Shown: positions 1 through 63,969 of the stretch, in pieces | Position numbering within the stretch: the stretch's first letter is position 1 | Layout: each line of letters begins with the position of its first letter | Origin: Thermoanaerobacterales bacterium 50_218 | GTDB taxonomy: Bacteria; Bacillota; DSM-12270; Thermacetogeniales; Thermacetogeniaceae | Direction: 5' to 3' | Length of the DNA: 63,969 nucleotides | NCBI GenBank assembly: GCA_001508855.1 | Contig: LGFL01000005.1 | Coordinates: forward strand, 1-63,969 | Made by a program: the position numbers and the translations under genes | Notes under the pieces: model-generated | What the model was told of the DNA's origin: nothing | The model's database searches: none | The model's input: the letters and a program-made list of their open reading frames with translations, nothing else

Positions 1-633
1 GCCATTTTGTTTGGGATGCTCTATCTGGCCGGAGCCCGTCCCTTGCATTTGTTGAGCCTCATTTGTGGGGGTCTGGCAGTTGTGGTGCTTGCCCTGGTGC
101 TGCATTTTTCTCCGCTTCACCTCCCTCTCCCATTGAAGGAGTACCAGATCGCCAGGCTTGTTGTCTTCCTCGACCCTTATAAGGATCCTCAGGGTGCAGG
201 TTATCACATTATTCAGTCTCTCGTTGCCATCGGTTCTGGTGGTCTGTGGGGGAAAGGGCTTTATCGGGGTTCCCAGGTGCAGCTGAATTTTCTTCCCGAA
301 CACCATACTGACTTCATTTTTTCCGTGGTTGGGGAGGAGCTCGGTTTTCTGGGGGCTTCCTTCCTGCTTTTGCTTTATTTTTGCCTCCTCTACAGGACAC
401 TGAAAATCGCTTTCCAGGCAGGTGACCTCTACGGAAGGCTTTTAGTTGGCGGGATCTTCTCAATGTGGCTGTTCCACATTGTCGAAAATATCGGGATGAC
501 CATTGGCTTGATGCCGATTACGGGAATACCCCTCCCTTTTTTGAGCTATGGAGGAAGCTTTATGCTCACTAATATGCTTGCCGTGGGTCTTATTTTAAAC
601 ATTTATCAGAGGAAAGAAAGGATGCTCTTCTAG
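1..633 (+). CDS. rodA: RodA/FtsW-family peptidoglycan polymerase, C-terminal part
   Basis: The reading frame is already open at base 1, so only the last ~210 residues are present. They are hydrophobic with several membrane segments and carry typical SEDS-family stretches, including an F-S-V-V-G-E-E-L-G-F loop (about residues 104-113) and a P-L-P-F-L-S-Y-G-G-S motif near residue 178. SEDS proteins polymerise lipid II glycan strands at the membrane. The SpoIVFA-like gene downstream matches the mreBCD-minCD-rodA neighbourhood of Clostridia, so RodA (elongation) is more likely than FtsW or SpoVE. That choice is inferred from context. Confidence 0.88.
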   Translation, partial: AILFGMLYLAGARPLHLLSLICGGLAVVVLALVLHFSPLHLPLPLKEYQIARLVVFLDPYKDPQGAGYHIIQSLVAIGSGGLWGKGLYRGSQVQLNFLPEHHTDFIFSVVGEELGFLGASFLLLLYFCLLYRTLKIAFQAGDLYGRLLVGGIFSMWLFHIVENIGMTIGLMPITGIPLPFLSYGGSFMLTNMLAVGLILNIYQRKERMLF

Positions 634-691
634 CATATCTTTCCAGGCAAGGCCATAATATTTTTACTGATAAGGTGGGGAGGGGTTAGGT

Positions 692-1315
692 TTGAAAGAG
701 TATTCACTTAACCGGTTGCAGCAGTTGAAGAAATTTTTTTGGCGTTGTCTGCTTGCTTCACTGCTGTTTTGTTTTTTCTGGTGGCTGATCAACGGGGGAG
801 GTGAAGTGGGGAGGTTTGCGGAAAACATGATCGGTTACCTGGTGAACAGGGATTATGATCTTGAATCTGCCTGGGAGCAGGTGAGTAGAGGCATCTTTCC
901 CAAAAGTGGGCTTGAGGGTGAAGCGTTCGAACAAGTCACCTCTTCTTACCCAGACCTTCCAGCAACAGGGAAGGTAGTCCGGGGATTTGGCTGGCAGAAG
1001 GGAAGAGATGGCTGGCCGCGTTTCAGTGAAGGGATTGAGCTGGAGGTTAGTGAGGGAGCCCTTGTGCGTGCTGTTCTTCCTGGAAGGGTTGTCATGATCG
1101 GAGAAGACGAGATTTTGGGGAAGTACCTGATCATTGAACACGAAGGTGGTTGTGCGAGCCTTTACGGGAGGCTTGCGGAAATCGGGGTTCAACAAGACCA
1201 GGAGGTCGTGCAGGGACAGGCTGTGGCTTCAGTTCGCGGGAAGTTCTTTCACTTCGAGGTTCGCCAGGGAGACCACCTCGTTGACCCTCTTCAAAGCTTC
1301 CAGAAAGAATCGTGA
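692..1315 (+). CDS. SpoIVFA-like membrane protein with degenerate M23 (LytM) domain
   Basis: 207 residues, TTG start preceded by a G-rich ribosome site (GGGGAGGGG). One membrane segment lies at residues ~15-33, then an extracytoplasmic stretch, then a C-terminal LytM/M23 fold from ~residue 90. The zinc ligands look lost: the usual H-x3-D region reads F-S-E-G-I-E-L, and the usual H-x-H before F-E reads F-F-H-F-E. A LytM domain without catalytic residues next to rodA is what SpoIVFA looks like in Bacillus, where it holds the pro-sigma-K protease SpoIVFB in check. No SpoIVFB (M50) gene follows here. An inactive M23 structural protein of other function remains possible. Confidence 0.7.
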   Translation: MKEYSLNRLQQLKKFFWRCLLASLLFCFFWWLINGGGEVGRFAENMIGYLVNRDYDLESAWEQVSRGIFPKSGLEGEAFEQVTSSYPDLPATGKVVRGFGWQKGRDGWPRFSEGIELEVSEGALVRAVLPGRVVMIGEDEILGKYLIIEHEGGCASLYGRLAEIGVQQDQEVVQGQAVASVRGKFFHFEVRQGDHLVDPLQSFQKES

Positions 1316-1319
1316 TTCC

Positions 1320-3008
1320 CTACTCGTTTTCCTTGAGCACTCGTGCCCTGGCGTAGGTGCGGTAGACCTTGGTGATCTCCACGGGAATCGTTTCTCCCAC
1401 AAAGGCCCTGCCGTTCTCTACATCAATGACATATCCGTGAACCCGAGCGATCCCGTCTTCTGGGTTGCTGGCATGGGCATCTTCCACCTTGACTTCGAGG
1501 ATTTCTCCAACTTTTACGGGTGCAGATAGTGTCGCTATTTCCTTCTGGTCGTGTAGGCTTCTGACGTGGACCTCTTCCATATGGAGGTTTTCCATGCCCT
1601 TGACAATGATCTGCTTCCCTGTATCCTGCTCCAGTTCTCGGAGTCGGCTGCCTCCGCTACCGATTAGAAGTGCGGCCACACTGGGGTGAGCCTCTACGAG
1701 AAGCGCGGGGGCTTGAGTTTTCCGAGCAAGGTCTTTGATTTCCTGACACGCCTTTAGGCTCACAGTTTCTTCAGAAAGGATCTTTCCTTTCCCTTCACAG
1801 TAAGGGCAGGGTCTTTCAAGGATGCTGCTCAAGCTCGGTCTCACTTTCTTTCTGGTGAGTTCTACCAATCCCAACTGGGTAAGGCCAAGGACGAACGTTT
1901 GGGTTTTGTCTTTTTCGAGTTCTTTTTCCAGGTGTTTAAGGACTTCATTCTTGTGCTCCGGGGATTCCATGTCAATGAAGTCGATGATGATGATCCCTCC
2001 CAAATTGCGGAGGCGCAACTGGCGGGCGATTTCCTTCACTGCTTCCATATTGGTATGGAAGGCTGTTTCGGCGAAGTTTTTGGAACCCGTGTACTTCCCG
2101 GTGTTGACGTCAATTACGGTCAGTGCTTCGGTTTCCTCGATCACGAGATAGCCTCCGTTCTTCAGCCAGACTTTAGGGCGCAAGGCCCTGTTAATTTCTT
2201 GTTCAAGCCCAAACTCTGACCAGAGGTCTGCTTCGTGGAGGACGACCCTCGTTTTCAGGTGGGGACCAATCACCTCCAGAATTTTGAGGGCTTTTTTGTA
2301 TGTTTTTGGGTCATTGATCACGATTCTTTCCACATCTTCGCTAAAGAGGTCCCGTAATACCCAGGAGACAAGTTCTACTTCCCTGTGCAGGAGCGCGGGA
2401 GCACTGGTTTTTGCAGCCTTTTCCAGAATCTCCTGCCACATGGCGTAGAGGGCAAGGACGTCTTTCCGAAGGCCTTCTTTATCGATACCTTCGGCCGCGG
2501 TTCTGATGATCAAACCTATACCCGGAATCCGGATCTCTTCACCAATGGCTTTTAATCGCTCCCTTTCCCTTTCTCTGTGGATGCGCCTGGAAACACCGAG
2601 ACAATCCATATTGGGAAATAAAACTGTATACCGGCCTGGGAGGGTTATCTGGGTAGTCACCCGCGCTCCTTTGGTTCCCAGAGGTTCTTTAACAACTTGG
2701 ACGAGGATTTCCTGGCCCTCCTGGAGCAGGTTCTGGATCGGGAGCTTTTTTCCTTTTTCCTCTATATCTGGATGAATCGGGCTTTTGTGGACATCGTCAA
2801 CATGGAGGAAGGCATTCCGTTCCAACCCGATGTTTACGAAAGCTGCCTGCATTCCGGGAAGGACGTTTTCCACCCTGCCTTTGTAAATGTTCCCTGCCAG
2901 GCGGACGTCAAAGGCGCGCTCCAGGTAGACCTCCATCAACTGGCCGTTTTCCAAGACCGCGGCCTTTGTTTCTTCTTTGGTGACATTGATGATAATCTCC
3001 TTTTTCAT
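1320..3008 (-). CDS. rng: Ribonuclease G/E family endoribonuclease
   Basis: 562 residues, ATG start. It has an N-terminal S1 RNA-binding domain (residues ~35-120), the RNase E/G catalytic core with the D-V-N-T-G and I-I-D-F-I-D-M acidic motifs (around residues 300 and 345), and a C-P-Y-C zinc link near residue 400. About 60 further residues (G-E-I-L-E-V-K-V ... G-R-A-F-V-G-E) resemble a TRAM RNA-binding domain, an extension seen in some clostridial RNase G proteins. It would act in rRNA maturation and mRNA turnover. It converges on the SpoIVFA-like gene with only 4 bases between the stops and lies downstream of the two radical-SAM-associated genes on the same strand. Confidence 0.93.
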   Translation of the reverse strand: MKKEIIINVTKEETKAAVLENGQLMEVYLERAFDVRLAGNIYKGRVENVLPGMQAAFVNIGLERNAFLHVDDVHKSPIHPDIEEKGKKLPIQNLLQEGQEILVQVVKEPLGTKGARVTTQITLPGRYTVLFPNMDCLGVSRRIHRERERERLKAIGEEIRIPGIGLIIRTAAEGIDKEGLRKDVLALYAMWQEILEKAAKTSAPALLHREVELVSWVLRDLFSEDVERIVINDPKTYKKALKILEVIGPHLKTRVVLHEADLWSEFGLEQEINRALRPKVWLKNGGYLVIEETEALTVIDVNTGKYTGSKNFAETAFHTNMEAVKEIARQLRLRNLGGIIIIDFIDMESPEHKNEVLKHLEKELEKDKTQTFVLGLTQLGLVELTRKKVRPSLSSILERPCPYCEGKGKILSEETVSLKACQEIKDLARKTQAPALLVEAHPSVAALLIGSGGSRLRELEQDTGKQIIVKGMENLHMEEVHVRSLHDQKEIATLSAPVKVGEILEVKVEDAHASNPEDGIARVHGYVIDVENGRAFVGETIPVEITKVYRTYARARVLKENE

Positions 3009-3035
3009 TTCCCAACTGATTTCCTTGGCCCCTCC

Positions 3036-3740
3036 TTAGCTTGTTTCTTTTTCCCAGAAATTCTTTTTTTCTCCCATCGGTGTGACCAGCTTTTCGCCCT
3101 GCTCTCGGAAAAGCCCCACCCTGGTAACTGGCGCGCATTCTGGTTTCTGCCAACAGTTGCCATGCCTGAAGAGAACCTCGAGGACCCCTCGCAGAGGAAC
3201 CTCCCCAGGGCCCACCCTTACCAGCAGGTCGAGAACAGGTTTCCCTTCCTGGATCGAAATCCGGGCGTTTTTAATCCCGGTCTTGATGTCAAAAATCTTA
3301 CCGTCCTTGGGGCGCCGGTAGAACCACTCTCCCGGTTGTCTCAACTGTTCAATTACTTCTTGCCAGGCAACACCCGCTTCGGGCAAGAGAACCCGGTACC
3401 AGGCGCAGTCGATGGCTTTGCTGAGAGGTGGGGCAACGGGAGGCAGCGCTTCAATCCTCTTTAGGCTCAAGCCTTCGGGAAGCTGACTCCCTAGTTGTGC
3501 TTCTGCTTTTTGGGAGGGAATTGGTCTCTCAAGTTCCAGGTCGAGGTATTCGTGGAGACCAGTCACCCCCACGATCAACGGAGGTCCTAAAGACAGCTTT
3601 GGACGGGGGTTAAAGCCACGGGTGTAAGCTACAGGCAGTCGTGCCCTGCGGACGGCACGGGTAAAGACACGAACAAGGTCGAGGTGGGAGATGAATCTGA
3701 GAACACCAGTTTTTGCGTATTCAACTCTGTATTTAAGCAC
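3036..3740 (-). CDS. TIGR03936-family protein (DUF2344), radical SAM partner
   Basis: 234 residues. The start Y-R-V-E-Y-A-K-T-G-V-L-R-F-I-S-H-L-D is characteristic of the TIGR03936/DUF2344 family, which nearly always adjoins, or is fused to, the B12-binding radical SAM protein TIGR03960. The family has no established reaction. Its fixed pairing with the radical SAM gene and RNase G suggests RNA or tRNA modification, but that is inference. It begins directly after the stop of the radical SAM gene, so the two are translationally coupled. The N-terminal G-F-N-P-R-P-K-L-S-L-G-P-P-L segment is the best conserved part. Confidence 0.88.
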   Translation of the reverse strand: MLKYRVEYAKTGVLRFISHLDLVRVFTRAVRRARLPVAYTRGFNPRPKLSLGPPLIVGVTGLHEYLDLELERPIPSQKAEAQLGSQLPEGLSLKRIEALPPVAPPLSKAIDCAWYRVLLPEAGVAWQEVIEQLRQPGEWFYRRPKDGKIFDIKTGIKNARISIQEGKPVLDLLVRVGPGEVPLRGVLEVLFRHGNCWQKPECAPVTRVGLFREQGEKLVTPMGEKKNFWEKETS

Positions 3741-5606
3741 CTAGAAGCACCCCTTTGTGTCTGGTTCTGCCAGAAGTGGGGACACCTCGAGAGCCTGACA
3801 GACTCCGCAACCCTCGCACCTTGAATTTCGGCAGTCGAAGGTAAGTTCACCTGCAAGGGCGCGATGGTGCTCGGAGATCAGGAACTCTTTTGCGATCCTA
3901 CTGTCGATGTGGTCCCAGGGAAGAGGGTCTTCGTAGTTGAACTTTCTATTAGCGTAAAACTCCGGATCGAGCTGGTGTTCCTGAAAGCTTTTTTCCCAGA
4001 AGTGGAAACGGAAGTGTTCTGTCCAGCCATCGAACCTGCAGCCGTACTTCCAGGCACTGGCGATGACCGGAGCCAGCCTTCGGTCACCCCGCGCCAGAAC
4101 TGCTTCCAGAAAGCTCATTTCTACGTTATGCCAATTATAAACCGCGCCGCTTTTTTGAACAAGGGTTCGCAAAAATTTGTGCTTTTCCTTCAGGACCTGG
4201 CGCTGGTTTTGAGCTTCCCACTGAAAAGGGGTGTGGGCTTTGGGTACAAATGAGGAGGCACTGATGGTTATTCTCGGTTTCCTTCTGGAGGATCTTTTAC
4301 CGATTTCTTTCACCTTTCTCACAAGTTCGACAATACCTTCGAGGTCTTCTTTCGTTTCTGTGGGCAATCCGACCATGAAGTAGAGTTTGACAGCCTGCCA
4401 ACCAGCCTCGAAAGCAGTTCTTACTGCTTCCAGAAAATCCTTTTCAGTGACCCCTTTGTTGATCACGTTTCTTAAGCGCTGGGTTCCCGCTTCTGGGGCA
4501 AAAGTGAGGCTGGTTTTCCGGGCGCCTGGGAGTTTGCGGGCGATCTGCACACTGAAGGAGTCAACCCGTAGGGAGGGTAGGTTGATTCCCGTTTCCAACT
4601 CACCGCACTTTTCCCGCAGCCGGGGCAGCAGGCTTTCCAGCTGGCTGTAGTCGAGGCTGCTCAGTGACACCAGGGAGAGTTCTTCGTAACCAGTGTTTTT
4701 GAGGATCTTTTCTGCCTGCCGCAGCAGCAGTTGGGGATTCCTCTCCCGCACCGGCCTGTAGATCATTCCTGCCTGGCAGAAGCGGCAGCCGCGGGTACAC
4801 CCCCGAAACACTTCTACCATTCCCCTTTCGTGGACTGCTTCTGCAAGGGGAACGAGGGGTGCCAGCGGGAAGTAGGTATTGTTCAAGTCTCTGACTACAC
4901 GCTTCTTGATCCGCCGGGGTGCAGCCTGATGGATTGGTTGAATTTCCCTGAACCTCCCTGCTTCATCGTAGAAGGCCTGGTAGAAGGAAGGAACATACAC
5001 ACCGGGAATTTGGCTGAGAGCCTCCAGAACCTCGTTCCTACTGGTTTTGGTTCTTTTCCAACCGATATTCTTGAGCACTTCTAGAATCTCCAGGAGAACT
5101 TCTTCTCCTTCTCCGATTACCAGGCAGTCGAAGAATGCGGCAACAGGCTCCGGATTGAAGGCAACGGGTCCCCCGGCGATCACCAGTGGTTGAGTAGTAC
5201 GCTCCTGTGCATAGAAGGGGATTCCTGCCAAGTCGAGCATGTTCAGGATGTTGGTGAATGTCAGCTCATATTGAAGGGTGAACCCGATGACATCGAACTG
5301 GCCCAAGGGCCGCCAGGACTCTAGGCTGAAAAGGGGTAGACCTCTTTTGCGCAATTCTTCTTCCATATCTGGCGCAGGAGCGAAGACCCGCTCCATCAGG
5401 TAGTCGGAATGTTCGTTAACAAGACCATAGAGAATTTGGAGGCCGAGGTGAGACATGCCCACCTCGTAGAGGTCAGGAAAGGCGAAGACCATCCGAACTT
5501 TTGCTTGATCCCAATTTTTTCTGATGGCGTTCCACTCTGTTCCCAGATAACGGGCCGGTCGTTGCACATTGGGAAGGACTTCGTTTTCTAGAACTTCTTG
5601 AAGCAT
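3741..5606 (-). CDS. TIGR03960-family B12-binding-domain radical SAM protein
   Basis: 621 residues, ATG start. The N-terminal third has the cobalamin-binding-like fold (V-G-M-S-H-L-G near residue 50, I-A-G-G-P near 145). The middle has the radical SAM core with the 4Fe-4S motif C-T-R-G-C-R-F-C near residues 268-275. The Cys-rich C-terminus (C-R-N-S-R-C-E-G-C-G-V-C) probably carries a second metal centre. The substrate is unknown. It is the first gene of a three-gene minus-strand unit with the DUF2344 gene and rng. In related genomes these genes usually read in the same direction as rplU, so the block looks inverted here. Confidence 0.9.
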   Translation of the reverse strand: MLQEVLENEVLPNVQRPARYLGTEWNAIRKNWDQAKVRMVFAFPDLYEVGMSHLGLQILYGLVNEHSDYLMERVFAPAPDMEEELRKRGLPLFSLESWRPLGQFDVIGFTLQYELTFTNILNMLDLAGIPFYAQERTTQPLVIAGGPVAFNPEPVAAFFDCLVIGEGEEVLLEILEVLKNIGWKRTKTSRNEVLEALSQIPGVYVPSFYQAFYDEAGRFREIQPIHQAAPRRIKKRVVRDLNNTYFPLAPLVPLAEAVHERGMVEVFRGCTRGCRFCQAGMIYRPVRERNPQLLLRQAEKILKNTGYEELSLVSLSSLDYSQLESLLPRLREKCGELETGINLPSLRVDSFSVQIARKLPGARKTSLTFAPEAGTQRLRNVINKGVTEKDFLEAVRTAFEAGWQAVKLYFMVGLPTETKEDLEGIVELVRKVKEIGKRSSRRKPRITISASSFVPKAHTPFQWEAQNQRQVLKEKHKFLRTLVQKSGAVYNWHNVEMSFLEAVLARGDRRLAPVIASAWKYGCRFDGWTEHFRFHFWEKSFQEHQLDPEFYANRKFNYEDPLPWDHIDSRIAKEFLISEHHRALAGELTFDCRNSRCEGCGVCQALEVSPLLAEPDTKGCF

Positions 5607-5711
5607 CTGATCCCAGCTCCTGAGTCGGTGTTTTGTTGCTTCTTTATTTTACCGCTTTTTCTGGATGTTTTAAAACATTTTAAAACATTGAAGAGAAGGG
5701 GCTTCGGTTGC

Positions 5712-5741
5712 TTGACAGGAGGGAGAGGAGCATGCTACAAT
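5712..5741 (+). promoter_or_regulatory. Sigma-A-type promoter for rplU
   Basis: TTGACA at 5712-5717 and TACAAT at 5736-5741, separated by 18 bases. Transcription would begin near 5748, about 87 bases before the rplU start, leaving room for a structured leader. Confidence 0.75.
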
Positions 5742-5747
5742 GCGCAT

Positions 5748-5834
5748 GTGTAAAAAACGCTTGGTGCGGGTCGAAAGTGCAGTCTAGAGGAACCAAGGCT
5801 GCCACCTGTGATACCAGCGGAAGGAGGAGTTGCT
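5748..5834 (+). ncRNA. Probable L21 (rplU) leader
   Basis: The untranslated region contains a hairpin in which GTGCAGTCT (from ~5776) pairs with AGGCTGCCAC across a loop with AGAGGAACCA, followed by the AAGGAGG ribosome site at 5821-5827. Firmicutes rplU operons commonly carry such an autoregulatory L21 leader. Position and one convincing hairpin support this; a covariance-model match was not tested. Confidence 0.45.
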
Positions 5835-6200
5835 GTGTACGCCATCATCGAAACAGGAGGAAAACAGTGCCGAGTTCAGGAAGGTGACCTGATCAGGGTG
5901 GAGAAACTAGATGTGCCTGAAGGGGAAAAGGTTGTCCTGGATAAGGTGCTGGCAGTAGGAGAAGGGGAGAGCTTTCTTGTAGGGACACCTTTTGTTCCCG
6001 ATGCCCAGGTTGTTGCCAAGGTGCGGCGTCAGGGGAAAGGAAAGAAGATCATCGTTTTCAAATACAAACCAAAGAAGAATTACAGGCGCAAGAGAGGTCA
6101 TCGCCAGCTTTTTACAGAGTTGCTGGTGGAGGAGGTTATCTATCCTGGGATGCCGGAGAAAAGAGCGGAACCCGAGGCTTCTGAAGAACCTCAAGAGTAG
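5835..6200 (+). CDS. rplU: 50S ribosomal protein L21
   Basis: 121 residues from the GTG at 5835, chosen because AAGGAGG lies 7 bases upstream and the product then begins [11 protein letters not shown], the family start. A GTG 27 bases earlier is in frame but has no ribosome site. The L21 core (G-G-K-Q, the [16 protein letters not shown] region) is complete. The protein is somewhat longer than the usual ~103 residues because of an acidic tail rich in Glu, Pro and Ala. First gene of the rplU-prp-(IS)-rpmA cluster. Confidence 0.96.
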
Positions 6201-6217
6201 CCTTCAGGAAGAGGTCG

Positions 6218-6571
6218 ATGATTGAGGCGGTTTTTTTTGAAAATGAGTCTCATGAACTTGAGGGGTTTCAGGTTGCTGGACATGCAGGCTATGCCCCGGC
6301 AGGAGAAGACATCGTCTGTGCCGGGGTATCGGCGCTTGTCCAGGCGGCTGTTTGTGGTTTGGAAAAATTTCTTAGCACCCCCCCAGATGTCCAGAAGGTA
6401 GCCTGGGGTGAAGAGAACATTGTCTTCAAGGTGGTTCTTTCTCACTCTCTGTCAAGTCAGGAGAAGGAAAGGGCAAAGGTGATATTGGAAACCCTTGAAC
6501 TGGGTTTAACGGGTATTGCCAAAAGTTATCCTGATTATATAAGGGTAAGACGTGCTATGAAAAGTCAATAG
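6218..6571 (+). CDS. prp: Ribosomal-processing cysteine protease Prp
   Basis: 117 residues (YsxB family). The catalytic pair expected for Prp is visible: His in V-A-G-H-A-G-Y-A and Cys in D-I-V-C-A-G-V-S, about 12 residues apart. Prp removes the short N-terminal extension of L27 in Firmicutes, cutting after the F of an L-Q-x-F motif. The rpmA product encoded just beyond the insertion element has exactly such an extension, so substrate and protease are both retained. The gene normally lies between rplU and rpmA; here an IS110-family element separates it from rpmA. Confidence 0.93.
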   Translation: MIEAVFFENESHELEGFQVAGHAGYAPAGEDIVCAGVSALVQAAVCGLEKFLSTPPDVQKVAWGEENIVFKVVLSHSLSSQEKERAKVILETLELGLTGIAKSYPDYIRVRRAMKSQ

Positions 6572-6584
6572 GCTAAAGCAAGAA

Positions 6585-6615
6585 GATCTTTGACAATCAC
6601 ATAGGGATCCTGGTC
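6585..6615 (+). repeat. IS element inverted repeat, left copy
   Basis: Pairs imperfectly with the reverse complement of 8059-8089; the shared core is TTGACAAYCACAYAGGGATC. It ends at the stop codon of the decayed recombinase gene. Confidence 0.75.
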
Positions 6616-7837
6616 ACACATTATCACCTGGTGGGGACCATTGATAATCCGGGTCATACGGTCGGTTATCTTTCCAGAGAGAGTAAATCAGATGGACAAG
6701 TTTTCTAGCAACAGCTCCGGTAGCAACGCTTGAATGCTTTCCCTGGCTGCGTTTTAGCTCATAATAGGCCTTTAGCTTTGGATTAAACCGCCGGGCTGAA
6801 ACAGCAGCCAACCACAGGCTGTTTCTCAGGAGAGGAGAACCGCGTTTAGACATCCGGTTACGGGTACCTTCGAACAGACCTGAAGCTCTGACGGAAGCAT
6901 CTAAACCGGCATAGGCCACAAGAGCCCGGGCGCCTGAGAAACGAGAAATATCCCCTATCTCACCGATAATTGCGGCAGCCAGAACGGGGCCAATGCCGGG
7001 GATGGTCTCAATTACGTGGCGATACGGGGTATCTTCGCTTGGGCGAAGCTCCTCCATAACTTCGTTGATTGCGTCCTCGATAACCTTTATCTGTTCCTCA
7101 ATGAACTCGATTTGCTCTAAGCAAAGCGTAGCTGGAGAGTGAAAGCATCCAGAGCCAGGGTAATGCCGAAGGTGCCTTTAGCCAGAGACTGAATTTTTTC
7201 AGCCCTCTCCTCACCGAGGCGGCCGCGGGAATGCTCTTTCAGGAAAGCGGATAACTCAGAAAGATCCACTTCGGCCAGGTCTTCCGGTTCGGGGTAAGAC
7301 TTAAGCAGTTCTCTGGAAGTCCGGATAAAGACATCTGAGAAACAGCCGGGGTATTCCGGAAAGATCCTGTCGAGGATACCGAGCACCTTGTTCTTAAGCC
7401 CACCGACCTGGCGAACGAACTCAAAGCGAAGCCGGGAGAGAGTCTGAAGCTTGAGAATCGTTTCAGATGGAAGCCTGGTTGCAGGGGCTCTTCCCAGTCG
7501 CAGCAGATCAGCAAGAAGCAGGGCATCCTTCTGGTCGGTCTTTGCTTTACGCACATAGAGATTACGCAGAGCATCTGACTGGATAGGGTTGATAACATGA
7601 AGCTGGAATCCTAGCTCGCTGAGGTGGCAAAAGAACAGGGAGCCAGTAATGTCCAGTGGCCTCCAGGCAGAACTTAACGCCGTCAGGCTCGATACCCAGC
7701 CTCTCTAATGCATGCAGAAGCTTATTCAATCCCCTCTTGCTGTTGTCTATATGCATCTGCAAGACAACATCGCCGGCGTCATTAACGAGGCACACCTCAT
7801 GACGATGCTTGGCTACATCGATGCCACCATAAATCAT
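6614..7837 (-). pseudogene. IS110-family transposase (DEDD recombinase), frameshifted
   Basis: Three consecutive frames together give an almost complete IS110-type recombinase of ~405 residues. Segment 1 (7837 to ~7640) has the Y-G-G-I-D-V-A-K-H start and E-A-T-G-H-Y-W. Segment 2 (~7640 to ~7122) has K-T-D-Q-K-D-A, completing the DEDD nuclease fold. Segment 3 (~7120 to 6614) has the Tnp domain with T-I-P-G-I-G-P, Y-A-G-L-D-A and the S-K-R-G-S-P-L-L-R serine region. Single-base deletions near 7640 and 7120 explain the breaks. All catalytic motifs are otherwise recognisable, so decay looks recent unless these are sequencing errors. Confidence 0.85.
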
Positions 7838-8089
7838 TCTATCTCCCTACTTTCATTGAATTTGGGCAGGGTTCCCACAACCCTTACGAGTCACTCAACC
7901 TTGCGCGTAACTCGCGGCATGCAGCAAGCTGTATCCACAACGTGCTCATTCGAGTCCTCTCGTATGGGCGGGGCTTCACTCTTACCTTCGGGACAGCACT
8001 GCTTCCCAAGGAGGATGATCGAAGCCCCCTGCCTCTACGAGAATATTTATCCGAGTTGCACCGGGATCCCTGTGTGGTTGTCAAGGATC
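7838..8089 (-). ncRNA. Candidate bridge-RNA region of the IS110 element
   Basis: This 250-base non-coding end lies upstream of the recombinase start, where IS110-group elements encode their bridge RNA. It holds several helices: 7959-7977 with 8021-8041 (CTCGTA and GGGGCTTC pairing with their complements), an inner CCTTCGGGA/TCCCAAGG pair (7985-7993 with 8004-8011), CGAGT/ACTCG (7887-7891 with 7910-7914) and AGGGTT/AACCCT (7868-7873 with 7879-7884). The helices are seen in the sequence; the bridge-RNA identity is inferred. Confidence 0.45.
8059..8089 (-). repeat. IS element inverted repeat, right copy
   Basis: Imperfect inverted copy of 6585-6615; marks the probable outer end on the rpmA side, about 60 bases before the rpmA start. 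Confidence 0.75.
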
Positions 8090-8149
8090 AGGCCTATTGT
8101 CTTGGAGCTGACTGAAACTAACTCTATAGTACAAGGAGGTGTGGTTGCC

Positions 8150-8446
8150 GTGGTTCTGGAAAAGTTTGATCTCCAGTTGTTTGCTCATAAGAAAGGTGTT
8201 GGTAGTTCCCGCAATGGTCGCGACAGTGAGTCCAAGCGGCTGGGTGTGAAGAAATATGGTGGCGAGTTTGTGACTGCTGGCAACATCATCGTCCGCCAGC
8301 GAGGGACAAAGATTCACCCTGGCAGGAATGTCGGTCGGGGCAAAGACGACACTCTCTTTGCTCTGATAGATGGTTATGTGCGTTTTGAATCGAAAGGGAA
8401 GAACCGCAAACAGGTCAGCGTCTATCCGGCATCAATGGTGATGTAA
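8150..8446 (+). CDS. rpmA: 50S ribosomal protein L27 with cleavable N-terminal extension
   Basis: 98 residues from the GTG at 8150, which is 10 bases after AAGGAGG (8133-8139); the in-frame GTG at 8141 touches that site and is unlikely. The product begins [15 protein letters not shown]. The L-Q-L-F/A junction matches the Prp cleavage motif, so mature L27 would start A-H-K-K-G. The rest is canonical L27 ([19 protein letters not shown]). The insertion upstream removes it from the rplU promoter unless transcription reads through ~1.5 kb of antisense transposon. Confidence 0.94.
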
Positions 8447-8460
8447 AAGCTGGAAAACTT

Positions 8461-8492
8461 CCCCTGGCTTTTCGCGGCCAGGGGGTTGTTGT
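8461..8492 (+). terminator. Hairpin between rpmA and obgE
   Basis: CCCCTGGC (8461-8468) pairs with GCCAGGGG (8477-8484) around an 8-base loop. The tail TTGTTGTCATT is only moderately T-rich, so it may be an attenuator or weak terminator rather than a full stop. Confidence 0.5.
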
Positions 8493-8522
8493 CATTATGG
8501 CACAAGAAGCAGCGGTGGTTAG

Positions 8523-9794
<1,272 letters not shown>

Positions 9795-9825
9795 GGGCTT
9801 TTGCTTTGGAATGGGGTGTTGGGGA

Positions 9826-10113
9826 TTGCTTACAGGGAAACAGAAAAGGTTTTTGCGGGCTTTTGCCACCAGTCTTGATCCCCTTTTTCAGATTGGGAAA
9901 GCCGGAATTACGGAGAACCTTGTCCAACAGGTGGATCAGGCTTTAAAGGCGCGAGAACTGATCAAGCTGCGTGTTCTTCCTCAATGCCCTGAGGATGTCA
10001 AAAAGGTAGCCCAGAAACTTAAAGAACTGACTGACTCTGAACTTGTCCAGGTTATTGGTCGTAATTTCATCCTCTATCGCCAGGGGGAAAAGGCAAAAAT
10101 CCAGTTGCCCTAA
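9826..10113 (+). CDS. yhbY: YhbY-family RNA-binding protein (CRM domain)
   Basis: 95 residues if it begins at the TTG at 9826, giving M-L-T-G-K-Q-K-R-F-L-R, the usual family start. An ATG 15 bases upstream (9811) is a possible alternative. The whole protein is one CRM domain with the I-G-K-A-G-I-T-E-N-L loop (G-x-x-G type) and a C-terminal V-I-G-R-N-F-I-L-Y-R strand. These proteins associate with pre-50S particles. Placement between obgE and proB fits a ribosome-assembly unit. Confidence 0.88.
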   Translation: MLTGKQKRFLRAFATSLDPLFQIGKAGITENLVQQVDQALKARELIKLRVLPQCPEDVKKVAQKLKELTDSELVQVIGRNFILYRQGEKAKIQLP

Positions 10114-10156
10114 AGCATTAATTACTCTGGGAATTCAAGGGGACGGAGAAGCTGAA

Positions 10157-11305
10157 ATGGAAAAAAGGGTGCGTGAGGAATTGCCGAAAGCACGTCGCCT
10201 CGTAGTCAAAGTTGGAACAAAGCTCCTCTGTGGCAATACAGGACAGCTCGACATGAAGAGGATGAGGGCACTTACTCACGACCTTGCCGAGGTCTGGAAA
10301 CACGGTCGGGAAGTCGTCCTGGTCAGTTCTGGTGCCATCGGTGCTGGTGTGGGGAGATTGGGTCTCTCGAGGGTTCCGCAAACAATCCCTGAAAAACAGG
10401 CTGCTGCTGCTGTTGGTCAGGGAATTCTCATGCACCTCTACGAAAAGCTCTTTGCTCAAGAAGGGATAGTTGTTGCCCAGGTGCTCCTGACCAGAGAGGA
10501 CATCACCAACAGGATGAGGTATCTCAATGCCAGAAATACCTTGGAGACCCTTTTCCACTATAAGGTAATTCCCATCGTTAATGAGAATGATACAGTTGCG
10601 GTTGAGGAGATCCGCTTCGGTGACAACGATACCCTGGCCGCACTTGTGGCTTGTGTGGTAGATGCCGACCTCCTGGTACTGCTTACAGACATGGAAGGTT
10701 TTTTTACAAGAGATCCCCACAAATCTGGTGAGGGGAAGTTGATTCACCAGATTGAAGAGATTACTCCGGAGATTGAGGCCCTCGCCGGGGGAAAAGGGTC
10801 TCCTCTGGCAACAGGTGGTATGGAAACGAAGATTCAGGCTGCGAAAATCACGATGGAGGCAGGGATTCCGCTGATCATTGCCAGTGGCCTTCACGAGGGC
10901 ACTCTTCTCCGGATTCTCGAAGGCGAAGAAGTGGGGACACTCTTTGTTCCCCGCCACGACCGGATGCAGGCGCGCAAGCGCTGGATTGCTTTCGGGTCTT
11001 CAGTGCAGGGCCGGATCTGGATTGATGAGGGAGCAGTTGTTGCTCTTTTGCGTAATGGGAAGAGTCTTCTTCCCAGTGGAGTAACTGATGTTGAGGGATG
11101 TTTTGAAAAAGGGGCTGTTGTCAGTGTAGTCGATCCTTCTGGAAGGGAGGTTGCCCGCGGGATTACGAATTATTCTGCTGATGAGATTAGGTTGATCAAA
11201 GGAAAGAAAACAAAGGAGATCAGGGAAATATTAGGGTATAAGGATTATGATGAAGTAATCCATCGGGATAATCTGACGGTGATGTCTGATTTTAATGGCC
11301 ATTAA
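10157..11305 (+). CDS. proB: Glutamate 5-kinase
   Basis: 382 residues from the ATG at 10157, chosen because the open frame upstream runs back into yhbY and a GGAG site precedes this ATG. Amino-acid kinase domain first (V-V-K-V-G-T-K-L-L near residue 15, S-S-G-A-I-G-A-G, N-E-N-D-T-V, a G-T-G-G-M-x-T-K-like A-T-G-G-M-E-T-K), then a C-terminal PUA domain (from ~residue 285). Catalyses ATP-dependent phosphorylation of glutamate, first step of proline synthesis; normally inhibited by proline. Forms an operon with proA 29 bases downstream. Confidence 0.96.
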   Translation: MEKRVREELPKARRLVVKVGTKLLCGNTGQLDMKRMRALTHDLAEVWKHGREVVLVSSGAIGAGVGRLGLSRVPQTIPEKQAAAAVGQGILMHLYEKLFAQEGIVVAQVLLTREDITNRMRYLNARNTLETLFHYKVIPIVNENDTVAVEEIRFGDNDTLAALVACVVDADLLVLLTDMEGFFTRDPHKSGEGKLIHQIEEITPEIEALAGGKGSPLATGGMETKIQAAKITMEAGIPLIIASGLHEGTLLRILEGEEVGTLFVPRHDRMQARKRWIAFGSSVQGRIWIDEGAVVALLRNGKSLLPSGVTDVEGCFEKGAVVSVVDPSGREVARGITNYSADEIRLIKGKKTKEIREILGYKDYDEVIHRDNLTVMSDFNGH

Positions 11306-11334
11306 TTAAAAACCTGAAGGCAGGAGGAGTTTTT

Positions 11335-12588
11335 ATGCTACAGGCGGAAATGGAAAGGATGGGTCAGAAAGCCAAGGAGGCTGCTTACAAGCTCGGAAGT
11401 GTTTCCACAAAGGTCAAAAATGAGGCTTTAATGGCGATGGCGAAGGCTCTTGAAGAGCGAATGGAGCTGATCCTCACAGCCAATGAACAGGACATGGAGG
11501 CTGGCCGGGCAAAAGGTCTCAGCAATGCTCTCCTAGACAGGTTACTGCTGACACCAGACCGGATCCGGGAAATGGCTGAGGGGCTGCGCGCCCTTGTGGC
11601 ACTTCCCGATCCCGTTGGTGAGGTTGTCAAGATGTGGACACGCCCAAACGGGCTGCAGATCGGCAAAATGCGGGTCCCTCTTGGTGTGATCGGGATCATC
11701 TACGAAGCTCGCCCCAATGTTACTGTTGACGCTGCGGGCCTTTGCCTCAAGGCTGGGAATGCTGTGATCCTGCGTGGTGGTTCCGAGGCCTTCAACTCGA
11801 ACAAGGCGATTACAGATGTCATCAGCGCTGCTGCTACAAGTGCAGGAATTCCTGAGGGAGCAATCCAACTGGTGGAGACGACCGACAGGGAAGCAGCCAG
11901 AATCATGATGAGGATGAATGGGTACATCGATGTGCTGATTCCCCGCGGTGGAGCAGGTCTGATCCAGACAGTTGTCGAGAATGCTACAGTCCCGGTACTG
12001 GAAACAGGTGTAGGAAACTGTCATGTTTATGTTGATGAAGATGCTGATCTTGATATGGCCACCCGCATTGTTGTCAATGCCAAGACCCAGCGGCCTGCTG
12101 TTTGCAATGCGATGGAGACCCTCCTCGTTCACGAAAAGATTGCGGAAGAATTTCTGCCCAAGGTTGCGGCAGCCCTCAAGGAAAAAGGTGTCGAACTCCG
12201 GGGTTGCCAGAAGACAAGAGAAATCCTGCCTGATTGCAACCCTGCTACTGAGGAGGACTGGAAAACCGAATATCTCGACTTGATTCTGGCGATCCGGGTG
12301 GTAGAGGGCTTCGAGCAAGCAATTGAGCACATCCATAATTACGGTACAAAGCACACCGAGGCGATTGTCACCAACAATTATCAGCGGGCACGTGCCTTTT
12401 TGCAGAGGGTAGATGCTGCTGCAGTTTTCGTTAATGCATCCACACGATTTACTGATGGCTATCAGTTCGGTTTTGGAGCGGAGATTGGGATCAGCACCCA
12501 AAAGCTCCATGCTCGCGGGCCGATGGGATTAGAGGAACTTACTACTGTGAAGTACATCATTTTCGGTGACGGGCAAATCCGCACCTGA
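11335..12588 (+). CDS. proA: Glutamate-5-semialdehyde dehydrogenase
   Basis: 417 residues, ATG preceded by AGGAGGAG. Gamma-glutamyl phosphate reductase of the aldehyde dehydrogenase superfamily: G-V-I-G-I-I-Y-E-A-R-P-N-V-T, L-R-G-G-S-E-A, I-P-R-G-G, and the catalytic cysteine region Q-R-P-A-V-C-N-A-M-E near residue 255. Uses NADPH to reduce glutamyl-5-phosphate made by ProB, giving the semialdehyde that cyclises towards proline. Full length, no oddities. Confidence 0.97.
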   Translation: MLQAEMERMGQKAKEAAYKLGSVSTKVKNEALMAMAKALEERMELILTANEQDMEAGRAKGLSNALLDRLLLTPDRIREMAEGLRALVALPDPVGEVVKMWTRPNGLQIGKMRVPLGVIGIIYEARPNVTVDAAGLCLKAGNAVILRGGSEAFNSNKAITDVISAAATSAGIPEGAIQLVETTDREAARIMMRMNGYIDVLIPRGGAGLIQTVVENATVPVLETGVGNCHVYVDEDADLDMATRIVVNAKTQRPAVCNAMETLLVHEKIAEEFLPKVAAALKEKGVELRGCQKTREILPDCNPATEEDWKTEYLDLILAIRVVEGFEQAIEHIHNYGTKHTEAIVTNNYQRARAFLQRVDAAAVFVNASTRFTDGYQFGFGAEIGISTQKLHARGPMGLEELTTVKYIIFGDGQIRT

Positions 12589-12609
12589 TGGAGGAAACAG
12601 GTTCTCCAG

Positions 12610-13224
12610 ATGAGCAAGCACAGGATTGGAATCATGGGGGGAACGTTTGACCCTATTCACTACGGTCATTTGGTTACTGCGGAAGTGGCGCGGGAAACTT
12701 ACAGGCTTGATCAGGTGATCTTCGTCCCTTCAGGTCAGCCACCTCACAAAGCACCAGGGAGTGTTTCTGATTTCTGGCACCGCTACCTGATGGTGATGCT
12801 GGCGATCTGCTCCAATCCCTGGTTTCGGGTTTCCAGAATAGAATATGATCGGGGTGGCCCGTCTTACACCATTGACACCATTAGGGAGTTTAAAAGGATT
12901 TTCGGAGAAGGAACAGAACTTTACTTCATCACTGGTGCTGATGCCATTTTGGAGATCTTCACCTGGAAGCAGCCAGAGGAACTTCTTTCTTCCTGTCGTT
13001 TCATCGCGGCCACGAGGCCGGGGTACGACCTGGGCAAACTGGAAAATCTGCTTGGTGAGTATTTTTCTAGGTCGGTCTCGGTTCTTGAGGTTCCTCTTCT
13101 CAGTATTTCTTCCAGTGAACTGCGGATGCGTGTCCGTCGCGGTCTGTCAATTAAGTACCTGGTTCCCGATCCTGTCGAGATTTACATTCACCACAACGGA
13201 CTCTATAAGGAAGTCGAAACGTGA
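12610..13224 (+). CDS. nadD: Nicotinate-nucleotide adenylyltransferase
   Basis: 204 residues. The nucleotidyltransferase start G-I-M-G-G-T-F-D-P-I-H-Y-G-H-L is present, with the H-x-G-H motif, the P-P-H-K loop, and I-S-S-S-E-L-R near the end. Adenylates nicotinate mononucleotide to deamido-NAD. The order nadD-yqeK-rsfS is standard in Firmicutes. The gap to proA is 21 bases. Confidence 0.95.
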   Translation: MSKHRIGIMGGTFDPIHYGHLVTAEVARETYRLDQVIFVPSGQPPHKAPGSVSDFWHRYLMVMLAICSNPWFRVSRIEYDRGGPSYTIDTIREFKRIFGEGTELYFITGADAILEIFTWKQPEELLSSCRFIAATRPGYDLGKLENLLGEYFSRSVSVLEVPLLSISSSELRMRVRRGLSIKYLVPDPVEIYIHHNGLYKEVET

Positions 13225-13260
13225 TTATCTGCATATTACGAGTTCTGTTACTGCATACTA

Positions 13261-13866
13261 GTGAGGGAGTGTGGGGAAGAACTGGACAGGATTGAAGTCG
13301 AAGATTCTTATCGGGATTATCTCCAAAAAATGGTTACCCCAGCCCGATTAGAACACTCTTATTCTGTAGCCCTTTGTGCTGGAGAACTTGCGGAGCGTTA
13401 TGGTGGAGACCGGAAGAAGGCAGAACTCTCCGGATTTTTGCACGACTGTGCGCGGGATCTGCCCCAAAATGAACTTTTGCGCCTTGCTGAGGAGAACGGT
13501 CTGATCAAGAACGAGATTGAGCGGAAGTTTCCCGTGCTCTTACACGGGCCGGTGGGAGCGGTTCTTGTTCGGAAAGAATTAGGCATTGAAGATCGAGAGG
13601 TTCTTGAGGCGATCAGTAACCACACCTTGGGGGCGCCAGGGATGGGTTTGTTGGCAAAGATCGTTTATCTTGCAGATCTGATCGCCGAGGGCCGGAGTTT
13701 CCCAGGTGTGGCCAGGATCCGCAGGCTGGCGAGGGAAGATCTTGACCTTGCCCTTCTGGCAGGTTTTGCTTCCACAATCCGCTACTGCTTGCAAAGGAAA
13801 AGAGTTATCCACCCGCAGACTATTGCGGCGTGGAATTTTTTCATTTCGCAGACAGGGGGGAAATAG
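13261..13866 (+). CDS. yqeK: YqeK-family HD hydrolase (symmetrical Ap4A hydrolase)
   Basis: 201 residues from a GTG; no strong ribosome site, so the start may lie slightly downstream. HD-domain metal ligands are visible: H in L-E-H-S-Y-S-V-A, H-D in F-L-H-D-C-A-R-D, H in L-L-H-G-P-V-G, and D in Y-L-A-D-L-I. Relatives cleave diadenosine tetraphosphate symmetrically to two ADP. Lies between nadD and rsfS as in Bacillus. Confidence 0.9.
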   Translation: MRECGEELDRIEVEDSYRDYLQKMVTPARLEHSYSVALCAGELAERYGGDRKKAELSGFLHDCARDLPQNELLRLAEENGLIKNEIERKFPVLLHGPVGAVLVRKELGIEDREVLEAISNHTLGAPGMGLLAKIVYLADLIAEGRSFPGVARIRRLAREDLDLALLAGFASTIRYCLQRKRVIHPQTIAAWNFFISQTGGK

Positions 13867-13869
13867 AAT

Positions 13870-14241
13870 TTGCTCAATTATCGCGAGGTAGCCATTGAGG
13901 CAGCCCGCGCTGCTGTTGACAAAAAGGCAAACGATGTCATCGTTCTCGACCTGCGAGGTATTTTCCCGGTTGCTGATTATTTTGTGATCTGCAGTGGTAA
14001 CAGTGTACCCCAGTTGAAGGCGATCACCCGCGAAGTTGAAGAAAGATTGGCCGAGGCCGGTGTTTTCGGGAGGTGTGAAGGAACACCAGAGTCTGGTTGG
14101 GTCCTCCTTGATTTTGGGGATGTGATCGTTCACATCTTTAGTGAGGAGGCCAGGCGCTTTTATGCCCTCGAGCGTTTGTGGGGAGATGCCCCTGTGATTT
14201 TTGAAGGCATTTCTGAGATTAATCTTGACACTCACCAATAG
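13870..14241 (+). CDS. rsfS: Ribosomal silencing factor RsfS
   Basis: 123 residues from a TTG preceded by a GGGGGG-type site. Family motifs: D-V-I-V-L-D-L-R-G, A-D-Y-F-V-I-C-S-G-N-S, and G-W-V-L-L-D-F-G-D-V-I-V-H-I-F near residue 75. RsfS binds L14 and blocks subunit joining when nutrients are short. Its last codons overlap the promoter of the leuS leader. Confidence 0.95.
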   Translation: MLNYREVAIEAARAAVDKKANDVIVLDLRGIFPVADYFVICSGNSVPQLKAITREVEERLAEAGVFGRCEGTPESGWVLLDFGDVIVHIFSEEARRFYALERLWGDAPVIFEGISEINLDTHQ

Positions 14242-14253
14242 ATTTCGTATAAT
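14225..14253 (+). promoter_or_regulatory. Consensus sigma-A promoter for the T-box/tRNA/leuS unit
   Basis: TTGACA (14225-14230) and TATAAT (14248-14253) with a 17-base spacer: a perfect consensus match. It overlaps the 3' end of rsfS, and transcription should start near 14260. Confidence 0.9.
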
Positions 14254-14259
14254 GGGTGT

Positions 14260-14583
14260 GGTCTTAAAATGAGAACAAATGCAAGGAACGGGAGTATTAG
14301 GCCCTGGTGGCAGCCTTCAGAGAGCCGGTTTACGGGGTGCGAGCCGGTGGCCTGCCGGGGGCTGAACTCGCCCGGGAGCAGTGCCGATGATAAGTCGGTG
14401 CCGTTGAAAGGCGTTAACTTTCAGCAGAGTGGGTAAATACGGGGGGCTGTGGCGCAGTGGGAGCGCGCTTCCTTGGCATGGAAGAGGTCGCGGGTTCGAC
14501 TCCCGCCAGCTCCACCAGTTATTTACCAATCAGGGTGGTACCGCGGGAACAAACTCCCGTCCCTAAAAGGGACGGGAGTTTTT
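14260..14583 (+). promoter_or_regulatory. Leucine T-box leader of leuS, containing a tRNA gene
   Basis: Stem I is recognisable: AGTA on the 5' side of the specifier loop (~14291), the AGAGAGCCGG and GGTGCGAGCCGG distal elements, and GAA-CTC-G on the 3' side, giving a CUC leucine specifier consistent with leuS. After stem III-like helices comes GGTAAATA (14432-14439), which pairs with TATTTACC (14520-14527). The T-box itself is AGGGTGGTACCGCGG (14532-14546), with the UGGU that pairs with an ACCA tRNA end, followed by the terminator. A whole tRNA-Ala gene fills the loop of the 8-bp helix. A typical leader of this type would have a short loop there. Confidence 0.9.
14443..14517 (+). tRNA. tRNA-Ala(GGC) nested in the leuS T-box leader
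   Basis: 75 bases fold into a full cloverleaf: acceptor GGGGCTG/CAGCTCC, D stem GCGC/GCGC, anticodon stem CTTCC/GGAAG with loop TTGGCAT (anticodon GGC), variable loop AGGTC, T stem GCGGG/CCCGC with TTCGACT, discriminator A and an encoded CCA. The G3-U70 pair, the main alanine identity element, is present. It lies on the same strand as the leader, 4 bases inside an 8-bp helix, so it is transcribed as part of the leuS leader. Confidence 0.95.
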
Positions 14584-14585
14584 AA
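14552..14585 (+). terminator. T-box-controlled terminator
   Basis: Perfect 12-bp stem AACTCCCGTCCC (14552-14563) with GGGACGGGAGTT (14569-14580), 5-base loop, then TTTAATTT. Its 5' part overlaps the region that would form the antiterminator with the T-box sequence. Confidence 0.9.
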
Positions 14586-14606
14586 TTTGCAGGTATAGGG
14601 TGATCA

Positions 14607-17096
14607 GTGGTGAGCAGGAAATACAACTTCCGTCTGGTCGAAAGAAAGTGGCAGGAAAGATGGGAAAAAGAAGAAGCATTTCGGGTAACTGAGAACCCCA
14701 GTCTCCCCAAGTTTTACTGTCTGGAGATGTTTCCGTATCCATCGGGGAACCTGCATATGGGGCATGTCCGCAACTACGCCATCGGTGATGTTGTTGCCCG
14801 CTTCTACAGGATGCAGGGCTACCAGGTCCTTCATCCAATGGGATGGGATGCCTTTGGACTTCCTGCGGAGAACGCCGCAATCAAGCACGGCATTCATCCA
14901 GCGAAGTGGACCTGGGACAACATCGACAACATGCGCCGACAGTTGAAATTGCTTGGCGTGAGCTATGACTGGTCGCGGGAAATTGCCACCTGTCACCCGG
15001 ATTACTACCGTTGGACGCAGTGGCTCTTTTTGCAGTTCTACAAGAATGGTCTTGCTTACAGGAAAAAAGCTGCGGTCAACTGGTGCCCGGCTTGCGCCAC
15101 GGTGCTGGCCAACGAGCAGGTAAAAGATGGTAAATGTGAGCGTTGTGGAACTGAGGTTACCAAGAAAGAACTCGAACAGTGGTTCTTTCGGATCACTGCT
15201 TATGCCGACCGTCTTCTGGAAGACCTCAAGAAACTCGAAGGTTGGCCGGAAAAGGTCAGAGTAATGCAAGAGAACTGGATCGGCAGAAGCGAAGGGGTAG
15301 AGATTAGGTTTAAGCTGGAGAACGGGAAAGATGTCCCTGTTTTCACTACCAGGCCTGACACGATTTACGGAGTCACTTACATTGTCCTCGCACCTGAGCA
15401 TCCCCTAGTGGAAGAACTTTTGCAGGGTAACCCAGATGCCCTCGAAATCAAGAAGTTCATCGAAAAGGTGCGCCTCCAGAGCGAAATTGTCAGGACTGCT
15501 GCCGAAGGAGAAAAAGAAGGGGTTTTCACTGGTGCCTATGCAATTAACCCCCTTAACGGTGACCGTGTTCCTGTCTGGATTGCCAACTACGTCCTGATGG
15601 AGTACGGAACAGGAGCGGTTATGGGAGTCCCTGCTCATGACCAGAGAGACCTTGAATTTGCCCGGAAGTATCGCCTCCCCGTGAAGGTAGTAATCCAGCC
15701 CTTCGGAGCAGAAATCGATCCGCAAACAATGGAAGAAGCTTACGTAGAACCAGGTTTGATGGTCAATTCCGGACCTTTTGACGGAATGGACAGTGAGGTT
15801 GCCAAACTGAAGATCACGGAGTTTATCGAAGAGAAAGGATACGGGCAGAGGAAAGTTAACTACCGTCTGCGTGACTGGCTGATCTCCCGGCAGCGCTACT
15901 GGGGAGCCCCGATTCCCATTGTTTATTGCGAGAAATGCGGGATTGTGCCAGTCCCAGAAAGTGAACTCCCGGTCCTTCTGCCACTCGATGTCGAGTTTAC
16001 CCCAACAGGGGAGTCACCTCTTTCGAAATGCGAATCCTTTACAAAAACGACCTGTCCTGTGTGCGGGGCACCAGCGCGGCGGGAAACTGATACCATGGAT
16101 ACCTTTGTCTGTTCGTCGTGGTATTTCTTGCGCTACTGCAGTCCTCACGAAACAGAAAAACCCTTTGATGAAGCCAAATTGCGCTACTGGATGCCTGTTG
16201 ACCAGTACATTGGAGGGGTAGAGCACGCCATTCTCCACCTGCTGTATGCCCGCTTTTTCACTAAAGTTCTTTATGATCTAGGTCTGGTGCCGGTTGATGA
16301 GCCTTTCAAGAATCTGCTTACACAGGGAATGGTTCTCAAAGACGGGGCAAAAATGTCCAAGTCATTGGGCAATGTCGTCAGTCCTGAAGAGATCATCGAA
16401 AACTATGGTGCTGATACTGCCCGACTCTTCATTCTCTTTGCTGCTCCTCCTGAGCGTGACCTCGACTGGAGCGACCAGGGTGTTGAGGGTTCTTTCCGCT
16501 TCCTTAACAGGGTCTGGCGCCTGGTGACTGGCCTTGCTCCCCAGGTTCAGGGTGTGGCCCAGTTTCCTCTGTCTCAGGATGCTCTCAACACCGAGGACCG
16601 TTCTTTGCGCTCTCTCATCCACAGAACGATTCAGAAGGTAACCGTCGACATTAAGGAACGCTTCAATTTCAATACTGCCATCAGCGCCATTATGGAACTC
16701 GTTAACGGGCTTTATCATTATTGTGAACATACTCCAGAAGGCAAGAGAAACAAACAAGTTTTGCGGGAAGGGGTGACCAACCTCCTGATTCTGCTCTCCC
16801 CCTTTGCACCTCACATCGCTTCAGAACTCTGGGAACAATTGGGTATGCCTGGTGATGTCCATGCTCAGAAGTGGCCGGAACCTGACCCGGAAGCTCTGGT
16901 TACTGAGAAGATTACCATTGTCGTCCAGGTGAACGGTCGTGTCCGCGACCGGGTGGAGGTTCCCGCAGGCATTGATCCCGAGGAAATGAAAAAGATCGCC
17001 CTTGCTCAGCCAAAGATCCAGGAGATGCTCAGTGGCAAAGAGCTGGTGAAGGTCATTTGTGTTCCTGAAAAACTGGTTAACCTTGTAGTCAGGTAA
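14607..17096 (+). CDS. leuS: Leucyl-tRNA synthetase
   Basis: 829 residues, GTG start just after the T-box terminator. Class I synthetase: H-M-G-H near residues 48-52, CP1 editing domain (T-T-R-P-D-T near residue 248, G-V-P-A-H-D-Q-R-D), K-M-S-K-S near residue 582, an anticodon-binding helical domain, and a C-terminal domain ([10 protein letters not shown]). Bacterial-type length. Charging of tRNA-Leu would be sensed through the CUC T-box leader upstream. Confidence 0.98.
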
Positions 17097-17115
17097 AAGG
17101 TGGCTGAAGGAAAAG

Positions 17116-17727
17116 GTGGGTTGGCAAGAGAAAAGGGTTGTGGTCAGGGCCTGTAGTTTCTTTACTCCCCAGGGATGGGCAGCCCTTGCTGCCACTGATT
17201 GCGGATTGTTTGCCTGTGCCTGGCCGTTGGAGAACATTGGAGAAGGGATTGCTTTTCTAAGAAAGGCTGTTTTCAAAAAAAGAGAAGCAGTTCTGGTTGT
17301 TTCTTCTTTACAGGAAGTTAGGAAGAGTGATTTGCTGGGTCAAGCAGCCGCAGAGCTGCTTCTTTTTTTGGTTTCCGGCAAGGTCAGCAAACCTCTTGAA
17401 GGATTTCCCGTTGACTGGTCGTGGTTTACCAACTGGCAGAAGAATGTTTACAAGGTTGTTCGCTCGATACCGCCAGGAGAGGTGCGTTCCTACCGTTGGG
17501 TGGCCGAGCAGTGTGGCCGACCGCGAGCTGCCCGTGCTGTCGGACGCGCCCTTGCAGCTAACCCGCTTCCTCTCTTTATTCCCTGTCACCGTGTGGTTTA
17601 TGCCGGCGGAAGTCTTGGTAATTACGGCTGTGGGGGAGAGTGGCTAAAAAGACACCTTCTCGCCCTTGAAGGGTATAAAGGAGTTTTCGCTGAGGAGGGA
17701 AAAACTTTTGGTGGTGATGAAACTTAG
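17116..17727 (+). CDS. ogt: Methylated-DNA--protein-cysteine methyltransferase
   Basis: 203 residues from a GTG. C-terminal MGMT domain with the helix-turn-helix arginine-finger region (A-R-A-V-G-R-A-L-A-A-N-P) and active-site I-P-C-H-R-V near residue 157; the cysteine accepts the alkyl group from O6-alkylguanine. The N-terminal half is diverged. The gene follows leuS by 19 bases and may be co-transcribed. Confidence 0.9.
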   Translation: MGWQEKRVVVRACSFFTPQGWAALAATDCGLFACAWPLENIGEGIAFLRKAVFKKREAVLVVSSLQEVRKSDLLGQAAAELLLFLVSGKVSKPLEGFPVDWSWFTNWQKNVYKVVRSIPPGEVRSYRWVAEQCGRPRAARAVGRALAANPLPLFIPCHRVVYAGGSLGNYGCGGEWLKRHLLALEGYKGVFAEEGKTFGGDET

Positions 17728-17839
17728 TTTTGTCGTTGTATCAGGACTCTTTAAGCAGAGGAGTAAATTCCAGGGGTGGGGGATTGCACTTGGCAAGTTT
17801 CCCGTTTTTTGAGTTTTGTTTTTAGAGGAGATGAGTCAG

Positions 17840-18442
17840 GTGTGGAACTGGGACCGCAGGCTCCAGGGATTGGTGATCATCTTTGTTGTGGCCTTTGTGT
17901 TTGCTGCTGGGTTCAAGTATGCCTGCTGGCAGCGGGAAGAGCAGCAGGAGAATATTGTGGTTCCGAGTGAGCCTGCTCCTTTGCTCTCGGAAGAGGAGCG
18001 GGAAGCAGAAAAAACGATCGCTGTCCATGTTGCAGGTGCAGTGCAGAAACCCGGGGTTTATTACTTTCCCCAGAGTGCAAGGGTGATTGACGCTGTTGAG
18101 GAGGCAGGTCTTTTGGATGAAGCTGACCTCGATCAGCTTAATCTTGCGAGAATTTTGAGTGATGGAGAAAAGGTCTACGTGCCCCGCGTCGGTGAGGTCA
18201 CCAACTTGATCCCAGACAATGGCAGTGTTTTTGAGAGTCCTTCTGGGAGCGGCAAGATCAACCTCAACACCGCTTCTGCCGAAGAACTGGAAGAGTTGCC
18301 AGGAATCGGGCCTGTACTTGCCCAGAGAATCATCGATTACCGGGAAAAGCATGGCTACTTCAAGAGGATCGAAGATGTTCAGAATGTTTCCGGAATCGGG
18401 AGCAAGCGCTTCGAGCAAATCAAAGATCTTGTGACGATCTGA
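17840..18442 (+). CDS. comEA: ComEA-like helix-hairpin-helix DNA receptor
   Basis: 200 residues from the GTG at 17840, 9 bases after AGAGGAG; the ATG at 17831 directly abuts that site. One N-terminal membrane anchor (~residues 8-25), then a SLBB domain (V-A-G-A-V-Q-K-P-G-V-Y), then a C-terminal tandem HhH domain (I-N-L-N-T-A-S-A-E-E-L and G-I-G-P-V-L-A-Q-R-I). ComEA binds incoming DNA during transformation; no comEC is nearby, so competence is unproven. The last ~10 codons are repeated at 20533-20563. Confidence 0.92.
   Translation: MWNWDRRLQGLVIIFVVAFVFAAGFKYACWQREEQQENIVVPSEPAPLLSEEEREAEKTIAVHVAGAVQKPGVYYFPQSARVIDAVEEAGLLDEADLDQLNLARILSDGEKVYVPRVGEVTNLIPDNGSVFESPSGSGKINLNTASAEELEELPGIGPVLAQRIIDYREKHGYFKRIEDVQNVSGIGSKRFEQIKDLVTI
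18410..18440 (+). repeat. Direct repeat copy 1 (comEA 3' end)
   Basis: 31 bases starting TTCGAGCAAATCAAAGATCT, encoding F-E-Q-I-K-D-L-V-T-I. Identical to 20533-20563 except for one base. The pair encloses ~2.1 kb carrying the rsmF-like gene. Confidence 0.9.
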
Positions 18443-19101
18443 ATTTCGTTTCCTCAATCCTGAAAAATCCCTTGAAATCAAGGCCGGGCGGGGTTCTTCC
18501 AGTTTTTAGGTTGTCCAAAACAGTCCAGAAAAATCCCAGCAAAATCAAGGGTCCCGAAACAGTCTGACATCGCACTCTGTCCCTTCCCTTTCTGAAAACT
18601 TTGGGGTTCGGAGGCGGAGTGCCGATTTTTTTATTGTCCGCGTTTTTGAGGTGAACTTTTTGTTATCTTGATTATCCTGCAGGAAAAAATGGCAATGTTT
18701 GGCGAATAATAAACCAACTCTAGATTTCTCCACCCGAGTCAAATATACCTTGAAAGCCATGTTTTGTCGCCAGGAGGATTTTACGGCCGCGCGTAGAATC
18801 TACACTTCATGTAGTTTCTCTGAAAGATGCTTGGGAATTCGGAGACAGCGAAACTCGCCGGGCTTACTTCAGGGAGTTTGGCCACTGGGATAGGGTAAGG
18901 TTTTCGGCTTGGCTTTTCCTTTTTTGCTCTCGTTTTGCTCCTGTCTCGCGCAACCTATCGCCGGCCATCTGGAAAAAGGTCCAGGCTTCACTGTGGCAAT
19001 GCTGGCAATTAGCCTGGGGATGGCTAGGATTCTTGTTGGCACTGTGCTCGGACAAGGAGAGAATCTGTAATCAGCGATTAAAGGAGTGCAAAACTTTTGA
19101 G
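18443..19101 (+). other. Intergenic region without a supported gene
   Basis: 659 bases. It holds a degenerate direct repeat of about 28 bases (18456-18483 and 18522-18550, both of form GAAAAATCCC...AAATCAAGG) and a perfect palindrome TCCTGCAGGA near 18685. An open stretch of ~330 bases (about 18760-19100) reads V-S-L-K-D-A-W-E-F-G-D-S-E-T-R-R-A-Y-F-R-E-F, which looks protein-like but has no good start or recognised family. It may be a remnant of a lost gene. Confidence 0.5.
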
Positions 19102-20484
19102 CTAGATTCCGGTACCGAGCAGACGCCAGGCGCGGGGGTAGAAGTTTCTAAGCCTTCCCTGGCGGCAGTAGCCCCACCCCACGGGAAACTCCTCCACTGC
19201 TACCAGCACCCATCCTTCCTGCCCTGCCAGAGGGAGTTCCTCTCCACGCAGGTATGCTTTGAGCATGGGGTCGGAAGGGGAGAGGGATAAAACCTGGTTC
19301 ACCTGTTCGGTCCTTATTCCCAGGGCCAGGGCGTGGTCGGGCACAAACCCCTCCTGTTTGAGGCTTCCTAGCCACCAGCCCGGGCGGAGCACTCGCAGTC
19401 CTTCCAGCATTTCTAGGGGAAGGGAAGTGCGGAAGATTCCTTCGCGCCATAGCACCAACCCTTCTTCGGCAGGTAAAGATTCGAGATATTGGTCGCAGAA
19501 GTTGCGGTAAGCTTTTTCCGCTTCTGGGGGAAGAAGATCGCGGGGCTGAGGACGGAAAGGAGTTTCTTTTCCTTCCCGGCGCAGGAGGGCGTAGAAATGC
19601 CCTTTCCCTGGGCCTCGGTGAGGCCAGAGGCGTACTGCTCGCACAAGTTCGGGAAGGGAAAAGCGGCTCCACTCTGGATGCCCCCGGTCAAAAAGCGGGT
19701 GTCTTTTCACCTCCACTAGGCGAAATTCGGGATGAGCTTGGAGGAAGGAAGCTATTACTTCTTCGTTTTCTTCCGGTGAGAAGGTGCAGGTAGCGTAAAG
19801 CAAATACCCTCCCAGACGGGTGAGCCGTGCAGCCTGCTTTAAAATGTGGCTTTGCAAAGCGGCCATCTTGCGAATGGTCTTCGGCGACCAGCGGCGCCTG
19901 GCTTCCGGGTCGTGGGCTAGAGTGGCTTCTCCCGAACAGGGAGCGTCCACCAGCACGCGGTCGAAGAGGCCGGCGAAGTGCTGGGCCAGGCGGGCCGGTT
20001 CTTCCTGCAGGACTACCGCGCAGGTCACTCCCATCCTCTCCAGGTTGCGGGCCAGCACGGGGACCCGCCGGGGGTTGGGGTCATTGGCTACCAAGACTCC
20101 CCGGTTTTGCATGCGTGCGGCTAGATGGGTGGCCTTTCCTCCCGGCGCTGCGCAAAGGTCCAGCACCCACTCGCCTGGTTGGGGGTCTAAGATGACCCCC
20201 GCCAGCATGCTGGCTGGGTCCTGCAGGTAGTAAAGGCCGGCGGCGTGGTAAGGATGAAGGGCCGGCCGGGCTCCAATATCCGGCACCACGAAGCCTGCCG
20301 GACACCAAGGGACTGGCTCCAGCGGAAAAGGGCTGCGCTCGGCAAAATGTTTGGGTGTAAGCTTCAGCGTATTTACCCTGAGTGCCGGGAACTCAGACCG
20401 GCTCAAGGCTTCCGCGAAGGTCTTTACCTCTTCTCCCAGAAAGCAAGCCATGCGTTTGAAAAAGTCTTCCCGAATGCCAACCAT
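19102..20484 (-). CDS. RsmF-like rRNA (cytosine-C5) methyltransferase
   Basis: 460 residues from an ATG at 20484; an in-frame TTG at 20505 is less likely. NOL1/NOP2/Sun family: N-terminal L-R-V-N-T-L-K, SAM-binding D-L-C-A-A-P-G-G-K near residue 110, motif IV D-A-P-C-S-G-E and motif VI Y-A-T-C-T-F-S-P-E-E-N-E carrying the catalytic cysteines. A C-terminal extension (~residues 300-460) matches the RsmF/PUA-like RNA-binding part. It methylates 16S rRNA or tRNA; the exact target is not readable. The gene is visibly more GC-rich than its neighbours and sits between comEA-end repeats, suggesting acquisition. Confidence 0.9.
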   Translation of the reverse strand: MVGIREDFFKRMACFLGEEVKTFAEALSRSEFPALRVNTLKLTPKHFAERSPFPLEPVPWCPAGFVVPDIGARPALHPYHAAGLYYLQDPASMLAGVILDPQPGEWVLDLCAAPGGKATHLAARMQNRGVLVANDPNPRRVPVLARNLERMGVTCAVVLQEEPARLAQHFAGLFDRVLVDAPCSGEATLAHDPEARRRWSPKTIRKMAALQSHILKQAARLTRLGGYLLYATCTFSPEENEEVIASFLQAHPEFRLVEVKRHPLFDRGHPEWSRFSLPELVRAVRLWPHRGPGKGHFYALLRREGKETPFRPQPRDLLPPEAEKAYRNFCDQYLESLPAEEGLVLWREGIFRTSLPLEMLEGLRVLRPGWWLGSLKQEGFVPDHALALGIRTEQVNQVLSLSPSDPMLKAYLRGEELPLAGQEGWVLVAVEEFPVGWGYCRQGRLRNFYPRAWRLLGTGI

Positions 20485-20532
20485 ACTTCCATTATACCCT
20501 GCCAAGGAAAAAATGCCTATGAATCAGGGGTT

Positions 20533-20563
20533 TTCGAGCAAATCAAAGATCTTGTGACAATCT
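20533..20563 (+). repeat. Direct repeat copy 2 (orphan comEA 3' end)
   Basis: Encodes F-E-Q-I-K-D-L-V-T-I followed by TAA, but with no comEA body upstream. One mismatch to 18410-18440. Just before it, GAATCAGGGG resembles GAATCGGGAG before copy 1, so homology may extend a little further. Confidence 0.9.
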
Positions 20564-20642
20564 AAAGAATTATTGAAAAGGTTAGCAGGAATTTTGGCAA
20601 AAATCTCGAATAAGTTTTTACAGAAAAGGGTGTTTATTTGTT

Positions 20643-20666
20643 CCCCCTCCCGCGGCGGAGAGGGGG
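20643..20666 (+). terminator. GC-rich hairpin upstream of the ech operon
   Basis: CCCCCTC (20643-20649) pairs with GAGGGGG (20660-20666); the loop contains CCGCGG. The tail is not a T run, so it may be a leader structure. No convincing promoter was recognised between 20570 and 20752. Confidence 0.3.
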
Positions 20667-20751
20667 ATTTCATTCGAAGAGGGGGTGAAAGAGGGAGAGG
20701 GGGAAGATTATCAAAGGCTCGTTTTTGAATTAGCTTTAAGGGGGGGGAATT

Positions 20752-22716
20752 ATGCAACTTGACTGGATGATGGCAGTAGCGATTCTGCTTCCACTCATCT
20801 CCGGAATTCTTGTATACATTATTCGTCAGTATCACATCCGTGGTCTTATTGTAGTCCTCACCGCAATCGCACTGATCATCAATTCAATTCTTTTCGTCAA
20901 GCAAGGCCTTCCAATTGAGTACACACCAGAGGGCTACAATTGGGGTCTTGTGATTACGGTTCTTGATTATGTTATTCTTCTGTTCTACATTTATGCGGGT
21001 CTTTCCTTGAGAAATTGGTTGGTGTTGATTTTTGCTCTCACCCAGATCATCCCACTGGCTTACTGGGAATTTGGGATGGGAGCCCACGCTGAAGTGGAAC
21101 CGGCATTTTTCATTGACCACCTTGCTGTGGTAATGACCTTGATTATTTCCATCATCGGTTCTCTCATCTGCGTCTACGCCATTCGCTACATGTATGACCA
21201 CGAACACCACCTGCACCTCGAGAATTCCCGCCAGTCACGCTTCCTCTTCTGGCTCGTCATGTTCCTGGGTGCAATGAATGGACTCGTATTTGCCAACAAC
21301 ATTTACTGGCTCTACTTCTTCTGGGAAGTTACCACCCTTTGCTGCTTCGAGTTGATCGCTCACGACCTGACAACAGAAGCGATTAACAATGCTGCCCGTG
21401 CTCTGTGGATGAACTCTCTTGGTGGAACTGCGTTCGTGCTGGCAATTATTTATCTTTACATGAACCACGGTGGTGCCGAGGCCCTTTCGATGCAGAACAT
21501 TATCAGCGGTGGCCTTGGTCAGGCAGTTGCCCTGCTTCCCATTGCTTTGCTGTGCTTCACCGGATTTACCAAAGCTGCCCAGATGCCTTTCCAGAGCTGG
21601 CTTCTAGGAGCGATGGTGGCTCCGACACCGGTTTCTGCATTACTCCACTCCAGTACAATGGTCAAGGCAGGGGTTTACCTGGTAGTCAGACTGGCACCTG
21701 CATTTGCTGGTTCTTACCTGAGCATCATGGTTGCGCTGGCAGGAGCCTTTACCTTCTTCGGAGCTTCGGCACTGGCGATCAGCCAGACCAATGCTAAGAG
21801 GGTGCTTGCCTACTCGACGATTGCCAACCTGGGTCTGATCATTGCGTGTGCTGGGATTAACACTCCTCTCTCGATTGCGGCGGCGATTCTCTTGATCATC
21901 TTCCACGCAATTTCCAAAGGTTTACTCTTTATGTGTGCCGGTACTATTGACCACATCATCTGGAGCCGTGACATCGAGGATATGGAAGGGCTTGCGGAAA
22001 AGGCGCCTGTGGTCACCTTTATTACCGCTGTCGGGATCCTCTCGATGTTCATGCCTCCATTCGGGATGCTGCTCGGCAAGTGGATGGCTCTAGAAGCCGT
22101 TTACATCGTTCCTCTGGCAGCGATCCTCTTCGTCCTGGCGAGTGCAGTTACCATCGTCTTCTGGGCGAAGTGGCTTGGACGCTTGCTTCAGGTTTTGCCA
22201 CGGCTCGGCAAGAAGTGGGAAAAACTTTCCCTCAGCTATTCCGTGCCTTTGTGGGTGCTCGTGATCGGCATTTTTGTGGTTGGCATTGGTGTTGCTCCCA
22301 TTTACCAGAAGTTTGTTCACTTTGCAGTAACCAATGTAATTGCTGCTGAAGAGGTTTTTGCTCAGGGTTGGAACATCGTCATTCCGGGATCTGCAGCAGC
22401 TAGTGCTGCTCAGGCAGTTGGTGCCTATCCGGTGTGGCCACTCTTCCTGGTGCTGGCTGCAGCCCTGTTTGTGCCCTTCATTTGCCTTGCTTTGAAACCC
22501 GGGGAACTCCGCCCTGTTTACATGTGTGGTGAGCAAGTCGGAGGTACAGATGCCGATGAATGGATCACGGCAGGTGAACAGAAGGCCAAGTTGCAGTTGG
22601 GAGGCTACTACTTCCAGAGTGTCCTGGGTGAGGCTGCTCTGAATCCTTGGGTCAATACGATTGCCATTGCCTTGTTGGTCATTCTGTTTGGTGTTTCACT
22701 GGGGAGGTGGTCGTAA
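20752..22716 (+). CDS. echA: Ech hydrogenase subunit A (NuoL-like proton channel subunit)
   Basis: 654 residues, almost entirely membrane-spanning, ATG after a G-rich site. Antiporter-like core of the NuoL/MrpA type: H-S-S-T-M-V-K-A-G-V-Y-L, F-Y-F-F-W-E-V-T-T-type segment with Glu near residue 192, and K-A-A-Q-M-P-F-Q-S-W-L near residue 280. In Ech complexes this subunit is thought to move ions while ferredoxin oxidation is coupled to H2 formation. First of six tightly packed genes in standard Ech order. Confidence 0.93.
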   Translation: MQLDWMMAVAILLPLISGILVYIIRQYHIRGLIVVLTAIALIINSILFVKQGLPIEYTPEGYNWGLVITVLDYVILLFYIYAGLSLRNWLVLIFALTQIIPLAYWEFGMGAHAEVEPAFFIDHLAVVMTLIISIIGSLICVYAIRYMYDHEHHLHLENSRQSRFLFWLVMFLGAMNGLVFANNIYWLYFFWEVTTLCCFELIAHDLTTEAINNAARALWMNSLGGTAFVLAIIYLYMNHGGAEALSMQNIISGGLGQAVALLPIALLCFTGFTKAAQMPFQSWLLGAMVAPTPVSALLHSSTMVKAGVYLVVRLAPAFAGSYLSIMVALAGAFTFFGASALAISQTNAKRVLAYSTIANLGLIIACAGINTPLSIAAAILLIIFHAISKGLLFMCAGTIDHIIWSRDIEDMEGLAEKAPVVTFITAVGILSMFMPPFGMLLGKWMALEAVYIVPLAAILFVLASAVTIVFWAKWLGRLLQVLPRLGKKWEKLSLSYSVPLWVLVIGIFVVGIGVAPIYQKFVHFAVTNVIAAEEVFAQGWNIVIPGSAAASAAQAVGAYPVWPLFLVLAAALFVPFICLALKPGELRPVYMCGEQVGGTDADEWITAGEQKAKLQLGGYYFQSVLGEAALNPWVNTIAIALLVILFGVSLGRWS

Positions 22717-23577
22717 ATGAACCAGTGGCTGTTAGCAATCATCGCCGTTGTTGTGGCTCCTTTTATTGGTGGAATTCTTGCTGGTATTGACAGGAAAATC
22801 TCCGCTCGGCTCCAGGGACGCTGGGGGCCGCCGATTGTTCAGCCGTTTTATGACTTCTTTAAACTGCTCGGGAAGAGCAAAATCGCTGTAAGCAGGGTCC
22901 AACTTGTCTGGCTCTATGGTTACCTGTTCTTTATGATCACGAGTCTCGTTTTGCTTGTCTTGCAGCAAGACATCCTGCTCCTCGTGTTCATGCTCGGATT
23001 TGCGGGGATTTGCTTCGTGCTCGCAGGGTTTAGCTGCAAGTCACCTTACAGCCACTTTGGTGCCAACAGGGAACTGCTTCAGATGCTTTCTTATGAACCT
23101 GTGTTACTGTTGATGGCATTGGCGATTTACGCTCAGAACGGGAGTTTCATGATCAGCGAAATCTTCAAGAACAACACACCTTTGATCGTTCCTTTGTGGC
23201 CGATCTTTATCGCCCTGATCTACGTCCTGACGATCAAGCTACGCAAGTCCCCGTTCGATATTTCTACTTCTCACCATGCCCACCAGGAACTGGTCAAAGG
23301 GATTATGACCGAGTTCTCGGGGCCTTACTACGCTCTCGTTCTTCTGACTGAGTGGTACGAGATCGTTCTTCTGCTTGGTCTGGTGAGCCTCTTCTGGGCA
23401 AACCCGCTCTGGGTGGGTATTATCATTGCCCTCGCAGCATTTGTCCTCGAAATGTTCATTGATAACATTGCCGCACGTATGACTGCAGGCTGGATGGTCA
23501 AGGTAAGCTGGGCGGTTGGTTTGATCCTCGGTGTTCTGAATCTTGCCTACCTTTACTTAAAGAAAGGGGTGTTATAA
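22717..23577 (+). CDS. echB: Ech hydrogenase subunit B (NuoH-like)
   Basis: 286 residues, starts directly after the echA stop. Complex I subunit 1 family: D-R-K-I-S-A-R-L-Q-G-R-W-G-P-P near residue 25, F-A-G-I-C-F-V-L-A-G and K-S-P-F-D-I-S-T-S-H-H-A-H-Q-E near residues 175-190. Several membrane helices. Anchors the hydrophilic hydrogenase module in the membrane. Confidence 0.94.
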   Translation: MNQWLLAIIAVVVAPFIGGILAGIDRKISARLQGRWGPPIVQPFYDFFKLLGKSKIAVSRVQLVWLYGYLFFMITSLVLLVLQQDILLLVFMLGFAGICFVLAGFSCKSPYSHFGANRELLQMLSYEPVLLLMALAIYAQNGSFMISEIFKNNTPLIVPLWPIFIALIYVLTIKLRKSPFDISTSHHAHQELVKGIMTEFSGPYYALVLLTEWYEIVLLLGLVSLFWANPLWVGIIIALAAFVLEMFIDNIAARMTAGWMVKVSWAVGLILGVLNLAYLYLKKGVL

Positions 23578-24015
23578 ATGGGAATCATCCATACCTCGCG
23601 GATCAAATCGCCTTGGATTATGCACTTCGACAACAGTTCCTGTAACGGTTGTGACATTGAGGTGTTGGCCTGCCTGACACCCCTCTACGATATCGAGCGC
23701 TTCGGAATCGTCAACATGGGAAACCCGAAACACGCTGATGTGCTTGTGGTAACAGGAGCAGTTAACAGGCGGACAGCCCGTGTGCTCAAAAACCTTTATG
23801 ACCAGATCCCTGACCCCAAGATGGTGGTTGCAGTCGGAACCTGTGCCTGCTCAGGTGGGGTTTTCCACAACTGTTATAACATCCTTGGTGGGGTTGACAA
23901 GGTAATACCTGTTGATGTTTACGTTCCAGGCTGTGCAGCTCGCCCTGAGGCGATCATCGATGGTGTGGTTCTGGCCCTGCAAAAGCTTGCCAAACTGCAG
24001 GGGGTGGCGATATGA
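23578..24015 (+). CDS. echC: Ech hydrogenase subunit C (small subunit, NuoB-like)
   Basis: 145 residues. [NiFe] hydrogenase small subunit of the group 4 type with C-N-G-C-D-I-E (residues ~22-28), G-T-C-A-C-S-G-G near 100 and P-G-C-A-A-R-P-E near 122. These four cysteines hold the proximal 4Fe-4S cluster. Overlaps echD by 4 bases. Confidence 0.96.
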   Translation: MGIIHTSRIKSPWIMHFDNSSCNGCDIEVLACLTPLYDIERFGIVNMGNPKHADVLVVTGAVNRRTARVLKNLYDQIPDPKMVVAVGTCACSGGVFHNCYNILGGVDKVIPVDVYVPGCAARPEAIIDGVVLALQKLAKLQGVAI

Positions 24016-24395
24016 TCGAGAACTTGAAGGAGATCAAAAAAGAAGAGCTTCTCGATGAAGTAAAAAAATTCATGGACGAGAAGATGAGGTTTGTCACTGC
24101 TGTTTGCAGTGATCTCGGAGATAAATTCGAGGTTACCTACTACTTTAACTACAGCCCTGGCATGGAAATGAAAGCGATTCGCATGACTGTTGGTAAGGAT
24201 GAAGAGGTTCCCAGCATTAGTGGGGTTTGTTTGACTGCGGTGTTGATCGAGAACGAGATGAAGGAATTGTTCGGGCTCAATGTGAAAGACATTGCCATAG
24301 ATTTCGGTGGGTATATGCTCCTGGCGCAGGACAGTCCAGTCAAGCCGATGCTGAAGTCAGCTCCCACTGCTGCCGAGGGAGAGGGGGGAGAGTAA
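24012..24395 (+). CDS. echD: Ech hydrogenase subunit D (NuoC-like)
   Basis: 127 residues, hydrophilic, beginning 4 bases before the end of echC. Weak similarity to the 30 kDa complex I subunit: I-E-N-E-M-K-E-L-F-G-L-N-V and I-D-F-G-G-Y-M-L-L near residues 80-105. No metal ligands; structural. Identified mainly by position between echC and echE plus this C-terminal motif. Confidence 0.88.
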   Translation: MIENLKEIKKEELLDEVKKFMDEKMRFVTAVCSDLGDKFEVTYYFNYSPGMEMKAIRMTVGKDEEVPSISGVCLTAVLIENEMKELFGLNVKDIAIDFGGYMLLAQDSPVKPMLKSAPTAAEGEGGE

Positions 24396-25484
24396 ATGTC
24401 AAAGGTAGTGCGCACGGTAGCACCGTTTGGACCACAGCACCCGGTTCTTCCAGAACCTATCCAGTTGAAGATCACCTGTGAGGACGAGAAAGTCGTTGAC
24501 GTCGTCCCAGCAATTGGCTACTGCCACCGGGGTATTGAAAAAGCTTGTGAACTGAACGATTTCCCCAAAAACATCTACATTTGTGAGAGGATCTGCGGGA
24601 TCTGCAGTTGTATTCACGGGTGCAGCTACTGTGAAGTCATCGAAAGGCTTTTTGGTGTGGAAATTCCGCCGCGCGCCAAGTACCTCCGGGTGATCTGGTC
24701 GGAGATGAGCAGGATCCACAGCCACCTTCTCTGGCTGGGACTCTTGGCTGATGCCTTCGGGCTTGAGAGCATGTTCATGCAGTTCTGGAGGATCAGGGAA
24801 AAAATCCTCGATGCGATGGAATTGACCACAGGTCAGCGGGTTACCCAGTCAGTTTCGATTATAGGCGGGGTCCGCAGAGATATTGATAGTGAGCAGCAGA
24901 AGAAGTGTATCGACATCGTCAGAGAAGTAAAGAAAGAAACCGAGGAATTAGGAAAGGTGCTGATGAACGACTATACAGTCAAGGCTCGGACCGTGGGTAA
25001 AGGTATTCTCACGAGGGAACAGGCAATCACACTCGGTTGTGCGGGGCCCACGCTGAGGGGATCCGACGTGGCCGAGGACTGCCGGATGCAGGGTTACCAA
25101 GCGTATGGTGAATTAGGATTTGAGCCGATTGTTGAAAAAGACGGTGACAGTTACGCGAGGGCTGTCGTCCGCTTGCGAGAAACCCTGCAATCATGTGACC
25201 TGATCTTGGAAGCATTCAGTAAGATCCCTGAAGGAGAAATAAGCATCAAGGTCAAAGGCAACCCACCGGCAAATGAGGCAGTATTCCGTGCTGAACAACC
25301 CAGAGGTGAGGTTTTCTACTATGCCAAAGGAAACGGGACAAGAAATCTCGAACGGTTGAAGGTGCGGACACCTACCTTTGCCAACATCCCAGCACTTTTA
25401 GTTATGTTGCCAGGTTGCGAATTGGCAGATGTCCCCGTGATCGTGCTCTCGATCGATCCCTGTATCAGTTGTACCGAGAGGTAA
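24396..25484 (+). CDS. echE: Ech hydrogenase subunit E ([NiFe] large subunit)
   Basis: 362 residues. Both nickel-binding motifs are visible: R-I-C-G-I-C near residues 65-70 and D-P-C-I-S-C-T-E-R at the very end. The protein stops right after this second motif, so there is no C-terminal tail for a maturation protease to remove, as known for several Ech enzymes. Catalyses H+ reduction or H2 oxidation with ferredoxin as partner. No maturation (hyp) genes lie in this window. Confidence 0.97.
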   Translation: MSKVVRTVAPFGPQHPVLPEPIQLKITCEDEKVVDVVPAIGYCHRGIEKACELNDFPKNIYICERICGICSCIHGCSYCEVIERLFGVEIPPRAKYLRVIWSEMSRIHSHLLWLGLLADAFGLESMFMQFWRIREKILDAMELTTGQRVTQSVSIIGGVRRDIDSEQQKKCIDIVREVKKETEELGKVLMNDYTVKARTVGKGILTREQAITLGCAGPTLRGSDVAEDCRMQGYQAYGELGFEPIVEKDGDSYARAVVRLRETLQSCDLILEAFSKIPEGEISIKVKGNPPANEAVFRAEQPRGEVFYYAKGNGTRNLERLKVRTPTFANIPALLVMLPGCELADVPVIVLSIDPCISCTER

Positions 25485-25509
25485 GTATTTGCTAAGGAGG
25501 TGGAGCATA

Positions 25510-25863
25510 ATGCCAAAGATGTTACCGACGATCGTTCGCAACCTGTTTGGGGGACCTGCCACCAGGCTGTACCCGGTTGAGGTCAGGAAACCTTTTGAAA
25601 GGACACGAGGCCATATAGTCTTCGACGATGAGAAATGCACATTGTGTGGAGGCTGTGCACGTCGTTGCCCTGCTGCGGCGATTGAGATAGACAAGGAGAA
25701 GAAGGAGCTGATCTTCTATCCTGGACGCTGCATTATCTGTGAGGTTTGTGCTGAAAACTGCCCCAGGGGTGCCATCACCGTCAAGGAAGAGTGGAGGAAA
25801 CCGTTTTACGAAGTACCTGTGGAAGTTCATCACCCCAAGGGCAAAAAAGAAAAGGCTTCCTGA
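25510..25863 (+). CDS. echF: Ech hydrogenase subunit F (polyferredoxin, NuoI-like)
   Basis: 117 residues from the ATG at 25510, 9 bases after AAGGAGG. Two 4Fe-4S motifs: C-T-L-C-G-G-C-A-R-R-C-P and C-I-I-C-E-V-C-A-E-N-C-P. It passes electrons between soluble ferredoxin and EchC. Last gene of the operon, followed by a terminator. Confidence 0.95.
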   Translation: MPKMLPTIVRNLFGGPATRLYPVEVRKPFERTRGHIVFDDEKCTLCGGCARRCPAAAIEIDKEKKELIFYPGRCIICEVCAENCPRGAITVKEEWRKPFYEVPVEVHHPKGKKEKAS

Positions 25864-25893
25864 TCTTTTCTCAAGGTCCGATAGTGAGCAAAT

Positions 25894-25929
25894 GCCCCGG
25901 TCGACTTCGACCGGGGCCTTGTCATTATT
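25894..25929 (+). terminator. Terminator after the ech operon
   Basis: GCCCCGGTCG (25894-25903) pairs perfectly with CGACCGGGGC (25908-25917) around a 4-base loop, followed by CTTGTCATTATT. Beyond it, up to 26149, no gene is visible. Confidence 0.8.
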
Positions 25930-26149
25930 ATGTGTGCGACCATGGGCCTTATCACTAAGCGAGCGGGAAAACCACATTTACTTGCAGTTACGGGGTCATT
26001 ATGTAGTGCCGCTGTGAGGTGTTCTTACTGGGGGCTGCTCTGTCTGAGAATGGACCCTTGTTTCTGTTTTTTGGGGAGGAAACCCCCGGGCGTATAGGTG
26101 AGGTTGCAGTTGCATAAACTGGTTGTAGCATACAGCCAGTTTAGGGGGA

Positions 26150-26833
26150 ATGTTGTTGCGGGAGAAGACTTTGTTTTTTGCTTTGTCTGTATTGATGGTG
26201 GTTGTCTTGGGGGCTGGCGGTTTTTATCTGTACCACGTCCTGACCAGGGTTGAGCCTGGTCCCCTCGTTGAGGAGGTGCTGCAGGATGCACTCCGAGCCA
26301 GCTATTACCGCTACCAAATCTCTGCCGAATTCGAAATTGAGGGGAGGAAACAGAAGTGGAGCCAGGTGGTTGGAGAAAAGTCAGGTAACAATTTTCATAT
26401 TAAGGGGAACATCTTGGGAACCCCGGTTGACATCTATCAAATTGGGATGAAGACATACAGTTGTGACCCTGTTTCTGAAAGGTGGGTCATCCTTGAGGGG
26501 AATGACCTTTCTGGTGAGCAGATGTTTATGGCAGAAATCAATCCTCTGAAGAACTTCCGGTTTAAAAGAATCGGTGAGCCTCAGCTTGTCGGGATAGAAA
26601 AAATGGGTAAGAAAAAGTGCTGGGTGATCGAGTTTTCCCCCCAGGTAGAAAACGATTATTTGGAGGCGTGGTGGCAGAACTTTACTTATCGCCTCTGGAT
26701 TGACAGAAAAAACCATCAGCTTGTCCAGGCAAAGGTAACTGCAGAGAACAAGAACAGCCCTGGTTCTTTCCTTTCCCTGGTGATCACCTTCCAGGACTTT
26801 CACAAGAAGTTTGAGATCAAACCGCCACAGTGA
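26150..26833 (+). CDS. Membrane-anchored protein of unknown function
   Basis: 227 residues, ATG after AGGGGG. A single N-terminal hydrophobic segment (~residues 7-28) is followed by a soluble domain of mixed strands (Q-W-S-Q-V-V-G, N-F-H-I-K-G-N-I, T-Y-S-C-D-P, F-R-L-W-I-D-like T-Y-R-L-W-I-D). The pattern recalls LolA/LppX-like beta-sheet proteins found in Gram-positive envelopes, but I do not recognise a named family. It stands alone between the ech terminator and ahcY. GTATA (26091-26095) and CATAAACT about 16 bases later could be a sporulation-type promoter, which is speculative. Confidence 0.8.
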   Translation: MLLREKTLFFALSVLMVVVLGAGGFYLYHVLTRVEPGPLVEEVLQDALRASYYRYQISAEFEIEGRKQKWSQVVGEKSGNNFHIKGNILGTPVDIYQIGMKTYSCDPVSERWVILEGNDLSGEQMFMAEINPLKNFRFKRIGEPQLVGIEKMGKKKCWVIEFSPQVENDYLEAWWQNFTYRLWIDRKNHQLVQAKVTAENKNSPGSFLSLVITFQDFHKKFEIKPPQ

Positions 26834-26926
26834 GTTCGTCTTGCAGGCGGGAGAAGGAACTGATGCAGCAAAAAGCACTAAGGTGTGGTATATTAATTAG
26901 GGCAAAAAATCTGGGGAGGAAAGGAA

Positions 26927-28195
26927 ATGAACGAGGTGCGGGATTTACTCTTGACTGACGAGGGACTGGCAGAGAAGGGGAGGCGAAAAATCGAGTGGGC
27001 CTGGAGAAAGATGCCTGTTCTCAGGCAGATTAAAGAGGCATGGGGGCGGGAGAAACCGCTTGATGGGGTTCGTATTGGGGCCTGCCTCCATGTTTCGGCG
27101 AAAACGGCCAATCTCGTCCGGGTACTGCGACACGGGGGTGCTGAAGTTTTTCTCTGTGCTTCTAACCCCTTGAGCACTCAGGATGATGTAGCTGCTGCTC
27201 TTAATGTTGTTTACGGAATTCCCACGTACGCCAAAAGGGGAGTAGATAAAGACACCTATTACCGCCAGATCTATGCTGTTCTCGACAAGGAGCCACAGGT
27301 AACCATCGATGATGGTGCTGATTTGGTCACAACTCTCCACAAAGAGAGACCGAGACAGGCCGAAAAGGTTATTGGAGGAACTGAAGAGACCACTACCGGG
27401 GTAATCAGGTTAAGGGCAATGGCGAACGAGGGAATCCTCAAATATCCTTTGATTGCTGTTAATGATGCCCAGACCAAGCACCTCTTTGATAACAGGTACG
27501 GAACAGGGCAATCGACCATCGATGGAATCCTTAGGGCGACTAATTACCTTCTTGCCGGTTCTGTTTTCGTTGTTGCCGGCTACGGCTGGTGTGGGCGAGG
27601 GATCGCCATGCGGGCGCGCGGGATGGGGGCAAAAGTAATTGTTGTGGAGACTAACCCCTTCCGTGCCCTCGAAGCAGTGATGGATGGCTACGAAGTTAGT
27701 GATATGAAGGGTGCTGCCAGTAAGGCTGACTTCATCGTTACTGCTACCGGGGACATCCATGTGTTGGGAAAACAACATTTTCCCTTCCTGAAGGATGGGG
27801 TGATCTTGGCCAATGCCGGGCACTTCAATGTAGAGATAGACATCCCGGCACTGGCGGCGATGGCCAAAAAGCGGCAGTTCGTTAGGGAAAATGTTGAGGA
27901 GTTTGTTCTTGGTGATGGCCGGAGAATCTATCTTTTGGCCGAGGGCAGGCTGGTTAACCTCGCCTGTGGAGAAGGTCACCCTGTTGAGGTGATGGACCTT
28001 AGTTTTGCCAACCAGGCGCTTTCTGCTGCTTGGCTTGTTCAGCAAAAAGGAAAGCTGGAGCCAGGGGTCTACAAAGTACCCCAAGAGATCGATGAAAGAG
28101 TTGCTCGCCTCAAACTAGCTGCCCTCGGTGTCCCCTTGGAAGAGCTTACCGATGAGCAGAAGGCCTACCTTTCTTCCTGGGAACTCGGCACTTGA
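26927..28195 (+). CDS. ahcY: Adenosylhomocysteinase
   Basis: 422 residues, ATG after GGGAGGAAAGG. Key segments: H-V-S-A-K-T-A-N-L near residue 50, E-E-T-T-T-G-V near residue 150, the NAD-binding G-Y-G-W-C-G-R-G near 218, and G-H-F-N-V-E-I near 300. It lacks the ~40-residue insertion of many bacterial forms, as in thermophile and archaeal-type enzymes. Splits S-adenosylhomocysteine into adenosine and homocysteine. An extended -10 (TGG-TATATT, 26886-26894) lies just upstream. Confidence 0.95.
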   Translation: MNEVRDLLLTDEGLAEKGRRKIEWAWRKMPVLRQIKEAWGREKPLDGVRIGACLHVSAKTANLVRVLRHGGAEVFLCASNPLSTQDDVAAALNVVYGIPTYAKRGVDKDTYYRQIYAVLDKEPQVTIDDGADLVTTLHKERPRQAEKVIGGTEETTTGVIRLRAMANEGILKYPLIAVNDAQTKHLFDNRYGTGQSTIDGILRATNYLLAGSVFVVAGYGWCGRGIAMRARGMGAKVIVVETNPFRALEAVMDGYEVSDMKGAASKADFIVTATGDIHVLGKQHFPFLKDGVILANAGHFNVEIDIPALAAMAKKRQFVRENVEEFVLGDGRRIYLLAEGRLVNLACGEGHPVEVMDLSFANQALSAAWLVQQKGKLEPGVYKVPQEIDERVARLKLAALGVPLEELTDEQKAYLSSWELGT

Positions 28196-28224
28196 GCAAC
28201 ATGGTGGGAGAAAGCGTTTGCCTG

Positions 28225-28233
28225 TGGTATAAT
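28225..28233 (+). promoter_or_regulatory. Extended -10 promoter before hpt
   Basis: TGG-TATAAT (28225-28233) in the gap between ahcY and hpt; no good -35 is seen. Start of transcription would be near 28240 and could serve hpt, guaA and the purine genes. Confidence 0.6.
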
Positions 28234-28271
28234 CAAGTTGTAAAATTGGGTCTTCAATTGGGGGTAGGGTT

Positions 28272-28850
28272 GTGGAAAAGCTTCAGGAATTGATTTCTGA
28301 GGATCAGTTGAAGGCAAAGGTGCGAGAACTTGCCGAGGTCATCAGCAAGGATTATGCAGGAAAAGAGCTATTGGTTATCGGTGTTCTGCGTGGTGCTTTT
28401 ATTTTTATGGCAGACCTGGTTAGGGAACTGAAAGTCCCGGTAACAGTTGATTTCATTGCTGTCTCAAGTTACGGAGATACCACTGAGAGCTCAGGTATTG
28501 TCAGGATCTTAAAAGACCTTGATGAAAACATCGAAGGACGCCATGTGTTGCTCGTTGAGGACATCGTTGACACCGGTCTTACCTTGAAGTATCTCTACGA
28601 ATACCTGCAAGCCCGAGACCCTGCCAGTTTGCGGGTTTGCACTCTCCTGGACAAGCCTGAAAGGCGCAAGGTAGAGTTCCAGCCCGACTATAACGGTTTT
28701 ACTATTCCTGATTATTTCGTTGTCGGCTATGGCCTCGATTGCGGCCAGCGCTACCGTAATCTCAAAGGGATTTACGTCTTTCACCCTGAGGCTCAGCCTG
28801 AGATTACCGGGACTGGTTCTCGTTCGAAAGAGGGGGTCCCGGAGTGTTAG
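28272..28850 (+). CDS. hpt: Hypoxanthine phosphoribosyltransferase
   Basis: 192 residues from a GTG. Type I phosphoribosyltransferase with the PRPP-binding [11 protein letters not shown] near residue 100, V-L-R-G-A-F-I-F near residue 38 and a C-terminal [11 protein letters not shown]. Salvages hypoxanthine and guanine using PRPP. The last ~15 residues form a Ser/Gly/Arg tail beyond the usual ~180. Overlaps guaA by 7 bases. Confidence 0.95.
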
Positions 28851-30385
28851 GAGCACGGGACCTGGTTCTGATCATCGATTTCGGAGGCCAGTATACCCAG
28901 TTGATCGCCCGCAGGGTGCGGGAAGCGAGGGTCTACTGCGAAATCATTCCCTATTCTACCCCTCTGTCGGAGATCAAGAGCCGTAACCCGAAGGGGTTGA
29001 TCCTTTCTGGAGGGCCTGCAAGTGTTTATCTTCCGGATGCCCCGAAATGTGACCCTGGTTTGCTTCAAGGTGAGTTGCCTGTTCTGGGGATTTGCTACGG
29101 GATGCAGTTAATGGCCTATCTCCTTGGGGGTAAGGTGAAGCGAGGAGAAAAAAGGGAGTATGGGCTTGCCTGGTTGCAGGTAGTCGATAGCGAAGACCCG
29201 CTTTTCCGGGGACTCCCGACGGAGATGCAGGTCTGGATGAGTCATGGTGATCTGGTGGAAGAGGTTCCTCCTGGGTTTTCTGTGATTGCCTCCACATCCG
29301 ATACCCCGGTTGCTGCGATGGTTGACCACGGGCATCGCCTTTACGGAGTTCAGTTCCACCCCGAGGTGCACCACACCCCCAGGGGCAAAGAGATCCTCGA
29401 ACACTTCCTTTACGATGTCTGTGGTTGCCAAGGGGACTGGACGCCGAAATCATTCATCGAGGAACAGGTGAGGGAGATCCGGCAGACCGTCGGCCGGGGT
29501 CGGGTTATTGGTGCCTTGAGTGGAGGGGTTGACTCTGCGGTTGCAGCGACACTTGTGCACCGCGCTGTCGGTGACCAGCTTACGTGTATTTTTGTCGATC
29601 ATGGGCTCCTCCGCAAGGGTGAGAAGGAACAAGTGGAGAACTTTTTCAAGGAGAAGGTCGGGCTCAGCCTGGTGACTGTTGACGCCAGGGAGCGTTTTCT
29701 GAAAAAGCTCAAAGGGGTTGCCGACCCTGAGCAAAAGCGCCGTATCATTGGCCACGAGTTTATCCGTGTTTTCGAGGAAGAGGCTGCTCGCCTGGGAGAG
29801 GTAGAATTTCTTCTCCAGGGTACGCTTTATCCTGATGTCATTGAATCAGGGAGCCAGACTGCTGCGGTGATCAAAACACACCACAATGTCGGTGGGCTTC
29901 CTGAAAACCTCAAGTTTCGGCTTATTGAGCCTTTGCGCTGGCTTTTCAAAGATGAGGTGAGGAGAGTAGGTTTGGAGCTTGGCCTCCCCGAGGAGCTCGT
30001 CTGGCGCCAGCCCTTTCCAGGGCCAGGGCTGGCGGTGAGGATCCTGGGAGAGGTTACCGAGGAGAAGCTGGAGATCGTCAGAGAGGCTGACTGGATTGTC
30101 AGGGAAGAGATTACCCGCGCTGGTTTTGACCGACAGGTTTGGCAGTTTTTCGCGGTGCTACTCCCGATCAGAAGTGTCGGGGTGATGGGTGATGAACGCA
30201 CCTACGCCCATCCGGTGGTCGTTAGGGCGGTGACCAGTGAGGATGCGATGACTGCTGATTGGGCACGGCTTCCTCATGAACTTCTTGCCCGGATTTCGAC
30301 GAGGATCGTCAATGAGGTTGCTGGTGTTAACCGTGTCCTCTACGATATCACCTCAAAGCCACCAGCTACCATTGAGTGGGAGTAG
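28844..30385 (+). CDS. guaA: GMP synthase (glutamine-hydrolysing)
   Basis: 513 residues, GTG start inside the end of hpt. Class I glutamine amidotransferase domain with nucleophile G-I-C-Y-G-M-Q near residue 85 and H-P-E near 171, then an ATP pyrophosphatase domain (S-G-G-V-D-S near residue 226) and the C-terminal dimerisation domain ending in K-P-P-A-T-I-E-W-E. Converts XMP to GMP. Joins purine salvage (hpt) to the de novo genes downstream. Confidence 0.98.
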
Positions 30386-30395
30386 GTGGGAAGGG

Positions 30396-30920
30396 GTGCA
30401 GAAAGAGAAGGTGGTAGAAGAAAGGGTTCGCGTTGGCATTGTTCTCGGTAGTGACTCTGATTTCCAGGTGATGCAAGAGGCGGTTCGGGTTCTTCAGGAA
30501 TTCGGTGTGGGCTGTGAGGTGGTAGTTGCTTCTGCTCACCGCACCCCTCAGCGTGCTGCTGAGTACGCTCTCAAGGCCGAAGAGCGAGGGATAGAGGTGA
30601 TCATCGCCGGAGCTGGGATGGCAGCTCACCTGCCCGGTGTGTTGGCTTCCTATACCTGTCTACCAGTGATTGGGGTGCCTCTCCAGGGAAGTGCTCTTGG
30701 TGGTGTTGATGCTCTTTACTCCATTGTTCAGATGCCTCCTGGGGTGCCGGTGGCAACTGTGGCGATCAACGGTGCTCGCAATGCCGCTCTCCTGGCGGTC
30801 CAGATCCTGAGTCTGAAAGACCCGCACTTGCGGCAGAAGTTCCAGGCTTACAGAGAGAAGCTGGCGGTGAGTGTTGTTGAAAAATCGAAAAAAGTTCAAC
30901 AACTTCTCAGTAACTCCTGA
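30396..30920 (+). CDS. purE: PurE, N5-carboxyaminoimidazole ribonucleotide mutase
   Basis: 174 residues from the GTG at 30396; a second in-frame GTG at 30411 is possible. G-S-D-S-D-F-Q-V-M, S-A-H-R-T-P and A-G-A-G-M-A-A-H-L are the PurE signatures. No purK lies in the operon, so either purK is elsewhere or PurE carboxylates AIR directly with CO2 (class II behaviour); sequence inspection does not settle this. Confidence 0.95.
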   Translation: MQKEKVVEERVRVGIVLGSDSDFQVMQEAVRVLQEFGVGCEVVVASAHRTPQRAAEYALKAEERGIEVIIAGAGMAAHLPGVLASYTCLPVIGVPLQGSALGGVDALYSIVQMPPGVPVATVAINGARNAALLAVQILSLKDPHLRQKFQAYREKLAVSVVEKSKKVQQLLSNS

Positions 30921-30942
30921 TGAAAACAGGCGATGAATGAGA

Positions 30943-30976
30943 CCAGACGGGAAGGATAGAGCCTGTCTGGATTTTT
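30943..30976 (+). terminator. Intra-operon hairpin between purE and purB-purC
   Basis: CCAGACGGG (30943-30951) pairs with CCTGTCTGG (30962-30970) with one G-U pair and a 10-base loop, then ATTTTTCGTTT. It looks like an intrinsic terminator or attenuator placed just ahead of the AAGGAGG site of the next gene. Confidence 0.65.
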
Positions 30977-30998
30977 CGTTTCAAGGAGGTCTGATCTT

Positions 30999-33068
30999 GT
31001 GATCGAGAGATATACCCTCCCAGAGATGAAAGAGCTCTGGTCACCGCAAAATCGCTATCAGAAGTGGCTGGAAATCGAGATCCTGGCCTGTGAGGCCTGG
31101 GCGGAACTCGGAAGGGTACCAGCCTCAGCAGTGGAAACGATCAAGAAGAAGGCGAGCTTTGACCTTGCACGAATCGCTGAAATCGAAGAAGTAACCAAAC
31201 ACGATGTCATTGCTTTCGTCAGTTGCGTTGCCGAGTCTGTTGGTGATCAAGGCAAGTATCTTCACCTAGGGCTGACCTCTTACGATGTCGTTGATACTGC
31301 CTTGTCTCTGCTGATGCGGGACGCCCTGGAGATCATTCTGGAAGCCTTGGACAGGCTCCTGGAGTTGTTGAAAGAGAAGGCATTGGTTTATAAAGATACC
31401 GTGATGATCGGCCGCACCCACGGTGTCCATGCCGAACCGATTACTCTCGGTCTCAAGTTTGCCCTCTGGTATTGCGAACTTCAGCGTGCCCGCCGGCGCT
31501 TGGAAAGAGCGAAAGAGGTGATCAGTGTCGGCCGGCTTTCGGGAGCAGTGGGGACTTATGCCCACATTGACCCTTATGTCGAAGCATACGTCTGCAGGAA
31601 GCTTGGGCTGAAGCCTGCAAAGATTTCCACACAGGTGCTCCAGCGTGACCGTCATGCTGAGTATCTCAACGCCCTTGCTGTCACTGCCACCTCTTTAGAA
31701 AAGTTTGCCGTCGAGATCAGGCACCTCCAGCGCACCGAGGTTCTCGAAATGGAAGAAGGTTTTGCCAAAGGGCAGAAAGGCTCCTCGGCAATGCCTCACA
31801 AGCGCAACCCGATCACCTGTGAGCGTCTCAGTGGCTTGGCCCGGGTTGTGCGGGGGAACGCCCTGGCCGCCCTTGAAAACATCCCTCTCTGGCACGAACG
31901 AGACATTTCCCATTCGTCAGTGGAACGGATCATCATTCCTGATAGCACCACCTTGCTCCACTACATGATCGTCAAGTTTGCCGAAATTGTTCAGGGATTG
32001 CAGGTATATCCGGAACGGATGAAAAAAAACCTCCAACTGACGAAGGGCTTGATCTTCAGCCAGCGTTTGCTCCTGGCGCTCGTGGAAAAAGGGTTGCTGC
32101 GGGAAGAGGCCTATGCTCTCGTGCAGCGTCAGGCACTTCAGGCCTGGCCTGAGGGCGATTTTCGGGAGTTGGTGAAAGGTGACCCAGAAATCGGTAAACA
32201 CCTTTCTTCTGAGGAAATTGAGGCTCTCTTTGATTACAAGCCTTACCTGGAAAATACTGACTACATCTTCTGGAAGGCCGGTCTGAGTGATCCTCCTATC
32301 CGGAAGTGGGAAGAAAAAATCAGGACAAGACTGGTTTCTCCAAAGAAAGAAGTGGAGAAGCAGGAACTTGTCTACGAAGGAAAGGCCAAGAAGGTCTACA
32401 GCACCTCGGAGCCCAATCTTTATTTAATGGAGTTTAAGGATGAAGCAACAGCGTTTGATGGACTGAAGAAAGAGGAGATCCCAGGCAAAGGAAGGCTTAA
32501 TAATCTGATCTCTGCTCACCTTTTTGCTCTCCTGGAGTGCGCCGGAATGGCTACCCACTTCGTCAGTCTGGTCAGTGAAAAGGAGATGCTTGTGCGGAGA
32601 GTAGAGGTCCTTCCCCTGGAGGTCATCGTGCGCAACCTGGTTGCTGGGAGTATGGCCAAAAGGTTGGGACTGCCTGAAGGGAAGGAACTCTCTCGTCCCC
32701 TTGTGAGCTTTTGCTACAAGTCAGATCAACTCCATGACCCCTTGCTGACAGAGGAAGAAATCATCGCCCTGGAGCTGGCAACACCGGATCAGATCACTGC
32801 TTTGAAGGAGATTTCTTTGAAGTGCAACCAAGTCCTCAGAGCCTATTTCCAGACGAGGGGGATTTTGCTTGTTGACTTCAAACTGGAATTTGGTTTTGAT
32901 CATCGTGGAGAACTCCTTCTTGTGGATGAGATTTCTCCCGACACCTGCAGGTTGTGGGATCTGGAGACTAGTGAAAAACTGGACAAGGACCGCTTCCGGC
33001 GAGATCTTGGAGACCTGGTATCCGGGTACCAGAAGGTCTGGCAGAGGATGCAAGGAGGGGAAGGTTAG
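30999..33068 (+). CDS. purB: Fused adenylosuccinate lyase - SAICAR synthetase (PurB-PurC)
   Basis: 689 residues without an internal stop, GTG start after AAGGAGG. Residues 1-~435 are a full adenylosuccinate lyase ([16 protein letters not shown], signature [11 protein letters not shown] near 261-271). After a Lys/Glu-rich linker (~436-455) comes a full SAICAR synthetase ([35 protein letters not shown]). PurC makes SAICAR and PurB cleaves it, so the fusion joins consecutive steps. In Bacillus purB and purC are adjacent in this order as separate genes. A GTG at codon 452 could in principle restart translation, but it lacks a ribosome site. Confidence 0.94.
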
Positions 33069-33323
33069 TTGTTTCAAGCACGGATCTTCGTTACGTTGAA
33101 AGACGGGGTCCTTGACCCTCAGGGAGCTGCTGTCAAAACTGCGCTTACCAGCCTTGGTTACGAGAGAGTCGCCGATGTGCGTGTTGGCAAGTACATCGTT
33201 CTTTCCCTCGGACACAGCAACAGAGAGGAAGCAGAAAAGGAAGTCCGCGAGATGTGTGAGCGCTTGCTGGCCAACCCAGTGATCGAGAATTACTTTTTCG
33301 AACTGCAGGAGGTTTCCTCATGA
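33069..33323 (+). CDS. purS: FGAM synthase subunit PurS
   Basis: 84 residues from a TTG that directly follows the purB-purC stop. G-V-L-D-P-Q-G and the C-terminal [10 protein letters not shown] are PurS signatures. PurS bridges PurQ and PurL in the three-part FGAM synthase. Overlaps purQ by 4 bases. Confidence 0.95.
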
Positions 33324-34042
33324 GATTCGGGATTGTTGTTTTTCCTGGTTCTAACTGTGATATGGACTGCTATCATGTGATTGACCAGGTTCTCGGTCAC
33401 CCTGTTTCCTACATCTGGCACCAGGAAAAAGATCTCACAGGTTTTGACTGCATCATCCTGCCTGGCGGTTTTTCCTATGGTGACTACCTGCGAAGTGGAG
33501 CAATCGCCCGCTTTTCGCCTGTAATGGAGGCAGTGGCCGAGTTTGCCGCAAAAGGTGGTCTCGTGCTGGGGATCTGCAATGGTTTTCAGATCCTCCTGGA
33601 GGCAGGCCTGCTTCCTGGGGCAATGATGCGCAACAACTGCCTGCAGTTTCGCTGCCAGGACGTTTACCTGAAAGTAGAGACCAACGAGACCCCTTTTACC
33701 AACATCTACCGAGCGGGAGAGGTCATTAGAATGCCTATCGCCCACGGTGAAGGTAATTACTACGCTGCTCCAGAAGCCTTAGCTGAACTCGAAGAGAACG
33801 GACAGGTGGTTTTCCGGTACTGCACTCCTGGTGGGGAAGTGACAACTGAGGCTAACCCCAATGGTTCCTGCAACAACATTGCCGGTATTTGCAATAAGGA
33901 GAGAAATGTTTTGGGACTGATGCCTCATCCCGAGCGCTGTGCGGAAGAAATTTTAGGGAACACTGATGGAAAAAAACTGTTCCTGTCCATCCTTTCCTGG
34001 TGGGAAGGCCAGCGGTGTGAGGAGGTGCTGGGGTGTGGCTGA
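33320..34042 (+). CDS. purQ: FGAM synthase subunit PurQ (glutaminase)
   Basis: 240 residues, ATG. Class I amidotransferase: F-P-G-S-N-C-D at the start, nucleophile G-I-C-N-G-F-Q near residue 93, and M-P-H-P-E-R near 202. Supplies ammonia to PurL. Overlaps purL by 8 bases. Confidence 0.97.
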
Positions 34043-36242
34043 ACAGAAGCCGCTCTGGAAAGAAATGGGGTTAACTGCTGAGGAATACCAGCGGATCTGC
34101 GAGCTTCTCGGACGAGAGCCAAACTACGTGGAAACAGGAATGTTTGCTGTACTCTGGTCGGAGCACTGCGCTTATAAGAATTCCCGCCCTGTGCTGAAGC
34201 TTTTCCCCACCTCAGGGCCACAGGTCCTCCAGGGTCCTGGGGAAAATGCCGGGGTTGTCGATATCGGTGATGGCCAGGCTGTTGTCTTCAAGATCGAGAG
34301 CCACAACCACCCTTCAGCAATTGAGCCTTACCAGGGGGCTGCTACCGGAGTCGGGGGGATTGTCAGGGACATCTTCGCGATGGGTGCCCGCCCGATCGCC
34401 ATCCTCAATTCTCTGCGTTTCGGGACACTCGAAAGTCCCAGAGTCCGCTACCTTTTCGGTGGGGTTGTTTCTGGAATTGCTGATTACGGCAACTGTCTGG
34501 GAATCCCTACAGTTGGTGGAGAGGTTTACTTTCATCCCAGCTACAATGATAACCCGTTGGTCAATGCCATGTGTGTCGGTCTTGTGGAACACGATCAGAT
34601 CAAGCGCGGCCGCGCTTCTGGGGTAGGCAACCCGGTGATGCTGGTAGGGGCACCGACAGGAAGGGATGGCATCCATGGCGCTACCTTCGCTTCAGAGGAA
34701 TTAAGTGAGGAAAGTGAAGATCGCCGTCCCGCTGTTCAGGTCGGAGACCCGTTTATGGAAAAGCTCCTCATTGAGGCCTGCCTGGAAGTGATTCAGACAG
34801 GGTGTGTGGTTGGGATCCAGGACCTTGGTGCTGCTGGTCTCACGAGTGCTTGCGCCGAAACTGCTGCTCGGGCGGGAACAGGTATTGAAATCGATGTTTC
34901 TCTCGTCCCCAGACGGGAGGAAGGAATGACCCCTTATGAAGTGATGCTGTCCGAATCCCAGGAACGCATGTTGCTGATTCCTGAACAAGGCAAGGAAGAA
35001 CTCGTTCAGCAGATTTTCCACAAATGGGGACTCAATGCCGTTGTTATCGGCAGGGTCACAGGAGACGGAATTTTCCGCGTCAAGGAAGGAGGCAACCTGG
35101 TTGCCGAGGTGCCTGTCAAGGCGCTTACCGAGGAAGCACCAGTTTATTACCGAACTCCGCGGGTACCCGAATATTACGAAAAGTGTCGCTACTGGCCTGT
35201 TGAACGGTTGCCTGTTCCCGAGGACTTCAATAAGGTTTTGCTGACGCTTCTGGAGCACCCTACCATTGCCAGCAAGGAGTGGGTCTACAGGCAGTACGAC
35301 CACATGGTGCTGATCAACACTGTTTTGCGGCCTGGTGGAGATGCTGCTGTCCTCCGGATCAAGGGCACGAAAAAGGGGATTGGTTTGACTACCGATGGTA
35401 ATTCTCGTTACTGCTACCTCGATCCCTACCTGGGAGGAATGATTGCCGTAGCCGAGGCTGCCAGGAACCTCTCCTGCGTTGGAGCCAAGCCGTTGGGCCT
35501 TACTGACTGCCTAAATTTCGGGAATCCCGAGAAACCGGAAATCTTTTGGCAGTTCCAGGAAGTCGTCAAGGGGATGAGTGAGGCCTGCAAAGTTTTGGAG
35601 ATTCCTGTTGTCAGTGGTAATGTCAGTTTCTACAATGAAACTGAGGGTGTAGCCGTTTATCCGACTCCTGTTGTTGGAATGGTGGGCCTACTATCTGATG
35701 TCACCAAGTATTGCTCACCAGGATTTAAGGAACCTGGCGACCACATCGTGCTCCTGGGGCCTCTGACTGGACACCTGGGGGCAAGCGAATACCTGGCAGT
35801 AATCCACGGTTGCGAAGCAGGACCTGTTCCGGAAATCGACCTCTTGCAGGAAAAAGCGGTGCAAGACTGCTGCCGGGAGTTGATCAACCAGGGTCTGGTG
35901 AAATCGGCGCACGACTGTTCTGAAGGGGGTCTTGCGGTAGCCCTTGCTGAGTGCTGTATTGCCGGAGGAATCGGTGCCAACCTGGAACTGGAGATTGAGG
36001 GACGGGAAGACGCCTTTCTCTTTGGAGAAGTGCAGTCACGGATCGTCATTACCTGTGTTCCTCGGCACCTGGAAAAAGTACGGGAAGTGGCCAGGAGTTT
36101 CGGGGTTCCTGTGCGCCTTCTGGGAAGGGTAGGAGGGAAACGGCTTCTCATTCGGGATCTTCGGGGGAGGGTATTGGTAGATCTGGTGGTGAAGGAGATG
36201 GAGGAGAAGTGGAGAGGAAGTCTTTCCAAAGCGATGGGCTAA
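34035..36242 (+). CDS. purL: FGAM synthase subunit PurL
   Basis: 735 residues from the GTG at 34035, 9 bases after GGAGG. Small-type PurL (without glutaminase domain): [10 protein letters not shown] near residue 40, K-I-E-S-H-N-H-P-S near 93, two AIRS-like halves, and a second ATP-related D-G-N-S-R region near residue 455. Forms FGAM from FGAR, ATP and ammonia together with PurS and PurQ. Confidence 0.97.
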
Positions 36243-37633
36243 ACGATAAACCCCGTGAGGCCTGTGGTGTTTTTGGGATCTACGGGCCAGGGCTGGATGT
36301 TTCTCGGATTACTTATTACGGTCTTTATGCTCTCCAGCACCGTGGTCAGGAAAGTGCCGGAATTGCCGTCAGTGATGGCTGCAAGATCAGGTGTCAGCGG
36401 GGAATGGGTTTGGTCAGCGAGGTTTTCCATGAAGAAGACCTGGAAAAGCTCACTGGCCATCTGGCGGTTGGTCATGTTCGTTATTCCACTTCTGGAGAAA
36501 GCAGTATCGAGAACGCCCAACCCCTTGTTTTCCATTCTCGCCAGGGGATGATTGCCCTTGCTCACAACGGGAACTTGACCAATTACAAAGAACTCCGCAG
36601 GAAACTGGCGGAAGAGGGCGTTGTTTTCCAGACCGACTCTGATAGTGAGTTGTTTGTCTGCATCCTTGCCCGCTCCAGTAATGGTAACCTGATCGAAGGG
36701 ATCCTGAAAACGATGGATGAGGTCCGGGGTGCGTATTCGCTGATCATCATGACTGAGAAGCAACTCTACGGGATCAGGGATCCCTTTGGAGTGCGTCCTT
36801 TGTGCCTCGGCCGGGTGGATGGGGGGTATGTTCTTGCTTCTGAATCCTGTGCCCTTGATACCATCGGAGCGCAGTTTATCCGTGACCTTGACCCTGGAGA
36901 AGTGGTTGTCATCGACGACAATGGGATCACCGCGTTTAAACAGCTCTCTCCTTCCAGACGTGCCCTCTGTATCTTCGAGTTCGTTTACTTTGCGAGACCG
37001 GACAGTGTCATTGATGGCCTCAATGTTCAAAAGGCGCGCTTAAGCTTGGGCAGGGAACTCGCCCGCGAGTATCCCCTTGATGCCGATTTGGTGATTCCAG
37101 TGCCTGATTCCGGCACCAGTGCTGCCCTTGCTTATGCCAGCGTGAGGGGGATCCCATTTTGCGAAGGATTAATCAAGAACAGGTATGTCGGCCGGACGTT
37201 TATCAAGCCCGACCAGGCGATGCGTGACCTTGGGGTGCGCCTGAAGTTGAACCCTGTCAGAGAGGTTCTGGAAGGGAAAAAAGTGGTGATGATCGATGAC
37301 TCTATTGTGCGGGGGACGACCTCACGGAAGATCGTCCAGATGATCCGTGATGCCGGGGCGAAAGAGGTGCATCTCTTGGTCAGTTCACCTCCTATCCTTT
37401 ATCCGTGTTACTACGGGATTGATACTTCCAGAAGGGGAGAACTGATTGCTGCTACGCACGACCTCTCTGAGATCAAGGAAATGATCGGGGCAGACAGCCT
37501 TAACTACCTGAGCCTCGATGGTCTTTTTGCGGCAATGGCTCCACTTGCTCCTCAGGATTTCTGTGTTGCCTGTTTCAACGGGCTTTACCCCATTGAGGTT
37601 CCTTTTTGCCAAAAAGAGAGGGTTGATTCTTGA
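36209..37633 (+). CDS. purF: Amidophosphoribosyltransferase
   Basis: 474 residues, GTG inside the end of purL with GGAGGAG ahead. A short propeptide precedes the nucleophile in [13 protein letters not shown] loop [12 protein letters not shown] near residue 355. The C-terminal F-C-V-A-C-F pair and other cysteines suggest the 4Fe-4S, oxygen-labile Bacillus-type enzyme. First committed step of purine synthesis. Confidence 0.97.
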
Positions 37634-37650
37634 AAAAGGAGTCTGATGTG

Positions 37651-38709
37651 ATGGTTGAGGAAAAAGGTGGCCGAGACTCTGCTTACAGAGAAGCTGGCGT
37701 TGACATAGATGCCGGGAACAGGGCAGTCGACCTCTTCAAGAAACACGCTGCCAGCACCTGGGGCAAAGATGTCCTCGCAGGTATCGGGGGTTTTGCCGGC
37801 CTCTATGCTTTTGATTGTCGGGACTACAAGTCACCTGTGCTTGTTACTGGCACTGATGGTGTTGGCACCAAACTGAAGATCGCCCAGATGATGCGGAGGC
37901 ATGAGACTGTAGGCATTGATTTAGTGGCGATGTGTGTCAACGATATCCTCGTTTGTGGTGCCAAACCATTATTTTTTCTCGATTATTTTGCCTGTGGAAA
38001 ACTGGATCCCGAGCAGGCTGCAGCAGTTGTCTCCGGAGTTGCTGCTGGGTGTCGTGAGGCTGGTTGTGCCCTGATCGGTGGGGAGACCGCAGAAATGCCC
38101 GGATTCTACCAGGAGGGGGAATACGACCTGGCAGGTTTTGTGGTCGGTGTTGTCGATAAAGAAGAGATCTGGGATGGCAGAGATGTCTGTGCTGGGGACG
38201 TGGTCCTCGGGCTTGCCTCCTCAGGACTGCACAGCAACGGCTACAGCCTCGTGCGACACCTCTTTTTGGAGAAGGCAGGCTACCAACTGGAAACCTTTTT
38301 CCCGGATTTGGGGAAAACTCTTGGTGAGGAGTTGTTGACTCCGACGCGGATCTACGTCAGAAGTGTTCTCCAGGCTAAGAAAAGGTTCGGGAAAAGCAAA
38401 GCGATCAAAGCAGCTGCCCACATCACCGGTGGAGGGCTTGTAGAGAACATTCCACGGGTGTTACCTTCCGGGCTCGGTGTTGTTTTGAGACAAGGAAGCT
38501 GGTCAGTGCCTCCGGTCTTCAGGCTGATCCAGAGAACCGGTGTTGTTTCTCCGGAGGAGATGTTTAGGGTCTTTAATATGGGCATCGGATTCGTGCTCAT
38601 TGTTGACCCGGGGGATGCTGAAAAAATCGCTGGTTTCCTCGAGGATTTGGGAGAAAAGGTTTATTTTATTGGAAAAGTAGAACCTGGTTCTGGGGTCAAG
38701 ATCGAGTAG
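37651..38709 (+). CDS. purM: AIR synthetase
   Basis: 352 residues from the ATG at 37651, 9 bases after AAGGAG; the frame is open back to a TTG at 37630. Motifs: [23 protein letters not shown] near residue 67, [10 protein letters not shown] near 145 and H-I-T-G-G-G near 260. Closes the imidazole ring (FGAM to AIR). Confidence 0.97.
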
Positions 38710-38753
38710 GACATAATGGACTAAGCTGTTTTCAAAGGAGAGGATTGCCCTTG

Positions 38754-39446
38754 ATGCGGATTGCCGTCCTTGCTTCTGGAAGGGGAACAAACCTCCAGGC
38801 GATCCTTGATGCCATTGAGGCAAAGGCCCTCCAGGCACGCGTTGTTGCGGTTTTCAGTGACCGGCGAGAGCCCCTCGCCTTTGAAAGAGCGCGCCAGAGA
38901 GGGATTCCGACGGTTTTCCTCGACCCTGCCCTTTTCCCAAACCGCCGGGAATACGACGCTGCCCTCGCTCAAAAGGTTAAATCTTTTTCCGTAGATGTGG
39001 TTGCCCTCGCCGGCTTCATGAGGGTCTTGACACCTGAGTTTTTGCGAGAGTTCCCAGGCAGGGTCCTCAACATCCACCCTTCTTTGCTTCCTGCGTTTCC
39101 TGGGCTTGAAGCCCAAAGGCAGGCTTGGGAATATGGAGTTCGTTTCAGTGGTTGCACAGTGCACTTTGTTGATCAAGGGGTTGATACTGGCCCGATCATC
39201 CTCCAGTCAGTCGTCCCGGTTTATGAGGAAGACACACCGGAGACCCTTGCAGAACGCATCCTCAAAGTTGAGCACAAGACTTATCCTGCAGCCCTCCAGC
39301 TCTTTGCTGAGGGAAGGTTACAGATTGAAGGGAGAAGGGTGAGGATCAACTGGAAGGGGCGGACTCCTTTAAAACCGAGAGATTGTGTGCTGGAATGGCT
39401 GGACACAGTAAGAAATTTTGGAAGGGAGGCTCTTTGTTTTGAATAG
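38754..39446 (+). CDS. purN: GAR formyltransferase
   Basis: 230 residues from the ATG at 38754, ~10 bases after AAAGGAGAGG. Folate-dependent transformylase with N-I-H-P-S-L-L-P-A-F-P-G near residue 105 and the D-x-G-P-I-I catalytic Asp near 143. The C-terminus has ~25 residues beyond the usual ~205. Overlaps purH by 8 bases. Confidence 0.95.
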   Translation: MRIAVLASGRGTNLQAILDAIEAKALQARVVAVFSDRREPLAFERARQRGIPTVFLDPALFPNRREYDAALAQKVKSFSVDVVALAGFMRVLTPEFLREFPGRVLNIHPSLLPAFPGLEAQRQAWEYGVRFSGCTVHFVDQGVDTGPIILQSVVPVYEEDTPETLAERILKVEHKTYPAALQLFAEGRLQIEGRRVRINWKGRTPLKPRDCVLEWLDTVRNFGREALCFE

Positions 39447-41025
39447 CACGAAAAGGGCTTTGATCAGTGTTTTTGACAAACGAGGGGTTAAGGAACTGGC
39501 GAAAGAGCTTGTAGACCTGGGTTTTCAGCTAATTTCCACCGGAGGTACGGCAAGATATCTGGAGGAAGCGGGTTTGGAAGTGGAAAAAGTTGAGGACCTT
39601 ACAGGCTTTCCGGAGATTCTCGGAGGCAGGGTAAAGACCTTGCATCCAAAGATCCACGCTGGGTTGCTTGCAAGGGACCTCCCAGAGGACCGAAAACAAC
39701 TGGAACAGTTAGGGATTTCCCCAATTGACCTTGTTGTGGTCAATCTTTACCCTTTCCAGGAAACTGTATCCAGGCCAGGGGTCACTCTTGCAGAAGCTCT
39801 GGAACAGATCGATATCGGTGGAGTCACTTTGATCAGGGCCGCTGCCAAGAATTTCTCAAGAGTAGCTGTTGTCGTCAATCCCGACCGCTACCAGGAGGTC
39901 CTCGAGGAACTGCGGGAGAAAGGAGAGGTCAGCCTGAAGACCCGCTTCAGCCTGGCGAGAGAGGCCTTCTGGCACACTGCCAACTACGACCGGGTCATTT
40001 CCGAGTACTTCCACGAGATCTCCCTCGAAGATGAAGGTGAATTGAGCGGCTCTCCGGAAAGAAGCAAGTTTCCAGAAAGGTTTTTGCTCCCTCTGGTGAA
40101 ACTCCAGGATCTCCGCTACGGGGAGAACCCCCACCAGGAGGCTGCTTTTTACCGAGAAGAACCACTTTCTTGGGGAATCGTAAGCTTTCAGAAGTTACAG
40201 GGGAAAGAGCTTTCTTTCAACAACATTCTCGACCTCGAAGCTGCCTTCCAAATCGCTTCCGAATTTGCGGAACCAGCAGCAGTTGTCATCAAGCACAATA
40301 CTCCTTCAGGGGTAGCCTGTGACTCCAGGTTGAGTGTTGCTTTCAGGAAAGCCTTCCAGGCGGACGCAGTTGCTGCTTATGGGGGCATTGTGGGCCTGAA
40401 CAAAACGGTTGACGATGAAACGGCCGAGGCCCTTACTGAAAACTTCTTGGAAGCGGTGGTTGCACCTGCCTACAGTGAGGCTGCTCTGAAGGTGCTGGAA
40501 AAGAGGAAGAACCTTCGCCTCATTTCTTTAGGAGAACTGCCGATGAAGCAGATTTTTTACAGGAACTTTAAGCAGGTTAGCGGAGGGTTCCTTGTGCAAG
40601 ACCCTGATTTTGTGGAGAACGATCTCCAAAAACTGTGGGAAATCAGTAAGGTGGTGACCAAGAGGGAGCCTTCATCAGATGAGTGGGAGGATCTTCTTTT
40701 TGCCTGGATCGTTGTCAGGCATGTGTTTTCCAATGGAATTGTTGTTGCCAGGGGCAAGGAAACTCTGGGGATCGGCAACGGCCAGGTGAGCAGGATAGCA
40801 GCAGCAAGGATCGCCCTCGAGAAGGCTGGAGAAAAGGCCAAAGGAGCAGTGCTGGCATCTGACGGTTTTCTACCCTTTCCCGATACTGTGGAATTGGCTG
40901 CTGAGTTCGGAGTTACGGCAATCATCCAGCCAGGTGGTTCGATCAGGGATCAGGAGGTAATTACTGCCGCTGACGCTAAAGGTCTGGCAATGGTATTTAC
41001 GGGAAAGCGGCACTTTCGCCACTAA
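39439..41025 (+). CDS. purH: Bifunctional AICAR formyltransferase / IMP cyclohydrolase
   Basis: 528 residues from the TTG at 39439, 9 bases after GGGAGG. N-terminal IMP cyclohydrolase (S-V-F-D-K-R-G, S-T-G-G-T-A, G-R-V-K-T-L-H-P-K-I-H-A-G) and C-terminal AICAR transformylase (R-Y-G-E-N-P-H-Q, K-H-N-T-P-S-G-V-A, C-terminal G-K-R-H-F-R-H). Last two steps to IMP. Confidence 0.97.
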   Translation: MNSTKRALISVFDKRGVKELAKELVDLGFQLISTGGTARYLEEAGLEVEKVEDLTGFPEILGGRVKTLHPKIHAGLLARDLPEDRKQLEQLGISPIDLVVVNLYPFQETVSRPGVTLAEALEQIDIGGVTLIRAAAKNFSRVAVVVNPDRYQEVLEELREKGEVSLKTRFSLAREAFWHTANYDRVISEYFHEISLEDEGELSGSPERSKFPERFLLPLVKLQDLRYGENPHQEAAFYREEPLSWGIVSFQKLQGKELSFNNILDLEAAFQIASEFAEPAAVVIKHNTPSGVACDSRLSVAFRKAFQADAVAAYGGIVGLNKTVDDETAEALTENFLEAVVAPAYSEAALKVLEKRKNLRLISLGELPMKQIFYRNFKQVSGGFLVQDPDFVENDLQKLWEISKVVTKREPSSDEWEDLLFAWIVVRHVFSNGIVVARGKETLGIGNGQVSRIAAARIALEKAGEKAKGAVLASDGFLPFPDTVELAAEFGVTAIIQPGGSIRDQEVITAADAKGLAMVFTGKRHFRH

Positions 41026-41090
41026 TCAGACATTTTGGAAAGGAGGAGTGGAGCCTGGTTGCAGCCAGGTCTGGAACCAGGTCAGGGATA

Positions 41091-42374
41091 ATGAAGCTGC
41101 TTGTAGTTGGTGGAGGAGGAAGAGAACACACCCTTGTCTGGAAGCTCAAGCAGAGCCCCTTTGTGGAAAAGATTTACTGTGCTCCTGGGAACGCCGGGAT
41201 TGCTCAAGATGCGGAATGTGTCCCTTACAAACCTGATGATCTTGAGGGACTAGTTGATTTTGCGAAAAAGGAAGGGATTGACCTTACTGTCGTTGGTCCT
41301 GAGGCTCCTCTTGTTGCCGGGATAAGGGATGCTTTCGAAGCTGCTGGGCTCAGGCTCTTTGGTCCCCATTCACGTGCTGCGATAATTGAGGGTAGCAAGG
41401 TTTTTGCCAAACAGTTGATGGCAAAATATGGGATCCCTACTGCTGATTTTCACATTTTTCGAGATGCCCGGGAGGCACTCTCCTATGTGCGGGAGCTTGA
41501 TCGTCCCTGTGTGGTTAAAGCTGATGGGCTGGCGGGAGGAAAGGGGGCGATCGTTTGCGGGACCCGTCAGGAAGCTGAAGAGGCTGTGCACCTGATTATG
41601 GAGAAGAAGGCTTTTGGGAAGGCCGGTGATGCGGTTGTCATCGAGGATCGCCTTGAAGGGGAAGAAGTAAGTGTCCTTGCTTTTACTGATGGTGAAACTG
41701 TTCTCCCAATGGTTGCCTCCCAGGATCACAAAAGGGTTTTTGATGGTGACCAGGGGCCGAATACTGGGGGGATGGGCGCTTATTCCCCTCCTCCGGTTTA
41801 CACCCCAGAGGTGCATGAAGAGGTCTGCCAGAAGATCTTATTTCCGGTGATCACCGCCCTTGCCAGTGAAGGAAGAAAGTATCAGGGAGTCATTTATGCC
41901 GGCTTGATGATCACTGAAAAGGGGCCTTATGTGCTGGAATTTAACTGCCGTTTTGGTGACCCCGAGGCTCAGGTGGTGATCCCCAGGCTGCGGAGTGATC
42001 TGGTGCCAGTGATGGAAGCGGTTCTCGAAGGCCGCCTTCACGAGGTGAGTCTGGAATGGGATGAGAGAGCAGCAGTCTGCGTTGTCCTTGCCTCGGGAGG
42101 CTATCCGGGAGCTTATGAGAAGGGAAAGGTGATCTTTGGCCTCGAAGAAGTTCCTCCTGATGTCCTCGTTTTCCATGCCGGAACCGCTCGGGCCAATGGT
42201 CAGATTGTCACTTCAGGAGGACGGGTTCTCGGGGTTACTGGTTTTGGAAAAACAATCAGGGAGGCTGTTTCCCGCACTTATCAGGCTGTCGAAAAGATCC
42301 ATTTTGAGGGTATGCACTACCGCAGGGATATTGCTCACCGGGCACTGGTCAGGGGGGAAGAATCAGGATGCTGA
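41091..42374 (+). CDS. purD: GAR synthetase
   Basis: 427 residues. ATP-grasp ligase starting M-K-L-L-V-V-G-G-G-G-R-E-H, with D-G-L-A-G-G-K-G near residue 145 and F-N-C-R-F-G-D-P-E-A-Q near 285. The strong AGGAGG site lies ~45 bases upstream (41041-41046), separated from the ATG by a 7-bp stem (41054-41060 with 41075-41081); only a weak CAGGG is near the start. Overlaps the HD gene by 7 bases. Confidence 0.97.
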   Translation: MKLLVVGGGGREHTLVWKLKQSPFVEKIYCAPGNAGIAQDAECVPYKPDDLEGLVDFAKKEGIDLTVVGPEAPLVAGIRDAFEAAGLRLFGPHSRAAIIEGSKVFAKQLMAKYGIPTADFHIFRDAREALSYVRELDRPCVVKADGLAGGKGAIVCGTRQEAEEAVHLIMEKKAFGKAGDAVVIEDRLEGEEVSVLAFTDGETVLPMVASQDHKRVFDGDQGPNTGGMGAYSPPPVYTPEVHEEVCQKILFPVITALASEGRKYQGVIYAGLMITEKGPYVLEFNCRFGDPEAQVVIPRLRSDLVPVMEAVLEGRLHEVSLEWDERAAVCVVLASGGYPGAYEKGKVIFGLEEVPPDVLVFHAGTARANGQIVTSGGRVLGVTGFGKTIREAVSRTYQAVEKIHFEGMHYRRDIAHRALVRGEESGC

Positions 42375-43027
42375 AACTGGAGGATGTTCGGGAAAACCCC
42401 CAAGTGGCCAGTTTGCTGCAAAGGGTTCAGGAAAATTTGAAAACGATGGGGAAGATCACCCATGATGAGAAACATGCTCACCATGTAGGCAACCTTAGTT
42501 ACCACATCCTCAAAGTTCTGGGATATTCGCAGCGGGAGGCAGAACTGGCGGCAATTGCCGGTTACCTGCACGACATCGGTAATGCCATCAACAGATATGA
42601 CCATGGACGAACAGGTGCCTTGCTTGCCTTTCACATTTTGATGAAGATGGGGATGCCTCCTGAAGAGGTGGCCACGGTGATTGCTGCCATAGGAAACCAC
42701 GAAGAGCGCTCTGGCTACACGGTGAGCAATGTCGCTGCTGCGGTGATCCTGGCAGATAAGTCTAATGTCCACCGCTCGCGGGTTCACAAAGGTGACCCAG
42801 CGACATTTACCACAAGGGACCGGGTCAACTACGCGGCAACAAAGTCTTTTCTCGATGTGGACCCTGAAAAGCGAGAAATCATCATGCATCTTGAAATCGA
42901 CACCAGCATCTGTTCAGTGATGGAATACTTCGAGATCTTCCTGACCAAAATGCTCCTCTGCCGGAGGGCCGCCAACTTTCTGAATTGCCGTTTCGGACTG
43001 GTGATCAACGGCACCCGTTTCCTTTAA
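42368..43027 (+). CDS. HD-domain phosphohydrolase, function unknown
   Basis: 219 residues, ATG inside the end of purD, so translationally coupled. HD-domain ligands: H-H-V-G-N-L, Y-L-H-D-I-G-N near residue 68 and N-H-E-E near residue 115, plus V-I-L-A-D-K-S-N-V-H-R-S-R-V near 132. The C-terminal part (L-C-R-R-A-A-N-F-L-N-C) is conserved in clostridial relatives as far as I recall. The substrate is not known; the position at the end of the purine operon hints at a nucleotide. Confidence 0.85.
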   Translation: MLKLEDVRENPQVASLLQRVQENLKTMGKITHDEKHAHHVGNLSYHILKVLGYSQREAELAAIAGYLHDIGNAINRYDHGRTGALLAFHILMKMGMPPEEVATVIAAIGNHEERSGYTVSNVAAAVILADKSNVHRSRVHKGDPATFTTRDRVNYAATKSFLDVDPEKREIIMHLEIDTSICSVMEYFEIFLTKMLLCRRAANFLNCRFGLVINGTRFL

Positions 43028-43148
43028 TGACTGTTGGCATTTTGCGCCTGCGCTTGCCGGATTGTGGACATGCGAGATCCGCCGAGAAAGTCTGCGGATC
43101 GGTTTATCATTGTCACTTTAAGCAAAAAACTTTCACCGCCACTATTGA

Positions 43149-43310
43149 TGTTCCCCCCTTCCCGAGAGAGAAAAGAGCGTCTTTCCCGAAAACCTGCAGG
43201 GAACTCTTGATGAGCTGAAGCAGGCCCTGATAGGAGAGAGCAAGAAATGTCTGGTTATCGACGAGATCGGGAAAATTGAACTCTTCTCTCCTCGAGAATC
43301 CCCCTCTTAA
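43149..43310 (+). pseudogene. Remnant of a THEP1-like nucleoside-triphosphatase gene
   Basis: The frame reads E-K-S-V-F-P-E-N-L-Q-G-T-L-D-E-L, then K-C-L-V-I-D-E-I-G-K-I-E-L-F-S-P, the Walker B region of THEP1-family NTPases, ending at TAA (43308-43310). The Walker A part and the C-terminal half are missing, and no start is visible. Confidence 0.6.
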
Positions 43311-43560
43311 CCACTCAATTTCCTGCTTGCGGGTGATGAGCCCATCCCTCAGCTTGACAATCCCTTCAAGCTCTATGTTTCTGCTGTCGCCCAAGCTGCT
43401 ACCCCAAGCGCGCCTGTGTCCAGGCCCCTAGAAAAATTGCATAATTTGGTTGATTTGGAACAAAAATAAACTCAAGGAAGCTGTTAACACCAAAAACGTG
43501 AGGTCCTCCCTGTAACTGTGATCCAGGATTTTCTGGAACCGAGGCTTGGGAGGTGAAGAG
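43311..43560 (+). other. Intergenic region upstream of the ger operon
   Basis: No gene supported. GCATA at 43439-43443 followed 17 bases later by CAAAAATA could be a weak sigma-G-like promoter, which would suit germination genes; the match is poor. Confidence 0.3.
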
Positions 43561-44664
43561 TTGGGCATTGAAAAAGGGAGGATCTCCTCCCGACAGGCAA
43601 CTTACCTGGTAGTTAATACGATCCTGGGAACAAGCATCCTCTTTCTTCCTGCATTGATGGCAGGTGAAGTTGGTCAGGATGCCTGGGTAGCTATTCTCAT
43701 TGCCGCTGTTTTGGGTTTTCTCATCGGTTCGGTACTAGTTATTTCACTTGGCCTCCGCTTTCCAGGAAAGAATTTTGTGGAATACGCCATTGAACTGGTC
43801 GGCCCCTTGGGAGGGCGAATTCTTGGATTCTTGTGGGGCGGCTTTTACCTCGTTGTAAATGGTATCATTGTTCGGGAATTCGGCGAACTTCTAAAAACCG
43901 AGGTGATGCCGGAAACACCCCTGATTGTTTTTGTGGTGATGATCCTAAGTATGGCAGTCTTCGGGGTTTACCTGGGGTTAGAGGTTTTTGCCCGGGTAAA
44001 TGAAATCGTTTTTCCTCTCTTCTTGGGGGTACTTTTGTTGCTCTTGCTAACGGGTTTGCCGGAAATGGATTTTCGGAATCTGCAGCCCGTTTTTCAGCAC
44101 CGATTTCCCGATATTATGGTAAGTGCTGCCAACCTCCTGGCCTTTTACGGAGAGGGCGTTGTTTTGGCGATGTTTCTGCCCTATATGAGACAACCTGAAG
44201 AAGCGAAAAGGGTTCAGTACGAGATTCCCATTATCCTCAACTTTACCATGCTTCTGGTCATTGTCGGGGTGATCGCTTATTTCGGGGCAGGTGAAGCAGC
44301 ACGGATGGTTTTTCCCACCTTTGAACTGGCAAAGGCCGTTCGCCTGGGTTTCGTGGAAAGGATTGAATCTCTATTCGTTGGCATCTGGGTTACCAGTGTC
44401 GGAGTGAAGGTCATGGTGATCTCTTACGTAACCGTCCTTGCACTTGCCCATTCCCTGAGCCTCAGGGACTACCGCCCTTTAGTTTTCCCCTGTGGCTTGA
44501 TTCTGGCTGTTTTGTCAGTTTTGCAGTTTGCCGATACCAACCATATCCGAGAGTTTCTTGCTCGCTACTGGATCCCTTTCGGCTTCACTTTTCAGTGGTT
44601 TATTCCTTTTCTTCTTTATCTTGTTGCCCTTGTTCGGAAAAAAGACCAGTCTGGGGGAAGGTGA
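43561..44664 (+). CDS. Spore germination permease GerAB-type, full length
   Basis: 367 residues from the TTG at 43561, 6 bases after GGGAGGTG. About ten membrane segments of the APC superfamily/GerAB (YndE) type, starting G-I-E-K-G-R-I-S-S-R-Q-A and ending in F-A-R-Y-W-I-P-like segments plus V-R-K-K-D. GerAB subunits bind germinant amino acids or sugars in the spore inner membrane. First gene of a five-gene operon. Confidence 0.92.
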   Translation: MGIEKGRISSRQATYLVVNTILGTSILFLPALMAGEVGQDAWVAILIAAVLGFLIGSVLVISLGLRFPGKNFVEYAIELVGPLGGRILGFLWGGFYLVVNGIIVREFGELLKTEVMPETPLIVFVVMILSMAVFGVYLGLEVFARVNEIVFPLFLGVLLLLLLTGLPEMDFRNLQPVFQHRFPDIMVSAANLLAFYGEGVVLAMFLPYMRQPEEAKRVQYEIPIILNFTMLLVIVGVIAYFGAGEAARMVFPTFELAKAVRLGFVERIESLFVGIWVTSVGVKVMVISYVTVLALAHSLSLRDYRPLVFPCGLILAVLSVLQFADTNHIREFLARYWIPFGFTFQWFIPFLLYLVALVRKKDQSGGR

Positions 44665-44668
44665 ATAG

Positions 44669-44899
44669 ATGTTCTGGAACGTTATGTTGATTGTGGTAAT
44701 TAGTGCAGGAATGGTTTTTTGCGAGGTTCCCAAACTGATGCATCGTCAGATGTGGAGAGAGCTTTGGGCCTTCAGTGTTTTCCTGGCCATCGGACTGGCC
44801 GGAGCCCTTGCTCTCGCGCTTGATTTACCTTTGCCCAATCCCATTCGTTTGATCGAGTTCATTTTCGGGCCCCTGAGCAAATTGATTTACTCCGGGTAG
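44669..44899 (+). CDS. Small two-helix membrane protein of the ger operon
   Basis: 76 residues, ATG 5 bases after the permease stop; a weak GGAAGG site lies just upstream. Two hydrophobic helices (~residues 4-20 and 33-53) joined by a basic loop (K-L-M-H-R-Q-M-W-R-E-L-W). No family recognised, but it is tightly placed between gerAB and gerAA, so it may be an accessory of the receptor. Confidence 0.75.
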   Translation: MFWNVMLIVVISAGMVFCEVPKLMHRQMWRELWAFSVFLAIGLAGALALALDLPLPNPIRLIEFIFGPLSKLIYSG

Positions 44900-44915
44900 C
44901 TGGAGGTATAAGGAG

Positions 44916-46553
44916 ATGTTCCGAAAACCTTGCAAGCCTTCAAAACTCTCGGATCTGAAGGAACGGAAGCTGAGAAAAAGGATGGAAAAAGTCCAGCCTC
45001 AAACTGCAGTTCTTGAAGAACCCTTTTCTGCAGACATAGAGACCAATGTTAGAAAGTTCCAAAGAATTTTCGGGAACACTGGTGACCTTTCCAGGAGAGA
45101 TTTTTTGTTAGAGGGTGAGCAGGGGGTCGAGGTCGTCCTGTTTTACATCGATGGTCTGGTAGACAAGGGAGCGATCAGTGAGGTTGTTCTTAAACCATTT
45201 TTGTTCCACAACCTTGATGAAGAGGAAAAACGGTTGTTGCCAGGGAACGCTTATCAACTGATCAAGACTTCACTGATCACTTCTGCCGAAGTTAAAGAAG
45301 CGGAGAAGTTCAGTGAACTGGTCGACCTGGTGCTTGTCGGCCATGTTGCCGTTTTTGTCGAGGGATCGGAAAAGGTTCTTGCTGTTGATGTCAAGGGATG
45401 GAAGGACCGGGGGGTTGAAGAACCCGAATCCGAGGCTTTTATCAGGGGACCGCGTGAGGGTTTCACCGAAACCCTGCGCACAAACACCGCTCTCATCAGG
45501 AGAAGGATCAAAACTCCCAACCTGGAGTTCAATACGATTACTGTGGGAGAGTATACGAAAACAGACGTCTGTGTGGTTTACATCAGGGGCCTTACCAACC
45601 CTGACATTGTCAGGGAAGTCGAGAGCAGGATCCGGAGGATCAAGACTGATGGGATCCTGGAATCTGGTTATCTCGAGGATTTTATTGAAGATGATTACAA
45701 AACTCCCTTTGTCCTCGTCGACCGCACAGAGAGGCCTGATAAAGTGGCTGCCGGGTTGCTTGAGGGGAAAGTGGCCATTCTGGTTGATGGTACTCCTTTT
45801 GCCTTGATCGTGCCGGTTGTTTTTGGAGAAATTCTCCAATCAGCAGAAGATTACTATGAAGGGAATGATTATATTCGTCCGATCCGCTGGATCGCTTTGT
45901 TGGTTGCCCTTTTCCTACCCTCGTTTTACGTTGCCCTGACTACATTTCATCAGGAGATGATCCCACCCGGGCTTGCCTTGAGTATGGCTGCTGGCCGTGA
46001 GGGAGTCCCGGTTCCTGCTGCTGTTGAGGCTTTCATGATGGAGATAACCTTTGATTTCCTCAGAGAAGCGGGGATTAGGATGCCCCGTCCTGTCGGCCAG
46101 GCGATCGGAATTTTGGGCGCTGTGGTCATCGGCCAAGCAGCAGTTGCCGCTGGTGTCGTCAGCCCGATCATGGTGATTGTGGTCTCCCTGACTGCGATTT
46201 GTTCTTTTCTAATTCCCAACTACTCGGCTTCAGTTGCCATTAGATTCTTGCGCTACATAATGCTTCTGCTCGGAGGAGTTCTCGGCCTTGTAGGTGTTTT
46301 CTGGGGGATGATGATGCTTTTGCTGCACCTTGCTTCTCTGCGTTCCTTTGGAATACCTTACCTTTATCCTGTAGCCCCGATGGTTTCTAGGGAACTCCGG
46401 GATATTTTTGTGCGCACTCCCTGGTGGACGATGGATGAACGCCCCCGCCTTTTAAGAACATCTGACCAGAGGAGACAGGCTCCGGGGCAACGACCCAGGC
46501 CACCACAAAGTGGGCGAAGAAGGAAATCCGGGGAGGATCAAGATGAGTATTGA
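44916..46553 (+). CDS. Spore germination receptor subunit GerAA
   Basis: 545 residues, ATG after AAGGAG. GerA family: soluble N-terminal region, conserved D-G-L-V-D-K near residue 75, R-R-R-I-K-T-P-N-L near residue 200, P-F-A-L-I-V-P-V near 295, then about five membrane helices (R-W-I-A-L-L-V-A ... R-P-V-G-Q-A-I-G-I-L-G) and a Pro/Arg-rich tail. The stop overlaps the start of the next gene by 11 bases. Confidence 0.94.
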   Translation: MFRKPCKPSKLSDLKERKLRKRMEKVQPQTAVLEEPFSADIETNVRKFQRIFGNTGDLSRRDFLLEGEQGVEVVLFYIDGLVDKGAISEVVLKPFLFHNLDEEEKRLLPGNAYQLIKTSLITSAEVKEAEKFSELVDLVLVGHVAVFVEGSEKVLAVDVKGWKDRGVEEPESEAFIRGPREGFTETLRTNTALIRRRIKTPNLEFNTITVGEYTKTDVCVVYIRGLTNPDIVREVESRIRRIKTDGILESGYLEDFIEDDYKTPFVLVDRTERPDKVAAGLLEGKVAILVDGTPFALIVPVVFGEILQSAEDYYEGNDYIRPIRWIALLVALFLPSFYVALTTFHQEMIPPGLALSMAAGREGVPVPAAVEAFMMEITFDFLREAGIRMPRPVGQAIGILGAVVIGQAAVAAGVVSPIMVIVVSLTAICSFLIPNYSASVAIRFLRYIMLLLGGVLGLVGVFWGMMMLLLHLASLRSFGIPYLYPVAPMVSRELRDIFVRTPWWTMDERPRLLRTSDQRRQAPGQRPRPPQSGRRRKSGEDQDEY

Positions 46554-47079
46554 AAAAGGGCGGATTTCCTTCTATTCCCAGGGAATTGTCCTGACGATGT
46601 TCCTTCCTTACTTGCACCGTCCGGAGGGGGCCCCTTGGATCGTTGTTGCGTCTTCGGTTTTGCTCGGCATTGCCATCCTTCTTAGTATATTAGGGATGAT
46701 CGCTTTTTTTGGGGCAGAGGAAACCTCGAGAATGATGTTTCCTGCCTTCGAGTTCGCCAAGGCTGTCCGCCTTTCTGTTGTGGAAAGGATCGAGGCATTT
46801 GTTGTCGGGATTTGGGTGGCAACAACCGGCCTTAAAGTAATGGTCATTTACTACTCTGGAATACTTGCTTTTGCCTATTCTCTGAACCTTCAGGATTACC
46901 GCCCCCTCGTTCTTCCAATTAGCCTCTTTCTTGTTGTGTTATCAGCTTCCATGTTTGCAGATACTACTCACCTCCGGGAGTTTATGGCACATTATGCGAA
47001 TCCGTACGGAAGTACCTTTCAGGTAGGAATTCCACTACTTCTCTACATCCTGGCTTTATTTAGGAGAAAAGACAGGTGA
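46543..47079 (+). CDS. Internally deleted GerAB paralogue
   Basis: 178 residues, ATG inside the gerAA end with GGGGAGG before it. It keeps the GerAB N-terminus (M-S-I-E-K-G-R-I-S) and then jumps to F-Y-S-Q-G-I-V-L-T-M-F-L-P-Y, equivalent to residue ~194 of the full gene at 43561, and continues to the normal C-terminus. About 185 residues (roughly the first five or six helices) are missing, yet the frame is intact. Either a decaying gene or a working half-permease. Confidence 0.85.
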   Translation: MSIEKGRISFYSQGIVLTMFLPYLHRPEGAPWIVVASSVLLGIAILLSILGMIAFFGAEETSRMMFPAFEFAKAVRLSVVERIEAFVVGIWVATTGLKVMVIYYSGILAFAYSLNLQDYRPLVLPISLFLVVLSASMFADTTHLREFMAHYANPYGSTFQVGIPLLLYILALFRRKDR

Positions 47080-47090
47080 GGTGGGATTAG

Positions 47091-48314
47091 ATGAAAAAAA
47101 CCTGGTTTTACCTGTTTCTTCTGGTTTTAATTGCTGTTTCTGGAAGCGGCTGCTGGAGCAAACTGGAGATCGAGGAGATGGCTTTTGTTTCCGTTATCGG
47201 AGTTGATCAGGATGGGTCTGGGAAGCTCTTGGTTTCTTACCAGGTGGTGATACCCAGAACTGTGACCAAGGGAGGGGGAAGCTCAGGACCTCCAGTGCAA
47301 GTGATCAGTGTTAAGGCCCGCGACATCTCCGAAGCGATGTCCCGCTTTTCAGAAATCAGCCCGCGTCGTGTCCGATTCAAGCAGTTGAGCGCGATCATTT
47401 TTGGAGAAGACCTGGCGCGCCAAGGGCTTGGCCCTTACCTCGACTTCTTTACCAGGCACTGGGAGTTTAGGCGTTCCCTCTGGGTTCTCGTCGCTAAGGG
47501 GAGTGCTTGTGACCTTCTTGTCGAGGGTTTGCCTTATATGGAGCAGCTTCCAGGAACAGGTATCAGTTTTATTATGGAAAGGAAGCCAACAGAGACAGCC
47601 ACCAGGATCCCGGTTATGTTGGGTGAATTTCTCTCAATGCTAACTGCCGAGGGAAGGGAGCCACTGGTTTCTACCATTGAGCTTTCACCAGCTCGGGAGG
47701 CTTGTGCTACTGGTGGTTTCGGTGACCAGAGGGGAGCAGTTGCTGAAGGAAGGGCTGCCGAGGAAAAACGAGAGCTTGCCTTTAGAGGTGCTGCTGTTTT
47801 CAAAGACGATCATCTCGTCGGTTTTCTCGGCCCTCGTGAAGCCAGGGGAGCACTCTGGCTACAGGGGAAAGTTGAAGGGGGGATTCTCGATGTTCCCAAG
47901 GGTTTGCAAAAACCCTGGGCATCTCTCGAAGTTGACAGGGCGAAGTCAAAAATAACGCCAGAAGTTGAAAACGGAAAAATCAGTTTTTTGGTGGAGATCG
48001 AAGAAGAAGGCTGTATCTTGAGCATTCTTGAAGAAGAGCTTCCGGTTAGCGAAACTGGTGTTTTGCGGATGCTGGAAGAGGAAAAAGAGAAAGCGATCAA
48101 GCAGGAAGTTCTCGCTGCCTGGGAAAAAGCAGAAGAGATGCACTCTGATTTTCTCGGTCTTGGCGAATGTCTCTACCGAAAAAAACCAGAAATCTGGAAA
48201 AAGGTAAAGGGTGATTGGAATGACTACTGGCTCAACAAGATCAGTGTAAAAGTGAAGGTGAATTGCAAGCTCCGGCGCACAGGTGCTGTCGCCGATCCGG
48301 TCAAGGTTCGGTAA
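47091..48314 (+). CDS. Ger(x)C family germination lipoprotein
   Basis: 407 residues, ATG. Lipoprotein signal with cysteine in V-S-G-S-G-C-W near residue 21, followed by the GerAC domain (V-I-G-V-D-Q-D-G, R-R-V-R-F-K-Q-L near 92, F-R-G-A-A-V-F-K near 228, C-terminal F-L-G-L-G-E). GerAC would be anchored outside the spore inner membrane and complete the receptor with GerAA and GerAB. Last gene; no terminator visible before the convergent Hsp20 gene. Confidence 0.94.
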   Translation: MKKTWFYLFLLVLIAVSGSGCWSKLEIEEMAFVSVIGVDQDGSGKLLVSYQVVIPRTVTKGGGSSGPPVQVISVKARDISEAMSRFSEISPRRVRFKQLSAIIFGEDLARQGLGPYLDFFTRHWEFRRSLWVLVAKGSACDLLVEGLPYMEQLPGTGISFIMERKPTETATRIPVMLGEFLSMLTAEGREPLVSTIELSPAREACATGGFGDQRGAVAEGRAAEEKRELAFRGAAVFKDDHLVGFLGPREARGALWLQGKVEGGILDVPKGLQKPWASLEVDRAKSKITPEVENGKISFLVEIEEEGCILSILEEELPVSETGVLRMLEEEKEKAIKQEVLAAWEKAEEMHSDFLGLGECLYRKKPEIWKKVKGDWNDYWLNKISVKVKVNCKLRRTGAVADPVKVR

Positions 48315-48331
48315 AGGGTTAAAACTTTTTA

Positions 48332-48736
48332 TTACTGAGGCCGGTTTTTGGGAATTTTGACTTCTAAGAGGCCGTTCTGATAGCGTGCTTCGGCTTTTTC
48401 CGGAGTAGTTCCTGGTGGGAGGGGAATTTCCCGATAAAAGTTGCCTGTGTTTCTCTCACGGTAGCGGAGAGACATCTGGCTTTCTGGATGATTTGTTTGC
48501 CCTTTGATGATCAGGATGTTGCCGACACTTTCAACATTGATTTCGTTCACCTTGGCACCCGGAAGCTCGACAATGATCAGAATGTGCTGGTGGTCTTCAA
48601 AAACATCGATCCTCGGTTGCCAAATGAGTGTTGGTTGCTGGAAAAACGGAGAGAGGTGACGGTATTCCGGAGATCCTGAAGGGTTTTTCTGGATTTCCGG
48701 GTTTTGTTTTTGAGGCTGGTTTTCCTGGTACTGCAT
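48332..48736 (-). CDS. Hsp20/alpha-crystallin small heat-shock protein (copy A)
   Basis: 134 residues from the ATG at 48736, 9 bases after AAGGAGG. Gln/Pro-rich N-terminus, then an alpha-crystallin domain (I-D-V-F-E-D, V-E-L-P-G-A, G-N-I-L-I-I-K-G, N-G-L-L-E-V-K-I-P-K). ATP-independent holdase. Downstream of a second Hsp20 on the same strand. Confidence 0.93.
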   Translation of the reverse strand: MQYQENQPQKQNPEIQKNPSGSPEYRHLSPFFQQPTLIWQPRIDVFEDHQHILIIVELPGAKVNEINVESVGNILIIKGQTNHPESQMSLRYRERNTGNFYREIPLPPGTTPEKAEARYQNGLLEVKIPKNRPQ

Positions 48737-48788
48737 TTTCGATACCTCCTTGAGTAGATGTGAGGGCAATCCCTGACCATGCTCCTGG

Positions 48789-49319
48789 TTACTGGCTGGA
48801 AACCTGAATCCGGCGCCTTGCCGCCAGGTCGGCTTTTGGTAGCCGCACTTCCAGAATTCCGTTGTTGTAGGATGCTGAGCAGTGTTCTGCCCGAACATGT
48901 GTGGGCAGAGAAATGGTGCGGTAGATGCTGGTGGCACCCATTCCCGGCATTCCTATTGTGCTTGCACTGATGGTAATGGAGTCATCGGTAACTGTTAGGT
49001 TTAGGTTGTTGGGGTTGATGTTTGGCAGTTCTGCTGCCACAACAACATCACTGTTGGTTTCGTAAAGGTCGACACGGGGCTGCGTGAGACCTGGTGAAGG
49101 CATGAAGAAAACGCTTTGGGGACTGATCATGCTCTGCCAACCGGCTGCAGGACTGATGTTTCCCCAGAATGCGGGGTTTGCCACTGCCTGCCAGGCACCT
49201 CCCTGCCCGGATGGTGCGAAAGAGTAAGAAAAAGCAGTAGGGCTGGATTGGAACATTCCGGGAATACCGGCTGCAGGTGAAGCTGCCGTTCCTGCTGGGT
49301 TAAAAGACTGGACGTACAT
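48789..49319 (-). CDS. Hsp20/alpha-crystallin small heat-shock protein (copy B)
   Basis: 176 residues, ATG preceded by GAGGAGG. Long Ala/Gly/Ser/Pro-rich N-terminal arm (~residues 1-75), then an alpha-crystallin domain (V-D-L-Y-E-T, A-E-L-P-N-I, Y-N-N-G-I-L-E-V-R-L-P-K). The arm recalls spore-associated Hsp20 proteins, and the neighbouring ger operon fits that, but this is inference. Confidence 0.92.
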   Translation of the reverse strand: MYVQSFNPAGTAASPAAGIPGMFQSSPTAFSYSFAPSGQGGAWQAVANPAFWGNISPAAGWQSMISPQSVFFMPSPGLTQPRVDLYETNSDVVVAAELPNINPNNLNLTVTDDSITISASTIGMPGMGATSIYRTISLPTHVRAEHCSASYNNGILEVRLPKADLAARRRIQVSSQ

Positions 49320-49390
49320 GAAGGATCTTCAACCTCCTCTTTTGGTTCTTGCTTACCTGGGATTTAGGTCGGGATCGGCCCTCACGCTTT

Positions 49391-49419
49391 TATTATCTGT
49401 CAGGATTTCGCAATTATGC
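49391..49419 (-). promoter_or_regulatory. Possible sigma-G-like promoter for the Hsp20 pair
   Basis: On the minus strand, GCATA (49419-49415) and ATAATA (49396-49391) are 18 bases apart, close to the forespore sigma-G pattern. Weak evidence without expression data. Confidence 0.3.
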
Positions 49420-49438
49420 ATAAAAAATGGGCTGGTTG

Positions 49439-49467
49439 TTGACCAAATGACACATTCTTGTTATGAT
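49439..49467 (+). promoter_or_regulatory. Sigma-A promoter of the his operon
   Basis: TTGACC (49439-49444) and TATGAT (49462-49467), spacer 17 bases, 52 bases before the hisZ start. Confidence 0.7.
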
Positions 49468-49519
49468 GAGCACAGTGTAAGAAATTTTCAACTTACAGGG
49501 TTGTTGAGGTAGGGAAGTT

Positions 49520-50695
49520 ATGGAAGATTGGGGAACTGTTTTGATGCCTGGCGGAGTGCGTGACCTCTTACCGGGAGAGGCGCGTCAGAAGCGGGAACTG
49601 GAAAACAGTCTTTTGAAGCTCTTTCGAAGCTGGGGTTATCAAGAAGTGGTAACTCCTACTTTTGAGTTTTACGAAGTCCTCGCTCCTGCCCTTGAAGAGA
49701 TGCTTCATGAGCAACTTTACCGCTTTATTGATGAAGAGGGAAGGGTAATCGTTCTCAGACCTGATATGACGACTCCGATAGCTCGTCTGGTGAGTACAAG
49801 GCTGCGAACTGAGGATTTCCCGTTGCGTTTTTGCTATGTGGCCAATGTCTTTCGGAGGGAGAACCACGCCGGGAAGCAGCGGGAGTTTTACCAGGCAGGT
49901 GTTGAACTGATTGGTGCTGCCGGTGCCGAGGCCGATGCCGAGATCCTTGGGCTGATGGGGGAGGCCTTCAGACTGGCTGGAATTAAGGATTTCCAGATCA
50001 CCATCGGCCAGGTCGAGGTTTTAAAGGGACTTCTTGAAGGTTGCGGCTTTGGCAACGAAGAGCAAGAGAAGGCAAAAACAATCTTAAATAAGAAGGATTT
50101 CGTGGCCTGGGAGAAGCTGATTTCCGATCACCGTTTTTCTGGGGAGCAAAGAGAAGTTTTGGAGAACCTTCCACACCTCCAAGGAGGTATTGAAATCCTT
50201 GATCAGGTAGAAGGTTTTCTCCAGAGTGAGGATGCCCTTGCTGGCCTTTCCAGGCTCCGCTTCGTCTGGGAGATCCTCACTGATTACGGTTTGGAGGATC
50301 ACGTTAGTTTCGACTTAGGTTTCCTCCGGGGTCTCGGTTACTATACAGGAATCATTTTTGAGGGTTACGCTCCTGGTGTGGGTTACCCTCTTTGTGGTGG
50401 GGGTAGGTACGACCGGCTGCTGGAAAAGTTCGGGTTTTCTTGCCCGGCGACAGGTTTTGCCATCAACATTGAACGTTTTTTGCTGGCAATGAAGGAGGAG
50501 AAGATTCAGGTAACTCCTGCGATGAGAGTTGCCGATTACTTTATTGTAGGGGAAAACTTTGGTGAAGTCGCCAAAAAGGCGAGGCAGTTGCGTGAACAGG
50601 GTTTCGTTGTGGAGATCGAAGTTTCGGGGCGTTCCCCCGAAGAAGCTGTTGCTTATGCAGCGAAGAAGGGGGTTCCCCACATTCTGGTAATGTAA
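49520..50695 (+). CDS. hisZ: ATP phosphoribosyltransferase regulatory subunit HisZ
   Basis: 391 residues, ATG. HisRS-like catalytic fold (P-G-G-V-R-D-L-L-P, L-R-P-D-M-T-T-P-I-A-R near residue 80, G-L-G-Y-Y-T-G near 270, G-G-G-R-Y-D-R-L near 293) with no anticodon-binding domain sufficient for a synthetase. HisZ pairs with the short HisG encoded next. First gene of the operon. Confidence 0.95.
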   Translation: MEDWGTVLMPGGVRDLLPGEARQKRELENSLLKLFRSWGYQEVVTPTFEFYEVLAPALEEMLHEQLYRFIDEEGRVIVLRPDMTTPIARLVSTRLRTEDFPLRFCYVANVFRRENHAGKQREFYQAGVELIGAAGAEADAEILGLMGEAFRLAGIKDFQITIGQVEVLKGLLEGCGFGNEEQEKAKTILNKKDFVAWEKLISDHRFSGEQREVLENLPHLQGGIEILDQVEGFLQSEDALAGLSRLRFVWEILTDYGLEDHVSFDLGFLRGLGYYTGIIFEGYAPGVGYPLCGGGRYDRLLEKFGFSCPATGFAINIERFLLAMKEEKIQVTPAMRVADYFIVGENFGEVAKKARQLREQGFVVEIEVSGRSPEEAVAYAAKKGVPHILVM

Positions 50696-50743
50696 CCCAA
50701 CCATTTACATCAGTGTTTGGAGAGAATGGAAAGAGGTAGAGCT

Positions 50744-51421
50744 ATGGAAAAGGATTTCGTCACCATTGCCCTTCCTAAAGGACGCCTTCTCAAGGAATCC
50801 CTGAAGCTCTTGGAGAAGGCGGGAATTTGGAAGGTTTCTTTTGACGAAAATGGAAGAAAGCTGATTTACGCTGATGAACAAGCAAAGTTGCGCTGTTTGA
50901 TCTGCAGAACTGCTGATGTTCCCACTTTCGTCGAGCATGGGGCTGCAGATTTAGGGATCGCTGGAAAAGATGTTATTCTAGAGCAGGGGAAAGACATCTG
51001 TGAACTGCTCGATCTCGGTTTCGGGAAGTGCAGGTTTGTTGTGGCTGCCCCAGTATCCAAGGTTGAGCAGGGGGATTTTGAAAAAGGACTGGCTGGCTAC
51101 CTTGCCCAGTATGGCCAACTTCGGGTAGCTACCAAATTTCCGAGGGTGGCTCAATCTTATTTGCGTAAGGAGGGCTTACCTGGAGAGGTGATCAAGCTTT
51201 CCGGAAACATCGAACTTGCTCCACTTGTCGGTCTCGCTGATGTAATTGTTGACCTCGTTTCTACTGGCCGGACCCTGAAGGAGAACAATCTCGTTCCTGT
51301 TGCTGAGGTTGCTCAGGCGACAGCGAGATTGATCGCCAATCGGGTATCTTATCGTCTCAAGCATCGGCGGTTGATTGCTCTTGTGAATTCTATTCAAGAA
51401 TGTCTGCGAAAGGAGAACTGA
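50744..51421 (+). CDS. hisG: ATP phosphoribosyltransferase catalytic subunit (short form)
   Basis: 225 residues from the ATG at 50744. I-A-L-P-K-G-R-L start, G-A-A-D-L-G-I-A-G-K-D near residue 67, and D-L-V-S-T-G-R-T-L near residue 170. The C-terminal histidine-binding domain of long HisG is absent, consistent with dependence on HisZ. First step of histidine synthesis. Shares one base with hisD. Confidence 0.96.
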   Translation: MEKDFVTIALPKGRLLKESLKLLEKAGIWKVSFDENGRKLIYADEQAKLRCLICRTADVPTFVEHGAADLGIAGKDVILEQGKDICELLDLGFGKCRFVVAAPVSKVEQGDFEKGLAGYLAQYGQLRVATKFPRVAQSYLRKEGLPGEVIKLSGNIELAPLVGLADVIVDLVSTGRTLKENNLVPVAEVAQATARLIANRVSYRLKHRRLIALVNSIQECLRKEN

Positions 51422-52734
51422 TGGCGATGATCAAGTCCGTGAAAACCAGGGAAGAACTCTTTACCAGATTGCAAAAACGGGAGCAGTTAGGTGAAGAGTT
51501 CGAGGATACTGTGCGGGAGATCTTGCAAGATGTGAGAGATAACGGGGATCAGGCTCTTCTTGCCTGGACGGAGAAATTCGATCAGGTGAAACTAACTCCT
51601 GCACAACTCCGTGTGCAAGATGAAGAAATAGAAGCAGCTTATGCAGCCTACAAGGAGGTTTCTCCAGAACTCATTGATGCCCTTCGCCTTGCCAGAGACC
51701 GCATCTTTGCTTTCCATTCAAACCAGAAGCCACAGGATTGGTTCATGAGGGGTTTTTATGGAGAAGTTTTGGGCCAGATTTACCAACCGATCAGGCGTGT
51801 CGGGATCTATGTTCCTGGAGGGACTGCAGCCTACCCGTCTTCGGTTTTGATGAACGCGGTTCCTGCCAAGGTTGCCGGTGTTTCCGAAATCGTCATGGTT
51901 ACCCCTCCAGGAAAAGATGGCAGGGTCAATCCGCTCGTTCTAGTTGCTGCTGCCGAGGCTGGGGTGACGGAGATCTATAAGGTCGGTGGTGTCCAGGCAA
52001 TCGCCGCCCTTGCCTACGGCACGGAAACGATTCCCAGAGTGGAAAAAATCGTCGGTCCGGGCAACATTTACGTCACTGTTGCTAAAAAACTTGTCTTCGG
52101 AGTGGTCGACATTGACATGCTGGCGGGACCGAGTGAGATCGTGGTTGTTGCTGACGATTCGGCGGAAGCTGAACTCGTGGCCGCTGATCTCCTTTCTCAG
52201 GCAGAACACGATCCAAGGGCAGCAGTTGTTTTGCTAACTCCATCCCTACAACTTGCCAGCCAAGTTCAGAGCAGTCTTGAGAAGCAGTTGCGAGAATTGC
52301 CTCGCCAGAGGATCGCTGCCAAGTCCCTCGAAGATTTTGGCTCTCTCTTGGTCACCAGAGATCTGGAAGAAGCAGTTGAAGTTGCCAATGAACTGGCTCC
52401 GGAGCATCTGGAGCTGCTCGTTAGAGAGCCTTTCGCCCTGCTGAGCAGGATCAGAAATGCTGGTGCTGTTTTTCTTGGTAAGTATGCTCCCGAACCGTTC
52501 GGTGATTACCTGGCAGGGCCGAACCACGTTTTACCTACAGGGGGGACTGCCCGCTTTTATTCGGTTCTCGGTGTGGAGGATTTTCTGAAGAGGACGAGCA
52601 TCATCTACGGTACCAGAGAGGCGCTTAAAGCTCTTGGTCCTGATATCGTCAGGCTGGCAGATGCCGAGGGGCTGGACGCCCACGCCAGGTCAGTTTCTCT
52701 TCGCTTGCAGCGCCTCAAGGATTCTGGTGACTAA
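51421..52734 (+). CDS. hisD: Histidinol dehydrogenase
   Basis: 437 residues from the ATG at 51421, 5 bases after AAAGGAG. Y-V-P-G-G-T-A-A-Y-P-S near residue 140, G-P-G-N-I-Y-V near 215, Q-A-E-H-D-P near 262 and G-P-N-H-V-L-P-T-G-G-T-A near 370. Zinc- and NAD-dependent last step of histidine synthesis. Confidence 0.97.
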   Translation: MAMIKSVKTREELFTRLQKREQLGEEFEDTVREILQDVRDNGDQALLAWTEKFDQVKLTPAQLRVQDEEIEAAYAAYKEVSPELIDALRLARDRIFAFHSNQKPQDWFMRGFYGEVLGQIYQPIRRVGIYVPGGTAAYPSSVLMNAVPAKVAGVSEIVMVTPPGKDGRVNPLVLVAAAEAGVTEIYKVGGVQAIAALAYGTETIPRVEKIVGPGNIYVTVAKKLVFGVVDIDMLAGPSEIVVVADDSAEAELVAADLLSQAEHDPRAAVVLLTPSLQLASQVQSSLEKQLRELPRQRIAAKSLEDFGSLLVTRDLEEAVEVANELAPEHLELLVREPFALLSRIRNAGAVFLGKYAPEPFGDYLAGPNHVLPTGGTARFYSVLGVEDFLKRTSIIYGTREALKALGPDIVRLADAEGLDAHARSVSLRLQRLKDSGD

Positions 52735-52757
52735 GAGTAGGGGGAGGAAAGTGGCTC

Positions 52758-53342
52758 GTGAGGACTGCTGTTGTGGAGAGGGTCACTGGGGAAACGAAGG
52801 TCAAGGTAGAGATTAACCTGGACGGGAAAGGCAATTTTGGAGGTAAAACCGGCATCGGGTTCTTCGACCATATGCTCCACCTTTGGGCACGCCATTCTCT
52901 TTTCGACCTTTTTCTTGAGGCTCAAGGAGACCTTGATGTCGATGCCCACCATACTGTTGAAGATGTTGGGATCACCCTCGGACAGGCTTTCCAGAAGGCC
53001 CTTGGGAACAAGGAGTGTTTGCGGAGATACGGCTCCATTTGCTTGCCGATGGATGAGGCCCTTGTCCTGGTAGCTGTTGACCTCAGTGGGAGGCCTTTTT
53101 TCGCTTACGATGTCGAGATTGGCCCCTGGATCGTGGGAAGCTTTCCTGTGGAACTCGTCCCCGAATTTTTCAGGGCTTTTGCCAATAATGCCGGGATCAC
53201 TCTGCACATGCGCCTGCTTTCTGGAGAGAACGCCCACCACATTATCGAGGCCCTTTTTAAGGCTTTTGGCCGTGCTCTTCAGGAGGCTGTTTCTGTGAAT
53301 CCCCGCGAATCAGGTGTTCCTTCAACAAAGGGGAGTCTTTAA
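52758..53342 (+). CDS. hisB: Imidazoleglycerol-phosphate dehydratase
   Basis: 194 residues, GTG. Monofunctional HisB with the metal-binding repeats F-F-D-H-M-L, D-A-H-H-T-V-E-D and E-N-A-H-H-I-I-E-A. Placed directly after hisD; the aminotransferase gene hisC, often between them, is absent. Confidence 0.97.
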   Translation: MRTAVVERVTGETKVKVEINLDGKGNFGGKTGIGFFDHMLHLWARHSLFDLFLEAQGDLDVDAHHTVEDVGITLGQAFQKALGNKECLRRYGSICLPMDEALVLVAVDLSGRPFFAYDVEIGPWIVGSFPVELVPEFFRAFANNAGITLHMRLLSGENAHHIIEALFKAFGRALQEAVSVNPRESGVPSTKGSL

Positions 53343-53370
53343 GTCCTTCGGAGAGAAAGAGGAGTGGAAG

Positions 53371-53982
53371 ATGATCGCCATTATTGACTACGGAATGGGG
53401 AACCTGCGGAGCGTCCAGAAAGGTTTGGAGAAATCTGGTTTTCAGGCGGAGATCACCAGTGAGCCTGAGGAGGTAAAAAAGGCCAGAGGAATCGTTTTGC
53501 CTGGTGTCGGGGCTTTTGCCGAGGCGATGGCCAACTTGAGGAAAAAAGGGCTTGACCGGGTGATTAGGGAAGAAGTGGCAAAGGGAAAGCCGTTCCTGGG
53601 AATCTGTCTCGGGCTCCAGTTGCTCTTTGATTACAGTGAGGAAGGAGAAGGTTCTGAGGGGCTCGGTATTTTTCCCGGACGCGTCCGGAGGCTTCCCGAA
53701 AATGTTAAGGTCCCTCACATGGGATGGAATCAGGTAAAAATCAAAAAAGCAACCCCCCTTTTTTCCGGGATCGCTGACAACTCTTACTTCTATTTTGTCC
53801 ATTCCTACTACGTTGACCCCGAAGATGAGGGGATTATCGCGGGAACCACAGAATACGGGATCGAGTTCGTGAGCATGGTGGCCCAGGACCGGATTTTTGG
53901 GGTTCAGTTCCATCCCGAAAAAAGCAGTTCGCTGGGGTTGCAGATTCTTGCCAACTTTGGAAGGTTGGTGGCAGGATGCTGA
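53371..53982 (+). CDS. hisH: Imidazole glycerol phosphate synthase subunit HisH
   Basis: 203 residues from the ATG at 53371. Class I glutaminase with nucleophile G-I-C-L-G-L-Q near residue 82, and Q-F-H-P-E-K-S near 182. Delivers ammonia to HisF. Overlaps hisA by 7 bases. Confidence 0.97.
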   Translation: MIAIIDYGMGNLRSVQKGLEKSGFQAEITSEPEEVKKARGIVLPGVGAFAEAMANLRKKGLDRVIREEVAKGKPFLGICLGLQLLFDYSEEGEGSEGLGIFPGRVRRLPENVKVPHMGWNQVKIKKATPLFSGIADNSYFYFVHSYYVDPEDEGIIAGTTEYGIEFVSMVAQDRIFGVQFHPEKSSSLGLQILANFGRLVAGC

Positions 53983-54704
53983 TCATTCCGGCGATCGACC
54001 TGAGGGACGGAAAGTGCGTCCGCCTCACCCAGGGGAGAGAGGATGCGGAGACTGTTTACTCTGCTGATCCCGTTGTCGTTGCCGAAGGCTGGGTTGCCCG
54101 GGGTGCTCGCTGGTTGCATGTGGTCGACCTCGACGGAGCGTTTACAGGAAAACCATGTCAACTGGAACTGGTAAAGAAGATCGTCGAGGCAGTTTCCGTT
54201 CCCGTGCAATTAGGAGGGGGACTCCGGCGCCTTGAGGATATCGAAGCTGCACTCAACTGTGGTGTAGAGAGGGTTGTTTTGGGAACAGTTGCTGTATCCA
54301 ATCCCGGGCTTGTTAGGGAGGCCTGTTACCTCTTCGGCGGAGAGCGTATCGTTGTTGGCCTCGATGTCCGCGGTGGGTTTGTGGCAGTCAAAGGATGGAA
54401 AGAAGAGACCGCCAAAAGCGCACTCGAGATCGCTGCTGAGATCCGAGAAATGGGTGTGGAGCGTGTGGTGTTTACAGACACCAGTAGAGATGGGACACTG
54501 GCTGGGCCCAATCTTGCGGCGATCGAGGAGTTTGCCCGGAAGTCTGGGTTGCGGGTGATCGCCTCTGGTGGGGTGAGCAGCCTTGATGATTTGCTCCAAC
54601 TGAAAGCACTGGAGCCACTTGGTGTTGAAGGTGTGATTCTCGGAAAGGCTCTTTACGAAGGAAAAGTCGAGCTCGAGGAGGCCCTGAGTGCGGTTTCCGG
54701 TTAG
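53976..54704 (+). CDS. hisA: ProFAR isomerase
   Basis: 242 residues. TIM barrel with [19 protein letters not shown] near residue 79, D-T-S-R-D-G-T-L near 169 and A-S-G-G-V near 196. Amadori rearrangement of ProFAR. Confidence 0.97.
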
Positions 54705-54733
54705 CTTTTTTGTGGCTTGGAGGAGGTTTAAAG

Positions 54734-55492
54734 GTGCTTGCCAAAAGGATTATCCCTTGCCTTGATGTTGATGCTGGGCGTGTTGTCAAAGGAGTGAAGT
54801 TCGTTAATCTGCGGGATGCGGGAGATCCCGTTGAGCTTGCTGCTGCCTACGATCAGGCGGGTGCGGATGAACTGGTGTTTCTGGATATCACGGCATCTCA
54901 CGAAGGGCGCAAGACGATGGTTGATGTGGTTCGCAGGACCGCGGAACGTGTTTTTATTCCGTTTACTGTTGGTGGGGGAATCAGAACCCTTGAAGACATC
55001 AGGGAAATGCTTCAGGCTGGTGCTGACAAGGTGGCGATCAATACTGCTGCAGTTCAAAACCCAGGGCTGATTGAAGCAGGCGCCCGCAGGTTTGGCAGCC
55101 AGTGCATCGTTGTCGCCATTGATGCCCACCAGGTTGGGGAAGGGGATTGGGAAGTGCTCACCCATGGTGGTCGCCGAAGGACAGGATTGGACGCTCTTGC
55201 CTGGGCCGAGGAAGTGGAAAAGCGGGGGGCAGGAGAGATTCTCCTCACAAGCCTCGACAGAGATGGGACCAAGGAGGGTTATGACCTTGAACTGACCCGA
55301 GCAGTCAGCGAAAGGGTAAACATTCCGGTGATTGCTTCTGGGGGTGCCGGAAACCTGGAACATCTCTGGGAAGGGTTGACCCTGGGGAAGGCAGATGCTG
55401 TTCTGGCAGCCTCAATTTTTCACTACCGGGAGTGTTCGATCCGGGAGGCCAAAGAATTCCTGGCATCAAAGGGGGTACCTGTGCGCTTATGA
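54734..55492 (+). CDS. hisF: Imidazole glycerol phosphate synthase subunit HisF
   Basis: 252 residues from the GTG at 54734, with GGAGG upstream. [14 protein letters not shown] start, V-G-G-G-I-R near residue 80, D-R-D-G-T near 176 and A-S-G-G-A-G near 201. Overlaps hisIE by 4 bases. Confidence 0.97.
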
Positions 55493-56148
55493 AAGTAGAG
55501 CCAATTATTGAAGACCAGGAGAAGATCGGAGAGATCATTGAGTCCCTAAAATTCAACAAGGATGGTCTAGTTCCTGCAGTGGTTCAGGATGCCGAGAGCA
55601 GGGATGTGTTGATGGTGGCTTACATGAACAAGGAATCTCTCAAGCGTTCTCTCCAGACTGGAAAGACCTGGTTTTACAGCAGGAGCAGGAATTGCCTCTG
55701 GTTGAAGGGGGAAACCAGTGGCAACTATCAGTACATCAGGGAAGTGTGGGTGGATTGTGACAATGACACTCTCCTCCTTCTTGTCGACCAGCAAGGTGTG
55801 GCCTGTCACACAGGCGCAAGATCGTGCTTTTACAGGTGCCTGGGGAAGGCTAAGAACTCGTCTGACCTCTCCCGGGTCATTGATGAGCTTTATGAGGTGA
55901 TCAAAGAGCGCAAAAGGGTGATGCCCGAAGGTTCTTATACTGCCAAGCTTTTCCGGAAAGGGATTGACAAAATCGCCCAGAAAGTTGGAGAGGAAGCTGT
56001 CGAAGTGGTGATTGCTGGGAAAAACCGCGACCAGAAGGAATTGATCGAGGAAACCGCGGACTTGATTTACCATTTGCTGGTTTTGCTCGCCGAGTGTGGT
56101 GTCCAGCCAAATGAGGTCAGAGCGAAGCTGGCTGAGCGACGGCGGTAG
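55489..56148 (+). CDS. hisI: Bifunctional phosphoribosyl-AMP cyclohydrolase / phosphoribosyl-ATP pyrophosphatase
   Basis: 219 residues (HisIE). N-terminal cyclohydrolase with W-F-Y-S-R-S-R, V-D-C-D-N-D-T and C-H-T-G-A-R-S-C-F, then a C-terminal pyrophosphohydrolase helix bundle ([21 protein letters not shown]). Steps two and three of the pathway. Last his gene; the helicase begins at the next base. Confidence 0.96.
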
Positions 56149-58353
56149 GTGGTTCGTGTGGGTTTCTGGGATGAATTAAATCCAGTGCAGCAGGAAGCAG
56201 TGCGTCACGTGCAAGGACCCCTGATCGTTTTTGCCGGGGCCGGAAGTGGAAAGACGCGGGTTCTTACTTACCGAGTTGCTTACCTCTTGAAATCAGGTGT
56301 CTCTCCTTTTCGGATTCTGGCGGTCACTTTTACCAATAGAGCGGCAGACGAGATGCGTCAGCGTGTGCGCAAGCTTGCCGGTAATGTCGGAAGGGACGTC
56401 TGGATCAGCACCTTCCATTCGCTGGGGTTGCGGATCCTCAGGCAGGAGGCGCGCTACATTCCTTATGAACGCAATTTTGTGGTATACGACGAGGATGACC
56501 AATTGACTGTGATCAAACACTGCCTTCGCGAGCTCAATCTTGACGAAAAAAGGTACCGCCCGCGCAGCCTGCTGGCAGCGATCAGTAGTTTGAAGAACGA
56601 ACTGGTTACCCCCCAGGAGTATGCCGCTCACGCCCGAGACCCCTGGGCCGAGGTTCTCGCTCAGGTTTACGCCCATTACCAGATGAAGCTCCTCCAGCAG
56701 AACGCGATGGACTTCGATGACCTGCTCTTCCAGACCGTTTTCCTGTTTCGCTCTCAGCCTCAGGTCTTGGAGAACTACCAAAACCGCTTTCAATACATCA
56801 TGGTTGACGAGTATCAGGATACCAATCACGCCCAGTACGTGTTGGTGCGGCAGCTTGCTGACGGGTATCGCAACATCTGCGTCGTCGGGGACGATGACCA
56901 GTGCATCTACAGGTGGCGAGGAGCGGACCTCAGGAACATCCTGGATTTTGAGAAAGATTACCCTGAGGCACGGGTGATTAAACTCGAGCAGAATTACCGC
57001 TCTACCCAGCGCATCTTGGCTGTTGCCAATGCGGTTATTGCCCACAACCGGAGCCGCAAGCCAAAAAAACTGTGGACCTCAAACAAAATCGGGGAAGCGG
57101 TCGGTGTTTACCGGGCGGTTGATGAGAGGGATGAAGCCAGTTTCGTGTTCCGTACAATAGAAAAGCTTTGCCGTGAGGAAGGCAGAAATTACCGCGATTT
57201 TGCGGTTTTCTACAGGACTCACGCCCAGTCACGGGTTTTTGAGGAAGAGTTTATCAAAAACAACCTTCCATACCGGATTTTTGGAGGAGTAAGGTTCTAC
57301 GAGAGAAAAGAGATCAAAGACATCCTTGCCTATCTCCGTTTTGTGGCCAACCCTCATGATGGGGTATCTTTGAGGCGGATCATCAATGTTCCCAAAAGAG
57401 GGATTGGGGAAACTGCTGTTGCTCGACTCGAGGATTTTGCTCGAAAAGAAGGCTGCAGTTTGGGAGAAGTGCTCGAACGTTTGGAAGAAGTTCCCGGTTT
57501 GGGAACCCGGACCGTGCGGGCGATCCGCAAGTTCCTGGAGATGGTAGATGGATGGCGCCAGGAGCAGGAGGAACTGTCCGTCGCCGAGCTTACTGAAAAA
57601 ATTTTGAAAGAAACGGGTTACCTCGCTCTCCTGGAGGCAGAGCATACTGTTGAGGCCGAGACTCGCTTAGAGAACCTCAAGGAGTTCCTTGCTGTTGCCC
57701 GTGAATATGATGACATCAGTGAAGACAAGTCTCTCGAAGGGTTCCTTGCTCAACTGGCACTTGTGGCAGACGTTGACAACTACCGTGCTGACGAAGATGC
57801 CGTTGTTTTAATGACTCTCCACAGCGCCAAGGGCCTGGAGTTTCCCGTGGTCTTCTTGACCGGTCTCGAAGAAGGCCTTTTTCCCCACACCCACTCACTT
57901 GGTGATGAGGAAGAGGTGGAAGAGGAGCGGCGTCTCTGTTATGTGGGGATAACCAGGGCGAAAGAGCGCCTTTTCTTGTCCTGGGCGTCGCGCCGCTACT
58001 TGCACGGGAGTGAACTTCTCCGGGAGCCTTCCCGTTTTCTGGAGGAGATTCCCAGTGAGCTTCTTCACCCAGTTCTTCCAGGAGGGGAAACCAGACCGGC
58101 CCGGCCTTCAGTGTTTACGGCACGTGAGCTTCTCGAGTCCTCGCCGGGATCCCAGGAGTGTGCGGCCACATCCTGTGCCCAGGTGGAGGAGTTCCGAGTC
58201 GGGGAGAGAGTGGAGCACGCCAAATTTGGTGTCGGAGTGGTCACAGAAACGAAGATTGGGCCTGGTGGTGATCTGGAGATCTTTGTGGCTTTCGAAGAAG
58301 CCGGGTTGAAACACCTGCTGGTGAAGTACGCACCTCTTAAGAAGCTCTCTTAA
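56149..58353 (+). CDS. pcrA: UvrD/Rep-type ATP-dependent DNA helicase, PcrA-like
   Basis: 734 residues, GTG. Superfamily 1A helicase: L-N-P-V-Q-Q-E-A-V Q motif, A-G-A-G-S-G-K-T near residues 29-36, V-D-E-Y-Q-D-T near residue 220, G-D-D-D-Q-C-I-Y-R-W-R, L-M-T-L-H-S-A-K-G-L-E-F-P near 550, and Y-V-G-I-T-R-A near 600. A C-terminal ~50-residue segment (G-E-R-V-E-H-A-K-F-G-V-G) is typical of PcrA. Works in repair and plasmid replication. Confidence 0.95.
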   Translation: MVRVGFWDELNPVQQEAVRHVQGPLIVFAGAGSGKTRVLTYRVAYLLKSGVSPFRILAVTFTNRAADEMRQRVRKLAGNVGRDVWISTFHSLGLRILRQEARYIPYERNFVVYDEDDQLTVIKHCLRELNLDEKRYRPRSLLAAISSLKNELVTPQEYAAHARDPWAEVLAQVYAHYQMKLLQQNAMDFDDLLFQTVFLFRSQPQVLENYQNRFQYIMVDEYQDTNHAQYVLVRQLADGYRNICVVGDDDQCIYRWRGADLRNILDFEKDYPEARVIKLEQNYRSTQRILAVANAVIAHNRSRKPKKLWTSNKIGEAVGVYRAVDERDEASFVFRTIEKLCREEGRNYRDFAVFYRTHAQSRVFEEEFIKNNLPYRIFGGVRFYERKEIKDILAYLRFVANPHDGVSLRRIINVPKRGIGETAVARLEDFARKEGCSLGEVLERLEEVPGLGTRTVRAIRKFLEMVDGWRQEQEELSVAELTEKILKETGYLALLEAEHTVEAETRLENLKEFLAVAREYDDISEDKSLEGFLAQLALVADVDNYRADEDAVVLMTLHSAKGLEFPVVFLTGLEEGLFPHTHSLGDEEEVEEERRLCYVGITRAKERLFLSWASRRYLHGSELLREPSRFLEEIPSELLHPVLPGGETRPARPSVFTARELLESSPGSQECAATSCAQVEEFRVGERVEHAKFGVGVVTETKIGPGGDLEIFVAFEEAGLKHLLVKYAPLKKLS

Positions 58354-58401
58354 AAAGTCGGTGGGTCAAGTAAAGGTTTCGCTTCAGGGAGGTGGATCTG
58401 G

Positions 58402-61817
<3,416 letters not shown>

Positions 61818-61848
61818 GCAGCGAAATAGTAAAAGTGAGCAAGGGATG

Positions 61849-61903
61849 GGCCATGGAGGCCGAAGATCCTGCAGAAGCAGGAAGTGGCCTACCATGGTTT
61901 TTT
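61849..61903 (+). terminator. Terminator after ligA
   Basis: CCATGGAGGCC (61851-61861) pairs with GGCCTACCATGG (61886-61897), with an inner CCTGC/GCAGG hairpin, followed by TTTTTT (61898-61903). Confidence 0.88.
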
Positions 61904-61953
61904 GGTTTTAGCGCACATTTTCAGTAGTCAAAAAATAGGGGAGGTTTTGCCAA

Positions 61954-62724
61954 GTGCCTAAAGTAATTGTCAGTGGTCGTGGTGGAAGCGGAAAGAGCAC
62001 CCTTGTGACCTTGCTGGCGCGCCTTCTCGGAGAGAAGGGTGAAGATGCCCTTGTTGTCGATGTCGACGAATCCAACCTTGGTCTTGGAAAGATGCTAGGT
62101 ATTGCCCCACCAGCGAAGACCTTGATGGACTACCTGGGAGGGAAGCCTGCAGTTCGGGAAAAGCTCCTGGCCAGCTTGCGCCAGGGGAAAGGTGAAGGTG
62201 TGCAGCTTTTTGAAGGCGAACTCACTCTGGGCACTCTCCCTAGGGAGTGTGTGAATTGGAATGGTCATCTCGGTTTCCTGAGGGTTGGTAAGATCGAGCA
62301 CAGTATGGAGGGCTGTGCCTGCCCGATGGGAGCAATTTCCCGCGCCTTCCTCAAACAGCTCGATGTAGGAGAAAGGCAGTGGGTTCTCGTGGACACCGAG
62401 GCTGGAATCGAGCACTTCGGAAGAGGTGTGTTTGAGGGTGCTGATGTTGTAGTTGTCGTAGTTGACCCTTCTCACGATGCTGTTCTGCTCGCGGAAAAGG
62501 CAAAAGTGCTCACCGAAGAAGCAGGGAAGAAGTGTCTTGTGGTCTTGAATAAGGTTGACGAGACTACTGAACCGCTCCTCAGGCAGGAGCTGCGCCAGCG
62601 GGGAATCGATGTCGCCGGGGTGGTCAACTTTTCTATTGGTGTGGCCCAGTCCAACCTTCTCGGGAAGCCTTTGCAGGCTGATTCCTTGAAAGGGTGCATC
62701 GAGCAACTGCTGGAGAAGCTGTAA
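61954..62724 (+). CDS. cooC: CooC-like nickel-insertion ATPase
   Basis: 256 residues from a GTG after GGGGAGG. MinD/ParA-type P-loop G-R-G-G-S-G-K-S-T-L at the N-terminus, V-D-V-D-E-S-N, and the C-A-C-P motif (near residue 116) that binds metal between monomers in CO-dehydrogenase accessory protein CooC. No CO dehydrogenase gene lies in this window. Fits an anaerobe with the acetyl-CoA pathway. Confidence 0.85.
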   Translation: MPKVIVSGRGGSGKSTLVTLLARLLGEKGEDALVVDVDESNLGLGKMLGIAPPAKTLMDYLGGKPAVREKLLASLRQGKGEGVQLFEGELTLGTLPRECVNWNGHLGFLRVGKIEHSMEGCACPMGAISRAFLKQLDVGERQWVLVDTEAGIEHFGRGVFEGADVVVVVVDPSHDAVLLAEKAKVLTEEAGKKCLVVLNKVDETTEPLLRQELRQRGIDVAGVVNFSIGVAQSNLLGKPLQADSLKGCIEQLLEKL

Positions 62725-62758
62725 TGGGCTTAATTTTTTGGGGGAAGACAATGCGAGC

Positions 62759-62808
62759 AGAGCCAGGACTGGAGCAATTCCTGTGAGTTGCGGGGTTCTG
62801 GCTCTTTT
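62759..62808 (+). terminator. Terminator after cooC
   Basis: AGAGCCAG (62759-62766) pairs with CTGGCTCT (62798-62805), extended by two weaker pairs, followed by TTTG. The gat promoter overlaps its 3' half. Confidence 0.7.
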
Positions 62809-62816
62809 GTTATAAT
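62788..62816 (+). promoter_or_regulatory. Sigma-A promoter of the gat operon
   Basis: TTGCGG (62788-62793) and TATAAT (62811-62816), spacer 17 bases, 46 bases before gatC. The -35 lies inside the preceding terminator hairpin. Confidence 0.75.
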
Positions 62817-62861
62817 TTAGGCGTATGGTGAGGTCTTCTGGGAGGAGGCAGTAAAAAATCA

Positions 62862-63146
62862 GTGAAACTGAGCAGAGAGCTGGTAGAACACGTTTCATTG
62901 CTGGCACGCCTGGCTTTAAGTGAAGATGAAAAGGAAAAATTTCGTTCCCAGTTGAGTGCGATTCTTGACTATGCCGAGATCATCAACAGGGTGGATACAT
63001 CTGAAGTGGAGCCGACCTACCACGTTCTGCCCCTGCGCAATGTGACCAGGCCTGATGAGGTAGGGAAAACTCTTTCTCTTGAGGATGCCCTCAAGAATGC
63101 TCCAGATCGTGATGGAAACTATTTCAGAGTTCCCCGGATTATTTAG
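62862..63146 (+). CDS. gatC: Asp-tRNA(Asn)/Glu-tRNA(Gln) amidotransferase subunit C
   Basis: 94 residues, GTG after GGGAGGAGG. L-A-R-L-A-L-S-E-D-E near residue 18, V-D-T-S-E-V-E-P-T near 45, and L-R-N-V-T-R-P-D. Stabilises GatA/GatB in the transamidation of mischarged tRNA. Confidence 0.96.
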   Translation: MKLSRELVEHVSLLARLALSEDEKEKFRSQLSAILDYAEIINRVDTSEVEPTYHVLPLRNVTRPDEVGKTLSLEDALKNAPDRDGNYFRVPRII

Positions 63147-63169
63147 AAACTGGTAAAGGGGTTTAGAAC

Positions 63170-63969
63170 ATGGAGCTTTTTTATTTAACAGCCCACCAAC
63201 TGGCAGGTATGCTTCAAAAAAGGGAGATTTCTGCTGAAGAACTCGCTGCTGCTGTTCTCAAGCGCATCCGGCAAGTTGAGGAAAAAGTCCAGGCCTACAT
63301 CACCATCACCGAGGAAGAAGCGGTGGCTACTGCCAGATGTGTTGACGAAAAGAGGCAACAGGGAGAAAAACTGGGACCTCTGGCGGGAATTCCGGCTGGG
63401 TTGAAAGACAACCTCTGCACGAGAAATGTGCGCACAACTTGTGCTTCCAGGATTCTGGAAAATTTCATCCCTCCTTATGATGCCACAGTGGTTAAGAAAC
63501 TGGCCGGGGAAATGGTGGTTTTCACCGGGAAACTTAACATGGACGAGTTTGCCATGGGCTCTTCAACTGAGAACTCGGCTTTCTTCCCGACACGTAATCC
63601 CTGGGATTTGGAGTGTGTGCCGGGTGGTTCCAGTGGTGGCTCTGCAGCAGCGGTGGCGGCAGGTGAGGCCATTTTTGCTCTCGGCTCAGATACCGGTGGT
63701 TCCATCAGGCAGCCTGCTTCCTTCTGTGGAATCGTGGGATTGAAGCCGACATATGGGCTCGTTTCCCGTTTCGGTCTTGTGGCTTTTGCTTCCTCCCTCG
63801 ACCAGATTGGGCCCTTGACCAGGGATGTCCACGACTGCGCCCTCGTTCTCAATGTTATTGCTGGTCACGATCCCTTTGATTCGACATCAGCCCCGGTGGA
63901 GATACCCGATTATACGACTTACCTGAACGCTGACATCAAAGGGGTCAGAATAGGGGTGCCCCGCGAGTT
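63170..63969 (+). CDS. gatA: Asp-tRNA(Asn)/Glu-tRNA(Gln) amidotransferase subunit A, 5' part
   Basis: ATG 23 bases after gatC; the frame stays open to the window end (266 codons). Amidase signature: catalytic Lys in A-G-L-K-D-N near residue 79, G-G-S-S-G-G-S-A-A near residue 152, and nucleophilic Ser in S-D-T-G-G-S-I-R near 176. Releases ammonia from glutamine for GatB. The C-terminus lies outside the window. Confidence 0.97.

Follow-up and report, generated by a model that had tools for sequence, protein, structure and literature searches.

The leuS leader of Thermoanaerobacterales bacterium 50_218 is confirmed as a leucine T-box riboswitch whose stem III loop is interrupted by an entire tRNA-Ala(GGC) gene, with leuS next. 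The locus lies in the window, that is, the whole analysed stretch of 63,969 nucleotides, and the same arrangement recurs in many Gram-positive bacteria across the phylum. One short RNA probably serves both as a leucine switch and as the precursor of a tRNA-Ala for which these genomes usually have no other gene. If so, the leader would be a riboswitch that doubles as a tRNA gene, and the attenuated leader, which goes to waste in an ordinary T-box, would have a use.

Anatomy of the leuS leader

The elements follow in the order rsfS, promoter, leader and leuS, with about 345 nt of leader between the promoter and leuS (Table 1). For this stretch, the original prediction had described a consensus promoter, a T-box stem I with a CUC specifier, an 8-bp helix, a full tRNA-Ala(GGC) with G3-U70 and encoded CCA, and a canonical antiterminator and terminator ahead of leuS, and each of these elements was borne out. 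The covariance search that it had proposed as a check matched the full T-box model RF00230 (model positions 1-219) at 14275-14567 with 113.3 bits, against a gathering score of 93 in Rfam, and the alignment places an 82-nt insert inside stem III. The predicted helix proved correct at every base and is the canonical stem III, with eight perfect base pairs. Within the insert, the tRNA model RF00005 matched 14443-14514 with 68.9 bits, and ARAGORN called tRNA-Ala(GGC) over the interval listed in Table 1, encoded CCA included. An antiterminator and a competing terminator with a T run are both present in the leader; the segment energy of the terminator hairpin is -26.8 kcal/mol (z -4.35).

According to the accessible part of a T-box review (PMC7583486), an RRRxG string, stem III and a following AA are marks of the T-box discriminator. 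The window has all three, with GAGUG as the purine string, as well as the UGGU bulge in the T-box sequence, and it combines a leucine specifier and a downstream leuS with a tRNA-Leu(GAG) in the same genome. Every sequence-defined feature of a T-box that we tested was present, and the locus is best described as a putative T-box riboswitch variant with a predicted leucine response. It resembles transcriptional T-boxes of the leuS subgroup (RF00230) in its leucine specifier, RRRxG-stem III-AA arrangement, T-box sequence, antiterminator/terminator pair and downstream leuS; unlike in those, the stem III loop here is a complete, functional-looking tRNA-Ala(GGC) gene. At such a locus, the T-box and tRNA annotations overlap.

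Table 1. Features of the leuS leader and its flanks, in window positions.
Feature	Position	Strand	Remarks
rsfS, upstream neighbour	13870-14241	+	PF02410; 3' end contains the -35 element
Sigma-A promoter	14225-14253	+	TTGACA 14225-14230, 17-nt spacer, TATAAT 14248-14253; overlaps the rsfS 3' end
T-box stem I	14281-14379	+	Rfam RF00230 alignment
Specifier CUC (leucine)	14367-14369	+	this genome encodes the cognate tRNA-Leu(GAG)
Linker hairpins (stem II region)	14380-14426	+	
RRRxG purine string GAGUG	14427-14431	+	5' of stem III
Stem III, 5' strand	14432-14439	+	GGUAAAUA
tRNA-Ala(GGC)	14443-14517	+	anticodon 14475-14477; G3-U70; CCA encoded
Stem III, 3' strand	14520-14527	+	UAUUUACC; conserved AA next, 14528-14529
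T-box sequence	14532-14546	+	AGGGUGGUACCGCGG; bulge UGGU 14536-14539, complementary to tRNA ACCA ends
Intrinsic terminator of the attenuator	14551-14583	+	hairpin 14551-14581 and T run
leuS, leucyl-tRNA synthetase	14607-17096	+	PF13603, 257 bits

Conservation of the nesting and of stem III

We searched a sample of 399 genomes of the phylum with a pattern comprising a tRNA T-arm, CCA and, 4-34 nt further on, a T-box sequence. Nesting was found in at least 82 genomes, many of whose loci lie on draft or metagenome-assembled contigs, from 27 families (by the listed family codes) and 52 genera; this count is a lower bound, as genomes G046 (locus L020) and G389 (L333) carry nested tRNAs with a variant T-box sequence. 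A reversed control pattern matched 1 of the same 399 genomes, and we rejected chance adjacency of the two elements on this contrast. In the window's own order, 17 of 20 genomes share the nested tRNA, and the arrangement occurs in all sampled members of families f16 (12/12), f22 (8/8), f11 (5/5) and f80 (5/5). ARAGORN assigned a type to 82 of the 84 distinct matching leaders, in each case tRNA-Ala(GGC); two were cut or uncalled. The Rfam T-box cut-off is exceeded at 40 nested loci, and loci below it can still be strong (81.2 bits in G040, 80.6 in G285 and 88.2 in G198). The nested element is also found on the public contigs CADDZD010000016.1 (L033) and CADDZA010000014.1 (L036). Nesting of tRNAs is not general among T-boxes: none of 66 other T-box loci from eight nested genomes contained a tRNA.

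The helix that closes the tRNA was assessed in 66 anchored loci (46 distinct), with AG[TCA]G as anchor of the 5' strand, and with the 3' strand placed by its fixed distance to the T-box sequence, so that pairing itself was not used. Stem III positions paired in 283 of 322 cases, compared with 224 +/- 5 after permutation of the 3' strands, a permutation that ignores relatedness and whose z of 11 is not readable as a probability. When the 5' strand was shifted by one or two bases, pairing fell to 39-55%, and G-C, A-U, U-A and C-G pairs are all seen at positions 1-3. The variety of pair types argues for a real, covarying helix around the tRNA. Native stem III duplexes were only moderately more favourable in energy than duplexes with mismatched partners, since many loci share GGUAAA/UUUACC; the anchored permutation was used instead. 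RRRxG occurs in 65 of the 66 anchored relatives, three of its five positions being fixed by the anchor itself, the AA 3' of stem III is kept in 78 of 82 relatives and the UGGU bulge in 81 of 82. The nested stem III has a median length of 7 bp, overlapping, by eye, with that of tRNA-less leuS T-boxes. At two loci (L173 in G110 and L174 in G072), it is unusually short at about 3-5 bp, suggestive of a nested copy that is relaxing; both genomes have a second tRNA-Ala(GGC) match.

The element within this helix looks like a functional tRNA-Ala gene. All 82 typed loci have G3-U70, and CCA is encoded in 77. Searching with a tRNA-Ala(GGC) pattern, we found the nested copy to be the sole match in 75 of the 82 nested genomes, with two matches in the other seven (G072, G110, G155, G211, G232, G343 and G353). 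The usually sole tRNA-Ala(GGC) gene is tied to a leucine attenuator in about one-fifth of the sampled genomes of the phylum. The window's genome follows this trend, with the nested copy as the one tRNA-Ala(GGC) among the 39 tRNA genes found; no tRNA-Ala(UGC) was found, probably owing to an incomplete assembly. Many other sampled genomes have tRNA-Ala(GGC) elsewhere, outside the leuS T-box. These data leave next to no room for the idea that the nested element is no working tRNA but a tRNA-like component of the switch, such as an alanine sensor or a timer. An element that sits at the tip of an essential helix, with an ACCA end complementary to the UGGU bulge, would suit such a role, but the invariant GGC anticodon and G3-U70 pair, together with the frequent sole-copy status, speak for a tRNA gene.

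A putative dual-output leader and its alternatives

Perfect TTGACA-17-TATAAT promoters precede 23 of 40 nested T-boxes, 14 of these 40 loci coming from the window's family, versus 3 of 40 other T-boxes from related genomes (promoter score, p 4e-7). A perfect promoter is also present at 4 of 10 tRNA-less leuS T-boxes, which are nearly as strong, and we set aside promoter strength as proof of a role in tRNA supply. In the 120 nt before the tRNA, promoter scores did not exceed background (median 6.8, shuffled 6.8). The T-box and tRNA-Ala of the window lie, as originally predicted, in one leader with apparently one promoter, and nothing promoter-like occurs between stem I and the tRNA. Two separate units, with the tRNA expressed from its own promoter and the T-box transcribed apart from it, are very unlikely; nothing points to them other than the fact that isolated tRNA genes exist, and the location of the tRNA within stem III interlocks both elements in one RNA.

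We consider it probable that the leader has two outputs from one promoter, acting as a leucine-responsive transcriptional T-box for leuS and as a tRNA-Ala(GGC) precursor whose supply is uncoupled from leucine. A single strong, near-consensus promoter would drive both elements, each initiation yielding stem I and then the tRNA. With charged tRNA-Leu, RNA polymerase would halt at the terminator of the T-box, leaving an attenuated RNA that is a tRNA-Ala precursor with its own terminator. With uncharged tRNA-Leu(GAG), the antiterminator would form and the polymerase continue, giving leuS mRNA plus tRNA. The tRNA lies 5' of the attenuator, and each initiation would therefore produce it regardless of the state of the switch; its supply would be independent of the leucine decision, while leuS would still be leucine-regulated. 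RNase P and 3' processing would excise the tRNA, mostly after the one-off terminator decision. In Staphylococcus aureus, normal turnover of T-box leaders can include a cut that separates stem I from the T-box sequence, as in the leuS leader, where RNase Y acts (PMC4608709); removal of the tRNA once the decision has fallen would thus not have to disturb regulation.

The observations bearing directly on this dual-output model are the anatomy, the conservation, the stem III covariation, the usual sole-copy status, the near-consensus promoter upstream of both elements and the survival of the promoter-tRNA-terminator unit after T-box loss described below. From these we infer a single transcript, a working leucine response, the timing of processing and a constant tRNA output. 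The suggestion in the original prediction that leucine starvation sets tRNA-Ala output is disfavoured, both by the location of the tRNA upstream of the attenuator and by that survival. Some points run counter to the model. The seven genomes with a second tRNA-Ala(GGC) match keep the nested copy, for which supply alone is an insufficient reason; tRNA-less leuS T-boxes have strong promoters, too; and a plain energy fold of the isolated stem III-tRNA segment favours a rod over the cloverleaf within the tRNA.

A leader of this build raises the question of how a sensor survives, or exploits, having a tRNA cut out of its middle. It is doubtful that the nested tRNA gates the leucine response of leuS, with RNase P and 3' processing racing antitermination and stem III clamping the T-box halves after excision; we infer that stem III could tether both halves once the tRNA has been removed. 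A functional competition of the kind raised in the original prediction, in which co-transcriptional RNase P or 3' processing would part stem I and the antiterminator ahead of the decision and lower leuS readthrough, with the length and stability of stem III tuning the race, also seems unlikely. It would be in line with the exact position of the tRNA between sensor and switch, the conserved and covarying stem III, the retention of the nested copy in the seven genomes with a second match and a trade-off between processing and expression that has been proposed for a tRNA-Sec nested in selB (PMC8124441). However, according to the accessible text of the review cited above (PMC7583486), ordinary T-boxes also conserve stem III, which belongs to their discriminator, so that its conservation calls for no race; its length overlap with tRNA-less leuS T-boxes points the same way, and such a race, though physically plausible, is not demanded by any sequence evidence.

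At three loci (L021:1341-1665, L306:1290-1460 and L307:1240-1435), the T-box is decayed or absent, whereas the promoter, tRNA-Ala(GGC), a terminator-like hairpin and leuS are kept. In L306 and L307, from two other families, no T-box lies between these elements, and L307 retains CUCGUCCCU, which is common in the terminators of T-boxes. Conversely, an ordinary stem III loop without tRNA, of variable length, is found in several leuS T-boxes. Each part is therefore separable, and the promoter-tRNA-terminator unit can outlive the switch, as expected if the terminator of the attenuator also ends the tRNA transcript. These loci bear on yet another explanation, namely that a tRNA entered an insert-tolerant stem III loop by accident and was kept as the usual sole tRNA-Ala(GGC), without benefit from the shared promoter and terminator. 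The variable loop, the persistence of the tRNA after T-box loss and the 75 single-copy genomes would all be compatible with it. We nevertheless regard it as quite improbable: nesting occurs in all sampled members of the four families named above although the tRNA is evidently detachable, being located elsewhere in many genomes, and the terminator is retained where the T-box decays.

In a LeuRS tree, L021 falls within a nested group and L306 beside the nested loci L215-L217. Nested and non-nested rows are scattered over this tree, with at least 14 changes, and many branches, including deep ones, are weak; losses, repeated gain and transfer are therefore not distinguishable in it. The recurrence of the same tRNA at the same site of the same riboswitch may suggest one old origin followed by losses.

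Precedents and downstream variation

A T-box with an internal tRNA, of which the original prediction had known no case, was not found described in the searchable literature, which omits most subscription papers and perhaps older T-box surveys. Insertions in T-box domains, stem III among them, are noted in the accessible part of the T-box review (PMC7583486), and neither there nor in the accessible part of the T-box database paper (PMC7778990) is a tRNA in stem III described. The closest relatives are of other kinds. The selB case (PMC8124441) likewise has a tRNA nested in a functional RNA, with the trade-off between processing and host expression mentioned above, but its host is a protein-coding frame and not a tRNA-sensing riboswitch; in the leuS leader, the tRNA lies upstream of the terminator and both outputs are possible. 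In the metY-nusA-infB operon of Escherichia coli, a tRNA gene is located in an mRNA leader upstream of terminators and excised by RNases (PMC6511841); unlike the nested tRNA, metY lies outside any riboswitch and is dispensable for growth. GOLLD RNA, in turn, is a large structured RNA containing a predicted tRNA gene (PMC6582537), but it is prophage-linked, of unknown function and has no role as a leuS leader; the Rfam search of the window gave no GOLLD match, the T-box and the tRNA being the sole matches.

Downstream of the nested leaders, a leuS motif follows directly in nearly all loci and one gene further on in three families. In the latter (L175-L179), leader and leuS are separated by an AMP-binding, acyl-CoA synthetase-like gene (PF00501), and leuS begins about 1.9-2.2 kb downstream; the PF00501 gene would thereby come under the leucine T-box. 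Two loci from different families carry group II introns of the D1-D4-3 type just after the T-box terminator and before the expected leuS (L004:1-1420 on the minus strand, with tandem copies, and L126:1695-1993), where leucine-induced readthrough would need to traverse and splice the intron. At L004, a c-di-GMP-I riboswitch (L004:2070-2157) is located a few hundred bases from the nested T-box.
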